Source: Bryopsis sp. KO-2023
Taxonomy: Eukaryota > Chlorophyta > Ulvophyceae > Bryopsidales > Bryopsidaceae
Length of the DNA: 64,000 nucleotides
Direction: 5' to 3'
NCBI GenBank assembly: GCA_030272585.1
Contig: BSYQ01000008.1
Span: forward strand, 4,588,001 to 4,652,000
Below, in pieces: positions 1 to 64,000 of the stretch (position 1 is its first letter; each line of letters begins with the position of its first letter). The notes below the pieces were generated by a model. It was not told the origin of the DNA and searched no databases. It worked only from the letters and a program-made list of their open reading frames with translations. The position numbers and the translations under genes are program-made.

Positions 1-1810
1 AGCGTCCCCGTCTCCGCGAACCTCCGCTTCATCGCCTTCACCTCGTCCACCCACGCTACCTCGGTCGTGTACCACTCGTCGTTCGGGACGAGGGTGGCGC
101 GCAGGTGGACGGTGTCCTGTATTTTCTCGGTGCGGGTGGCGTTTTCAGTCTCGAGGGCGTCGATTCGCTTTTTATGCTGCTTGATGTTGCGCCTGCTATC
201 CTGCACCCTACAGCCCCGCACACACCGGGGTTAGAACCGCACACACACACACGAACCCCGCACACACACAACACCCCGCACACAGATAAAACCCCCACAG
301 CCCCGCACAAACGCGTATACACCCCGCACAGAACAGGAAAAGGGCGCTTACCTGTCGACCACTCGTTGGCAGAGCGTGCGGTACCCGATGACGAATCCCA
401 TGCGGCCCCCAACCACGCCTTCTTGATTCTGGGCGTGGAAGAGGATTCTGAAGATCGCCGCCCCCATCATATCAATAAGGCGCGGGCGAGTGGTTGGCGA
501 GACCACATTTCCTCCGACCTGCCCACCACGCACACACAATGATTAACCCCGCACACACTAACATTACCCCCTCCCCAACACCCAAACACCGCACACACAC
601 ACAACAACCCCCCGCACACACACAACAGAACCCCGCACACACGTACTGCAACCCCGCACAGCTTATAGTTCTCTGTTTTTTACTCACCGTTATCCCGTCA
701 GGCATATTTTGCCTTGACGCGAGCATCCTCATCGGGTTGCGGAGCGTCGGAACGATTTCCTGAGCCCAGTATTGGTTGATCAGCTGTTATACAAACACAC
801 ATGAGGAAAAAAGTTAATTAACCAACCAGTACCCCCGCACGAAGGTCGTGGAGCCCCGCACAGACGTTACTTAGCAAAACATTTGAGGAAGGGGTGCATA
901 TAATTTTGTGCACCGCACCTGACCTTGAGGACCCCGCACAGGACTTGCCTTACCTTGTTTAGCCACCCAAACTCTTTTTCGTTCTTGTAGCGGCGCCTGG
1001 TTTTCCCGTCCTTCACCACCTTCACTATGAGCCTCGTGTCGAGTCTGCCCGTGATGCTCTCTGCCTGGGTACTCTTGATAGATGGCAAACGAGCAGGCGT
1101 GGGAGTCGCCATAGCGACGAGCATCTCCTTCGCCGCCTCGACGACAGCCTGTACACCGCACAAAGGCGTTACCACCCCGCACCACAATGTTTCAACCACG
1201 CACAGAGACACAAAAAACATAAAACACGCAACACCGCACAGAAGCACAACAGCACCGCAGATGAGAACATCCACCCCGCACACTCACCATATCGATGGGC
1301 TCTACCACTGCATAGCCAATGGATTCCACCACGTGCAGGTAGCTCTCCATATTTTGGATGGTGGAAACGAGGGCTTCGTCGATGACATTGAATATGGGCT
1401 TGTTTATCGTCTTCGTCGACCAGAAGTGTATTTTTCTGCCTGTGAAAGTCTGAAAAAAAAGACAACATAGAATTTAGAGACAACCCCGCACACGGTCCCT
1501 GTGGCCCCGCACAAATCGAGAAGGAATTCCTCATACCCCCGCACAACAATCCGTGAAGCCCGCACGGAGATATGGACACCCCGCACAAAAACCCTGTACC
1601 CCGCACAGCGTAAAACGTTTACCACACAGATCACAAGTTGTTAAACCGAGCCGCCTTTGCGAATAACAGTCGTCTTCGTGGAACCAGATTTTTTCCTCAC
1701 CGCAATAAGAGCCGACGCCGTAAAAGGCCTCAGTTCGCCGTACTCCTCGAGGATCTCGCGCTCCCTGCCCTCGTTGTCGCCAGTCATTTTGTTAAGCACT
1801 TCCTCAAGTG
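1..1810 (-). CDS. Intron-rich gene of unknown family, 3' end beyond window
   Basis: Six exons read right to left, all with GT-AG borders and agreeing phases: about 1647-1810, 1288-1449, 954-1148, 688-783, 352-518 and 1-207 (continuing out of the window). The first junction uses a weak gtttaa donor, and the true start is not found; a further small upstream exon near 1888-1920 is possible. Readable pieces include RKIHFWSTKTINKPIFNVID, an Ala/Glu-rich helix in exon 3, a Gly-rich segment in exon 5 and a Lys/Glu coiled-coil-like stretch in the last exon. I do not recognise the family. Its introns are only about 140-200 nt and carry repeated TGTGCGGGG on the sense strand. It is divergent from, and within 250 bp of, a Tnp2-type transposase, so it may be the accessory gene of the same element, but a host gene cannot be excluded. 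Confidence 0.5.
208..1646 (-). repeat. Intronic TGTGCGGGG motif cluster, left block
   Basis: About 20 copies of CCCGCAC (plus strand) were counted by eye between 200 and 1610, nearly all in introns 208-351, 519-687, 784-953, 1149-1287 and 1450-1646 of the minus-strand gene. The usual unit is TGTGCGGGGT in the sense direction, separated by irregular 5-40 nt spacers and often extended by CA dinucleotides. The exons between them hold almost none. Confidence 0.85.
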
Positions 1811-2047
1811 CTCCGATCTCGTTAAGGGTAAGCACAAGAAAGAAAACAATCATTTTTGCAAAACGATAGAAAGGTAGACCGCACACACCGAGTTCACCAG
1901 GGTTCTCGAGCTCGATTGCCCCGCATGAAGCGCCAGGGGTGGGTTACATTATTTATAAACTAATTAGTGTGACTTGCGTAATGTGGACTGCTTTAGTTTC
2001 TGTCCCATTCCGTCTCACCTGTTGTTTCCTTGCCGTTAGCGTTAAAG

Positions 2048-2522
2048 ATGCCCAAGCGCGTGGGCTACACCGCCTTGAAGAGATACCTGCAAACTGAAGA
2101 CCCCTGCTGCCCAGCATGTGGACAGCGAATCGGCAGCGACACTTCCTGGAAGAGACATAAGCGCGACGGTGGAACTTGCCCGAACAAGGATCGCCTTGAA
2201 AGGGAGCTGCTCGAGATCGCTGCAGGTAAGTCATAACCTTGGAAATATGTTTTTTTCGCTTCCTTTCCACACCTGACGCGCGTGCGGTGTCCCGACAGCG
2301 CGTGACGGCGGCACAGACCCGGCACAGAACCAGGTGGACCCCGCACAGAACACGGTGGACCCCACAGGAACATCCGTGGTGCCCGTACAGATTGCGGTGG
2401 ACCCCGCAGGACCATCCGTGGTGCACGCACAGGATGGGGATGCGCCTCTTTTCGAAGACGGCTTTGCTGATGACATTCCTGATGATTTTGCTGATGAACA
2501 TGTTGAGGAGGGGGATGAAGAG

Positions 2523-2557
<35 letters not shown>

Positions 2558-2558
2558 G

Positions 2559-2638
<80 letters not shown>

Positions 2639-5600
2639 GGAGGACGAGGAGGAGGAGTTTGACGTACAGGGAAACGCCGCCCTCAGGCAGCCCCTGTACG
2701 CCACATGCAGCATGTCCCTGGTCCAGGTACGTGTGCGACGCATTGTGACTTCTGTGCGGGGTTGATTGACAGCCCCGCACAGAGAACCTGGGACCCCTTC
2801 ACAGGCAACCAGAAACCCCGCACAGAAGTCATTTTACCTTTTTCCCTTCTCATTGCTCTTCTAACCCTTCTAACCTTCTGTTTCAGGTGATGTTGGTCCT
2901 TTGGCATTTGAAAGTCCAATCGGGGATGACACGGGAGACATTCGAGACCCTGCTGAGGTTGATGGCCGCGGTACTTCCGAAGCCCAACTCCTTACCGACG
3001 ACTTTCGCATCGTTCAAGGGGATGATGAAGGTGCGCCACCTGAAGAAGCAGACTTACCTGATGTGTCAGAAGGGTTGCCGAGCCTACAAGGAGAACAGGT
3101 GAGAGGATACTCTGTGCGGCGTGAAAGCATCCCTGTGCGGGGTAATATGGTCCCTGTGCGGGGTCAAGCTGGAAAAGTAGTCAAATGTGTTTGTGGGCTA
3201 GGAGTCCTCTGTGCGGGGTAAACGAAGCCCTGTGCGGGGTATATTGGTTGTTGTGCCGGGTCAGGCTGCAGCAGGAAAATAACAAAGAAAAAAAGGATAA
3301 AAAAGTGAACCCACAGAGTTCAGAGCGTAAGGGGACTCGAACCCACCACCAACTAAGCTGCAGTCATGCATTCTAACAACGCGGACCAGGCGAACACGAT
3401 ATCTTTCAATCTAAACGCTCCCTAATCCCCTTTAGCGTTATAACTTATGGGATAAGTCACAAACACTCAGCACACACACAAATTGTGCTCTGGGGGAATC
3501 GAACCCTCGACCACACCGCCTAAGGTTATTCACCTTATCGGTGGAGCACCCTAAGCCACGATACTTCACCGATGTTAAGTTATTTTGTAACACTGTTTAA
3601 TTTTAATTTTACGGAATTGCTAAAAGATTAAGGCATATGATTGCAACACCCAAGATTCTAACGCGTTCTGCTTGGCTTAGTGCTTAGCGTAGTATGTCTT
3701 GACACCGTGTGGGACGGTGTTCGAATCCTACTCTGTTCCCTTGGGTTTGGTTTTGTCTTCGTACATGAGATGTGTGGAACCCGTTTTAACCTGTTTTAAC
3801 CCACACTAAACCATCGTGGTGCGGTGGCTTAGAGTATTAGAGTGTATGGTTATAGTCTTAGAGGTTGTATGTTCGAATCTTAATAGGTTCTCACGAGTTT
3901 AGGGTTAGAATTGTGTGCCATTGCAACGGTTTTCCGTGATCTGATCGGGGATCGGAACAGTCGGTCTCCGGTGTCGGATCCCTAGTATGGAAAGAGTTGC
4001 CATATTGAATTCTTTGTTGTTCTTAATCGATGTTACTCTTCAGGACCACCGCCACTCCCCAGAGCGTTTGCGAGTGTGGCCTTCCTTTGTTCCATCTCTC
4101 CGGGACCGTCCTCACGCCGGTGAGAAGGATCTTCTACTTCGGCGTGAAGTCCGTCCTTCGCATCATGCATGGTAGCTATGCATTTTGCGAGGCGAGGATT
4201 CACGCCGCGATGAGATCCTTCTCGGTGAAGTCCACCCCTGTCATGCAGATATTGGGAGATTTGCTTCCCGACGGGGTGGATCTTCAGGATATCACCACCG
4301 GCCTCTATGAGGTCGGTGGTGATTATTTCGGCCTGGGGACAGGGAGGCGCCGCAATTACTCGATCGGCGCCTTCTTTATCAGATGTGGTGAGCTGATATA
4401 TATGTATATATTGGTTGTTTCTCGTTCCTATTGAGGTGATTGATGTGAAAAAACAATGGTGTACTGAAAGTTTTAACGTGTGTTCGAATTTTTTCAGACG
4501 ACCTCCATGACTCCGTCCGGATGCAGGTGGAGAACCACTACCCCATTGCCCTCATCCCCGGTCCAAAGGAGCCCGAGAGCTTACAGGGAGTCCTGCGGTT
4601 GATTGTGCAGGACTTCCTGAAGCTCATACCTGGTGGGCCGGGGATGAGGTTGAGGGGATGGTCGCCCCCCGCCACCGGATCCGTTGGACCCTTGACGCGT
4701 TCTGACAGTGTGGAGCACTGGGCGTTGCTGTCCAGTGTGACCGGTGATACTCCTTGGCTTGCGAAAGTCGAGTTAGCACGCGGTCACACTGGACGCAACG
4801 CCTGTCCTGACTGTCATGGGACTACGAGCGTCGTCACCACTCGCTCCGGGGTCACTACTCACAGGTGTGAAGATACGTGATGTTGATCCAGTTGCCTTGG
4901 TGAACCTGATACACAGTTACGTGGAAACTGACGTGTTCGTCATTCATGTAGGTACATGGGGTATCTTGCGCCAACCAGGCGTTCCGAGGAGGACATGAGC
5001 GAGCTTCTGACACTCCGGCCGGGGCAGGTGTGTCCTTGTTGTCCTTGTTTTTATTATTGTTTTTGCGACTTCTTCGTTATTCTCTCTTCTTTGCATAAAG
5101 TGATCTCATGTTTTTTTTTAAGTCAGGAATTTCTCGGTAATTTGATCCTATTTGGTGTTTTTATAGGACCCCAACTGGACGCCCATCGATCGTGACACGC
5201 ACAGGACACGTGAGGAGTATCTGCACTTTGCAGCGCTCGCGGACACGCCTGCCTTGGATCCCGTCGCTGCGCATGTCCGCGGACGATCGGTTCTCCACGA
5301 CCTTCCGTACTTCGCACCGGAAGTACTGAAGGTCGTGGGGGCCTCTCATTTGATGCTCTTTGGCCTCGTCAAAGACTTCTTATACGAGGTATGTGTGTTT
5401 CTCTTGCTTATGTTTGATATATATTATGAATGCAAAAGGCTATTAATTGTGTTGTTGAAACCACAGTTTTTATAGAGTAAAGTTGTTCCCCACTCACTTC
5501 CTAAATACACAAACTCAAACTCGACTAACATCCCTCAGCGGAGCGGCGCTTTGACTTGCGCGATCCACATGTGTGACTAAACCGCCCCATCCGATCCCAA

Positions 5601-7418
5601 TGGGTTTTACAGTGTGTATCGATAGTAACATATGTGTGATTGCCAAGATCCGGAGCCGTCTCCTTGGAGCTTCGCGGCGTGCAGACCTTGCCCAGTACCG
5701 GAGGGCACTTGCCGGCGTCCGACTCCCGACAGACTTTGGGGGTCTGGTGATCGACATCTGTGCTGACAGGAAACAGCACACGATGTACGATTACGCGTTG
5801 CTGGTTCGGTGAGTTAATTCTTCAATAAGAAAGCAAAATGTGTCTGAAACGAAACAGGAATACCAAAGGTCTCACTTTCATGTACGCTGTACGTGTAGGA
5901 GTTATGGGGCTTTCGTGTTCCATTCCTGCCTGCATAGAGACGAGTTCGTGGCGTGGGACCAGCTCTGCACTGCCGCCACCCACTATACCTCCCACCGAGC
6001 CATGGCTGGAGCTACCATGGATGACTGCATCGAGAGAGGCCGTGTGATTCGGGACACGATGTACCAGTATGCTCGGTGAGCGACGTTGTGCGGGTGAAAA
6101 CATTGGCGATTTCGTTTACTGTCATGAGGTTTTCCTTGTTCTTTCGATTGCGACAATACAAAGGCGACGATTATTCAGTGAACAATATTCACGTCTTAAT
6201 TTTCACGTTTACAGGAACGTCCAAACCCTTTTTGGGGCGGGGATGTGTACCTTTAACCTGCACAAAATCATTTGTGTGGGTTATCGGCAAGAGAGCGTAC
6301 GTGGGGCGATTTCACGTTCGGGGGAGTCGTGGGTCGAGCGAGCGGTTGGACACATCAAGCGTGTTTCCGCGGGACGTGTCAAGAGATGTGCGGGAGAAAT
6401 GATTGCAAACGATGTTCTCTCCGACATGTGAGAACTACAGCCAAGTCTCCAACACTTTCGTATGCTCAAACTAAGAGAACCCAAGAAAAGCAGATAAACA
6501 TGTTTGTACTATTCCTTTCTTTATGTTTTCAAAGTGTTGAACGATTCGATTTGTGGTTTTAAAGGGCGTTGAGGGCAAACGCAAACATGCTTTCGCAAGA
6601 CGAGCAAAGTGTGGTGGACGCTATCATTACTCCCCCGCCGAGGAAGCCGTTGGACACCATCACCACCCTGGAGTACACGTTTTCCTTCCTCCCTCGACCT
6701 GTATCGGCATCGGACATTCGGACATTCGTGGACGCCATTCGGGAGGCGATTAGGACGTACGTGATTCCGCAGAAGCTTGTTGAGTTATAATTGATTGATT
6801 CCAAACGGGACGATGCACTAAGCTACCATTGATGTGTTCGTAGGTGGGGCTTCTCTCTTCCGGGGTGGACGGTGGGCGACCTGCTGCCATACGCCATCCA
6901 CCGGACTTTCCGGGTCACTCGAGACACGATCCAGGGACGCGAGGAGTTTTTTGCGACTGGGTGGTCCTCCACGGAGCGAGGTATTAACCTTAAACCGTGT
7001 TGCACACTCAAATTTTGGTAAAGGGAATCTCCCCAAGAGTGGTATATTACCTGCTACGAGCTATTGTTTTAAAATGTTGTGTTTTCCAGGTGACGACTCG
7101 ACGTGTCTTTACGTCGAGTACGAGGACGACGAGGGCAGGAAGACGATGTACGGGGGACACGTCCGTGCCTTGTACACTGTCCGGGATGCTGGGTTCGGAC
7201 GGTGTCCCCCTCGGGTCGTTGCGATGGTGGACCTGTACCAGCTCGTCTACGTGGATGCTCGATTCAGGCAGGGTCGTCCGGTCAGGCTCACGAACTTGTT
7301 CAAGACGAGGGGGAGAAAGCTTGAGGGTTATCCGGTGCTCTTGGAGGACGCCTTGTCGAAGCTGATGTGTTTGAGGGAGGGCCAGTCGAGATATTATTGT
7401 TTTTACACAGGGGTTTGA
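2048..7418 (+). CDS. Tnp2-type (CACTA/EnSpm-like) transposase, 13 exons
   Basis: Cut-and-paste transposase of a DNA transposon. Exons: 2048-2225, 2299-2726, 2887-3098, 4044-4387, 4498-4864, 4952-5027, 5167-5388, 5648-5808, 5938-6075, 6215-6427, 6565-6756, 6844-6980, 7090-7418. They sum to 2,997 nt (998 aa plus stop) with every phase matching. The N-terminus has a Cys/His finger (CCPACG...H...C), then a long poly-Glu tract (exon 2). Exon 3 has the family block with ETFETLLRLM and LPKPNSLPTTF. A Cys pair (VCECG) follows, then PIALIPGPKEP, the GHTGRNACPDCH block, LHDLPYF with MLFGLVKDFL, and MCTFNLHKI, which match the order of Tnp2 proteins as I know them. I did not locate element termini or the catalytic acidic triad with certainty. 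With no disabling change seen it may be active or recently active. The start is the first ATG in frame with the finger. Confidence 0.75.
2515..2660 (+). repeat. GAG/GAA microsatellite coding poly-Glu
   Basis: Almost uninterrupted purine trinucleotide repeat inside transposase exon 2. It encodes about 45 acidic residues in frame. The opposite strand shows a spurious poly-Ser frame. Confidence 0.9.
2747..2830. repeat. 17-bp perfect inverted repeat in transposase intron 2
   Basis: GACTTCTGTGCGGGGTT at 2747-2763 is the exact reverse complement of 2814-2830, with a 50-nt spacer. The repeat sits wholly inside intron 2727-2886. A second, shorter pair (TGTGCGGGG and CCCCGCACA) is nested in its left half. 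Confidence 0.9.
3099..3265 (+). repeat. TGTGCGGGG motif block at the start of transposase intron 3
   Basis: About six copies of TGTGCGGGGT or close variants directly after the donor at 3099, in the sense direction of the transposase. Later transposase introns lack the motif. Confidence 0.8.
3318..3392 (-). repeat. tRNA-like module 1
   Basis: On the minus strand a Pol III B-box match (GGGTTCGAGTCCCC) lies downstream of an A-box-like CCTGGTCCGCGTTGTTAGA. It does not fold into a clean cloverleaf by eye, so a tRNA-derived repeat is more likely than a working tRNA gene. Confidence 0.45.
3485..3560 (-). repeat. tRNA-like module 2
   Basis: The minus strand reads TGGCTTAGGGTG (A-box-like), then a TAAGGT...ACCTTA hairpin, then a GGGTTCGATTCCCCC T-arm and B box. 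Partial pairing of GTGCTC with GAGCAC resembles an acceptor stem. Spacing is wrong for a standard tRNA, hence a tRNA-derived element. Confidence 0.5.
3670..3745 (+). repeat. tRNA-like module 3
   Basis: TGGCTTAGTGCTTAG (A-box-like) is followed about 45 nt later by GGTGTTCGAATCC (B-box-like). It has the opposite orientation to modules 1 and 2. No complete cloverleaf seen. Confidence 0.45.
3818..3890 (+). repeat. tRNA-like module 4
   Basis: GGTGGCTTAGAGTATTAG followed by TATGTTCGAATCTT, the same A-box/B-box layout as module 3, but with a weaker B box. Confidence 0.4.
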
Positions 7419-8141
7419 TGTTGGGTGTTTCGTTCTTTCTTTATTTTCATTTTCGTCGTTTTTTGTGTTATAATCCGACGGCCGTAACATTTTGTCTATG
7501 TTCTTCAACATAACGATCACGAAGCTACACTTGAAGCCAACACTCAGATAAACTTAAAGTCGCAAGTCATCGATGAAGCCAATTAGTAAGGAGATCAACC
7601 ACGAAGAAGAAACAAATATGGAACATTATCGGACTCAAGTGACCCGAGTTCAAACCCCACTCCTCCCACTTAACGACCCACAATACCCATGGAAAAATCC
7701 CTCTTCCCCAAGCCCCGCTTCACGAAAACTGGGCGTCCCTTCATTGTCGTCAACTCCATGCAGACGTCAAATCCGGCCGTCACATCATTCGACGTCGTCA
7801 GACATGCGCATTTTGACACGTGACTAAGGTTTTCAAACTTTTTCTGTTCGCCACAATCGGGTAAGCGAAGTCTTCTGGAAGAGCGCCACGCTGGGGTCGG
7901 CGGAAAGGTATTGTTCCACTGTTTCAGGTATGGATCGCAGCCACCAGAATCTCTCCCGAACACGAGAACTCGACGACAGGGCCCATCACTTCTTGACACC
8001 TCACATCGTCGGTTTCTTATGATGGCCGTTGAAAGGTACACAATTGAAAGTGGACTTCGTGTGACAAGTGGTTTTATGGTGCTTCCAGGGGAGGTCACAG
8101 TCGGAAGGGAATCGGAAGCTGAATGCAGTTGGGTGCACCGA
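7419..8141. other. Gap after the transposase, no supported gene
   Basis: Only overlapping short frames on both strands with no splice-consistent model. No transposon terminal repeat could be matched to one upstream of 2048. Confidence 0.5.
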
Positions 8142-8278
8142 GCAGCACATTTGAACAGGAGAAGAAAAAGATAAAGTCGATGGAGGAGGAGTTTAAACAG
8201 GGAAGGAGGAGGAGGGATGCGGAGATGGCCGAAATGGAAACGCAAGTGCGACTGGCCAAGTACAAATCCAAGCTGAGG
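8142..8278 (+). CDS. Candidate orphan coiled-coil exon
   Basis: An acceptor (gaatgcag) precedes an open stretch reading LGAPSSTFEQEKKKIKSMEE and continuing as a Lys/Glu/Arg-rich helix, ending at an AG|GTGCGAG donor in phase 2. No partner exon was found on either side, so gene membership is unknown; it might be an upstream piece of the helicase remnant that follows. Confidence 0.3.
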
Positions 8279-8527
8279 TGCGAGCCGCCGTCGAACCGCC
8301 GTCGAACTGGTTCCCCCAGATTGATCACCTTCAAATATCCAGAGGCTGTAAGCCACTCCAAATAAAAATTATATATATATAGACCTGGTTAGCTTTGCCT
8401 CCCTGTGTCTGTGTTGCAACAGTTGAACTTGAGGGTTAAGTCTGTTCTGTTTTTTGCATTACAGACACCACAATAAAAGGAGAGAGAAGTCCACCCCTCG
8501 AGTTTCCGACCCCCCTGATGAAAGTGT

Positions 8528-9022
8528 TTTCCAGTGCAAAACACCAAATTGTGGACCAGGTATAATCTGTGGAGAAACGATACTCAGGAGGAAGTCGAAG
8601 GTGGGAAATTCAATCAGCAACGTCTCTGCCATTGGGCTGACTTGGACAGTCCCCAAAAAAACATCAAATGTGTTAAAAAACCCCCCCAAAAAAATGCCCT
8701 GATGTGTTACAGGGAATTATGCTATGATGTGTTACAGGGAATTATGCTGTGGGTGCATCAGGAAATGCTGGGAGTTTCTACCTTGGGGGGATGGCTAGGA
8801 ATATCTATGATTCGTGCATCATGAATTTTTGGTAATTTTTCTCGCAGGCTTAGGAAGGAGGATGACAGAGATTTTTCCAGTGCAAAACACCAAATTGTGG
8901 ACCAGGTATAATCTGTGGAGAAACGATACTCAGGAGGAAGTCGAAGGTGGGGAATTCAATGAGCAATATCTCTGCCATGGGGTCGACATGGACAGTCCCC
9001 AAAAAAATATCAAATATCTCAT
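8528..9022. repeat. Duplicated ~140-bp block, copies 350 bp apart
   Basis: The block at about 8528-8671 recurs at about 8877-9022 with few differences, starting TTTTCCAGTGCAAAACACCA and ending in CAGTCCCCAAAAAAA. Each copy could encode the same short peptide AKHQIVDQ before a GT donor, so a duplicated exon is possible. Confidence 0.75.
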
Positions 9023-9892
9023 CAGGGCTCATTGGACTCTGCATGTCTAAGGGCAGATATTTCAGAATAACAGGTTCGACATACCATTAGTAATCAAATA
9101 TGTATTTTCATTCCCTATTTCTCGGTGTTGTTTTTTCCAGATTTTGTTTTGTTCGCTGACGAAAGAGCAAAGGGAACTGTACAGAGCTTACATTCATTCC
9201 AAAGATGTGATCGAAATAATCAACAAAAAGAGGCATGCACTGGCGGGAATCGACGTCATGAGGAAAATATGCAATCACCCCGATTTGCTGGACTTGGCAA
9301 AATCAGAAATCTCGGAAGACTACGGGGATCCGGAGAGAAGCGGAAAAATGACCATCATGGCGAAAGTGCTCAAACACTGGAAAGAAGAGGTGAATTTATA
9401 AAAAGATGGGTTTGCCAAGAAGCCTGTTGTCTGCCTATGTGTGTTGAGCATGATATTTTGACCACATATTTCACAGCTGCAACGTTTTTTTCCCCTCGTT
9501 CGAAAGGGGATGAGAAAAAAAGGGTATTTTTCGATTTCTCCTGAAGTTGCATTAATTTTTTTTTATCTTCTAGCCGGGATTATATTTTGAGGATGGGTGC
9601 ATCTGGTGTTTGTTTAAGCAGGGGCACAAGGTGTTGCTCTTCAGTGAAACTCAACAGATGCTGGATATTTTTGAAAAATTTGCTCAGAAGGAAGGCTATG
9701 TTTACCACAGAATGGATGGCTCCACCAGCATTGGAATAAGAGGCACCTTGATGGACGATTTCAACGAAAACCCAGACATATTCTTATTTTTATTAACGAC
9801 CAAGGTAGGGGGAAACCCACTACCTCATTGGACTCATACCTCATTGCCCTGATGTGTTACAGGGAATTATGCTGTGGGTGCATCAGCAAGAT
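8698..9892. repeat. Dispersed short repeat TGATGTGTTACAGGGAATTA
   Basis: Found twice in tandem at 8698-8750 and again at about 9850-9890; the second tandem copy and the distant one share the continuation TGCTGTGGGTGCATCAG. The copies flank the helicase remnant exons. Confidence 0.8.
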
Positions 9893-10060
9893 GCATCTCA
9901 TATGACAGGAACCTTTTTTTGCAGTAATGGAAGAGGCAAAAAAGAAAAAATGTTGAGTTGGCTTTTAGTTATCTTCAAATAATTGATTTTTTCCAACCCT
10001 TGGACGCAGGAAATGTACAAAATTCGCATGATACAGTACACAGGGCTAATCAGCTCATGG
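9141..10060 (+). pseudogene. CSB: CSB/RAD26-type SNF2 helicase remnant
   Basis: Two clean exons survive: 9141-9389 (83 codons; CSLTKEQRELYRAYI, then ICNHPDLL) and 9619-9804 (62 codons; HKVLLFSETQQMLDIF, YHRMDGSTS, FLLTTKVGG). Phases agree. They match the middle of the C-terminal helicase lobe of the transcription-coupled repair ATPase CSB/ERCC6. The following motifs (the DPDWNPS-type block and the arginine-finger RAWRIGQ block) are missing. A possible last exon near 10012 reads EMYKIRMIQY, like the segment after motif VI. The DEAH half upstream is also absent. I infer a decayed or partial copy; a complete gene likely lies elsewhere. Short repeats on both sides may mark the rearrangement. Confidence 0.7.
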
Positions 10061-10585
10061 GTCCATGGGAGGGGGGATGTATTCTTTTGTTCGTAAAGAT
10101 GAGGTACAGTGGAGATTATTCGAGGATTGAAAAGACCAATCCCGGCAGAAAAAGGAAGATGGAGGTGTGTTAGAATGGGCAGCCTGCCCACCCCATGAAA
10201 AGGGAAGCTGGAATAGGGTGATTTCCGCCCCCCCTTTTTTCCACTATGGTGCAACATGCTTCTTTTGTTTCTGGTATCATACGTGCGCATTGGCTGAAAA
10301 AACAATTAAAAAATGGTTAGAAGTGGGTCAGATGGGTATTTATATGTTGAACGAGCTCTGTATTATTGAAATACAAGCGCAGGGTTGGAATGGCAGGATC
10401 AGAGTTCATGGTTCTGGGCTATTTTTTTGGTTTCTATTTCTGTTTTGGAATAAGTGGGAATGAACAAGTGTTCTATCATAAAATGGGGTGTACATTTCAA
10501 AAGGGGTTTTGTCATTGTTGTTTTATTGTAACAACCATTTTGTCACCATAAATCTGCACAAATGTGTTTCTACAATCACTAAGCA
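10061..10585. other. Gap with no supported gene
   Basis: AT-rich spacer between the helicase remnant and the repeat block; nothing recognisable seen. Confidence 0.5.
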
Positions 10586-11660
10586 TATACACAGTGGAAC
10601 CCCGCACAGCGACCCCGCACACGAACGAAAAAACCCCGCACAGCCACCCCGCACACTGCTGTAACAACCACCCCGCACACTCATGAGAGGAGCCCGCACA
10701 GGGCTATAACAAACACCCCGCACACACACATAAGGAGCCCGCACAGGGCTATAACAAACACCCCGCACACACACATAAGGAGCCCGCACAGTCACCCCGC
10801 ACACACATGGGAGGAGCCCGCACAGGGCTATAACAATCACCCCGCACACACACATAAGGAGCCCGCACAGTCACCCCGCACACACATGGGAGGAGCCCGC
10901 ACACTCACCCCGCACAGTCACCCCGCACAGTTATGCGGGGGCCTGGACCTCGTGTGCGGGGTGGTCCATGATTCGCACAGACGACTGAAACCCGTGCACA
11001 GAAATAACAAAAACCCGCACGGCTCTGTTCCCCGGTTTGGCCGGTTTTTGTGCGGGGTCCCAATTTGACCCCGCACAGACTGGAACCCCGCAAACGATTT
11101 TCGAGGTCACCCCGCACACACACACATGGAGCCCGCACAGTTACCCCGCACACACTTGAAAGGAGCCCGCACACTCACCCTGCACAGTCACCCCGCACAG
11201 TTCTGCGGGGGCCCGGACCCCGTGTGCGGGGTGGTCCATGATTCGCACAGACGACTGAAACCCGTGCACAGAGAAAACAAAAACCCGCACAGCTCTGTTC
11301 CCCGGTTTGGCCGGTTTTTGTGCGGGGTCCCAATTTGACCCCGCACAGATTGGAAGCCCGCACACAGAACCTGACGTCTATCATATCCACCCCGCACGGC
11401 ACCCCCGCACGGAGGATAGGGTACCCCGCACACTGTACGGGGCTATGTTCTATCTGTGCGGGGTCCCACAACGGGGAAGACGTCAGGTTCTGTGTGCGGG
11501 GTTCCAATCTGTGCGGGGTCAAATTGGGACCCCGCACAAAAACCGGCCAAACCGGGGAACAGAGCCGTGCGGGGCTATTCTGGCCCAGTGCGGGGCAAAA
11601 CACGGGTTTCAGAGTTCTGTACGGGGTTTCAAAAACACCCCGCACAGAACGCGACTTCCC
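10586..11660. repeat. Dense CCCCGCACA block with nested direct and inverted copies
   Basis: Dozens of CCCCGCACA/TGTGCGGGG units fill this block. Three small near-identical subunits (AGGAGCCCGCACAGGGCTAT type) repeat at 10690-10840. A larger ~150-bp segment at about 10931-11090 recurs at about 11212-11360. The second copy is then mirrored at 11479-11575. The block ends only about 5 nt before the first readable exon of coiled-coil gene A. Confidence 0.9.
11282..11575. repeat. 97-bp inverted repeat (foldback)
   Basis: Arms 11282-11378 and 11479-11575 are reverse complements with only about three mismatches, separated by about 100 bp. Each arm holds an inner palindrome, TGTGCGGGGTC and GACCCCGCACA around CCAATTT. 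Confidence 0.85.
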
Positions 11661-11664
11661 ATAG

Positions 11665-14600
11665 TGATTAACGCCCTGGGCGGCCTTGTGTGGGACGCCT
11701 ACAACGGATCGAACGACCTGCTCGATCTGCAGATGGTTTCGACGGCAGAAGTGGAGCAAGCCAGGGAAAGGATCCGTCTTTTGGAGGGGGAGCTTGCGGA
11801 GATCAAGGAGGAGAGAATAGGTGTTCTGGAGTTGGAGCTGGAGCGCGAGAGGATCGATAGTGAGTGTTTAGCCTGAACTGTGGTCGGGACAGAAACTGCT
11901 CCGTGCCACCAAAGTCGACTTTTCCTTTCCTTTTCCATCGTTTTTACTTTTTTTTTGCGTGATCCATACCAGGCGCCGGAATCAAAGAGGCCAACCGAGC
12001 GTTGAAGGATCAGATGGCCGCGCTGAAGGAAAGTTTGAACCGGAAAGCGCTGAGCCTTGTGGAGAAGGCCGACGAGGTAACGGTGCCGAGACAGCTCGAG
12101 TGGAAATTGAGTGAAAACAGCACCAATTAATCAATCAATGAATTTATGAATGGGGATCCAACTGTGCTGACCAGTTTTTTTTTTCTTCTTCTTTAGCTCT
12201 TGGCTCAGAAGGCTCAACTGGAAGAGGAAAAGTCTAAGCTCGACTCTGAAAAAAATCAAGTGGAATCAATGAAGGTGGAGTTGGCTGCAAAATCAGCCGA
12301 GAAAGTGGAGGCTCGAATCAACAATCTGATGGTAAGTTTTTAAAACATCTAGGCTTTGATTCTTTTGTGTGTGTGAACAGTGCTTTCTTAATTTGATGTG
12401 GTTGAATTTTAAATCAATAATCTGCCGACTACCCATTTAAGTGGACCAAATAACTAAAAGAAAGTGATCCTCATCATGCACTCAGTAATCCAACAAATGG
12501 AGCACTGAAATTCATCCACATCCAAAAATTCAATAAATAAACAGGAGTCACCCAGTTTGAAATCAGCCCAGGCCTACCTTCTGTTTGGTTTTTCTCTGTG
12601 CCCCTGAAAAAGGGGGGAATGAAACAAGAAAAGAATCCAATCATGGTAACCTGGACTGATCAGAATGTTTTGCTTTGATGCTCCAGAACGAACTTGGGGT
12701 GCCAAAGGCTGATGGACAGACCTCCGAGATTGTCGGTGAGGTTTCTGAGGTGGAGCACCAGCCTGGATATTGGAAAGAACTTGAAAAAAGGTGGTCCGAT
12801 GTCCTCAACGGTGCCATGCTCCAGGAGGAAATGCAAAAACTGCAAGAAGAGTCAGAAAAAATCAAAAAGGATGCTGCTGAGAGGTATCCAACTCTGACCA
12901 ATCTATCGAAATCCCTCTTTTTCAAGCTTGAACTGATCATACTTTGATCTTGGCTGGGTCTGTTGTTCTGCCACCGAAGTATGGATCATCATCTTTTGTG
13001 TGCTTTCTTTTCTTTTATTGGATATTGCACCACCAATAATCACCCAATGTGGAAATTTTTTAATTGATTGTGTTCTTTTATCTCAAGAAAAATTAATTAT
13101 GAATTATTTTTTGCAATATTATGATCTTTGCCCTACCAAATTCGAGGCTTTTTTCCAGTTGGTTTTGTGTACGTCGATTCCTGGCTTAAGCCAACCCGTA
13201 TTTTACCCCTCAAAAATCCAGCAGCTTCTTTCTGTACAATAGTCATATTTTTGCTGAATGATCGATCGCGTGCAATTTGATTGGTGAGTAGGAAGGAGGA
13301 GCATCAAGCAGAGCTGCAAAAGCTTGAAGGAATTGCAAAGGAATGGGTCGAATTTTCGCTGCCCAGCAACGCTGATTTGGAGGCCAAGATGTTGGCTGTT
13401 GAGGTCTCGGTGGAAGAGGCAATGAAAAAAATCAACCTTGCTGTGAACAGCAATTCTTCTGTCACTCAGGGGATTCCGATCTCCTCCATCAAAATGCCAA
13501 AGCTGGAGGTCAGTATCTCTGAATGAAGGATCTGATTACCACATGATAATTATTGCTTCTGTTTATTTAACCTCTGTGTAGAAAATTTTAAACCTGTTTT
13601 CCCTTCAAGCTCTGTGTTGCTAAATTGGAATGGTGCCGTTTCTGGAGGTGGGGCTTTCCTCTCTCAGAAATCTGGCTTGGTAGTAGTCATCATTGAATTT
13701 CGATTTCTTGGATTCCAGGTGAATCTTGACGACCTGAAGGATGTGGTTTCAACTTTCGATCATGCAATGGAGGATGGTGCAGCGCATGTCAATGAAGGGA
13801 ATTTTGGAATGATCAGCATGCTGGAGCGAAACATCAAGGAGTTGTCCGACAAGCAGAAGGTCGGTTGTTGGCTGCATAAATAAACAAGGCAATTTCCTGT
13901 GTGACATTTTTTTTGTACCCGCTTCTATGTTCAACTGACAAGTATGGATGTGTCTTGATGGTGTTTTCTTTTTTTTTGGTGTGTTTTCACCCATTATTCC
14001 TTTTTTTTGTATCAGGATTTTGAATTCCAGACCCAAGAGCTGAAAGAGATGGTCAAGGAAAGGGAGCAACTGCTAGAAACTGAGGAGAAGGAGCTGGATC
14101 AGATGGAAAAAAACCATGAGTCCATGGAGAAGGAGTTCAAAAATATTCTGGAAGCTCGAGGGAAGGAGTTGATTCTCAAATGGGAGCAGGCCAAGGAAAT
14201 GCAAGAAGAGAGTTTTGCAGACCAGCCCCCCAAAATGGACAGTCAGCCAGTGGTAAGTACAAATGAAAAGAAAAGAACATTTCATAGACCCTTCCCACTG
14301 GTGTAGTGCTTGAAAAGAGTGAGATGCAAGGCAAACTCAACATTTATCTGCTTGGTGAATAAAAGCTCAGGGTTCTTTTCTTTTGGGGGGGGGGGGGGGT
14401 GAAGTTCAGTGTGGAGGGTTTAGGCAATATTTTTTGCTGGAGATTGCAAGTACCATGTTTAAAACGGACTGAGCTATACATTAGAGACCCTCATTTATTT
14501 TCATTTATTTAAACAGTTTGGGAACTGGACAATTAGTGAGTATTTTTTCACTACAGAAATTTGACTTCATTTCGCAAATTTTTTGATGTAATTCTTCTTT

Positions 14601-15586
14601 GTGTGTGTGTGATTTTTTGGGTGATGCAGAACCTCCAAAAATATCACAGCAGGTGGATTGAAAACTTCTCGGACAGGGTCAACGATTACGAGGTTCAGGT
14701 CTTTGGCCAGAGGTTGCTGGAACATCAAGCTTTTAATCATGCGCTGGGCTGGATTGCATATCATGAAGCTTGCAAGCAAATCCACTGTGATGGCCCAATC
14801 AAAGACAGGTAAGTTTTCTCAACGTTCATTGGCTGTTATTTTCAATTACTATGGCTGCAAAGATATGGTATTTGTTGCGAGGTTATGGAATTCTTCCCCT
14901 CTATCCACAGAAAAAAAAAAATAATAATAAAAGAGGGGGTTTGGTTCAATGTTTTGAAGCATCTTAAATGTTACTTGGAATATCTGAAAAATATTATGTG
15001 AAATTTTGAAGTGATGTATCCTGTGCCTTGCTTTTTTCTGTATCAGTTCTGGAGAAAACAGGATTCCCCTTTTGGCAAAAAGAAATACGAGGAAGCTGCT
15101 GACGATGAGCTCCTTTTCGAAGAAAACGACTGGGGGACCCAAGAATGCAATTGGAGCTGGACTGACCCGTGGCCTGAGAAGCTTCCGCAATATTTGAATC
15201 AGGCAGAAAAGAATGCAGGTCAGTATCATTTGATGAATTTATCGAGTACCTTTCACCAAAACTATTTGGGGTTTTGTTATCCATTATCTAATTTCTCATG
15301 AAAGGAACCCCTGTGGGGATGCTGGTTAGGAATGGAATGTGGTGTCTCACTGGATGGTGTTGGTCAGAAACTGGCTTGGGTGTGGTAACGACCAATCCTG
15401 ATGTGATGCGACTTATTCCCTTTATGTTCAGGCCTGCATGTTGGAAGATCCGGCTCAACATTTGAGAGAAGCTGCAACAAGAGGAAGGAAACAAGAATTG
15501 TGTCAATGCTGGAGACGGTCACTGATTTCTGCAGCGAAGAAGACGACACTTTTCTTGAAAAACAGAATGAAAGGCAGCCAGAGTGA
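11665..15586 (+). CDS. Coiled-coil gene A (divergent member of a three-gene family)
   Basis: Exons by splice site and phase: 11665-11859, 11973-12076, 12197-12331, 12687-12883, 13292-13508, 13719-13859, 14016-14252, optional 14630-14808, 15047-15218, 15432-15586 (stop). The protein is mostly Glu/Lys-rich coiled coil (EVEQARERIRLLEGELAEIK) with an acidic, Trp-containing C-terminus (FWRKQDSP, WGTQECNWSW). It aligns with genes B and C at the N-terminus (DLQMVSxxEVEQ), at the coiled coil after exon 6 and at the FWxxQ(E/D)xP tail, but has four to five extra exons. Function unknown. The expected start peptide MGLFTR is absent: the first readable exon follows a splice acceptor at the edge of the 10.6-11.66-kb repeat block, so the start is either upstream of that block or lost. 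Including 14630-14808 breaks the frame; skipping it restores it. Confidence 0.6.
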
Positions 15587-16734
15587 TACAGATCTGGGGC
15601 AGATCCGTTTCAAAGGACATCAGTTGCACATCGCCATGCAAGCCAAAATCGTAAACTCCAAAGTGTTGTCGTATCGTCAGAGGGATTGGAGCCTTGGTTG
15701 GGAGAGGAAGTTCCTGGCGTGAATCAAGGAAGTCTGACTGGTGAGGGAGATTCGGTAGAGGAATGGCCGTGAAAGCGTTCAAGGAAGGGGAAAAAACGTT
15801 ATACTCTTGGAAGTGGAGTCAAAATTTTCAGCAGTTCATCGGCAACAGATTTTTGCAGTCAAGCACGATTTTGTGCACCAAGATGCATGCTATAACTTAG
15901 TTTGTTTGCCAGCTCTGAAATGGGAATCGGTTGTGGATTTCGAGGGTAAAAACAGTTGGACAACCATAAGTTTGAAAGTATCCAAGTTCCAAAAATGGGA
16001 GGACTCGTTTCAGTAAGGCGGGAGGGGGGGCAGGAAGTGAACCAACAAGAAAGAAAAAAAAAACTTCGGAAAAAAAAGGGGGCTGAAGTGAAAAATGAGG
16101 AGGGGAGGGGAGGGGGGGGGGAGAGAACTCTTGGTAGACTAGGAAAAAATGCCGCACAGACTTGATGGTCAATGTCAGGAGTGAGAAACATTGCAATATT
16201 TGCTGTGGCCTTTTTTTGTCAAGACACTTCCTCCATTGTGTTCAGTCAAGTGTAAGGAATATTGACCATCACCCTGTAATGATTTTATCTTTTGAAAAGC
16301 TTTCCATAGCTGTGAATCTGTTGTTCATAAGATTCAAGTCTTTATCTCAATCTTCTCGTGGTAACAAAAAACACAGTATCCAACAGTATCGTACGAGGTT
16401 GGATTGAGAGCATTACTAAAGTATGAGAATGAATTTCCAACTGAAGCAAGATAGGTTGTCTATATTGATGTGTGTATTGATTTGCTCATTTGGGATGCAC
16501 GGATCAATTTTTGGTTCTGGAAATTTCCAGCCAAACTCCAAGAGATGAATCAGTCCAAGAAACTTTTTTGCTACATGGATATATCTATTTTGCACAAAAG
16601 GGAAGGAGCCCCACTGATTTTTGACTGGCTTGGAGTGCAGCTTGGAGTGATATATTTGATCAAGTTGATTCCAGCTATGGAATGAGACAGGGTTGAGGAA
16701 AAAAGCCAACCAAAATGGAAAATGTTATTGACAA
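15587..16734. other. Region 3' of gene A, no supported gene
   Basis: A-rich and G-rich runs (for example 16019-16125) and scattered short frames. No splice-consistent gene model. Confidence 0.5.
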
Positions 16735-19338
16735 ATATTCATTTTAATTTTAGTATGACATACCGAATACACAAAAGACGAAACTGTTGAATGCTTTGCA
16801 GTCACCCTTGATATTTTTAGATCTGAAATCTCAAGAATCTATGCAAAGTCACATCAACTGTGGTTTTCAGTCTGGAGCTGAGAATCTGCTTCAGAAAATC
16901 CAGCCAGGAATTTTCAACCCCCACACCAGTTCTTTTGCAGGAGACGAAGTTGCCGCAAATTAAGAATCCTCAAAACAGGTTTTCGAATCTTTTTTACACC
17001 ATGAGTTAAAACATATATGAAAGCAGAAGTGCCCAATTGAGTATTTCTGAACAGATGCAGGACAAACATCTAGAAGCTGTCAAGAAAACCATGCCACCTC
17101 CCCAAACTTCTCTTTTCTCGAAGTTTATAAGAAAAAAAAAAATCCAAAATCATACAGACAACCAGTTTAAAAATTAACATCGGCATGTGGATTTTGAGAC
17201 AACAAAAATGGAGGCAGCAAATCCAATATCCTGCTTCCCTTCGTCATAAAATTATACGATCTCTGGTTTCTTTTCCTTTTCCCTTACTTCGTCTCTGTGT
17301 CATTTTTTTTTCAGTTTTTCAAAGATGAAATCAGCGATTCAACCACAAACGCAAAATCAGTTTTATGCTCTACCCTGTTCTTGCTGAAAATCCCCCCTTC
17401 CCAAAAAAGAAAAAAGATACTTCACGAAAAAAATACCCTGGAGCTCTTTCCCCCCAAAACGTTTGGCACAAAATCCCACAAACGCAAAGATGTAAAACCC
17501 CAATCACCCACAGGTCACCCTGTCAATATCAGTGACAATTTTAATAAAAGCGATCCGATGCAACACCCCACACCATCGAATCAACTGATCAAAATAATAC
17601 TCTTGCCTAAAAAAAAAACAAAACACAAAGAAAGGGACGCCAGCGAAGGGGGGGCGCAACCGCGTGATCTGCGCCCGTTGGATCTAGAGAGTAGCACTAG
17701 CCAGGAATAGGACATATTCTGATATGACAAGAAGGAAGGTATGTTCTCTGTTTTGTGGTGGCACAGTATATATTTGGGCTTTGTTTTTGTGAGAATCACC
17801 GTCCCTGGGCTCGCTGAGGGTGGTAAAAGTACTGAGAGATGAACGCCGGAGAAGTCTATGCTGTTATTCTCGGAGGGGGGTTGTGACAACGTCGATAATT
17901 GCGAGGCTTACAGCCTGGGAAAGGTGGGAAAACTCTGGGCGATGCTGGGAAAGAAATGTGGCTGGAAATTAGGGCTCTTAATGTTGGCCTCCCTATCTGG
18001 GGGGTTAAAAGCCGACAACAGAAGTTGATCTTGCTTGTGGGATGCTCAGCTGAATACCAAACAGGAAAACAGGGGCATTGGAGCTGCTGAGGAACGACTG
18101 ACCACGGTGTAGCCACCAGCACTGCCAGGGATGCAATTCAAGAATCAGGCACCCTTGCAAGTCTATTCAATGCAGGAATGGACTGAATCTCTAGAGCTTA
18201 ACTCACATTAAGAGTTGATGTCGCAGGATATTGCGGAGCTGTGAGCAGTTCATGCAAAACTTTGGCTGTTTGCTCCTGGACTGACCTTTAGTCAATGGGT
18301 TTTGACAAAAGAACATGCAGTTTTCTGTTCCAGCTGTCCCTGAGAAATCTCAGAAGATGTTGAAAATAGAGCACTGTAATTCATCCCATGGGATGTCGAC
18401 TGTTGGTTGTAAAGGGGTTTTGATAAATGCAATTTTCTTGCTCATCAGGCTTCATGGCTCTCACATTTCCTTTTCTGCATCAGTACTTCAAATCTTTTTG
18501 TTTTTTTTTGGGTGGGGAATGTATGCTCTCTTTTCAAAAAGAGCTTGATCCAGTGGTTTGTGGATATTATCTTCTTCTTACATCAGAATTTCACCTAATT
18601 CCACTTTATTCTGATAGAAGCATGGAAAATTGATTCACACAAAATGCGTTCAACAGTTAATGAAGAAGGGGGGAACGGATGAAGAAAAAACTTTGGAAAT
18701 CTGGAATTCATGTATGATTGTCGATGTGACTGTGCTTTTCTGGGTCAGTGTGAGTTAGGATGAAAAAAAGCCATGTGTGGGTCACATGAAAATGTGGGTC
18801 ATTTTCATTGAGGTGTTTGAGGGGAAAAAAAAAAAAGCTTTTGGCTGTAAGAGGGGTTCCAACCCCCCTAAACTGTTGGAACATGATTTGGGGGGAACTT
18901 GTTTGCTGAAAGATGCTCCACACTTGTGGCATGTTGCAACATTCATTTTTCAGAAATTTCTATTTCTCCCACACACAATCAAACACACAATTGTAGGTGC
19001 CTACAGAAAATCTCCACCCACCCTACACAATCAAACACATAAGTTGAAGTATCTTGTCTTATCGCCTCACACAAGACTCCACAAACACTTACACTGATAA
19101 CACTGGGTTTTGGTTTTGATTGATCATCCGACGGATCCAAAATCGAAACACATCCAAGGAGGAGGTCCTGTGCCGTTGACGACTGTACGTCCCATCAACG
19201 ACGACTGTGTGTGTAGTTGACGACTTTGAGTTCCAACGCCTGTGCGTGTTGGTGTTTGCATTTGCGCTTAGCGAGTCTATCTCTTGGTGTTTTGGCGAGC
19301 GCTTTAACTTGTCGACTCTCTATCAGAAGAGGTTTAAG
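16735..19338. other. Upstream part of tandem unit 1
   Basis: A 137-codon frame at 17297-17710 is not kept as a continuous frame in unit 2, so it is probably non-coding. The last ~300 bp before the start codon are CA-rich and presumably hold the promoter and 5' leader. No core promoter motif can be named. Confidence 0.45.
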
Positions 19339-21092
19339 ATGGGTCTATTTACACGAGTGAGCGCGCTCAGTGCTCTCGTTTGGGAGTTTTACGATGGAGT
19401 CAGCGACCCCCTGGACTTGCAAATGGTTTCAAAGGTGGAAGTAGAACAAGGGAAGGAGAGGATTCGTTTGCTTGAAAGCGAACTGGCCGATATCAAAGAG
19501 GAAAGGTCCCAGCTGAAAGAGGAGTTGGCTGAGAAATCAGGAATGATCACCAAGCTGGAAAAAGACGTCCAGGAGTTGTCTGATAAAGAGCAGGTCGGTC
19601 GGCTGGGTTAAACAAGGCGACGCCCTTTCCGTTGCGACATTTTTTTTGTCCTCGCTTCTACGTTCGATTGATAACTTAACTTATCTTGAAGATGAATGTG
19701 TCTTATATTTTTTTTCCCTTGTGTGTTTTTTGTTGCAACAGGACCAGACTACAAAACTCAATGAGGTGGTGAAGGAAAAGGAGCAACTGCTGGATCTAGT
19801 CCAAGAGTCCTATAAGACTTTTGAGGTGTTCCAAGATTTGCAGGAAGCTCAAGAGGAGGAATTCATCCTCAAATGGGCCCCAGAAAAGGCAAAGGAACTG
19901 GAGGAAGAGTGGGCCGAAATCTCTGAGAACCAGCCCCTCCAAGAATCCTGCCTGGATATTCACCCAGTGGTAAGTACAAATGAAAAGAAAATCATTTGCA
20001 ACTGATATGAATTGATACAGCTTGGAGGACCCTTTCCACTGGTGAGGTGCTTGGAAAAAGTGATATTTACATATGTGGAAAAGAGGCTGAGTTGAAAGAA
20101 TATTAGTACTTAACAAATTTGTTAAGTACTATTATTTTTTCAGCTTTAAAGCTTTGCTGCCGGTGTTGTATCTTTTCTCTCCCATCAGCCACTGCTGATT
20201 GGGTTTGTTTTAAAACAACAGATTTGTTGAATACGTGGACTGCTTGTGGGCCTTGAAAAAAAAAACAAAAAAGCTTGCATGATGACTACTTAATGAGCTC
20301 TGTGTTCTGTTTTTAGATTCCAAAATCAAATACCTCTGAGCTGGGGCAACGAGTGCCGGATGATGTCATGTCGAGCGAGAGCGATTTTTGGAAACCTCAG
20401 GAGGACCCTATGGCGGATTATGTGCATGAAGAGGGAAAGGAAAATCGAGGATCAGCTAGCAATACCGGCAGCAGTCAAGAAATGATAGTATGTTTGCCAC
20501 GTATAGTTTTCCACCCAAAACGAGAATTCCATTTCGCTTGTTGTTTGTTTGTATCAGGCCTTGGTGTTGAACGAGAAACTGTAGTATGCAAAATTGACTT
20601 GCTTTGAAAGGAGCATGTGCTCAACATAGGGTGACTGAGCCCCATTTTTGTTTGTTGTATATTCTGATGGAAAGGGTTTTTTTGAAATTCTCCCTTCTTT
20701 TGATCTTGATGTGGATTGTTTTATGGACTGCATGTGGTTCTTTTTAAGATCCTTTTTTTGCATGACAACAGTTTGCTTATCAACACCTTTTTTGTATTTT
20801 CCTCTTTCCTCCAAACCAGTTTTCCAAAGGGATGCGCGAGGCCAGTCGAATCGTTGACGGCATGTGGGGAAAAATGCAGGTAAAAAAATTTGCTTTTCTT
20901 TGCTTTTTTGTTACTGTGTGTATTGCAACAATACAAATAGTTGGGTTTCTTGTGGTTATCCAGGGCCAGGGTCTCCAAAACAAAACCCCCGGCGAAAGCA
21001 ACTTGTTGAAGAATTTCCAGAGGGATCAGAGGAATCAGGAAATCAACCAAACAGAAAAGAAGCCACCATCAAACACCCACCCGGAGCGTTGA
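19339..21092 (+). CDS. Coiled-coil gene B (280 aa)
   Basis: Five exons, all phase 0: 19339-19593, 19742-19969, 20317-20487, 20820-20879, 20964-21092. The start ATG opens MGLFTRVSALSALVWEFYDG. Residues 30-160 are a strongly charged coiled coil (ERIRLLESELADIKEERSQ; KLNEVVKEKEQLL). An acidic linker with SDFWKPQEDP follows, then a short FSKGMREASRIVDGMWGKMQ helix and a polar C-terminus ending HPER. There is no signal peptide or membrane segment. The family is unknown to me; the look is that of a cytoskeletal or scaffold protein, which is inference only. Gene C, 6 kb downstream, is a near copy, and gene A is a longer, older relative. In exon 5 the frame with the highest acidic content is a different one, but phase-0 splicing of all exons supports this ending. 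Confidence 0.7.
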
Positions 21093-22815
21093 GGAGTCGT
21101 AAGTACAACCAAACAGAAATATAGAATCCTTTCTTTGCAACCTTTGTGATCCCAACCTTTGTAATTTTCTCCCTCCTGAAATTTTATATCAGAGAAAAGA
21201 ACCTCTTGAGATGGATTCTCAATTTTTTCCAGAATCATTCTTCCCCTGCCCCCCCCCCCCTCCCCCCCGAAAAAAAAGAAAAAGTATTTGGTGGATATTA
21301 TATCCCATAAGTCAGTGAATGTTATTGTGTTGTGAAAATGAAGCTAGAAGAGGGGGCAGGGTGGTTATTATGGGTGCATTGATCCAGGTTTGAAAAATGA
21401 TATGGAAAGATATGATTGTGTTGTCTTTTTTCGTTTTTTTTTCCAGGGAATCAAGAAACCATAAGCAGAAGTTTGTGTGATCCGTACACAAGAAACCCAA
21501 CAAAGTACCGGTTTGGATTGGACAGTGGTGTCTCAATGGAGGGTACTGGATAGCAACTGGCTTGGATTCAAAAGAAGAAGACATGGTGCAGCCCATTGAA
21601 CAGAACAATTTTTTGTGCATCAAAGAGAGGGATGGGGTCAAGGAGAGTGCAGGAATTTTCCAGACAGGTGCTAACCACCTTTTGGAACGAAGCCTCGACT
21701 CCAGTGATGGTGAGATGTACCTGGAGGAAGAGCAAGCAGCCTGGGTTCAAAATTTCTGGTGGGGAATTTTCTGGCCAAAACATTGTTCTGCAGGTGGTAC
21801 AAAAAAAAGTCATCCATGAAAACTGAATCAAATGGTTGGCGAACATACAAAAAAAAAGGTGGATAAAAACATCAAGGAGGACAAGAAATCAAAAGGAGGT
21901 GTGGAAAAGCAAAAAAAGAGTGGCGGAAAATCGGAACACAGTGTTAGGCAAATCAAAAAAGAGTGGCGGGAAATTAAAAAAAAGAGTAGAGGAGAATTGA
22001 AACAGAGTGGAGGAATACCAAGAAAGAGTGGCAGGAAACCAAGAAAGAGTGGTGGGAAACTAAAAAAAAAAAGAGTGGGGGAAAATCAAAAGAAAAAAAG
22101 ATATATCAGGTGGTGTGAAACAGTAGCACTCTGATTGGATGGATCAACAAGAGTATGGAAATGAAGTGGAATGCAATGGTGCAGCAAGCAAACAGGGGGG
22201 AGAAAAAACCAGGAACTATGTCAAGGCTGGAGATTCAATACTGAACTCTGCTGAATGGAGAGTGGCACCTTTTTTTTTTTTTAATCCTTATTCCAAAAAT
22301 GGGAGGGCAAGTTTTAAGGGGGTTGGGGAGCATTCCTATAGGAAAATTTATTAAACAAAAAAAACTAAATATTCTGGGGGTAAATCTGACTTGAAAATTG
22401 AGGGGTAGGAAAAAGAAAGCAGAAAAAAAAAAAGAGGGGGGGAGGGTTTAAAAAATGAGTAAGAGAATTCATGCATAGACACATGGATGGCGCAAATCTA
22501 TTTGAGAGTTGGAGGTATAGAGGAATAATGAGGAGTGTCACTCTATGGGTTTTTTGTAAGGAATTCCTGCTCGCACAAGCGGGTTTTTTGTCATGGGATG
22601 AGGGAATCAAGATTTTCAGATCGAGAATCATTGACCATCGAAGAATAATGCAATCAAGTGCAGCCTCAATGATGAACCGTCTGTGAACTAAATTTGCATT
22701 GAGATGTGAAGGCGTTCCAATGCCCCAAATCCTTTTAGAATTTTGAGCGGGTTGTTGGGGCTTGGATACGCGTCCGGAATGATACAGTGCATACAGAAAA
22801 TGTCGCCCAATGTCA
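21093..22815. other. 3' part of tandem unit 1
   Basis: Non-coding tail with a pyrimidine run at 21248-21267 and an array of GAGTGG(C/T)GGGAAA-like units with A-runs at about 21890-22090. The array recurs, rearranged, at about 27960-28190 in unit 2. Confidence 0.5.
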
Positions 22816-25372
22816 AAATAGTCATTTTAGTTTTAGTGTGATATACCGAATACAGAAAAGACGAAATTGTTGAATGCTTTGCAGTCACCCTTGATATTTT
22901 TAGATCTGAAATATCAAGAATCAAAGCAAGTCCGCTCCACATCAGCCATGGTTTTGAGTTTGTAGGTGAGAAACTGCTGGAGCAAATCCAGGCAGAATTT
23001 TCAACCCCCGCACCAGTTCTTTTGCAGGAGACGAAGTTGCCACAAATTAAAAATCCTTAAAACAGGTTTTTAAATCTTTTCTACACCGTGGGCTAAAACA
23101 TAAACGAGAGCAGAGGTGCCCAAAAATTTATGAACAGGTGCAGCACAAACACCCTGAAGTCTTCAAGAAAACCATGCCACCTCCCCAAACTTCTCTTTTC
23201 TCAAAGTTTATTAGAACAAAAAAATAATGCAAAATCATAAGGACCACCAGTTTAAAAATTAACATTGGCATGTGGAATTTGAGACAAAAAAAAGCAACAG
23301 CAAATCCAGTATCCTGCTTCCCTTTGTGGTAAAATCATACGATCTTTGTTTTCTTTTCCTTTTCCCTTACTTCGTCTCTATGTCACTGTTTGTTTTTTTT
23401 ATAAATGAAATCAGCGATTCAAACACAAATGCAAGAATAGTTTTATGCTCCTCCCTGTTCTTGGTGAAAAGCCCCCTTTCCCACAAAAAATACAAAAAAA
23501 AACTTTGCGAAAAAGATCCCTGATTGCCTCCCTCTCCTCCCTTACGAAAACGAATTGCCCCCAGGCACAAAATCCCACAAACGATTTGATTTGAAAACCC
23601 CGATCACCCACAGGCCACACTGTCAATATCACTCACAACTTGATTGCTTGCGCTCCGATGTAACACCCGACACTGTCAAATCAACTGAGAAAAACGAGGC
23701 TTATCACCTCAAACAAAAAAAACAAGGGGCGCATGATTTGAGCGCGTTGGATCTGGAGCGGGGCACTATCCAGAAGCAGGAAAAATTCTGTGAGGACAGG
23801 AAGAAAGGTATATTCTCTGTTTTGTGGTGGTAGAGTATCAATTTGGGATATCTTTTTGTGAAAACCACCGTTCTTGAGCTCGCAAAAGATGATAAAAGTT
23901 CTCGGATGAGAGTTGTGACCCCGTCGATAATTGCGAGGCTTACTACAGTCTGGTCAAGGTGGGAAAATTCTGGGCAATGCTGGGGAAGGAGGGTGGCTGG
24001 AGATTAGGGCTCTTATTGTCGGCCTCCCTATATGGGGGTTGGATGCCCAGCTATCTTTTGACGTCAATATCTGACAATAGAAGGTGATCTTGCTTGTGGG
24101 ATGCTCAGCTAAATATCAAACAGGAAAAATTGGTAGCTGGAGATGCCGAGGAAGCACTGACCTGGGTGCATCCACCAGCACTTCAAGGATGCAATTGAAG
24201 GATCAGAAACCCTTTCTTGTTTAAAGGGTAATACAGGGAATGGACTGAATATCCAGAGTTTAACCCTCATAAACTCTTGATGTGGCGACATCCTGCGCCA
24301 TGAAATTGCACAGTTGTGGGGGATTCATGCAAACTCTTTGGCACAAGAATTTGGTTCCTTGCTCCTGAGCCGATACTTAACACAATACATTTTAAGAAAT
24401 GGATGGAAAAACTGTTGATTTTCCAGGGGTATTGATACACAACATAGGTGCAACTTTCAACGGGATTCATAGCTCTCACATTTCCTCTTCTGCATCTTCT
24501 GAATTTTTGACCTTTCTGTTTTTTCGGGGGAATGCATACTCTTTCTGCAAAAAGAGCTTGATCCAGTGGTTTGTGGAGTTTTTTTTTTTTTTTTCTTGCA
24601 TCAGAATTTCACCTAGTTCCTCTTTGTGCTGATAAAAGCATGGAAAATTGATTCACACAAAATGCGTTCAACAGTTAATGAAGAAGAGGGGAAGGGAGGA
24701 AAAAGAAACTTTGGAAATCTGGAATTTGTGTATGATTGTCGCTGTGACTGTGCTTCTCTGGGTCAGTGTGAGTTAGGATGAAAGAAAGCCATGTGTGGGT
24801 TATGTAAAAATGTGGGTCATTTTCATTGGGGTGTTTGAGGGAAAACCAATGAACTTTTGGCTGTAAGAGGGGTTCAAACCCCCTAAGCTGTTGTAACATG
24901 ATTTGGGGGGAAGTTGTTTGCTGAAATGTGTAAGAAGATGCTCCACAATTGTGGCATGTTGCATATTTACTCAGAAATATCTATTTCTCCCACACACAAT
25001 CAAACACACACTTGTAAATGCACACATAAAATCTCCAGCCTCCCACCCTACACAACCAAACACATAATTTGAAGTGTCTTGTCTTATCGCCTTACACAAG
25101 ACTCCACACTCTACAGACACTTACACCGATAACACTGGGTTTTGGTTTTGATTGATCATCCGACTCATCCAAAATCAGGAGGTCCTTTGAGGTTGACGAC
25201 TGTACTTTCCATCGACGACGACTGCGTGCGTGTTGCCGACGACTTTGAGTTCCGACGACGACAATTGTTCGATTGCTCGATTGTTGCGTTTTTGCATTTG
25301 CGCTTACCGAGTCTATCTCTTGGTGTTTGCGAGCGCTTGAACTTACTGACTCTCTTTCAAAAGAGTATTAAG
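22816..25372. other. Upstream part of tandem unit 2
   Basis: Counterpart of 16735-19338, with many small indels. The frames seen in unit 1 are broken here, which argues against a coding role. Confidence 0.5.
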
Positions 25373-27146
25373 ATGGGTCTATTCGCAAGAGTAAGTGCCT
25401 TGAGTGCTCTCGTTTGGGAGTTTTACGACGGAGCGAGCGACCCCCTGGACCTGAAAATGGTTTCAAGGGTGGAAGTGGAACAAGGGAAGGAGAGGATTCG
25501 CTTGCTTGAAAGCGAGCTTGCCGATGTCAAAGAGGAAAGGTCCCAGCTGAAAGAGGAGTTGGCTGAGAAATCAAGAATGGTCAGCAAGCTGGAGAAAGAC
25601 GTCCAGGAGTTGTCTGAAAAAGAGCAGGTCGGTCGGCTGGGTTAAACAAGGCGATGCCCTTTCCGTTGTGATTTTTTTTTGGTCCTCGCTTCTACGTTCG
25701 ATTGATAACTTAACTTATCTTGAAGATGAATGTGTCTTATTTTTTTTTCCATGTGTGTTTTTTGCTGCAACAGGACCAGACTACAAAACTCAACGAGGTG
25801 GTGAAGGAAAAGGAGCAACTGCTGGATCTAGTCCAAGAGTCCTATAAGACTTTTGAGGTGCTCCAAGATTTGCAGGAAGCTCAAGAGGAGGAATTCATCC
25901 TCAAATGGGCCCCAGAAAAGGCAAAGGAACTGGAGGAAGAGTGGGCCGAAATCTCTGAAAACCAGCCCCTCCAAGAATCCTGCCTGGATATTCACCCAGT
26001 GGTAAGTACAAATGAAAAGAAAATCTTTTGCAAATGATATGAATTGATACAGCTTGGAGGACCCTTTCCACTGGTGAGGTGCTTGGAAAAAGTGATATGT
26101 ACATATGTGGAAAAGAGGCTGAGTTGAAAGAATATTATTACTATTATTATTATTATTATCAAATTTGTTAAGTACTATTATTTTTTCAGCTTTAAAGCTC
26201 CTTATGTTTGTTGCTGGTGTTGTATCTTCTCTCTCCCATCAGCCACTGCTGATTGGGTTTGTTTTAAAACAACAGATTTGTTTAATACCTGGACTGCTTG
26301 TGGGTCTTTAAAAAAAAACCAAAAAAGCTTGCATAATGACTACTTAATGAGCTCTGTGTTCTGTTCTTAGATTCCGAAACCAAATACCTCTGAGCTGGGG
26401 CAACCAGTGCCGGATGATGCCATGTCGAGGGAGAGCGATTTTTGGAAACCTCAGGAGGACCCTATGGCGGATTATGTGCATGAAGAGGGAAAGGAAAATC
26501 GAGGATCAGCTAGCAATACCGGCAGCAGTCAAGAAATGATAGTATGTTTGCCACGTATAGTTTTCCACCCAAAACAAGAATTCCATTTCGCTTGTTGTTT
26601 GTTTGTATCATGCCTTGGTGTTGAACGAGAAACTGTAGTATGCAAAATTGACTTGCTTTGAAAGGAGCATGTGCTCAACATAGGGTGAAAGAGCCCCATT
26701 TTTGTTTGTTAAATATTCTGATGGAAAGTGGTTTTTTGAAATTCTCCTTTCTTTTGATCTTGATGTGGATTGTTGTATGGACTGCATGTGGTTCTTTTTA
26801 AGATCCTTTTTTTGCATGACAACAGTTTGCTTATCAACACCTTTTTTGTATTTTCCTCTTTCCTCCAAACCAGTTTTCCAAAGGGATGCGCGAGGCCAGT
26901 CGAATCGTTGACGGCATGTGGGGAAAAATGCAGGTAAAAAAATTTGCTTTTCTTTGCTTTTTTGTTACTGTGTGTATTGCAACAATACAAATAGTTGGGT
27001 TTCTTGTGGTTATCCAGGGCCAGGGTCTCCAAAACAAAACCCCCGGCGAAAGCAACTTGTTGAAGAATTTCCAGAGGGATCAGAGGAATCAGGAAATCAA
27101 CCAAACAGAAAAGAAGCCACCATCAAACACCCACCCGGAGCGTTGA
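25373..27146 (+). CDS. Coiled-coil gene C (280 aa, near copy of B)
   Basis: Five phase-0 exons at 25373-25627, 25774-26001, 26371-26541, 26874-26933 and 27018-27146, each the same length as in gene B. The changes that I see are few and conservative or neutral (for example MGLFARV for MGLFTRV, IPKPN for IPKSN, SRESD for SSESD), and none disables the frame. Introns are also almost identical. In-frame upstream codons exist back to 25142, but the shared ATG at 25373 is the better start because gene B conserves it. Intactness of both copies suggests the duplication is recent or that both are kept by selection. Function unknown. Confidence 0.7.
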
Positions 27147-28965
27147 GGAGTCGTAAGTACAGCCAAACAGAAATATAGAATCCTTTCTTTGCAACATTTG
27201 TGATCCCAACCTTTGTAATTTTCTCCCTCCTGAAATTTTATATCAGAGAGGAAACATACTCTTGAGATGGAATCCCATTATTTTCCAGAATCATTCTTCC
27301 CCTGCACCCCCCCCCTCCCTCCCCCCCCGAAAAAAAAGAAAAAGTATTTGGTGGATATTATATCCCATAAGTCAGTGGATGTTATTGTGTTGTGAAAATG
27401 AAGCTAGAAGAGGGGGCAGGGTGGTTATTATCGGTGCATTGATCCAGGTTTGAAAAATGATATGGAAAGATATGATTGTGTTGTCTTTTTTCGTATTTTT
27501 TTTTCCAGGGGTCAATCAAGAAACCATAAGCAGAAGTTTGTGTGATCCGTACACAAGAAACCCAACAAAGTACCGATTTGGATTGGACAGTGGTGTCTCA
27601 ATGGAGGGTATTGGATAGCAACTGGCTTGGCTGGGTGTAATGGAGGAAGACATGGTGCAGCTCATTGGACAGGACAATTTTTTGTGCATCAAAGAGAGGG
27701 ATAGAGTCAAAGAGAGTGGAGGAGTTTTCCAGAAAACCAGGTGCTAACCACCTTTTGGAACGAAGCCTCGACTCCAGTGATGCTGAGGTGGACCTGGAGG
27801 AAAAAGTAAGCAGCCTGGGTTCAAAATTTCTGGTGGGGAATTTTCTGGCCAAAACATTGTTCTGCAGGTGGTACAAAAAAAAGTCATCCATGAAAACTGA
27901 ATCAAAAGGTTGGCGAACATACAAAAAAAAAAGGTGGATAAAAACATCGGGGAATGATAAAAGAAGAAATCAAAAGGAGGGGTGGAAAAGCAAAAAAGAG
28001 TGGCGGATAATCAAAACAGAGAGTGGCGGAAAATCGAAACACAGTGGTAGGAAAACAAAAAAAAGAGTGGCGGGAAATCAAAAAAAAGTAGAGGATAATC
28101 AAAGCAGAGTGGAGGAAAATCAAGAAAGAGTGGTAGGAAATCAAGAAAGACTGGTGGGAAATTAAAAAAAAAAGAGTGGGGGAAAATCAGAAGAAAAAAA
28201 GATATATCAGGTGGTGTGAAACAATAGCACTCTGATGGGATGCCTAATGGAAATGGAAATGAAATGGAATGGTGCAATAAGCAACCAGGGTAAAAAAAAA
28301 TCAGAAAGTATGTCAAGGCTGGAGATTGATTTTGAACGGCCGGGTAGCCATAAAATTAAAAAGAATCCTTATTCCAAAAAGGGGAGGGCAAGTTTCAAAG
28401 GGGAGGGGGGGAGCATTCCTATGGGAAATTTATTAAACAAAAAAAGTGAATATTCTTGGGGCAAATCTGACTTGAAAAAATTAGGGGTGAAAAAAGAGAG
28501 CAAAAAAAAAAAAGAGGGGGTAAATCTGAGTTAAAAATTGGGGTGAAAAAAGAGAGAAAAAAAAAAAAAGAGGGGGGAAATCTGAGTTTAAAATTGGGGG
28601 TGAAAAAAGAAAGCAAAAAAAAAAAAAAAGGGGGGGGGAGGGTTTTAAAAAATGAGTAAGAGATTTCATGCACAGACACGTGGTTGGCGCAAATCTATTT
28701 TGAGAGTTGGAGGTGGGTATCAAGGGATAATGAGGGGTGCCACTCTGTGGGGTTTTGTAAGGAAATTCTGCTCGCACACGCGTTTTTTTTGTCATGGGAT
28801 AAGGGAATCAAGATTTTCAAATCGAGAATCATCGACCATCAAAAAATAATGCAATCAAGTGCAGCCTCAATGAACCGTATGTGAACGAAATTTGCATTGG
28901 AATATGAAGGCAAAAGCCTTCAGAATTTTGAGCACGTTATTGGAGCTTAGTTACACATCCAGAAT
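27147..28965. other. 3' part of tandem unit 2
   Basis: A-rich spacer with threefold AAAAAGAGGGGG-type repeats at about 28480-28640 that are expanded relative to unit 1. No gene seen. Confidence 0.5.
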
Positions 28966-29786
28966 GATTATCCTTGTGGCAAAACATTGGACAATCAGCT
29001 GAGATATGACACAAGGAAAATTTTATTCCAGGGCACATGGATCCCCCTTTTTTTTTGGGGGGGGGGGGGCTTTTACGGGTGTTTTATCGTCTTCAATCGA
29101 TTTTCTCATCCATCAACACCAGTAATAATCTTGCCATCGAACCAGGAGGGTCAAAGTTAGCTTTGAAATTTTTTCCTGAAATCTGAAAATGAACTAAAAC
29201 TAGGCCCACAAAATGCTGCTTTTTAAAATTGAAAAAAAAAGGAAATAAGGTTGATGATGAGAGATTCTGTCTGGACGACACAAAGAAACATCTCAACAAA
29301 CTCCGTCATTTTCCAAATCATTTATCTTTCTATGTATGAGCCCAGGCCTCTGCTGCAACACAAAATTGTATTATCCAGCACACATACTGCACATTATACA
29401 TGTACATGTACCAAGAATAATTCAAGGATGTCTGACTACAAGCAAATAAACCCGAAATAAATGCAAATCAAAAGAAAACGACCAACTTGACTCTGATCCA
29501 ACTGGAAAACAGACGTCAAAGAAATCTGGAATAAATTCAGTCAAAAACTTGGTTTGAACAAACAAACGAACAAATATTGCATGCGAAGATGCAAGAACAA
29601 ATCACTTTTTCGTTTGAACAGGGAAAAAACGATGACACACATAGAGATGATGATATTTTTTGAAGATCACAAAAACGCACTGCGGTTGATCCCTAGGATA
29701 CCTATGATCATTTCCTTCCTAGACTCACAATCATGAAGACCCACACGAGAAAGCCTCCTGTGCATCAGGCGAAACATTAGTTTATT
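28966..29786. other. Gap with no supported gene
   Basis: T- and G-runs at 29045-29070, then AT-rich sequence with short frames only. Confidence 0.5.
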
Positions 29787-30090
29787 AGGTCTGTTCTGGG
29801 GGCCTGACCAGAAGAATTTCATTTTCAAATCCGGAACAATCGCACTGGATGCGGTCACCGTGTCAATCCAGGAGGCAATGGGAGCTGATGTGATTGCCGG
29901 ATTTGAAGGTGAGCATCATAATACTGTGGCCCAACCCAGATTTCCAAAATGTTATTGTTACTTGTGAGTTTTTTTTTCTTGTAATTGATGTTTGTTTGTT
30001 TTTGTTTTTTTTCTTCTATTTGATATGTGACATTTGTCTTCATGCTGTGGTTTCAGCTGTGGAAGAGCTTTCGAGGGATGGCGAAAAATA
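29787..30090 (+). CDS. Two orphan terminal exons of an unknown gene
   Basis: An open stretch about 29809-29908 reads FKSGTIALDAVTVSIQEAMG, then GADVIAGFE, and ends at a G|GTGAGC donor. It joins in phase across a GT-AG intron to a short exon at 30057-30090, AVEELSRDGEK and stop. No upstream exon can be linked. The peptide is balanced and coding-like, but I cannot assign a family; it may be a gene fragment. Confidence 0.35.
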
Positions 30091-30617
30091 GGCTGGTGCA
30101 GTCAGAAAGGATATCATCATCAGTTCCAGGGCTTTTGTTGTTTTCATCCTCTAATTCCAGAGAATGATCAAATCAGGGTCTGTTTTTCCTCCCACCAAGA
30201 CAATAGTTTGGGGATGGATCGAGTCTTAGTGAAAGTAGCTGCCTGCTGTCTGAAAGAGCATCGTGGAGAAACCGTGATTCCGCTTCCAAACTTTATTTTC
30301 CTTTCGCTAGGGTGTATCGCTCTGCACAATGTTTTGTGAGTGCAGTGATGGAATCATACTTTTTTGTGTTTTTCTTATGGCCTCTATTTTTTATTTTAAG
30401 AATGATTCCATTTTGTTTTTCATCATTCACCATGGTGGTTCACAAAGCAACAACAATCTGTTGCAACATACTGGAGATTTTGCACGTGTCTGATTTCTCT
30501 TTGATGACGTAATGTGTGTGTGTAAATCTTAAAACTCCAAAAACAAACAAACAAACATCAAATTACATGAACTAATTACATCCCTTCTTTCGACTCCAAA
30601 AAAACAGGTCCGTCAGG

Positions 30618-33191
30618 ATGCTCCAGCAATCCCGAGACACAGATCATCTTGATGTTTCACAGTCAATCAATAAATCAATCAATATTGTTTGGCGGAATCG
30701 TACATTGACATCCCCTTTTCCTGCACCAAGACATCCCTCCACTGGCAGGATGTTGTCGGGAAGCGCCCACCTCGGCCGCCCTTGCTGTCTAACGTCGAGA
30801 GAAGCGCCCCGTGCTTTCATTCCGCGTCAGAAGCGTGAATATGGCCTCAGCGGAAAGTGGGGGGTGGGGAGTGAAAGTCGTCGACTTCGTTCAAAATCGG
30901 CAGTAGTCGTCCGAGCGTCCAAAGGATTCGGTTCCAGTCCACCTCGCGAAGATAAGCAGTCTTCTTCGAAGGATTCGGTGGTCGTCTCAGAGGAGTCGGG
31001 CTTGGCAGTGAGTGATTATTGAGCCGAAATAAAAACATTAATAATATGTAGATAACCAAGAAGACTAAAGAGTGATTTGGGTTAAAGTGCGGAGAGGTAA
31101 ACTTTAGTTTTTGTCTATAGGCCTTGACAGATTTTCGCCTTTTTTTATTGGTTTGATTTTGGGCGATGGAATGAGAGGATCTTGGAATTTGTTGGTTATG
31201 CTTGGTAGAGCTGGAAAGTGATGTTTTGATTTTGATGTTGTTTTTTTAATTTATTTTTAGAATCTTCCCCTTCAAGTGGCAGCTGGACTGCAAGGAACGA
31301 ATGTGTATTTGGTGGGGATGATGGGTAGGTGGGTAATCAGTGTTTTGAATGCTTTCATGAAAATGAATTCCAACAGCTTTCTTTCTGGAAAAACCTTCAT
31401 GTTCCTCTCTTTCTCTCTTTCTTTATTCCTAAATAAACAAAGAAAGAAAAGAAAAAACGAAATAGGAGGTCGCAATAAAAATATAATTTTTGATTGTGAT
31501 CTTGAATCTGTGTCTCTGGGAATTCGTCACTCCTTTTTTGAATCCATTTTCAAAACAATATTGCATCCATAAAACACTACCCGCCCCCCTCCCTCCTTTT
31601 CTTCCTCAGAATTTTCAAATTGAAAAGAATTCCAACAACTTGTCAGACATTTGGATCGCTAATTATTATTTTTTTATGCATCCTCCATCTTGCTTCATCG
31701 TTTCCATTTTTCAGTGGGAAATCTTCGGTGGGAAAAAAACTGGCTGCTGCTTTGGAATACGCTTTCTTCGATTCTGATGCCTTGGTGGAAACTGCGACGG
31801 GAGCCACCGTCGATCAGGTCTTCGCGGAGCTTGGTGTGGATGAATTCCGGAAAATGGAAACCCAGGTGGGTGGGTTCTTGTGGAGCTATTTCAGCACCAA
31901 TTCATATTCAAAATTTTATTTTTATTTTTATTTATTTATTTTATTATTTATTTTCTTTTATTTTTCAAATATATATATATGTAACTGGCAAACTCAGAAA
32001 TCGACGTTTTGATCAAAAATTGAATCAAACCCAGGTGGGTGGGTTATACCAAAGAATTCACGGCATATTTTACACCCAACCATGGATTTCACAGGTGGTG
32101 CCGTTTTTGCGCATTCGTTGGTGTTATTTTATTTGAGTTTCTTGGTATTTTGGAGATCTGCACATTTTGGGGAATCAATTACAGCTGCCGTTGAACCCTT
32201 TTCCACCACTCAGATAAACTTTCAGGAGGGAAAAAAATGCTGTAATCAATTGAAAGTTTCTCTGAGTGGTGGAAAAGGGTGCAACGACAGCTTGAATGGA
32301 GGGAAAATCGAACTACCAGCCTATTTGGTATGGGTTTTTTTTCAGTGCATGCAATCGTTCACAACGTTGCTTTCATTTTTTTGAATCGGTGAAACGGTGC
32401 ATATGGGCATCGCGTTTTGCTGTCGCAGGTTTTGAAAGAACTCCACTGCTACAAGGATTGCATAATTTCTACTGGAGGAGGTTCTGTCTTGCTGACGCAA
32501 AACTGGAGTTACATGCAACAAGGAATTGTGGTGTGGCTCAGAGGCTCCCCCGAGTTGCTTGCAAACAGAGTTGAAAAGGACGGAATCGCCAGCAGACCGC
32601 TCCTAGCTGATTGTAAAAACCATGAAGAAGTGGTGCAAAAATTGGATGATATTTTCCAAGAGAGGTACCGTGGTTGCTTTTCAGTCATATGGAGTTCTGT
32701 GCAGTTTTTTTTTTGTTTTTTTGGGGGGGGGTACTTTCAGATTAAATGGCTGGGTTGTGCTGGAGGTGAAGAGCACAGGCCTCAAGTATCATTTAATTTT
32801 TCATTTCATTTCATTTTTTCTTATTTTTGAGGGTTGATTAAAAAAAAATCCTGCAGGACCCCCTCTCTTTCTCATTCAACCGTTAATACAATGCTGATCG
32901 TATGTTTTGCTGTGGTGTGTGTGTTGCATGAACAGATTGCCTTACTACCGAAATGCGGACATCGAAATTTCATTGGACACAGGGGAGGGCAAACCAGGTC
33001 TGTCGGTGGACGAAGTGATCAAGCAAATTTTGGAAAACTTGCAGATGAGAATGCAGGAAGCCATCGACGAGCGAGAGGATAAAAAGAAATTCACCATCGA
33101 AAATTCCGATTCTGCCAAGGGCAAAATTCAACAACCAGACACCGATGCTCCATTTTGGAAACGAATAGGAGAACTCCAAAGCGAGGAATAA
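30618..33191 (+). CDS. SK: Shikimate kinase, plastid-targeted
   Basis: Phosphorylates shikimate to shikimate-3-phosphate with ATP, step five of the shikimate pathway to aromatic amino acids (EC 2.7.1.71), in the plastid. Exons: 30618-31007, 31261-31328, 31715-31865, 32429-32664, 32936-33191; total 366 aa, or 322 aa from the later ATG at 30750. The first exon is Arg/Ser-rich and ends near VVVRAS, typical of a transit-peptide cleavage site. The core has Walker A GMMGSGKSSVGK, split by intron 2, FFDSDALVE (substrate Asp), EFRKME (substrate Arg), STGGGSVL (Walker B Gly loop), SRPLL (lid) and ERLPYY...AD. All catalytic positions I know are kept, so it is not the inactive plant SKL1 type. The ATG at 30750 gives a more usual transit-peptide length. 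Confidence 0.9.
31866..32428 (+). other. Intron 3 of shikimate kinase with a foldback
   Basis: Contains an inverted repeat with arms 32182-32224 and 32251-32293 (about 43 bp, about 3-4 mismatches, 26-nt loop). The arms include CCCTTTTCCACCACTCAG and its complement. It could be a short MITE-like insertion. It lies about 135 nt before the acceptor. Confidence 0.8.
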
Positions 33192-35206
33192 ATGTAACGC
33201 GTTTTCGTGGGGGGGAAGCTCTCACCCTTTTGCTGCGTTCAGGCCCCATCCATTTTCGTTTCAAGATGGGGTTTTTTATGTTCTGTTTTTCTGTAAGAAG
33301 AATTCCTGGTCCTGTACCGTTTTCTCGATGGCATCTCTTCTGGTGGTTGATTGTATCGATTTGATGGTGTTGCGAATCAGTGCTCTGATCAATCTGAAGT
33401 CTAGAAAAGCAACAGGGACCGGGTATCTACAGGATAGCCCTGTTTCTTTCATGCAATTCTGTGAATTTTCATCTGTGGGGTTGACCTGTTGGATACATGC
33501 TAATTCCCGGGCTAAACTGAGGGGATATGGCAGGTGGCTGCCCATACTCAGGAATTCTAGACAGACTTTATCAAGAGTTGACCCCCCCCCTCAGTCTTCA
33601 GGTTCAGATTGCTAAGCGGGGTTTTTTCCTTCTTGTATCTATTCCAGCATCATGGAAGGTGATGGCTCTCTTTTGCTGTGGGTTGTAATTATTCATCGAT
33701 TGACCGCCTCAACGAACCACACCGATCCGGGGATCTTCATTCGAAACTTATAAGTCTAATTATGTCTGGGACTAATTAGTCCTCTCCGGTCCGACAAGGG
33801 GGAGAGCTCCCACCAACCCAAAAGTGGAACAGGGTAGTGAACTGGAAAAAGATGAGGATAAAGGTTCAATTTTATCTCTGAGTTTAATCTGATCGCGCCT
33901 GCGCGTGTCCTTCTGATCACCCTCTTTGTTTTTTTTTCGTTCTCTTCTTCTGAGGGCTGTTTGTTTGTGATAAATCCGTTGACTGACGGTTAGTGGAAAA
34001 TGGCTGTAACTTGGAAGTCAGCTTCCTTTCAAACATACTTACTCCGTCCCTGAATAACTGTCCACTTATGTTTGGGGTTACAGTTCAAGAATTCCAGGCT
34101 AGGCATGGACGGCCTTTCTCGATTTTACACCTAAAAGAAAATGTGGAGTGCTGCAGGAAGGCTTATGCTGCCCCATCATCATATTCTGTCGAAATATTTT
34201 GAATCTATATATATTTTTTTCTGTTTTGCCATTATTCTGCCATTCCCCTGAATGTTTTGTGGAAATGTCCCCTCAACACCTTAATTCATCTTGAAGCAGA
34301 AATGGCTTTTGTTTTCCCAAGACAAGAATAAGAATTGGTGGAAAGAAGATCGATTGGTGGTAGGTGAGCAAAGGGACCTTTGCAACAAGCTGCAGATATT
34401 ATTATCCATGTTTTTCCCCCTATTTTTGTATATTTTTCTGCATTGTAGAGGCTATCTTTTTTTTTTGTGGGTTGTAAATATCGACTGAATGATTGACACA
34501 TCATCCAGGCAAGACAATTGCACACTGCTGGAAACCGAAAAAAATTCTTGACTGGTGATTCACATGATGAACATGTCCAGACTGGACTTGGATCAGTGGG
34601 TAGATCGAACCGAAGGTATCTGTTTCTCTTGGAAGAGAATTCTCACCTTGATGGGGAAAAAAATCCCCCAGTGCTGAGTCATTCCCCTGACCCCCAAAAC
34701 AATCCATCACGACAGAAATCTGAAAAAGAAAAAATATCATTACAACATCCATCCCCACTGATGGTGCTGCTACATAAAAAACCCAAACAACACACACTGC
34801 AAACAAAGCAAATAAAAAAAAAATCAACCCTTCCCCATTTTTTTTTGAAAATAAAAAAACTCAAGTATAATGTTCTTGATCGGCGAAATGATCAAATGTT
34901 TAAAGGACCCGGTGGTGGTGGTGGAGAAGCGAATGAAACCGTCTAGACTGACGGCAGGCTGAGAGCTTGACGTTGACGCGAATGAAGGGGGGGAGCGGCC
35001 CTGTACAGTCCAAACACGAAGGTCGAAACAGCAAAAACGAAATGGCTCGCCAGAAACTGAATCCCCCACATCCCCTTCGCAGTCACACTTAACGAAAGCA
35101 AGCATAGTGTAAGGCGAGTAGAGCAGCTTTCAGAGAGTCGCCTTTTGTTTAACGAAGAGAAACATCGAACAGTTTGCAAGACTGGAAGAGTGTCCAAGGA
35201 AGGAAA
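33192..35206. other. Gap with no supported gene
   Basis: Holds the 3' flank of shikimate kinase and one copy of a ~285-bp repeat. No splice-consistent model was found on either strand. Confidence 0.5.
34089..34373 (+). repeat. ~285-bp dispersed repeat, copy 1
   Basis: Starts GAATTCCAGGCTAGGCATGG and ends GGTAGGTGAGCAAA. A copy with few differences lies at 41284-41568 in the same orientation. No coding capacity, terminal inverted repeat or target duplication was obvious. Confidence 0.85.
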
Positions 35207-35704
35207 TTACCACTGCTCCTCGGTTCCGAGCAGCCAGTCCGTCTCGTCGTCGTCCTCATCATGGGGAAGCGGCAAGCAGCACGCTGCCGACGACCAGACT
35301 CGAAGCTTGGAGGGGGTTCTGTTCCTTTTTTTGGGACTGGGGATGGGTTTTGCGCGGAGGAACCTCTCGACGCGCTCGGTGAATGCGTTCACCAAGGTCC
35401 TCGTGGAGGAGAAGTCGGTCTGGAGGCGGTTAAAACGCCCTTGAAGCGTTTTTATTTCGTGCTTCAGAAGGCACGCTTCCGCTCCAGGGTCTGCAAGGAT
35501 AAACAGAAAGTCCATGAATCTGTCAAATCTTTTCCGATATATGTGTTCGAGACGTTGTCGAACACCGCAACCAGTGGAACGGGGCTCCAGCAACTTACTG
35601 AGTGGTGGTCGAGGCATTGTTTTTTTCGAAGGTACCAGGAACTCAAAAGCAGAAAGAAAGGCCTCGATGCGTTTGAACCTTTCGGATATTTCCGTGCACG
35701 CAGC
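35207..35704 (-). CDS. Small CCLP-motif gene (partial model)
   Basis: Two exons, 35599-35704 and 35207-35490, joined in phase across a GTAAGT...TTGCAG intron. The 5' end is not found: exon 1 starts after an AAACAG acceptor and the upstream frame is closed. The protein has heptad-like charged segments (EIKTLQGRFNRL, NAFTERVERFL), a basic stretch and then a C-terminus with SSAACCLPLPHDEDDDETDW. That Cys-Cys-Leu-Pro plus acidic-Trp ending closely resembles the end of exon 1 of the gene at 37509 on the other strand (CCLPHEPDEEEW). I know no family with this motif. A Cys pair next to basic residues could be lipidated, but this is speculation. Confidence 0.45.
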   Translation of the reverse strand, partial: AACTEISERFKRIEAFLSAFEFLVPSKKTMPRPPLSKLLEPRSTGCGVRQRLEHIYRKRFDRFMDFLFILADPGAEACLLKHEIKTLQGRFNRLQTDFSSTRTLVNAFTERVERFLRAKPIPSPKKRNRTPSKLRVWSSAACCLPLPHDEDDDETDWLLGTEEQW

Positions 35705-37508
35705 CTGTTTTGTTGGCAAGAATATGTGTGGTTATGTGGTACAGTGTACTGCCTCGCATATCCTTCCCGTAACACTCTTCCCATGACTGACCCTGGGCGA
35801 CGAACCTTTCTGGGCGTTAATAATTCCTTGCTAACAGTTTTGACGAGTGGTTGTCCAATTGATGTCGGCCAGTCATACTCACGACGAGAATCAAGAAAGT
35901 TTTTCCAAACCCTGCAGAAATCGACAATGGCAACTTGCAACTGGGGACAAGGAATTCAAAACGACCACGGTTGCGCCAACCAGCAGGATTTTTTCCTGAG
36001 GGTGAGAAAATAATAGCTTTTTTTTTTTTTTTTTCTGGAAAAGTAGAACACCTTTGATTTTGAAAGGATGAATTTAGCTTATCAGTGTGTACACATGTGG
36101 GAGGAAAAAAGGGGTGGGGAGGAAAGAGGTTTCGGAAATGTGTTTTTGAAAGAAAAGGCCTGGGGAATAAAACTTGTGGTTGAGAGAGAAGGGACTGCTG
36201 TCGGTATTTCATTTTGGTTCTGGTTTTAATAGTTTCTTAGTACTTCGATGGATTATGGCATTTTTACGGGGTACCCTCCAGTCTTAAGACCCCTCGAGGG
36301 ATGATCTGTTGGGAAAGAGTTGATGATAAAAAATTATATAGGGGCAAAATGTATTGTAAAAGGCTTCTTTTTTTTTGGCAAAACTACTCAGTGTTTGAAC
36401 GTAAAAGGCTAAAGCAAAAAGAACACACTGCCAAAAAAAACAAAAAAACATTTGGTTTGTGCGCAAGGAAAAAAAACTGAAATCAGCGAGGCAACTCAGG
36501 CTTTGTCTTCAATGATTGCAGAGACCGAATCCCCCACAATGAAGTTGAAAAAAGAGAGTCATATTTATTTTGATTTTTTTTCCCTACACAAAAAATCTGA
36601 AGATTGTTTAGTAGCTACATAGCTAGCCAGCTGGCTTTACATGGGTGCCCAACCGAGGCAAATAAGGGAAAGCTGGAGAGCTGTCCCAGGAGAAGAAAAG
36701 CCACAGCTAGCTGCGGCCGCAGTCACCCGGCTGCTGGCAAGCGTCTTCGTCGGAAGAATATCAAATATTTCCGTGCACCAGCACGTCGTCGTCGACGTAC
36801 TGGTGCGACTTCAGTTGTTTCGTGCTTTGGCTAAGAGAACTGCAATTCGCTTCTCGTCTGATCGTCTATCGCGAGTCGGCGCTCTGGACGTGATGGGTCC
36901 AATGTCCTTCGGAATGCCTCAGCGCAAAACAAATATTGTGAGGAAGAAGCACCAAATTTGTCCACATAGCAAACAGATACATGTTTTTGTTTCCTTTCAC
37001 CACGGTAGTAATCTCACAACTCCCACGAAACTAACGCCGTGAGCCGCCAAAAAGCTCGTAACTGCCGCTGTGCGTCATTCGAGCGCCACTGTTCGAAAGC
37101 CGTTTGAAATAATAGGTACAGGAAACGTACTGTATCTATCAGGTCCGGTACTGAGAACGCGACGAAAAGAATTCTTTTCCTTTCCTGAGAACGCACGTCC
37201 ACGATTTCTGGAGCAAATTTGAGTTGTCGTTTGAGGAAGAAGTAAGAAGTCTAACACCCGCACAGTGTCGGTTGTCTTCGAAGACTTGTCCCGATCCGGA
37301 GTTAATTTTTGGGTCCAGTTCGAGTCACTTTGCGGTCGACCACGACAGTGCCGTGAGATAAAACCTGTTTCGTCGAGTCGCGCACGTCTTTTTCAGGTTC
37401 GACCCTCGGGAGGCCAGGCGGGGTCTTTTGGTTCACGTCCTTGTAATTCCTTGCTTGAGCATTCTTAATCATGACTAACTGGGTTCACGCAATGCGTTTT
37501 TCAGCAGA
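35705..37508. other. Divergent intergenic region between the two CCLP genes
   Basis: AT-rich to 36600, then GC-richer to 37500 with frames on both strands. A 133-codon ATG frame at 36641 has no splice or homology support. Likely holds promoters for both flanking genes. Confidence 0.4.
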
Positions 37509-39256
37509 ATGGGTAAAACACAAGAAATCGCCAGTCTCCGCCAAGAGCTGGCCGAGGCAAGGAACCGCGAGTACTGGGCGGTATACAGGGTCGAGCAACT
37601 CGCTCGCCGTGCCCCCGTTCGACGCCAGCCTCGTCATGGTCCATTCGTCAGGTTCATCCGCAGGTGGCTCTTATGCTGCCTGCCACATGAGCCTGACGAA
37701 GAAGAATGGATCTTCTCGCCAACTTCTGGGTATTTTCTGCTTTCTTTGTTCCACATCCACTGTTGTTGAATGTCTTTGTATTTCCATGCATGTGGCCGAA
37801 TCTAAGCAGCCAGAGCTACATGAGGAATTGGGCCTTGATGTGAGGACGAATGCACTTTTCTCAAATGCTGTTGGAAATGTGCAGAGGGGTCAATGCTTTT
37901 GTGTTTTGTTATTCTTCTAGCAGACCAAATGTCAGGAAAGGGAAAAAAGTGGAGTTGGTGCGAGCAAGATTGACGGCATCCGCACCGGCCAATGCCCAAG
38001 GTAGAGAGAAACCCCTCACCCCCCTCCAAAACAAGCTGTTGTTCGATGATGTATTGGAGGAAACTGAAATTCTTATCACTCTGGAAAATGCAGGAGATCT
38101 CATCCCTGCACGACACGTGACGTTTGCCGGCACTGATGGATCCCCCAAATCCACGTCATCCACATCTACTGGATCGTTGACCAGTGGACCATCAAGCATT
38201 GGAGCTGAGGACACCATGCCTTCTGGAAGCCCACCAGATTCCCCCAGTTCTGAGAGCAGCGGTGGTGCCTCAGAAGCATCCACAAGTCAGGGGACAGAGC
38301 TGGCAAGGGAGGATTCCCAATCAGCAAAACTTGCCAATGTGGTAGATGTAAATCTACTCATTGGCAAGTTGAGCCTGGAGGGAACGTGGAGTCCGGACGC
38401 CATTCACCACAGCCCAGAAACTGCTCTGACACTTCTCGAGGGGTGCTGCAGGTCTGTATCGATGTTATTGGTTCCTAAATTGGGTTTCTGTTGATGTGAA
38501 GTTGGTGCAAGGAGCTCCCGATCAGCCTTCTCTTGTCAATGAAATTCATGCCCAAAATTGACCAAGATATGCCAAGCAGTGCTGCCCTTTACATGAAGAT
38601 GTGTTGCAGGATGGCCCAAATGTCCAAATGCACCTTTCGATGGCTGTGTGTTTTGCAGGGCATCCATTCCCCAGCCGGCAGATTCCACTTACAGCAGGGA
38701 TCTGTCGCACTCCTTCCATCCAATGTCCCCCCACATCCCAGCATCCTATCCTACCACACCCCTCCCGCAGCTTGCGGATCCTCACTTTTTCCGCCATTTG
38801 GATCCAGCCTGCTTCCAGGTAACGATGTAAATGATGCTACACTAGTGTGCTGGGCTAAAGTGAGTCCCCAACAATTATACATACAGTTTTTGCGGTACGA
38901 TCACTTGTATGGCTTGGAACATATATATATAATATTAATAATAATTGTCAGCACCCCTGTATCAGTGCATGGATTTTTCGGCATTAAGTTCTGTGGAGCA
39001 AAAGTGAGGATTTTTCGTTTTTTTTGCCACTGAGTTCTGTGTAGTATGTCTGTCTTTTGAGCGGAACTGGTTTTTCCTGCTCCTATAAATAAACAAGCAA
39101 ATGAATGACATGACAGAATGAAGATGGTGGGAGTGGGGTGTTGGAAATCAATGCTTTTCTTTTTTTGGATTGTCGCAGGATGGCAGCTGGGGCCATGGGA
39201 GGGAAGATGATTCCGCTTTCCATTGCTACGACCATTCCCAGGATGAGCTGCAGTAA
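37509..39256 (+). CDS. CCLP-motif gene, 329 aa, unknown function
   Basis: Four exons with matching phases: 37509-37729, 37921-38451, 38659-38818, 39179-39256 (990 nt). Residues 1-35 form a short coiled coil (IASLRQELAEARNREYWAVY). A basic stretch and RRWLLCCLPHEPDEEEW follow at about 50-66. The middle is low-complexity Ser/Thr/Pro/Gly-rich (about 150-205) and probably disordered. Then come NLLIGKLSLEGTWSPDAIH and a Pro/His-rich tail ending SQDELQ. No signal peptide or membrane helix. The start is the first ATG after the GC-rich leader and opens directly into the coiled coil. It shares the CCLP-acidic block with the minus-strand gene at 35.2-35.7 kb, suggesting a small local family. Confidence 0.6.
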
Positions 39257-39359
39257 TTTCCATCACTGGAAATTCTGATTGGGAAAGGCTTGACGAGGAA
39301 CCGTTGGGGGAAAAAGTTTTATGCTTTAGGTGGTTTGGAAGAAATTGAAATTTTTTGAA

Positions 39360-39640
39360 AAGCAAGAAAAGAGGTTGAAAAAAAAAAAGAAAAAAAAAGA
39401 GTGGTGGGCGAAAAGGAAAAAAATATTGCATTGAACACTGAGGGGAAAATGAAAAAGGGGAAAAACAAAAGAAAAAGGGGAGAAAAAAAAAAGAAAAAGG
39501 GGAGAAAAAAAAGAAAAGGGGGAGAAAAAAAAAAGAAAAAGGGGAGAAAAAAAAGAAAAGGGGGAGGGAAAAAAAATTGGGAGAAAAAAATCAGAAAAGG
39601 AAAAAAAAGAGTGGCGGGTAAAGTAGAAATGTGAAAAGTT
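39360..39640 (+). repeat. Purine-only tract (GAAAAAGGGGA units)
   Basis: About 280 bp almost free of pyrimidines on the plus strand, built from repeated AAAAAAGAAAAAGGGGAG units. Similar shorter tracts occur near 22000, 28100 and 28600. Confidence 0.85.
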
Positions 39641-40017
39641 CTTCACATATATTTCAAAAAAATCAGAAAAATCAGAAAAAGGGAGGGGGATTCTATAATT
39701 TAGTGAATTGCTGATGCAACAGCAAGTTGAAGAAGATGCTGCTTCCACAATTTGGGGGAAATAAATTAAAAAAAAAAATCAGAAAAGGAAAAAAAGAGTG
39801 GCGGACCAAAAAAATATATTACAAAATACAAAAAAAAAATGGGTTTAATGGGGAAACGGGGTGAAAAAATTCACAGAAAAGGCAAAAGAAAGGGGTTAAC
39901 AAGAAAAATAGGGAAAGCCTTTTTTACTTTGAGACTTTGACGAAGTGCATGCCAGTGGCAGTGAGGCAAAAAAAAAAAAGCACCGTCCAGCAAGGTGACT
40001 TGCTGTTTTCATTTTCT

Positions 40018-40480
40018 TTTATTCACAGATACAATTAAGGATTTTTTTCCTTGTTATATCTGTTGTTCATTTGTCAATTTGTTTATTGAAAGTGCAGAAA
40101 TTGTCTTTCGCTCTTTATGGAAAGGCTTTTGACTTTGTTTTGAAGTTTGAGAAGGGATTTGGGTCCAGTTGGGGTGGTCTGTACGGAGGTGGAGAGAAAG
40201 AGGGTGGTGTTTTTTATACAATGGTGGGCGGATCAACTTCCTTCTCGTTTTTTCTTTATTCACAGATATAATTAAGGATTCTTGCCTTATTTTATCTGTT
40301 GTTTATTGGTTTACATGAGAGTGCAGAAATCGCCTTTCACTCTTGACAGAAAGAGTTTTTTGACTTTTGATTAGAGGTCTGGGAAGGGATTTGGATCCAG
40401 GGGGTGGTTTGACCAATTTAGGGTGGTGTTTTATATACAAAGGAAGGTATTGTATGGTCCTTTTTTCCAGACGGTGGATT
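40018..40480 (+). repeat. Degenerate tandem repeat, period ~240 bp
   Basis: TTATTCACAGATACAATTAA at about 40019 recurs as TTATTCACAGATATAATTAA at about 40258. Both are followed by related sequence (GTGCAGAAAT...TTTGACTTT...GGGAAGGGATTTGG). Confidence 0.75.
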
Positions 40481-41283
40481 GGCAAACAAAGAATACAAGT
40501 GAAATTTCTGAATGTTAATAAGAATGGAAATTTTTTGGGGGGTTTCTACCTGTTGGTGGGTCCTGTTGTGAAATCCAGGAGGTGGGTTGAAGAGAAGAAA
40601 AAAAAACCCATCAGGTCTATATGATAGGAAAAGGGAGAGGAAGAAAAAAAAAAGAACCGTTGATTTTTTCAAATGGAGGGGATTGGTTTTCTGGGTGAGG
40701 GAGTGAAAATAAATGGTGGTGTTTTGAATGGAATGTTATTGCCCTTCTTTTGAGAGGGACCCTGTGGAGAACAGCCAGCAAAAAAGAAAAAGGAAAAAAA
40801 GAGAGGTTGGTTTATGATCCAATCAATTTCCATGTGAATATGCTTTTATAAAGAGATGGTGTTTTTTTTTTGGATCATAGGAGAGGATTTCTTTTTTTTT
40901 ATCAAGGGCCCCTGTGCAGGATTTTGAAACAGATACTATCCAGTATCTTCAGGGTTGAATATTTTTGGATGCGCTGAATAAAGTGATTATTTCTTATTAT
41001 TTCTTGTGTTCGATCAAAAAACAGCGGGAGGATTTTTTGTTGCTTTTTTTTTGTTCCCAAAAAAGTATTTATTTTGAAATTCGGGATGGAGTGGGGGGTT
41101 CCTCTTGAAAGGGTGGGTTGTGAAATTTGGGAAACTTTTTTTTTGGGGGGGGGGGGGAATTAATTGAAACAGTCGATGAGCCGACTGTCGAACAGAACTG
41201 AATAAACAAGTTTCAAGTTGTATATATGCTACAAATGTAAAATAAAAAAATCGCTTCCTCAGTCCTTTGTTAGTCCGGGAGGT

Positions 41284-41568
41284 GAATTCCAGGCTGGGCA
41301 TGGACGGCCTTTCCTCGATTTTACACCTAAAAGAAAATGTGGAGTGCTGCAGGAAGACTTATCCTGCCCCATCATCATATTCTGTCGAAATATTTTGAAC
41401 AATTTTTTTTTTTTTTCTGTTTTGCCATTATTCTGTCATTCTCCTGAATGTTTTGTGGGAATGTCCCCTCAACACCTTAATTCATCTTGAAGCAGAAATG
41501 GCTTTTGTTTTCCCAAGACAAGAATAAGAATTGGTGGAAAGAAGATCGATTGGTGGTAGGTGAGCAAA
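41284..41568 (+). repeat. ~285-bp dispersed repeat, copy 2
   Basis: Near-identical to 34089-34373, in the same orientation, about 7.2 kb away. Flanks differ completely at both ends, so the copied unit is sharply bounded. Confidence 0.85.
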
Positions 41569-41959
41569 CTTTTTTGTGCCGGTGCTACACAGGACTGTAA
41601 TATTTTCTGTGAGTCAGAAAGCTTTCTTTCCTGGACATGTTGAAAAACAACAGCATAAGTTTCTATGCAGAACAGGATGGTGTTGATTTCGGTTTAGTGT
41701 GGGGTGTTGGTGCTTGAACAAAGGAGAAAAAACGTTTCGGGGGGAAGAATGTCAATTCTTGCCAGGAATTCCTCCCAATTCAATTGGCTTTTTTTGTTGT
41801 CCACATGCAACGAAAGCATTTTATGGCTAAAATCCTCTAAAAATACAGATGTGGATGCGGTTCATTAAAAAAAGAAGGCAAACGTCACAGCGAAATGAAG
41901 GAAATGGAAGGGCTGAGATCCAATCAAAACATCCAGATAAATACCAGCTGATTTTTTTT

Positions 41960-44100
41960 CTAGCTGAATAATCTCGGGGTCAACCAGAAGAGAAATAAAA
42001 GCGCGAAGAGGGAGGGGATCCAAGCTATATGTTCTATCCACCACAACGCCGGCCTGGGGGGAACGATTTCGCACAACCCATATGACTCTATGACAGACCC
42101 ATCCCAACAATCTTCTTCCACCGAGGAAGCAGCCACTTTCACACCTGTGTGTAAACCATACTCAACAATTTGTAAAACTGATAATTGAAGGAAATCGAGA
42201 AAAAAGTAATTTTCAGGAAAGGAAATCCAATTCATGCATTACTCACTCAGTATTCAATCATTGGATAACTGAAAAAAAAACCGTATCGTATTCACACAAA
42301 ACGACAAAAAAATGTGTTGCTTACCCATAGCTTCGCAGAATTCTTCACCGTCTGACACCAGGTCGTTCAGTTGAGTGCAAATCAATGGGCTGTTATCGTC
42401 GGTCCGACATGCGGACAACCTACCCGTAGATTGAATGTAAGAGAAAAAATGATCTCGACAAGAAGAAAACCAATGTTCGCATTTGGATTGGCAAACTTTT
42501 TCTTTCAGTCCGACGCCCACCTTCAACGAAAAAAATCAAACCATGATCAAAAGAAACAATGCAAAACCTGTATTAAAATTTGTTCATGATTTAAAAAAAA
42601 AATAACCCTGGCATAGAGACGGAGCTGACCAAACATCAAAAGAATACATCCACAATTTTGATTTTTTTTTTTCTCTTTTTAAGAACAAAAAAGGCTTTCA
42701 ATCGAGACAGGCAACCCAATCGAAAAAAAAATCAATTGATTTTTTTCCATTCTTTTCAAAACAGGCTTTCAAAACAGGCAGCCTCCACACACACACAGAT
42801 TCTTCCTACCCCCCCCCCCCTAATGGTGAGGAAATGCAGCTTACTCAGCAAGCAATACAACGAAAAAAAACGCACCTCTGGGTCGCACACTCTGCATGGA
42901 ATTTCTTTCAAGCTCTGTTTGCAGTCTTCCAGCAAATCTGGGTTCTCGAAAACGGACACCTCCAGGCTTTTTCGAATCGTCAGTACATGACTTGCATTGC
43001 AACAGGAACACGATTGATACTAACACCACAAAAAACACAAAGGTCAATAATACTGGGGAAAAAAAATATGTAAAAAATGGTCTAATCACAACAAGAAAAA
43101 CTAATTGATTGTGTATTTGAGCACGTTTTTTTTTTTTGCCGCGGACAGATCGTACTGATGTATGTTGAAACAAAATTTGAACAACTGATTATGGATGGTG
43201 TGGAGTTTTAAGATGGGTTTCCACAAACCTTGAGACAACTTCTCTATTTGATTGGTGAGTCAGCCTGGTGCACATTCCAGAGGTAAGGGACCTGTATTTT
43301 TTATTTTTTTTTCGTTCCGAATTTTTTTACAACAAGTTTTCCCTATAAATAGCACATCACCACCATTGTTGCTTTTTTTTTGGGGGGGGGGGGTTGTCCA
43401 AAAGTGTACACCTGATGGGGTGACTAGCCTAATTAATTTTCTTCAATAATGGTCGATCTGTTTTTCAGAATGGGGCTGTCGAAGTTTCAAAGGATCGTAT
43501 GTTGAAATTCGATACCTACTGTAAGAAAATATTGAACGAGGTAACTCTAAGAAAGTCAAAGAGTTTTTTAATTTTGCTATCATTTGTTAATTTATCCATT
43601 ACCTTTTCACACAATGGTAGATCCACTATTGATCTTTTCGGAGGTTGATATGGTTTATCCAAGTGTAGCATCCCCTTCAAAAATTCCCCCACACACACGC
43701 ACGATTAAAAAACAGTCGGTTGCTATACACACAGAATTAAGAAGAAGAAAAAATACAGCAATGCTACGACCAAAACAAGCTACATTATTGATTTCTGCAG
43801 AAAAAAAACATGACAGAAAATAAAACGATTCTAGAATTTCAATGTAGCATTCATCCAACACCAAGGCAAGTTAATTCTCAATATGTACAAGGTAGACTTA
43901 CACCCACAAACACAACTGTATTTCCTACCCCTCCCCCTCCCCCGGAAAATTTTAAGAAACTATGTAGAGCAAAAGACGTACAGATTGTCGTCGCCCACCT
44001 GCGGAACGCACGTCGATTGCGACACCACGCCATCAACAAGCACTAGAACATATACAGCTAGGACTGTCAGAAATTTGAATGGCGGCATCGCTATTTTCAT
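41960..44100 (-). CDS. Folate-receptor-like Cys-rich membrane protein, 232 aa
   Basis: Five exons with matching phases: 43999-44100, 43603-43674, 42876-43019, 42325-42520, 41960-42144 (699 nt). Residues 1-28 form a signal peptide (PPFKFLTVLAVYVLVLVDG). The mature part is Cys-rich in the pattern of the folate-receptor family: PPKRSIVDLPLCEK, SCSCCN, IPCRVCDPE, VCQSKCEHWFSSC, then ICTQLNDLVSDGEEFCEAMG. This resembles, from memory, the plant folate-receptor-like proteins (Arabidopsis At5g27830 type). It ends with a hydrophobic helix (IPSLFALLFLFWL) and a short Arg-containing tail, so I infer a type I membrane protein. Folate binding itself is not shown. The start is the ATG giving the N-terminal signal peptide; a second Met follows four residues later. 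Confidence 0.65.
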
Positions 44101-44259
44101 CCCCTCTCTTTGGAGAATAAAATCGAATGCCAGAATTGCATCCCAGGTTTTCGTCCCAAAAGGGGGTGGTCGTACTTCACGTGTGTACTTCACGATGACA
44201 CATCATCGTCTGTATTGTAACATGGAGGAGCAGTTGCATCTGTGGGAGATCATGATGTT

Positions 44260-44499
44260 TAGTTCCAGGAGATGGTGCTCTGCAATCTACTCATATGGAT
44301 TATTCGACACTGTATTGTGAACTTGCAAAAAGCTATTCAAGGGCTTCAAGTGATGTCTGAAGAGCTGGACAAGGTGTTTCGCTCCTTGACCATCGGCGAA
44401 ATCCCCGATCTGTGGAAATCTAAGTCATTTCCCTCTTTAAAACCGGTCTCATCCTACGTGAATAAGTGGATGGATCCACTCGTTTCACAAACATCTTGA
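44260..44499 (+). pseudogene. Dynein heavy-chain exon fragment
   Basis: After a TTTAG acceptor at 44259 the frame reads FQEMVLCNLLIWII, then LQKAIQGLQVMSEELDKVF, IPDLWKSKSFPSLKPVSSYV and a stop at 44497. It matches the conserved block near the C-terminus of axonemal/cytoplasmic dynein heavy chains (LxxAIKGLVVMS...PxxWxxxSYPSLKPLxxWV). The rest of the ~4,000-residue protein is not around it. A coding-like stretch in another frame (DDDSSASRLARVSLDN) follows to 44620. I infer an isolated remnant or a captured exon. Confidence 0.6.
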
Positions 44500-45269
44500 T
44501 GATGATTCGTCTGCCAGCCGACTTGCCAGGGTATCACTGGACAACGAGGGGTCTGCACGCTCTCAGAGCATTGCTCTGTCTGGGAGAGTGATCAGTCAGT
44601 TCGATTTTGATAACAGTTGAAAAACCTATTGGCGATTACTCTGTAATTCTTTTTTTTTATCATCTTCATGAGAGCATGTTGCAGATATTTTCCATTGTGT
44701 TCGATCATTCAATGTTTATTTCCACTCAACCAGAGAGATCTTCCAAGTATATCAATTGCCTCTCATAGAGCACGGAAAAGAAACACAGGATAAACCAATA
44801 GTCAAGAGGGGGGACAATCTGCATATCTTTTGAGGAAAACCGGAGGAACAACAATCAGATCCTCATAAATACCCTCCCAAACAATTTTCCTCACAATGTG
44901 CAATTCAATGATCCTTTTCGCAAAAATTAAAGGATAGAATACCCCCCCACCCTCCCATGCCAAATTGATCAAAGTCCAAAGTTCAATCAGAAAGAACAAT
45001 ACCAAAATACAACCCACAGTCTGCATCCCTCCACTATCTAACATAAGATTATTTCCCAACCCGTCCTATTTTTAAAAAGGAAAAAGTACAGATCTGTACA
45101 TTCATAGCTGTGCTAAGCAAACCTCTCCCCCCCCCTTTCTTTTTCCTCTCCACAGGAAGTCATTCAAAACTCATAAAAAATTTTATGCCTCCAACGCCAA
45201 TGGATGTTTTATCCTACAAAAGGTACAAAAAAAGAACGAAAGAAAAACTGGTTTTTTTTTTTCTTTCCC

Positions 45270-48200
45270 TCAGTAGAAATAATCCTCCTCGTTGTCCCAA
45301 CTGTAACCGTAATCTTGATTTCCTTGCCCCCAGTTCTGACTGTCGATTTCTGTTTTCTTTTCAGAAGCCTCCTTGTCTTTTCCAGCTTCGTTAGATTCTC
45401 CCTCTTTTCCTGACTTCTCCCCCTCCGTTGCCTGTGTCTGACTCGGCGCTGGTAAACTGGCCAAACTCTGAAGAATTTACCAAAAAAAAATGTTGCTACA
45501 AAAATCGAATATCGCTCGAGGAAGTACAGGGATAAAATCAAAACAAAACAAAAAATGAGTGCAGGTCGGGACATGGGATATTTTTTTATACAAAAGATCT
45601 CTTACTGTAAAATTCATTAAATAGTTGCAACTCCGTTGTAATTCACAATAATTTTCATTGAAAAAAAAATGAGCATGAGGTAGCGTACCTGTTGTTCGTT
45701 TCTCTTGGACTTCAAGTCTTCATACAATTTTTGGTACAATTCCTGGTCCTCCATACCGAAATCTTCATCGAATACATTTCTGTTGTGTAACATAGACAAT
45801 GGAACTGTTCAAAACAAAAGACAAAAAAGGTGTGTGTGTGGGGGGAAAAACTTCCTCTCTTTCGATATGCAGCTCAGTAAAATCAGTATTATTCATACAT
45901 TCCAGACGCTTTGTTTCGATAACTCGACCAAAACGTTGTTATTTATCTGGTGAGGGATATCTTTATCTTAGTTCATTTATCTGACTTCATATTGTTTTTA
46001 GATAAAAAAAGAATAATAAGAAAAAATCAAAGGAAAGGAAAGGTTTGGTAATTCAACTTACCCAGGCGTCAGTTTTTGATGAAACAGCAAGGGATCCTTC
46101 TTGCACTCTCTTTTGTATTTTTCCCTCAATTGCTGTCGAGTTCGGCCAGGCATCAAAGTCTCTAACAAAGTGAAATCGGTGCCAAATTGCTTCACACACT
46201 AAAAAATAAATATTGCACACACAGACACAAACAATTTTTTTCAGCTCGTTTTCCACACCATGTGTCTTATTAGTATATATTTCATTGAAATTTGAAATTC
46301 TGGACGAACGGTCGAACCTGATTGGGGTTTTCCTCATGCTTCAATTTTTCTTACAACATTCTCAAAAATATATACTAAGTATTTTTTTGCATTCTGTATT
46401 GTCTGTGAAATATTCAAGTGAAAATGCATCATACCCAAGGGGGGAAGGGAAGGGAAGGGAGGGAGGGAGGGATATATTTTTAGATATCAAATTGCTTCAG
46501 TTTCAGGATGCCAATGAAAAAAGCTAAGGTGGTGGTACCAAAGTTTGACTGTTTGTAAGAGTGCCAGTTTTGGAGAAAATCCGAAGGTGCCCAACCAATC
46601 GAATTGAACAGCTTTTTCATTAACGGAGGGTGGCTGCTTGCAAATATGTCTCTGGGTGTGTAAATATTTCCTGCTTCGACCAGAATTGGACATTATTGGC
46701 AAGTTTGCCAAGCAAATTCTGTAAAAATATTTCACAACCCCCTCCTTGCAACCGCGACAAATGTGAAAAAATATGCATACAAAAATATGTATTTCGCTCC
46801 GATATTGCAATGAACCCTTGGTGGAAAAAAATTTCGAAAGCATCATTCATATCTGCAAGTTTATCTGCAAGTTCTGCAGTTTATTTTTTCAACTTTTTCT
46901 GCAGTAAAAAATTTGTACAGACCGATCATTAGCCCCACCTGATAGAAGAGGTGAGTCTCATCCACCGTCCATCGTTTGGGCTTCGTCCAATTGGAGTAAG
47001 TGGCATGGTTGACTAATCGATCCTCCCCTTCTTCCACCCTTTCATAATGCTGCACCGCTGCTGCCCCTTTACCAGCCACTTCCAAACTCTCTTGATTCAG
47101 GACAATTTTGCCATCCACAACCTTTGCAACAAAAAATGAAAATAAAGCCCTAAAACAACCTCACACCAGATGGAAAAAAAAAAGAGATGAAAAGAAAGAA
47201 AACAAGGCGAGCCCATTATTTTAATAAGCAAAAACAAAAGCACATCAATCTATTTCATGTATACATACGCACCTATCTTCAAATGAAATTCAAAAAAGTG
47301 AAATATACAGATACTTACGTATATATTATTCAAACGCCCAACAACAAAAAAATATGGAAGTAAGATCGAGCAATCCATAAAAAAATAAATAAAAATAAAT
47401 AAATTCAAAAATCTACATTTTAGATTTGCTCTTTTTTCCCATCTCCAGTCGCTTACCGTCACTTGGGGTGCCAAAACTTGCTGAGGGACTGGGGGGGCGA
47501 AGCCCAGGCCCCCTCTGGCATGCCCAGACGGTGCTTTGAATTGAGATCCACCTCCCTCATCAGCCTTTTTCTTTTCACGCTCCTTTTTTTTCAGGGCTTC
47601 CTTCTTTTTGTTTCTGAGCTCTTCGTAGTTCACTCTGGCCACGATGTCGCACAGAGGCAAAGTGGAAATATCCTTCACCGCCAACAACCTCTCCAATTCT
47701 TTTTGCCTGGCTGTTGGTAACAGGGGAAAAAAGAAAAAAAAGAAAATAAAATCGGTGTGGGTTTTTCTTCATCTACACATCTCATCCATTATTTAATTCT
47801 TGCTGTGGAGTATTTTTCCCCCCGACGGGAGGCTGATAAAGTGCTTTCAACAGTTCACTTGTTCAGTCTCCCCCCCCCCCTCCCCACCAAAAAAAAAAAA
47901 AGCTCATTTATTCGTTTGTCTATTAATAATATTTATTCATCTATATATTTTATTATTTTATTTATTTTGGGGGGGAGGGAGACATTCCGCTCGAATCGTC
48001 CCAACAAAAGCTTCAAGGGGGGAGAAATAGAAAAAAAAAATCCAAACCCCTGTTCCTGCACAATCCTTACTCGACATCCTGTTTGGCTTCTTTTTTTCTT
48101 CCACTCGTGGCGATTTTGATCCAGACGGCTCCTCCCCATCATCGATTTGCTCTTCTCCATCCGCAGCTTTTTCGGGTTTCTTTTTGGCCTTACGCTTCTT

Positions 48201-49732
48201 TTTCGCCTTGGATTCGGTGCCCTCGTCTTTTGATTTCCTCTTCTTGGATTTTTTGGATGCCTGATTCATCAACAGGTAGAAAAAAAAAGCTGAGCAAAAA
48301 ATAAAAGATTGACTTCTGAGGAAGGATCGGGGGATTTGGTAGGGAAATTTATTAAAAAGAAATTCTTTCAATAAAAGAATTTTATAAATTTTTGGACCTC
48401 ACCCTCCTTCTAGCAACAAAAAAAAAACACACACAAAAGTTTTAACGAAACCTCCAAAACCATTCCCTGGCAGCTCACCTTGGCATCCAAATCAGGCTTT
48501 TCTTTTTTCTTCCTGGTTTTCGGAGCCATGGTCAGTTTCTCCGGCAAACTTTCATCATCCTCCTTCCCGCTGTCCATTTTCTCCTGCTCAACACTAGATT
48601 CCCCTTTCAGAGAAACCCCCTCCTCCACAGCTCTACCGGCCTCCGCTGAATTCTTTCTCTTCCTCGCTACGGTGGAATGAGTGGAAGCGCGGTCCTCATT
48701 TACAGAAAACTCCTCTGCTTTTCCTGAATTGAAGGCTCCTCCTTGCATTGCTGCTGGATATGATGTGCCTTCCCCACTACCCTCTGGCTTGTCATATAGC
48801 AATTCACACGTGGTTAGTAATCCTAAACGCAATGGGTTTTCACAAGCTTGTGCAGAAATACTTGACAGAAACATTTCAGAACTCATTTTCGACGATTGGG
48901 GGTTACCGACATCAGTAACCCCCCCCAAAAAAACAAAAACAAAACCTCCCAACCAGCTTTCCACTCACCCCTTTTGGATAATCCGCCCCCATCCCCTTGA
49001 GAAATACCATCCTGCTCGTGTGGGTTGCCTTCTACAATTTCTATGGCTTTGATTTCTCGGGGGGTTTCCGGAGTTGGCTGAGTAACTGGTGCTAAAAGAT
49101 CCTCGGCATCTTGAGGAGTGCAGGGAGGCAACGGAGGGGAGCAAGAAGGGCCTTCGTCTATCGGAACGGCGGAGGAGCTTTCGTTTCCCAGCACAGGGGG
49201 AGCGTTTGCCTCTGTTCGGGTTGGCTCGGGCCGTGGAGGAGATGCAGAAGCTACGTTTTTGCTTTTTTTCTTGTCTTTTTTCTTCTTTTTTTTCTGCAGA
49301 AATGTCAGGGAAAGAAAAAGAAACAGGAGGTTTGGGATTCGTGACTTGATTTGAAAAAGCAGAAATCGACTAGGGGTTCCGCTGGCAGCGACCTTTTCTG
49401 CACTTTTTGTTTCATTTCTTCATTTTATTCCGCATGAAGGAAATGAAATAAAAAAAAAAGAATAATAACAAAATGATATAGAATTTCAACCAATTCCCTT
49501 AGGCTTGGAAAAAAGAAATGGGCCAGTTAGACACACTTTCTTTTTTCTTCCCACCTCAAAAAAAAGATCTTCGCGTCATATGTTTTCTCGTCTTTTTTTT
49601 TTCCGGTTTTTTCCCCCTGCTAACCCTCAATACGTGCAAGCTTACCGCCATCGCCATTCGCGGCTTGGGCCCAGGCTTTTTACTTCCTTCCCCTTGAGCG
49701 ATTTGGCCGAGCTGGCTGAGGTTGAAACTCAT
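45270..49732 (-). CDS. BDP1: TFIIIB subunit BDP1 (B'')
   Basis: Nuclear RNA polymerase III initiation factor; with TBP and BRF it forms TFIIIB and helps open promoters of tRNA, 5S and U6 genes. Nine exons with matching phases: 49646-49732, 48969-49293, 48479-48846, 48071-48260, 47457-47710, 46939-47121, 46062-46198, 45689-45779, 45270-45467; 610 aa. The N-terminal two thirds is Lys/Glu/Ser/Pro-rich and disordered, with basic runs in exons 2 and 4. Exon 6 has the family lead-in DGKIVLNQESL and YSNWTKPKRWTVDETHLFYQ; exon 7 completes the SANT domain (FGTDFTLLETLMPGRTRQQL) at about residues 455-510. The C-terminus is acidic with WGQGNQDYGYSWDNEEDYFY. The start gives MSFNLSQLGQIAQ. The exon 6-7 intron (~740 nt) is the longest. 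Confidence 0.88.
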
Positions 49733-50751
49733 CGTTGCGTTCCGTTCCTCGCAAGATAAACTGCCCTTCTCCAACGAAGATTCACAACCTTTCGATTCGA
49801 TTAACTGGAAGAAACGCCCCACTTCCTACGCAAAAAGCGATATCAACAAGGAGAAGCCAAAGAAACAGCCAGAAGTTGTCGACCTGGTTGTGATACATGC
49901 GAAAACATCGTATCGTATCGCAGCGCTGGCGCGATCACGTGGATCGAGTTTGGCCGCATGTCAGACGGTGTTGGTGATGGCTCCTCCATTTATCCAGCCG
50001 GCTTGATGCAAAAAGCCCTTTTCCTTTGGCACCAACGTCGAAGACATTCTTCCTTATCGCAGCGCCTCGGAGTTTTCCAACCATGGTAGGAGTCTCGTCT
50101 CAGTCGTCAAACGCTGTACTCGGCATTCGGCTGTCGTCGGTTTCCTTGCGGTGTTGTCTGCCGCTTCTCATATGCACCCACATCCGTTGTTGCGAATCCG
50201 TTCGAGACTCTTGGTCCAACCGCCAACTGGATTCTTGCTCAACGCGCGCGTCCGTTGTTTCGTTCTTTTAATCTTTTCGCGTTTGGATCTGTCGGTTCTG
50301 CGTTGAGAGGGGGGCTGGAGCAACAATCGCTTGAACGACGCTTTCCTGCATGGGCTGTGTCAGTTCGTGAACTGGGGGGGGGGGGAACAGTTGAAAAAAC
50401 TGTGTTTGGCTCCCCAGCCCTTATTTCACCAGCCATTATGCAGTGCTTTTCACATTCCAACCAACATTTTTCTCAAATTTATTTACATACCATAGAAAAA
50501 CAGAAAAGCTGCTGGTAAAATCCAAACCAAATTCTCCTCTAGCCTCTTCTTTTAGCCGCTTGATTTTATTTTCTGATGTTTCCCCCCCCCCCCCCCCCTC
50601 CATGAAAGTGAGTTTCAAAACCAATCGAAAGAAAGCATCCCCTCTGCTCACTGAAAATACGTATTTTTCACCAACATTTATCTTCTTGTGAATTTCTAAT
50701 CGAGCGTGGAAAAAATTCTGAGCTCTAAGTTTCAGTTGTTTTCTTGGAAGA
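49733..50751. promoter_or_regulatory. Divergent intergenic region BDP1 / plastid DnaJ
   Basis: About 1 kb between two head-to-head start codons. GC-richer near BDP1 (49860-50350), AT-rich near the DnaJ start, with C- and G-runs at 50369 and 50582. No specific core element can be named. Confidence 0.4.
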
Positions 50752-53700
50752 ATGCTTCGGGCTAGAAATGTTCTTTACAAGAGGGAAGGACTTTTTTTGG
50801 AAAAATTGCAGGGTTCCGTGGGGGATATCACTAGAACACACCGATGGGTGAGTGCCAGCTGCGGTCGAGCCCAATGTCGAATTGTCACTTCGGCACGTTT
50901 GGCGACCTCCAATCCATCCAGGTGAATATATGTTTCCATGTAAAATCAAAAATGAATAGAGGTCCCTATCGCTCATTTGGATGTAGCAGAGGAAAATAAA
51001 TCTATTACCTGAATTCTCCTGACATGTGTGATCATCACGTCCTGCAGTGAAGAAAACGGAATTTCGAAATAGGTCGTCAAGGTTTTTTGGAGAGTCCTTT
51101 TTTACTAATGGAAGCTGTTGCAGAGCAGGTTACAGTGAAATTTCCCCAGCCAGTGGTTTCCATTTTGAGAATCTATGTTTTGGAGAAATACTCGATCGAT
51201 CGATTGTTGGTGTTTTAACGCAGTGGTTTAACGGCTTCTTGAAATCAATCAAAAGATGGAATTATTTTTAAAACAACTCGAAGCAAAAGGCATTTTAGAA
51301 AAAACGAACCCCCCCCCAAAAAAAAACCCAAAATTTGTGTTCACTGTCAGGTTGAGTTGCCGATCTTCGAATATGTTCACGGGCGGCTCCCGCATGCAAC
51401 TTCGAAAATCACCCTGCGAGCAAAAGCAGCGAGACTCCAGAGGGGCATCCAGGATGGTGGTCCGTGCCGATGCGGATTACTACGCCGAGCTCGGAGTTTC
51501 TCAAGGCGCTGACAAGAAAGAAATCAAATCGGCCTACCGCCAAAAAGCAAGAAAGTTCCATCCGGTAAGGTTTAACTTATGTTGTTTCTAAACAGGGTGT
51601 TTTTTCTTTTGTTTAAATTTATTTTTTTTTGTTTTAATTGGATGTTGTAGGAATTGGGCTGGGATGGAGTTTTTGTAAAAGTTTGTGTGTTTTTGGTGCT
51701 TGTTGGTTGGGAAAAAATGGGTTTGTGTTTTCTGAAAAGGGGGGGGGTGTTCGAGATTTATGCTGCGAATGATTCCATGTGTTATGTAATGGCCAAATGA
51801 TGGTTTGATCGATTTCTGTTTCTTTGGGCAGGATGTGAACAAGGAGCCAGGTGCCGAGGCCAAATTCAAAAAGATTAGTGAAGCTTATGAGGTTTGTAAC
51901 AGAGAATTGAAAAAAAAAACAGAAAAGGAAAAGGAAAGGAAAGGAATAGCAAAAACTCTGCAAAAGCCTCCATGGGTGAAACGATTTACTAATTTTTTTT
52001 CGTCCAAACATCGCTTGGAAAACGAAGCAATCATAAGGCCAGTGCACTTCACTCGCCACCGCCAGAGTCGATCCAAGAAAAAGGTTGAATTTTTTTTTTT
52101 TAAATGTTTATTTCATCGAGGCTGAAACCAAGCGAGTGATATGGACCCTTCATTTCAGTTCATCCCCCCCCCCTGAATTTCCATTTTCTGAATGTCAAGG
52201 TTCTGTCTGATGAGCAAAAGCGACGGATCTACGATCAATACGGAGAGGCCGGGTTGAAAGGCGGCATGGGTGGTTTCGGCGGATCTCCTGGAATGGGTGA
52301 TTTCTCAAATCCTTTTGATCTTTTCGAGTCCTTTTTTGGAGGCGGCATGGGTGGAGGTGGTTTTGGCGGAATGGGAGGACCCGGTGCTCAACCTAGAGCA
52401 AGGCCTGGTGATGATTTGAGGTAACAAAAAAATAAATTATATATACGTATATATTTCCCCCACACACACCTCAAAATAAACAATATAATTAAATACAAAG
52501 TGAAAAAAAAGGAATATCGTCATGAATTTGTGAATTGAGATCACTGGGGTGAGAAACAGAATTTAAAATTAAAAATCGAATTGGGTGAACTTGCTCGCTT
52601 TGTCTCAGGACTATATTGTCAACTTCGAGGGTTTTCCTGAAATGACCCTGTTTTATTTTCGTTTCGAATTTTAAACCAGGGGAAAAATGTTTCTTTTTTT
52701 GTCTTTCTGTTTTTTTCCATTTTTTTTTTCAAGTCACTGTTTCGTGTGGTGCCTGTCAAAACCACAGGGCCGACGTTACGCTCGACTTTTTGGATGCTGT
52801 GTTTGGCACCAAATACGACCTCGATGTTGCACATCTTATCACATGCAAAGTAAGTGGAAGCCCGATTCTTGCAGATTATTTTTCCACCACTTTTTTTTTT
52901 AACAGATAAGATGTTTTCCTCTGGTTTTTATTTTTTTCCTACTCTGTTGGGCTGTTTTTTTTTCCTGGGAGAAACCGTTTTTTTCCATTTTCAAATAGCC
53001 ATCCCTGCTGTTGCAATTAATTTTCTGTCGACAAAATGTTGCCAACAGAAACTGGGGAGGTGCTTTGTGAAGGCGTACGGCACTATGAACAGGAAATTTC
53101 ACATTCATTAATTTTTTCCCTTTTTCGTCCCCTTGTTCAGATGATCATGTTTGGACAAGTGTCGACAACCCCATGTACTTTCAACAGTTCACCCCCCCCC
53201 CCCCCTTCTCTTCGTTTCGTTTTTTTTTCCCTCATGTAGTTTAGCTCCGCAAGTCACAATTCCTTGGTAAACTGAACACAAGCAGGAAAAAAAAGAGACA
53301 GGGAAAGAATTTTGTTTTCCAAGGGACATATGTGGAGTACCTGAAATGTTTCTTTGCAAAGCTGGATCGACAAAAGTGGGGGGGGGGGGGTGAAGCAATG
53401 TTCTCCAGTGTGTGTGTGGTGTTTCCAACCAAATGTTGTGTTTTGATTTTGTTCATTTTTGCAGACTTGTTCAGGGAGCGGTGTCAAATCTGGGACCAGC
53501 CCTGTGACTTGCCAGCAGTGTGGAGGAACCGGTCAAGTGGTTACATCAATGAGAACTCCCCTCGGAAACTTTCAACAGGTGCAGTCCCGCGCCAATGTGC
53601 ACGAAAGGGGGGAGGGGTCTTTTTCCAAGTTTCGATTCTAATATATACCTCCAGGGTTTTAACCTCTCCAGGTTTAAATGGGCATATGATATCTTATGTT

Positions 53701-55170
53701 TTTTGTATTTCCCCCCCCTCCCCTTCTCTTCTTTCTTTCTGAAAGTCAAGAAAACTGATTGAGAATGGAGGCCTCGATTAGGGGCCCCACAGCTGACATG
53801 CATAATGTGGATTGTTTTTCCTCATCTTCCAAATTTTTGATCAGTTTTTCGCATTGCAATTTTGATGTCTTTTAAGCCATTTTTTATATTTGGGTTAATT
53901 TTATGTGGTTTGTTTGTCTGACATAGGTCAGTACTTGCCCCTCTTGCTCCGGAACTGGAAAAACGTTCACGCCTTGTGACAATTGCCAAGGAGACGGCCG
54001 CGAACAAGAAAGAAAGAAAATCTCGGTGTCCATTCCTGGAGGTACGATTAAAATTGAACTGTTGAAGAAAAGATAAATGTTGTGGAAAAGAACCAACAAA
54101 GCCAAGTAAACACCGCTGGAGTTCTGGTCGGTGGAATATATGCACTGTTTGAAACAGCTTCTCCACCCTCTGGCCAATCCTGGCATCTTGTGAATGTCTG
54201 GACCAATATACATATATTTTATAAAGAATATATATTTTTCAGAAGTCAAAATTGCCGGACCTACGGTTTAAATCCTGACACTGACCTTCCCATCCTTCTT
54301 TTAATGTATGCTCAAAGATATTTATTAAATGTTAAATTTTCTGAGTTGTCTTTTTTTTTTCCCAGGTGTGGATGATGGCTCCAGGTTACGAGTCAAAGGG
54401 GAAGGTAACGCTGGAAAACAGGGGGGTCCCTCCGGGGATTTGTACGTTTTCACCAAGGTGAAAAAACATCCAACCCTGAGGCGAGAAGGCACCACCATTC
54501 ATTCCGATGTGAAAATCAGTTACGTGGATGCTATCCTGGGGACCAAAGTCAAGGTCACCACTGTGGATGGGGACGTTGATCTGAAAATTCCTGCTGGATG
54601 CCAACCAGACACCACGCTGTTGATGGCTAAGCGTGGAGTGCCAGCTTTGGACCCCAGGGAGCGAAGAGGCGACCATAAGGTGGGTGGGGGAGGGTTGAAA
54701 TCATCTTCTTCTCAGTTATTTTTCCGAGGTTTTTTTTTTCTCTTGTCATTGTTTCAAAACCCTGTATGAGGGAAAAAAATTACCTGCTTTTCGGTGGTTT
54801 CCGGATTTTTTTTTCTCATCTTTGTTTCAAGAAGTCTTTTTTGTTGGGTTTTTTCTCGAACATGCGGAATTCCCTTCATTTTGAATCGAACATGATCTTT
54901 TCTGTTGAAACTGTCCACACTGGTGTCAATGGCTGGTTCAGTTTCAAATACATTTTTTTGTTTAAAGAGAAAATCAAGGTGCTCGTTTCATTTGACTCAT
55001 GCTTGCTGGTAATATTGTTTTGTTGTTGATTCGAAATTTTTTTTTCGGATGGTGATTTGCAGGTCCATGTGCAAGTGCAAATTCCGAAAAAACTGAATGG
55101 GGAGGAGAAGAAATTGGTCGAAAAACTCAAAGAGATCGAGGGATCCAAATTTAAAATTCCATTCATGTGA
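50752..55170 (+). CDS. Plastid type-I DnaJ (Hsp40), 465 aa
   Basis: Co-chaperone for stromal Hsp70. Nine exons with matching phases: 50752-50921, 51351-51564, 51832-51891, 52200-52420, 52768-52849, 53465-53578, 53927-54041, 54366-54679, 55063-55170 (1,398 nt). Residues 1-96 are Arg/Ser-rich and end [10 protein letters not shown], as in plant plastid DJA proteins. The J domain follows (about 98-165) with HPD at 127-129, split by intron 2. Then come a Gly/Met/Phe-rich stretch with [16 protein letters not shown], four zinc motifs [24 protein letters not shown] and CDNCQGDG, and the substrate-binding C-terminal domains ([19 protein letters not shown]). It is full length for the class. The start in exon 1 is inferred from frame agreement with exon 2; an in-frame ATG at 51375 would give a much shorter leader. 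Confidence 0.88.
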
Positions 55171-56759
55171 AGCGTTTGGGTTGCTTTCTGTTGGACTCTT
55201 TTCTTCTGCTTTTTGTTTTTTGGGGGAAAATTGTGCGCGCATTTTGCCACACATCGAATGTCAAAAAATCTCTTGTACGTTCACCTCCCGGTGTCTATTT
55301 TTTTGGTCCCTTGTTTTTGGTGGCGAAAAAAGTATGAAGCAAAGGGAAATGACCTGCAACACGAGTCGTCTTTTTTTTTTAATTGTTATTGAGAGCACCC
55401 CTCACGGAAAAGAAAGGGAAAAGGTGTGAGAATGCCAAGGAAAAAATGAAAAAGAAAAAGAAAAACGGTAATGATTTTGGGGTTGAAAGTTGGTTGAGCC
55501 GAGTTGGTTAGGAAAAATCTGTCCGTTGGATGGGCTATGTTTCGGTGCCTTTGTTCCATTTCTTTGTTTTTTTTTTCTTTTATTTGGCCGCTTTCCTTGA
55601 ATTATATGATATTGCTTTTTCGACGAATACATCTGTTGCCTTGTTGTTTCCACAACACCGGATTTAAAAAAAAAAAAAGAATGAGGAAAAAACAAAAAAG
55701 AAAAAGAATTGTGTGGGGAAACAAAAAAAAAGGAAGAAAAAAAAAAGAAGAAAAGAAAGCGAGTGAAAACAAATTATCGCATTCGATTGGTAGAAATTGG
55801 GCATTTTAGTGCGCATTGGAATTTCATTCGAGTTTTGTTTATTGTTTGGGAGTTGTGTTATAATTTTTTTTTCTTTTGAAATTTAAGGAGGGGATGGGCA
55901 GGGTTCGTGTTAAGAACGAAAAATATTAAGAGAGCCCACAAAGGAAGCAGCTAAAAAATCACTTTGGGAAGCGATGGAAAAGAGTGAGAAGGGTGTGAGA
56001 CCGATGGAAAAGAGTGAGAGAGGGTGTGAGACCGACCGTGTGCTGGCCATTTGGTGTTTTTTTTTTGTTTTCGACATATTTTTAAAAGAGGAAAAATTAC
56101 ATGTCCTTGGCCCCTTTCTTTCTCAAGGATTGAAGAAATGAAAGGATACATGTAGGTGAAAAAAAATGAAATTGTCTTTTCTTGCCACAGCCAAAGAAAA
56201 AAGAAGTGAAAGAATAATAAGTGAATTGGTATTGGTCGATTACCTGTTTTCTTCACGAAATCAGACGGGTTGCACATGGATTTGATTTGAGGCGGTTGGT
56301 GAAAGAGAACCAGAGATTACCCTTCCCCTCCCCCCTAAAAAAAAAATCTTTAAAAGAGAAAACCCCCACCCAAAGTAACAATGGAACAATGAAGCAACAG
56401 ACTGTGATAAAGCAGTGCATCCACAGTGCATGATGGGTCCACCGATATTTGATATTTGGGCAACTTGCAAATACCACATCATATTAATGCTCAAGCCATC
56501 AGCACCACACTCACTCCCCAGTTCTACTCATCAAGGTGGGTGTGCTGCAATCCAGAAATTTAACAACAGTTACAAATGGGAAAAAATAACCCACCTGTTC
56601 TACAAAAAGCTTTAAACGAAACCACATCATACTTTGTACATTGATTCCACCCGCACCCCCACCCCTTTCTCAAAAAAAGTTGCTGCTACATGAGATCTGA
56701 TGACTAATTTCCCCTTTTTTTCAGTCTACCACCTTTTAATATACAAGCACATGCAAACA
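55171..56759. other. Convergent 3' region between DnaJ and HBD
   Basis: T- and A-rich sequence with no supported gene. It holds the 3' ends and presumed poly(A) sites of both flanking genes. A near-repeat (GCGATGGAAAAGAGTGAGA) occurs at about 55970-56030. Confidence 0.5.
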
Positions 56760-58081
56760 CTAATACTTGAAAACACCCCTTCTTGTTTTTCGCCCCAACC
56801 ATCCAGCATCCACATACGACACCATCAGCGGACACGGCCGATACTTATCCTCCCCCAAACTTTCATGCAAAACTCGAGTCACCGCCAGACAGACATCCAA
56901 CCCGATGAAATCAGCCAAAGTCAAAGGCCCCATTGGATGGTTGGTGCCCAAAACCATCCCAGTGTCGATGTCAGACGGCGATGCCACCCCCTCCATCATA
57001 ACGAAAAATGCCTCGTTGATCATCGGAATGAGAATTCGATTGACTATGAATCCTGGACGATCCGCGGAAACCACCGTGGTTTTCCCCAAGTGTTTAGAGA
57101 ACCCCTCGGCAGCTTCCAAGGTTTCTTTGGATGTGCCCATCCCACGGACGATCTCGATCAACGTCATGACTGGGGCTGGATTCATGAAATGTAGGCCAAC
57201 TACCTGGAGGAAGCAAACACACCATGAGTCCAGCGGCACCCTTTTCTTTTGACCATACCCTGATTGAACGTTGTTTCGGACCAGGATTTGGTGGAATGGC
57301 TTCGTGAAAACTTAGGCATGAACACAAGAATACGCCACAATTGGTGCATATGGCATCCAGGAATCCAATTAATTAAGAATTGTTTCAAACGTGATCCTGG
57401 AATGTTGGTGATTCACATCGATATTCGGAGTATTCTTGAAGATGTGCGAAAAGATATAACAGTTGGGGGGGAAAACTACAGGGATAAGTGTGAATGGCCA
57501 TCCTGCATGTTTCATGAACAAACAAAATCTGAGGTTTGGCAAGAGTGATAATCATTTCGGGGGGAAAGTTATATGCTGACACATCCTCCAGCTCATTTCC
57601 ACCCTGATTCCTATTGCATGCACATTGGCAGCATCCAAAACTCGATCTGACGTCCCACCTGATCAGGCCTCTTCGTGGCAGCCGCGATTCTCGTTATCGA
57701 TATCGAACTGGTGTTCGTCGCCAGCACGGCATGCTCCGGAGCCAACCGATCTAACTCAGCGAACACATCCCGCTTCACCGATTCATCCTCTTGCACCGCC
57801 TCGATCACGAGATCTGCGTCTCGAACTCCGTTCATGCTGACAGATGGCCTGATCCTATCCATGGTCGGCTGAACTTCGGACTCTGGCATTTTGCCTCGCT
57901 TTGCCGCTTTACGCATGGACGTCTCGATCTTGGGCATCGCAGTATCGAGCGCTTTTTGGGAGCTGTCCATCAGCACCACGGGGATCTCGTGGCGAGCGAC
58001 GAGCTCGGCGATGCCTGAGCCCATCTGGCCGCTTCCCAGAACGGCAACGATGCGAGGGAGGCTTTTGAAAACCTGAGACAT
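56760..58081 (-). CDS. 3-hydroxybutyryl-CoA dehydrogenase, 288 aa
   Basis: NAD(P)-dependent oxidation/reduction of 3-hydroxyacyl-CoA and acetoacetyl-CoA (bacterial HbdA/PaaH-like class, also present in plants). Two exons, 57659-58081 and 56760-57203, joined in phase 0 by a 455-nt intron; total matches the usual ~285 aa. N-terminal Rossmann fold: VAVLGSGQMGSGIAELVARH and the acidic VVLMD strand end, which favours NAD. Further: VIEAVQED, LATNTSSISIT (catalytic Ser/Asn), then after the intron VGLHFMNPAPVM (catalytic His) and IEIVRG (Glu). The C-terminal dimer domain has DRPGFIVNRILIPMINEA and NHPMGPLTLADFIGLD. It ends VFKY without a peroxisomal targeting tripeptide, and there is no clear N-terminal presequence, so location is open. 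Confidence 0.9.
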
Positions 58082-58116
58082 CTTGCTTGGTTTTGTGTGT
58101 TTTTCTCTGGTCCCCA

Positions 58117-58221
58117 GAGCGAAGTGCTACTTGAGATGGTGCAGGAAGGCGTGGAAATACACACGGGATGCCGTGTCGCCACGTCGGGCAGTGTGGAAAG
58201 AAATGCGGACGGGCGTCTTGT
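58117..58221 (+). pseudogene. Orphan exon like a glutathione/disulfide reductase
   Basis: After a pyrimidine tract and CCCCAG acceptor the plus strand reads SEVLLEMVQEGVEIHTGCRV, then SGSVERNADGRL. This resembles the segment after the NAD(P)H-binding strand of glutathione-reductase-like flavoproteins (LxxxxxxxGVxLHTxxxxxSVxxNxDGxL). No neighbouring exon of such a gene exists here, so it is probably a fragment. It starts about 35 bp upstream of the HBD start codon, on the other strand. Confidence 0.45.
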
Positions 58222-58874
58222 CTTTTTTCTTGATTGCCCTGTTTTGATCGAAATCAGTTGCTTGTGGGGGGGTGCGTTTTTCTACCAGCCACCTACATCA
58301 ATTTATCCATGTTTTTTATGATAGATTATTGTTTGAAGTGGTGTTTGAGAAGGAAAGATGCAACCCCAACCCAACCTGGACCCTTTGATTTAACCCAACC
58401 CCTAAATCTACTTTAGTATCCTTGATGATATGGGCAGACTAGAAAAAAAATCCACCAAAATGAAAATGAACAAGAAATATGAAAATATAGGTGTTCATGG
58501 AGATGATCAAAGTGCCTCCCAAAGTTGCCTCCAATTTCATTTTACAATTGTGAATAGACCTAAACAGTGAAAGATATTATCGCAAATCAGTTGACTACAT
58601 ATGCTTACAATCGGCGATTTCAAAAAAAAAACAAACCTTTCGCTGATGATTGGATGAGGGATTTTCCAACAAAAGAACAAAAGAAAAAAAAAGGCAGTGA
58701 AACTCCAACAAGCAAAAATAAATATGAAAACCAAACCAAACAATACAAAAATTGGCGATATTTCATTAATGAAATGGTTTTCGACCAGTCAAAAAATAAA
58801 CAGAAGTCATGCAATAATAAGAATAAGTTTTTGTATGTGAAGAAACCAAACCAAACCAAACCAAACCAGGAAAT
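58222..58874. other. Gap with no supported gene
   Basis: AT-rich spacer downstream of the kinase gene. A short AAACC tandem repeat lies at 58846-58867. Confidence 0.5.
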
Positions 58875-60620
58875 TCATGATTCAGATGATAGAGCCTCGT
58901 GAACCCCTTCCAGCCAAAACTGAACAGCCTTGGCTCCAGGGTCCGGGGCAGTTTTCATCAACTCTCCTGGAACATAGCTGGCCCTCCCAGCTGTTGCAAT
59001 CATGTTCTTAGTTTCATCCGCACCCTGCCTAGCCGCCTCCACCATTTCCCCCACCAATTCAGCCATTTTTTTCAACGGTTTCGAAATCCCTTCCCTGAGC
59101 GTATCCTTCGCAGGCACCATCGCATCTAACATCGTTCTACACCCCACTCGAGCCCCCCCGTATTTCTCGATCGCCTCCACCCCAGATTCGAATGCCCGGC
59201 ACCACTCATCCACCGTGGGCTGCGAACCATCTTCCAAGCTCTGCAACACCGAAGCGGCGGCCAGAAAGAAAACGCTGTAAAGGGCTCCCGAAGTCCCACC
59301 CATCGAGGCATTCACCGAATCAGCCAGGCTTCGTGCAACACCGGCAGGGCTGTTCAGAGGGTAGTTTTCAGCCACACTCTTTTTGATGTGTTCGGCCCCT
59401 CTCTTCATGGTGGTTCCACAATCACCATCCCCCACCAGAGCATCCCACTCAGTCAACTCAGGCTCATGTCGAATCAGGCAATCCATTGCTTGGAGGAGTG
59501 CCTTTTCGATCGTGGAACCCACCTGTGTCAGACTCTCGGGCCTCGTGGCTGGGGGGGTTGTTTCACTCACCACTCCTGGCATGCTTCCATAGCTCTTGCC
59601 ATCCACAACCCCAGGGTGCCCAGCCAACCAGCCTCTAGCCTCAGTGGGATACCTCAGCAAGTCTAGTGTTTTATCGTCGATTTTGCATAGGGTGAGGGAA
59701 ACTCCAGCCATATCCAAGGAAGTCATGTATGAACCAACATAGCAAACCTCAACTGCCAGTCCCAGATTGACCTTGCAATAAGTCAAGGAAGCTCTAGCCA
59801 CCACAAAGAGCTCCATGTCTGGAGTGGAACCCAAATTATTCACCATCAGGGCAACCCTTTGGCCAGCATCCAAGGGGAAGAATCCACAGTTCGATATCTT
59901 TCTCAAAACCTTCCCAACGATATCGTCGGCTGAGGATTTATCTGTGACTTCGGCCCCTGGTTCGCCGTGAATTCCTAGACCGAGTTCAATCTGGTCCTGT
60001 TTTAGCCTGTCGGAGACTGGGGCTCCAGGCAGCGTGCAAACGGTCAAAGCCACACCCACCGTCCCCACAGATTCTGCCACTTTCTTAGCGACTTCAGTGA
60101 CATTAGCTAAGCTTCCTCCTTTATCAGCGACCGCCCCCGCTGCCTTGTGAACGAAAACCGTTCCAGCCAGGCCTCGCCTGCCAGCAATACCGCCAGAAAC
60201 TGCACAATCCTCCCCAACCACCACCATCTCTACTCGGAGCCCTTCCAGTTTGGCTTGCTCCGCAGCTATGCCGAAATTGAGGCGGTCGCCTGTGTAGTTC
60301 TTGACAATCAGGAGGCATCCCGCAGGTCCCGTAACTTTGCGAATCGCGGCTAGAACGGCTGTTACGGAGGGGGAAGCGAAAACCTCGCCACAGACGGCCG
60401 CCGTGAGCATTCCGGGGCCGACATACCCCGCGTGGGCTGGCTCGTGTCCGCTGCCTCCCCCACTTACCAGCGCGACTTTCGACGGATCCCTCTCCGCATC
60501 GTACACGACCTTTATGTCAGGCAACCCGTCCAGCAAGCGCAACCGCGGGTTGCAAGCGACCGCGCCCTCGAGCATTTCCAGCACCACATTCTTAGGGTCG
60601 TTGATCAGCTTTTTCGCCAT
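58875..60620 (-). CDS. DAK: Dihydroxyacetone kinase (DAK1-DAK2), 581 aa
   Basis: ATP-dependent phosphorylation of dihydroxyacetone (and likely glyceraldehyde) to the triose phosphate, EC 2.7.1.29; some family members also act as FMN cyclase. A single uninterrupted frame, unlike its intron-rich neighbours. The ATG at 60620 (MAKKLINDP) is the family start; the frame stays open to a GTG at 60707 but without an upstream ATG. K domain: LVSGGGSGHEPAHAGYVG (His59) and ELGLGIHGEPGAEV, where His218 is the residue that covalently binds the ketone. L domain: DALVGDGDCGTTMKRG at about 394-408 with the Mg-ATP aspartates. Both halves are complete and of usual length. Cytosolic, since no targeting peptide is obvious from this start. 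Confidence 0.92.
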   Translation of the reverse strand: MAKKLINDPKNVVLEMLEGAVACNPRLRLLDGLPDIKVVYDAERDPSKVALVSGGGSGHEPAHAGYVGPGMLTAAVCGEVFASPSVTAVLAAIRKVTGPAGCLLIVKNYTGDRLNFGIAAEQAKLEGLRVEMVVVGEDCAVSGGIAGRRGLAGTVFVHKAAGAVADKGGSLANVTEVAKKVAESVGTVGVALTVCTLPGAPVSDRLKQDQIELGLGIHGEPGAEVTDKSSADDIVGKVLRKISNCGFFPLDAGQRVALMVNNLGSTPDMELFVVARASLTYCKVNLGLAVEVCYVGSYMTSLDMAGVSLTLCKIDDKTLDLLRYPTEARGWLAGHPGVVDGKSYGSMPGVVSETTPPATRPESLTQVGSTIEKALLQAMDCLIRHEPELTEWDALVGDGDCGTTMKRGAEHIKKSVAENYPLNSPAGVARSLADSVNASMGGTSGALYSVFFLAAASVLQSLEDGSQPTVDEWCRAFESGVEAIEKYGGARVGCRTMLDAMVPAKDTLREGISKPLKKMAELVGEMVEAARQGADETKNMIATAGRASYVPGELMKTAPDPGAKAVQFWLEGVHEALSSES

Positions 60621-60950
60621 TGACTTGGAAACGACACCCCTCGTGGAAGAAAAAACATGGTCGTCAAGAATCGTCCGAACAAACTTGACACACCTCCAAG
60701 CGATCACGTTATGGTGCGTTGGCAGTCCCCAGATTCTGGCATCCCATTAATTTCGAGCAGAACCAGGTAGCCATTTTCGCTACTCCAGAGGTTGGCGACA
60801 GGAGAAGTTCAGCCAGGGGAATCCACAGCAATCGTTCCCAGACGACTTTGACGTCTTTATCAGCGGAGTGTTCTTGAGGGAGACTTGCCTAGCTTCCAAG
60901 AAGGGTCGAAAGCCTGCGTTACTGGATCGCGGGGTTGTCAGGGAGGCACG
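60621..60950. promoter_or_regulatory. Short divergent promoter region DAK / DRP5A
   Basis: Only 330 bp separate the two start codons, so both 5' leaders and core promoters must lie here. GC is moderate and no TATA box is obvious, which suggests a bidirectional promoter. Confidence 0.5.
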
Positions 60951-63916
60951 ATGAAGAGCCAGCGTCCGGATCTCTACGACAACAACGACCTCAAGCTGCG
61001 ATATGAAGCATACAGGTTAACTTTCATATCAAGACGCTTACCTGTGAGCTGCCGTTGTCCAGCGAGCAGCGTGCACGTCGATAAAAACGAGGAGTTCGAT
61101 CCATCACTATAGCGGGGGACGTTGTCGGTCTGTACTAGAGAACCGCAGGACGTCGACACACAAAATATCGACCGAGAAGCGTCTATGGCGTCAGGAGCTC
61201 GCGCGAGTAACAACTGGTTGCCCAGTATTTCCTCCTTTCCTTTGTGGGACGGAGGCACACCACGAACGTGTGTGTTTCTTCGTCGAGACTGATGGTGTAA
61301 ACGCATTTGAGTTCAGTTGTGTTCTACAGTCGTCTTCAGGCTGCCGCCGTTGCTTTTGGCGAAAGCCTTCCCATTCCAGAGATCGTCGCGATTGGAGGGC
61401 AATCCGATGGCAAGTCCAGCCTTCTCGAAGCATTCCTGGGAGTAAGTCCAAGCCTGAGCACCTCTGAAACACCAGACATAGTTCAAGAGGCGGCGTGAAT
61501 GATTGATTCTACTTGTTTGTTTCACAGTTTCGATTCAACGTACGAGAGGTGGAGATTGGCACAAGGCGGCCCTTGATTGTTCAAATGGTCCACGACCCCT
61601 CCGCAACAGAGCCCAGGTGATGAGAAAATTGAACTGGACGTGCAGAGGGTGCAATTCGTTTCTGACAGGGTTAGCGAAGTTGTTTGTTTTCTATTCCAGA
61701 TGTCGTTTGCAACACGAAGACACCGATGAATATGGTCCACCGATCATGCCAGAGACTGCGGTGGCGGACGCCATCCAGAAAAGGACGCAGGAACATCTCA
61801 AAAGACTGGGAGGGGCATCAGTATCGTCAAAGCCTATCGTTATGCGTGCAGAGTAAGGAACCTTTCCCGTTTTTTGCATGTGCATCTGGATGAAGATTTG
61901 TGTTGGTGCTCTATGTTCTGAATTGCATGTTTGATCATTCCTTCACGGCTGGAACGCTTGCTGTCTTCAACAATGTATTGATAGCCATATGTGCTGGTCA
62001 GATATGCGTTTTGCCCCAACTTGACGATTATCGACACTCCTGGGCTCATCCTCAAGGTAGGGCTCTTAACGAATCACACCATTAATTATTACTCGTTTTG
62101 CTTACCTGGCATTTTTCCTTGCTTGTTTCAAAGTCCAATTGCAACAGGGAGAGCTGGTCAAGTTTTAAGACAATTCTCCTCCTCTGCATTTTTCCATAAT
62201 ACAATTTTCTGGAATTGTTTAGGCAAATGCACACGAGGCAGACAGCACTCCAGATGAAATCATGAACATGGTGAAAGCCCAAGCAGCACCGTCCCACAGG
62301 TAGAGATTCTCTAGTAGATAATATATCACCCAACAACAAAGTGCCCCCATTCGATTGAGCATTGCAAAGTTTTTGTTCCATCCTTCCTTTCCGAATCCAT
62401 CTGTGCGTTTACAGGTTGATATTGTTCCTTCAGCAGAGCAGCGTGGAATGGGCGAGCTCCCTTTGGATGCATGTCGTTATGGAAGTGGACCCCAACTTTC
62501 AGAGAACGGTCAGTATTTTTCTGTAGAGTCTTTTCCGCTAGATCCCTTCACTGATTGCATTGTCCCGAAGCCTGTTTATTCGATTCTATAGGTTGTGGTT
62601 GCAAGCAAATTTGACAATCGGTTGAAAGAATTTCGTCACCAATGGGAAGTGGACAAGTACCTCAGCGCAACGGGCTATTTGCCGCCAAACGTGAAACCGT
62701 TTTTCGTTGCCTTGCCGAAGGTGAGCATCAGCTACTCCATCTACAGGTTTCTTGTGTATCTGTGAAACAAAATTTTGGGACTTTAAAGTCCCAGATTGAT
62801 TTCTGGCAGCCCCAGCTGTTGCTTGCACCTGGATGAAAAGAAGTCAATTTTCGACTGGTTTGTCAGGACAGGGCAATAACGACCAGCGCAGAGTGGCGTC
62901 AGCAAATTCAGGACGTGGATGAGTCCATCTTTACGTTTTTGAGAGAGAAAGTTGAAGGTGGATTCGATGAAGAAACCTATGCATCAAGGATCGGCTTCAG
63001 CAACCACAAGAGGTAGACTGATGCAGCGAACAAAAAGGCTGCCGTAAAGCACGATCGTAGTGAAGACAGAGCCTCCATAATCGGTGTTTGCGACTGTCCC
63101 TGCAGGTTTCTGGAGGAGGAGTTGGCTCATCGATATCGAGATGCAGCTCCGTCCACGTTGGCGATTTTGCAAGAACGCTGCGAGGCTGTGAGTGTGCAGC
63201 TCATGGACGCCGAAGCTAGGTTGCAGGCTACTGAAGATGTGGCAGCTTTACGAAGGGCTGGTAGGTAAACAGGATAGAAACGGAGAATCGTAACCTGCGT
63301 CTGCTCCACCTGCTTTGATGTGGGAGTCCTGAGGTCTGTTCCTCTTTGGTTCCACCAGCCATGCAACACACTGCTGCACTTTCAAGTCACATAATCGAGC
63401 TCCTTGATGGAGCGACGGACCCAGATCCCAGCCAGCATGGTCTGACGACTGAGGAAGAGAGGACGTCAAGCTGCTGCCCACAATGGCCTGGAGTTGAACG
63501 TCACGTGTCTGTTGCGCACTCAGAGCTGCGTTTGTATGGTGGAGCAGCGTTCGAGCGATGCATGGAAGAGTTTCAAAGCGTCTCGGGAGCTCTCAGCTTT
63601 CCATCAGGTGTTCATCTGCCGTCACAACAACCCAAGCATCCCACGTCCAATTTGAGCTGTGGATGAACACACTTGAAGACACTTCTCTTACCTTGGTCTG
63701 TTTTTCTTGTTCCAGTCGCGCAGAACAGAATGGCGAATGTTCTGCTGTCTGTTCGGGGTAGGAATCGCTATGGCGGCGGTGGTCAAGCTGCAGAAGATAT
63801 CGCCAGGACGACAGCGCGCGAAGCTTTAGCTCCACTCCTTACGGCAGCTTGCTCCAGACTCGGCAACATTTTGCGACGTGTTTATGATATCGCAGCCGAG
63901 AGGGCTCAAATGACAG
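60951..63916 (+). CDS. DRP5A: Dynamin-related protein DRP5A, 3' end beyond window
   Basis: GTPase of the plant/algal DRP5 branch, tied to cytokinesis (DRP5A) and sister to the plastid-division ARC5/DRP5B. Twelve exons with matching phases: 60951-61015, 61330-61441, 61528-61616, 61700-61852, 62002-62056, 62223-62299, 62415-62508, 62592-62720, 62867-63012, 63106-63260, 63359-63607, 63716-63916; 508 residues so far, continuing past the edge. GTPase motifs: P-loop IVAIGGQSDGKSSLLEAFLG, switch I GTRRPLIVQM, G3 LTIIDTPGL and G4 ASKFDNRL. Also FLQQSSVEWASSLW, GGFDEETYASRIGFSNHKRF and LRLYGGAAFERCMEEF, all in the order of DRP5A. The wording (RLQAAAVAFGE.LPIPEIVAIGG) favours DRP5A over ARC5. The short N-terminus before the GTPase domain is only about 20 residues. 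Confidence 0.9.
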
Positions 63917-64000
63917 GTATCGTATGAATGAATATTGCCCCTTGTTCAGTTTTTGGGTCAACCTCAACACTCATTCTTTGGGGGTCATCGTAAGTTTGAA

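Follow-up and report, generated by a model that had tools for sequence, protein, structure and literature searches.

The closest described relatives of the locus considered here are the CACTA transposons of plants. Their subterminal repeats are bound by TNPA in En/Spm of maize, according to the available portions of two reports (PMC2613891, PMC4219821). Such repeats extend over several hundred nucleotides in plants, as given in an excerpt of a further report (PMC8978399), and capture of host gene pieces by soybean CACTA elements is reported in part of another source (PMC1947982).

In a 64,000-nucleotide stretch of the Bryopsis sp. KO-2023 genome (contig BSYQ01000008.1, positions 4,588,001 to 4,652,000; hereafter the window), the motif TGTGCGGGG is very probably the subterminal binding-site repeat, with putative binding, of a family of cut-and-paste DNA transposons of the CACTA type, carried by this photosynthetic alga, whose genome has many LHC genes. 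An earlier note had called attention to the abundance of the motif, and this abundance is real: the window holds 52 exact copies against 0.33 expected, a number reached by 0 of 100 shuffles. Of these, 25 lie within 208-3265, and a second cluster of 27 exact copies, unmentioned in the earlier note, occupies 10600-11646. Genome-wide, 3270 copies were counted versus 314 for a reversed control pattern, which suggests that some 300 copies are background; the copies are mostly clustered among the 100 matches listed, with eleven isolated places (L001-L006, L026-L030) set aside. A tandem 18-mer pattern search gave no match, and a literature search with the motif string returned nothing related by title among the matches listed. 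The element to which both clusters belong has the following parts in the window.

1..11666, no strand assigned: in-window part of the CACTA-type transposon, recognized by inverted repeats at both ends, length, and copies elsewhere sharing the right border
208..3265, no strand assigned: section of the left subterminal array that holds 25 exact motifs
7419..10599, no strand assigned: cargo without the motif, including a RAD26/ERCC6-like gene fragment
10600..11646, no strand assigned: subterminal array of the right end, with 27 exact motifs (7 plus, 20 minus)
11638..11666, minus strand: right terminal inverted repeat CACTATGGGAAGTCGCGTTCTGTGCGGGG

The whole element measures 13,596 bp, with its left end at L040:8071 (contig C8:4586071), 1.9 kb outside the window. 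The sequence CACTATGGGAA stands at both ends of this element and of those at L031 and L035-L036 as CACTA terminal inverted repeats, and occurs 277 times in the genome versus 14 for a control. Ten further element pairs were chosen by the CACTATGGGAA pattern. Perfect 3-bp target duplications flank 10 of the 13 elements (L031, L035-L036 and eight of the ten pairs); the window element has no matching duplication (TTA vs ATT). TGTGCGGGG adjoins both CACTATGGGAA inverted repeats and fills both subterminal regions of the window element, and elements with unrelated interiors also bear it at both ends. Arrays such as these, subterminal and made of short repeats pointing in both directions, are a criterion of the CACTA (En/Spm, CMC) superfamily. 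The left array continues to the left end with 14 further copies of TGTGCGGGG; at about 5 kb it is very long, and it overlies the 5' half of one gene, tnp, and the whole of a divergent gene, orfM.

tnp, 2048..7418, plus strand: probable transposase gene, proposed from an open frame over GT..AG introns, relatives in the genome and a weak link to the Transposase_21 profile
tnp exons 1-7, plus strand: 2048-2225, 2299-2726, 2887-3098, 4044-4387, 4498-4864, 4952-5027, 5167-5388
tnp exons 8-13, plus strand: 5648-5808, 5899-6075, 6215-6427, 6565-6756, 6844-6980, 7090-7418
2316..2432, plus strand: antisense repeat within an exon, with a period of 21 bp and units that code D-P-A-Q
2727..2886, plus strand: tnp intron 2, with one sense and two antisense motifs
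3099..4043, plus strand: tnp intron 3, with four sense motifs followed by two tRNA-like B boxes (minus strand)
orfM, 1..1853, minus strand, running out of the window leftward: candidate DNA-binding partner, proposed from frames and an L048 homologue with an equal number of exons
orfM exons 1-6 in the window, minus strand: 1853-1647, 1449-1288, 1148-954, 783-688, 518-352, 192 to beyond the edge
orfM introns 5 to 1, minus strand, all motifs sense: 193-351, 519-687, 784-953, 1149-1287, 1450-1646

The introns proposed in the earlier note are backed by open frames and GT..AG borders in both genes: tnp has an open frame across 13 exons (1011 aa), and orfM has eight exons (513 aa), exons 7-8 lying in L040. 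Frames, splice sites and conservation together predict that these introns are spliced. The eight-exon structure of orfM is common to the diverged relative L048 (borders matched by eye), where the orfM protein is only 38% identical. Pfam gave no match for orfM. For tnp it gave no transposase family match either, whether with the whole protein or with the exon-5 segments of four members of the family. A genome search with Transposase_21, for the TNP2/Transposase_21-type DDE transposase that is a criterion of the superfamily, matched only another locus, not the tnp of the window. The tnp exon-5 profile is collinear with the protein of that other locus in one weak alignment (E 0.00095, probability 22%); its score of 26.2 exceeds all of 100 shuffles, the best of which reached 19.6. 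The product of orfM is a candidate for a putative TNPA-like binder of the subterminal repeats. With regard to structured RNAs, Rfam gave no match at gathering score and ARAGORN no tRNA in the window; matches to microRNA, tmRNA and ycf2-UTR families were weak, below gathering score, and were set aside as chance or as a T-arm-like hairpin.

The motif had been described as mainly intronic, and its distribution is otherwise. The right end, where no gene is modelled, carries 25.3 copies per kb versus 18.1 in the orfM introns, the density outside introns in the element being as high as within them. No exact copy lies in the 1157 bp of tnp introns 4-12, where the looser core GTGCGG occurs once, or in the 3181 bp of cargo. 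Thus, the density of TGTGCGGGG tracks nearness to the element ends, not introns. These figures bear on a reading in which the motif is a G-run intronic splicing enhancer, kept for splicing and acting in RNA. The intronic motif does lie on the sense strand with GGGG, but the motif is as dense or denser outside introns, and the bodies of tnp introns 4-12 contain no GGGG at all. Further, two families have motifs with no G-run, TGTGCGATG in L046 and GTGCGAC in L075, and keep the strand rule described below; TGTGCGGGG also borders the inverted repeats of elements whose interiors differ, and it is phased at 21 bp. Enhancers of this kind are therefore not needed, and the reading is very unlikely.

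An introner-like element that makes introns from a repeat had also been suggested. The introns are indeed short and rich in one repeat, and inverted repeats with target duplications are possible in introners, as part of one source describes (PMC9860276). Against this, L048 has the same number of orfM introns at the same borders, by eye, despite the low protein identity. When orfM introns were aligned with those of L048, a comparison within the element family, they matched only in short motif-rich stretches, not end to end. The unit of movement is the multi-kb element, with its own ends, target duplications and differing interiors. Intron creation of this kind is scarcely credible; shared exon structure, G-run-free families and density outside introns led us to reject both it and splicing enhancement as the main function of the motif. 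That function most likely lies at the DNA level, the motifs being putative binding sites near the ends of a CACTA-type transposon. Of the role in RNA proposed earlier, what stands is a constraint that probably accounts for the strand of the motif only.

The spacing of the sites is as expected of a DNA-binding array. Among 69 neighbour spacings from the left part (window element and L048 pooled), 42 differ by no more than 1 from a multiple of 21 bp, against an expected 1 in 7 (p 6e-19 if spacings are independent). The phasing is weaker elsewhere (13/38 at the right end, 9/21 in L031). Genome-wide, 243 same-strand pairs of TGTGCGGGG stand 18-22 bp apart, versus none for the control.

Within the genes the motif follows a strand rule, sense in introns and antisense in exons. 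The claim that its direction follows the gene in introns was borne out, and equal use of both strands is rejected by the counts, in the window element and likewise in diverged relatives. The orfM introns of the window element hold 22 sense and no antisense copies of TGTGCGGGG, with sense only in 7/7 introns, and tnp introns 1-3 hold five sense and two antisense, both of the latter in intron 2727-2886, the one said to contain both directions. The exons contain no sense and three antisense copies, giving totals of 27/2 in introns and 0/3 in exons (Fisher p 0.002). Similarly, the core GTGCGG in L048 is 33/1 in introns (21/0 in those of orfM) and 1/7 in exons (p 2e-6), the exceptions being one sense copy in a tnp exon and one antisense copy in the tnp introns. 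Exceptions for the core in the window element are two sense copies in orfM exon 8 and one in tnp exons 4-13. The exonic antisense copies code P/A-A-Q in a single frame; NCCGCACAG units in exons occupy one codon frame in 9/9 cases, and CTGTGCGG was found in none of four coding sequences examined. The rule recurs in a diverged element, in decayed copies and in the two families with TGTGCGATG or GTGCGAC. The former (L046) has an exonic repeat coding D-I-A-(H/D), in three units 21 bp apart, and the latter (L075) has 10 sense and no antisense motifs. A relative of 46% identity, L047, has no such motif, and the most frequent words in it come from a single tandem array.

Local tandem duplication alone, with each intron seeded once and then expanded, would make orientation inherited and meaningless. 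Some units do sit in tandem arrays according to a repeat finder, but the spacers between neighbouring units are no more similar than random pairs, and seven orfM introns in the window element, like all 21 core copies in the orfM introns of L048, agree in direction. In addition, sites that vary among four copies are mostly sense as well, with sense/antisense counts of 14/0 for the introns of orfM and 4/1 for those of tnp. This reading is unlikely.

A possible, though rather doubtful, alternative is DNA polarity only: the binding protein would need sites pointing away from the divergent promoter, intronic orientation would follow position and only seem linked to the gene, and exonic orientation would be set by what the protein tolerates. 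Because orfM and tnp diverge from one point in the window element and in L048 alike, the direction of a gene there cannot be separated from its position, and such polarity could give the appearance of the rule in introns. The right-end array, with no modelled gene, is strand-biased too (7 plus, 20 minus), but this bias may reflect a 270-bp tandem duplication detected there by the repeat finder. Polarity is also at odds with exonic copies that oppose their intronic neighbours inside the same genes and with the two directions present in tnp intron 2.

Compatibility with splicing and coding as the cause of the strand rule has about an even chance of being right. One form of it, avoidance of cryptic splice acceptors, is only partly supported. 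Outside the motif, CAG/CTG counts in intron bodies are 7/11 (window element) and 2/11 (L048) for orfM, and 12/11 and 10/14 for tnp introns 1-3. Support for general avoidance is mixed because CAG exceeds CTG (11/6) in the motif-free tnp introns 4-12; that such introns do not avoid CAG favours polarity. A C stands before about half (0.47) of the minus-strand motifs in the left part, and inversion would produce CACAG at these alone.

A bolder reading, with slightly less than even chances, is a transcript-strand code in which the site is sense in introns and antisense in a single frame in exons, both forms changing together between families. Joint selection as protein-binding DNA, intron RNA and coding repeat would allow two spliced genes to share their DNA with an array about 5 kb long. 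In the main reading, that of subterminal binding sites, a transposon-encoded DNA-binding protein, either the product of orfM or the N-terminal, zinc-finger-like part of the transposase, would bind the 21-bp-phased arrays at both ends, the bound proteins lining up along one face of the helix. Binding at both arrays would lead the ends to pair and to be cut at CACTATGGGAA, the sites presumably being needed for transposition. Where the left array overlies genes, selection would retain sites in forms that the transcript tolerates: sense TGTGCGGGG in introns and, in exons, antisense CCCCGCACA in one frame, read as P/A-A-Q repeats in low-complexity acidic segments.

What is new is an array of TGTGCGGGG laid over the element's own two genes, with intronic copies sense and exonic copies antisense; a literature search, in the text portions it returned, gave no report of CACTA subterminal repeats that cross the introns and exons of the element itself under a fixed strand rule. 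If true, the transcript-strand code would be a natural experiment in which the same bases serve splicing, protein coding and a code for DNA recognition, and several families and motif variants within one genome give material to test such sharing. It also advises caution, as strand-biased, intron-rich motifs can stem from transposon ends, and not from splicing signals or intron-making repeats.

Among known systems, introners, in the part of the source available, likewise place transposon-related sequence inside introns (PMC9860276); they generate introns at novel positions across many genes, whereas here a transposon's own introns carry putative binding-site repeats. SmTRC1 and other animal and fungal CACTA-related elements are, in the accessible text, distant CACTA relatives with spliced transposase transcripts, but differ in their 2-bp duplications and, for some, CCC-core ends; the word subterminal is absent from that text (PMC1636069). 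En/Spm and plant CACTA elements, including Tgmt* and TgmR* of soybean, share with the present family, in the portions of the reports at hand, CACTA ends with a 3-bp target duplication, direct and inverted subterminal repeats whose motifs differ between subfamilies, and a transposase accompanied by a second, little-conserved binding protein, here the candidate orfM (PMC2613891, PMC4219821). Unlike them, the Bryopsis element has two divergent genes, a transposase unrecognized by Transposase_21, and a left array of about 5 kb that runs through the introns and exons of both genes under a strand rule.

The exact motif TGTGCGGGG occurs 52 times in the window against 0.33 expected. The earlier note's region of enrichment, which this count bears out, holds 25 of these copies, and a second cluster at 10600-11646 holds the other 27. 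Across the 91-Mb genome (28 contigs), 3270 copies were counted (1477 and 1793 by strand), compared with 314 for the reversed control. Among 100 places listed, many lie in tight clusters with recurring spacing, which gave the first hint of a mobile element, and others stand alone, in the manner of background.

A genome search with the right cluster returned many copies, most of whose best matches stop at query positions 1077-1082, near window position 11666. With the left cluster, 14 long matches start at the first base of the query, and the element thus continues leftward, into the neighbouring stretch L040. It is 13,596 bp long, and its ends and genes are as follows.

Ends and genes of the window element
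L040:8071, left end, CACTATGGGAAAACCCGCTCTGTGCGGGG
ending at window 11666, minus strand, right end, CACTATGGGAAGTCGCGTTCTGTGCGGGG
2048-7418, plus strand, tnp, probable transposase gene, 13 exons separated by GT..AG introns, 1011-aa open frame
extending beyond the window edge, minus strand, orfM, candidate DNA-binding partner, 8 exons, 513 aa

The sequence CACTATGGGAA is found 277 times in the genome (14 for the control), frequently as facing pairs. Two elements fetched whole, of 3,991 bp (L031) and 13,660 bp (L035-L036), are flanked by the 3-bp duplications CAC and TTT, respectively, and a perfect 3-bp duplication was present in 8 of 10 further end pairs. The window element has no matching 3-bp duplication at its two flanks (TTA vs ATT) and may therefore have been rearranged. 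In their termini and duplications these elements agree with the CACTA type; the element acts as a CACTA transposon would and is here called CACTA-type, with no family name, since its putative transposase has a weak profile match.

That match concerns tnp exon 5, which is conserved among relatives. A profile of four members aligns at 23% identity with a protein from this genome that is Transposase_21-positive, scoring 26.2 vs at most 19.6 in 100 shuffles, a weak alignment (probability 22%). In Pfam, tnp matches were limited to a Glu-rich stretch and weak zinc-ribbon-like matches, and orfM had no match. Weak zinc-finger matches (best E 0.0035, short of the cut-off) accompany a Cys/His pattern in the first tnp exon. 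On this gene evidence, the stretches 2727-2886 and from 3099 are predicted introns of the probable transposase gene. Exon 2 contains a 153-bp GAG repeat (2505-2657) encoding about 50 residues, mostly Glu, and Glu-rich stretches occupy the matching position in two other elements, L048 and L046. At C7:745326-799817 the GAG stretch has twelve weak matches, mostly about 4.5 kb apart, suggesting that a 4.5-kb unit is repeated there in tandem.

Listed copies sharing this left part measure about 12 to 32 kb end to end, so their cargo differs. In the window element, the cargo includes a RAD26/ERCC6-like SNF2 gene exon (9141-9389; RAD26 is the best-matching PDB chain, 6e-24), probably a piece captured from a host gene. 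By eye, 8528-8675 and 8873-9015 are diverged duplicates of one cargo stretch, as if gene pieces had been doubled within the element, and a 25-bp tandem repeat (8700-8748) adjoins them. Elsewhere, the genome gave 107 exon-wise matches to light-harvesting proteins; the one in a further fetched stretch, L070, presumably resembles green-lineage LHC proteins.

Exact motifs per kb in parts of the window element
left non-coding, 6.8
orfM introns, 18.1
orfM exons, 1.3
tnp introns 1-3, 5.9
tnp exons 1-3, 1.2
tnp introns 4-12, 0
tnp exons 4-13, 0
cargo, 0
right end, 25.3

The motif had been described as a feature of introns, a view that does not hold, since the right end is denser than the orfM introns and tnp introns 4-12 contain no exact copy. 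Position, not intron, governs its density, and it belongs to the element's ends.

The claim that motif direction follows the gene within introns was upheld: sense and antisense exact copies number 27/2 in introns of the window element (0/3 in exons), and copies of the core GTGCGG number 33/1 in introns of L048 (1/7 in exons). L048 is less closely related (its orfM protein is 38% identical, its tnp segments 46-77%); its orfM likewise has 8 exons, and alignment of its introns with those of the window element is confined to short motif-rich stretches. Its exact motifs number 9/0 in orfM introns, 8/0 in tnp introns 1-3 and 0/1 in exons. Over four aligned copies (the window element, L043, L044 and L045; about 77-92% identical by stretch), distinct intronic sites number 32/0 in orfM and 10/2 in tnp, and those variable among the copies 14/0 and 4/1. 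A decayed copy, L074, of which L073 is a 96% copy, has 4/0 exact motifs and L072 has 1/0. The orfM region of L075 carries a different motif, GTGCGAC (10/0; TGCGAC 16/1). Exon borders in L046, L072, L074 and L075 were read by eye and modelled only in part.

A possible alternative is that array polarity, pointing away from the divergent promoter, lies behind the strand rule. In L046, orfM and tnp lie on one strand, and the motif is TGTGCGATG, which also adjoins the inverted repeat. Its tnp exons 1-4 region has TGCGATG six times in sense, one of these (5975) lying where the exon border is doubtful, and twice in antisense, both within exon 2. The orfM introns of L046 have no exact motif, so that gene direction and position are not separable there.

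Same-strand neighbour spacings of GTGCGG between 9 and 110 bp were scored as in phase when they differed from a multiple of 21 by at most 1 bp. This held for 42 of 69 spacings (window element, left 5.3 kb, 24/40; L048, 18/29), with 1 in 7 expected (p 6e-19 if independent, the units being only partly so). The right end (13/38) and L031 (9/21) are less regular. Genome-wide, 243 pairs lie 18-22 bp apart, against 0 for the control; among 100 listed, in which one site recurs in many copies, the distance is exactly 21 bp in 75, 18 in 18, 20 in 6 and 22 in 1. Spacers of neighbouring units were not more similar than random pairs in the four sets compared (0.34 vs 0.32, 10 pairs; 0.38 vs 0.31, 4; 0.31 vs 0.33, 11; 0.08 vs 0.37, 1). 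A 21-bp phase corresponds to two helical turns, as would be expected from side-by-side protein binding on DNA. Two separate A-rich arrays of 21-bp, AAATCAAAAAAGAGTGGAGGA-like units (21903-22101 and 27967-28202) show no sequence relationship with the GC-rich motif.

The coding sequences examined were tnp and orfM from the window element and, from L048, orfM with tnp exons 1-3. In these, all nine full antisense units NCCGCACAG lie in one codon frame, reading P-A-Q or A-A-Q, and CTGTGCGG is absent. The sense core GTGCGG occurs in exons three times in the window element and once in L048. L046 has four exonic ATCGC units, reading D-I-A-H or D-I-A-D, three at 21-bp spacing, and one sense GCGAT at a doubtful exon border. 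Since the family-specific motif differs jointly in element end, introns and exons, the comparison argues for a single recognised DNA sequence underlying all three.

A tRNA-like hairpin with the T-arm/B-box sequence GGTTCGACTCC lies 106-146 bp inside the left end (L040:8176-8216), the distance from the left inverted repeat to the start of GGTTCGACTCC being 114 or 126 bp. The hairpin and an outer acceptor-like stem are retained in five elements (L040, L044, L031, L036 and L046) with three left-end kinds; the stem has one compensatory pair (C-G to U-A), and in L046 two of its pairs are disrupted. The hairpin may serve as a Pol III/TFIIIC site or in end recognition. More tRNA-like B-box sequences lie on the minus strand in tnp intron 3 (3331-3345 and 3491-3508), and a T-arm-like sequence is repeated several times, by eye, in intron 3 of L048 (about 5050-5510).

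Most likely, the motif arrays are binding-site arrays of a CACTA-type transposon, which would be recognised by the orfM product or the transposase N-terminus and needed for end pairing and cutting. The best explanation of the strand rule may lie in the limits that splicing and protein coding set: an antisense motif would end in CACAG, which could act as a 3' splice site, wherever C precedes the sense copy, and exons use only a single frame and strand, yielding a low-complexity repeat. Persistence of the rule after loss of the G-run favours this reading, whereas its general form is opposed by the excess of CAG over CTG (11 vs 6) in motif-free tnp introns and by the C preceding only about half (0.47) of left-part minus-strand motifs.

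Subterminal repeats are described in the accessible portions of the literature found (PMC2613891, PMC4219821, PMC8978399, PMC1636069, PMC9860276); in these portions no report of an intron/exon strand rule was found, subscription papers lying mostly outside the search. In soybean, subterminal repeat motifs are specific to the subfamily, and in En/Spm, TNPA binds subterminal repeats, to which the binding proposed here may be likened (PMC2613891, PMC4219821, as far as their available text goes).
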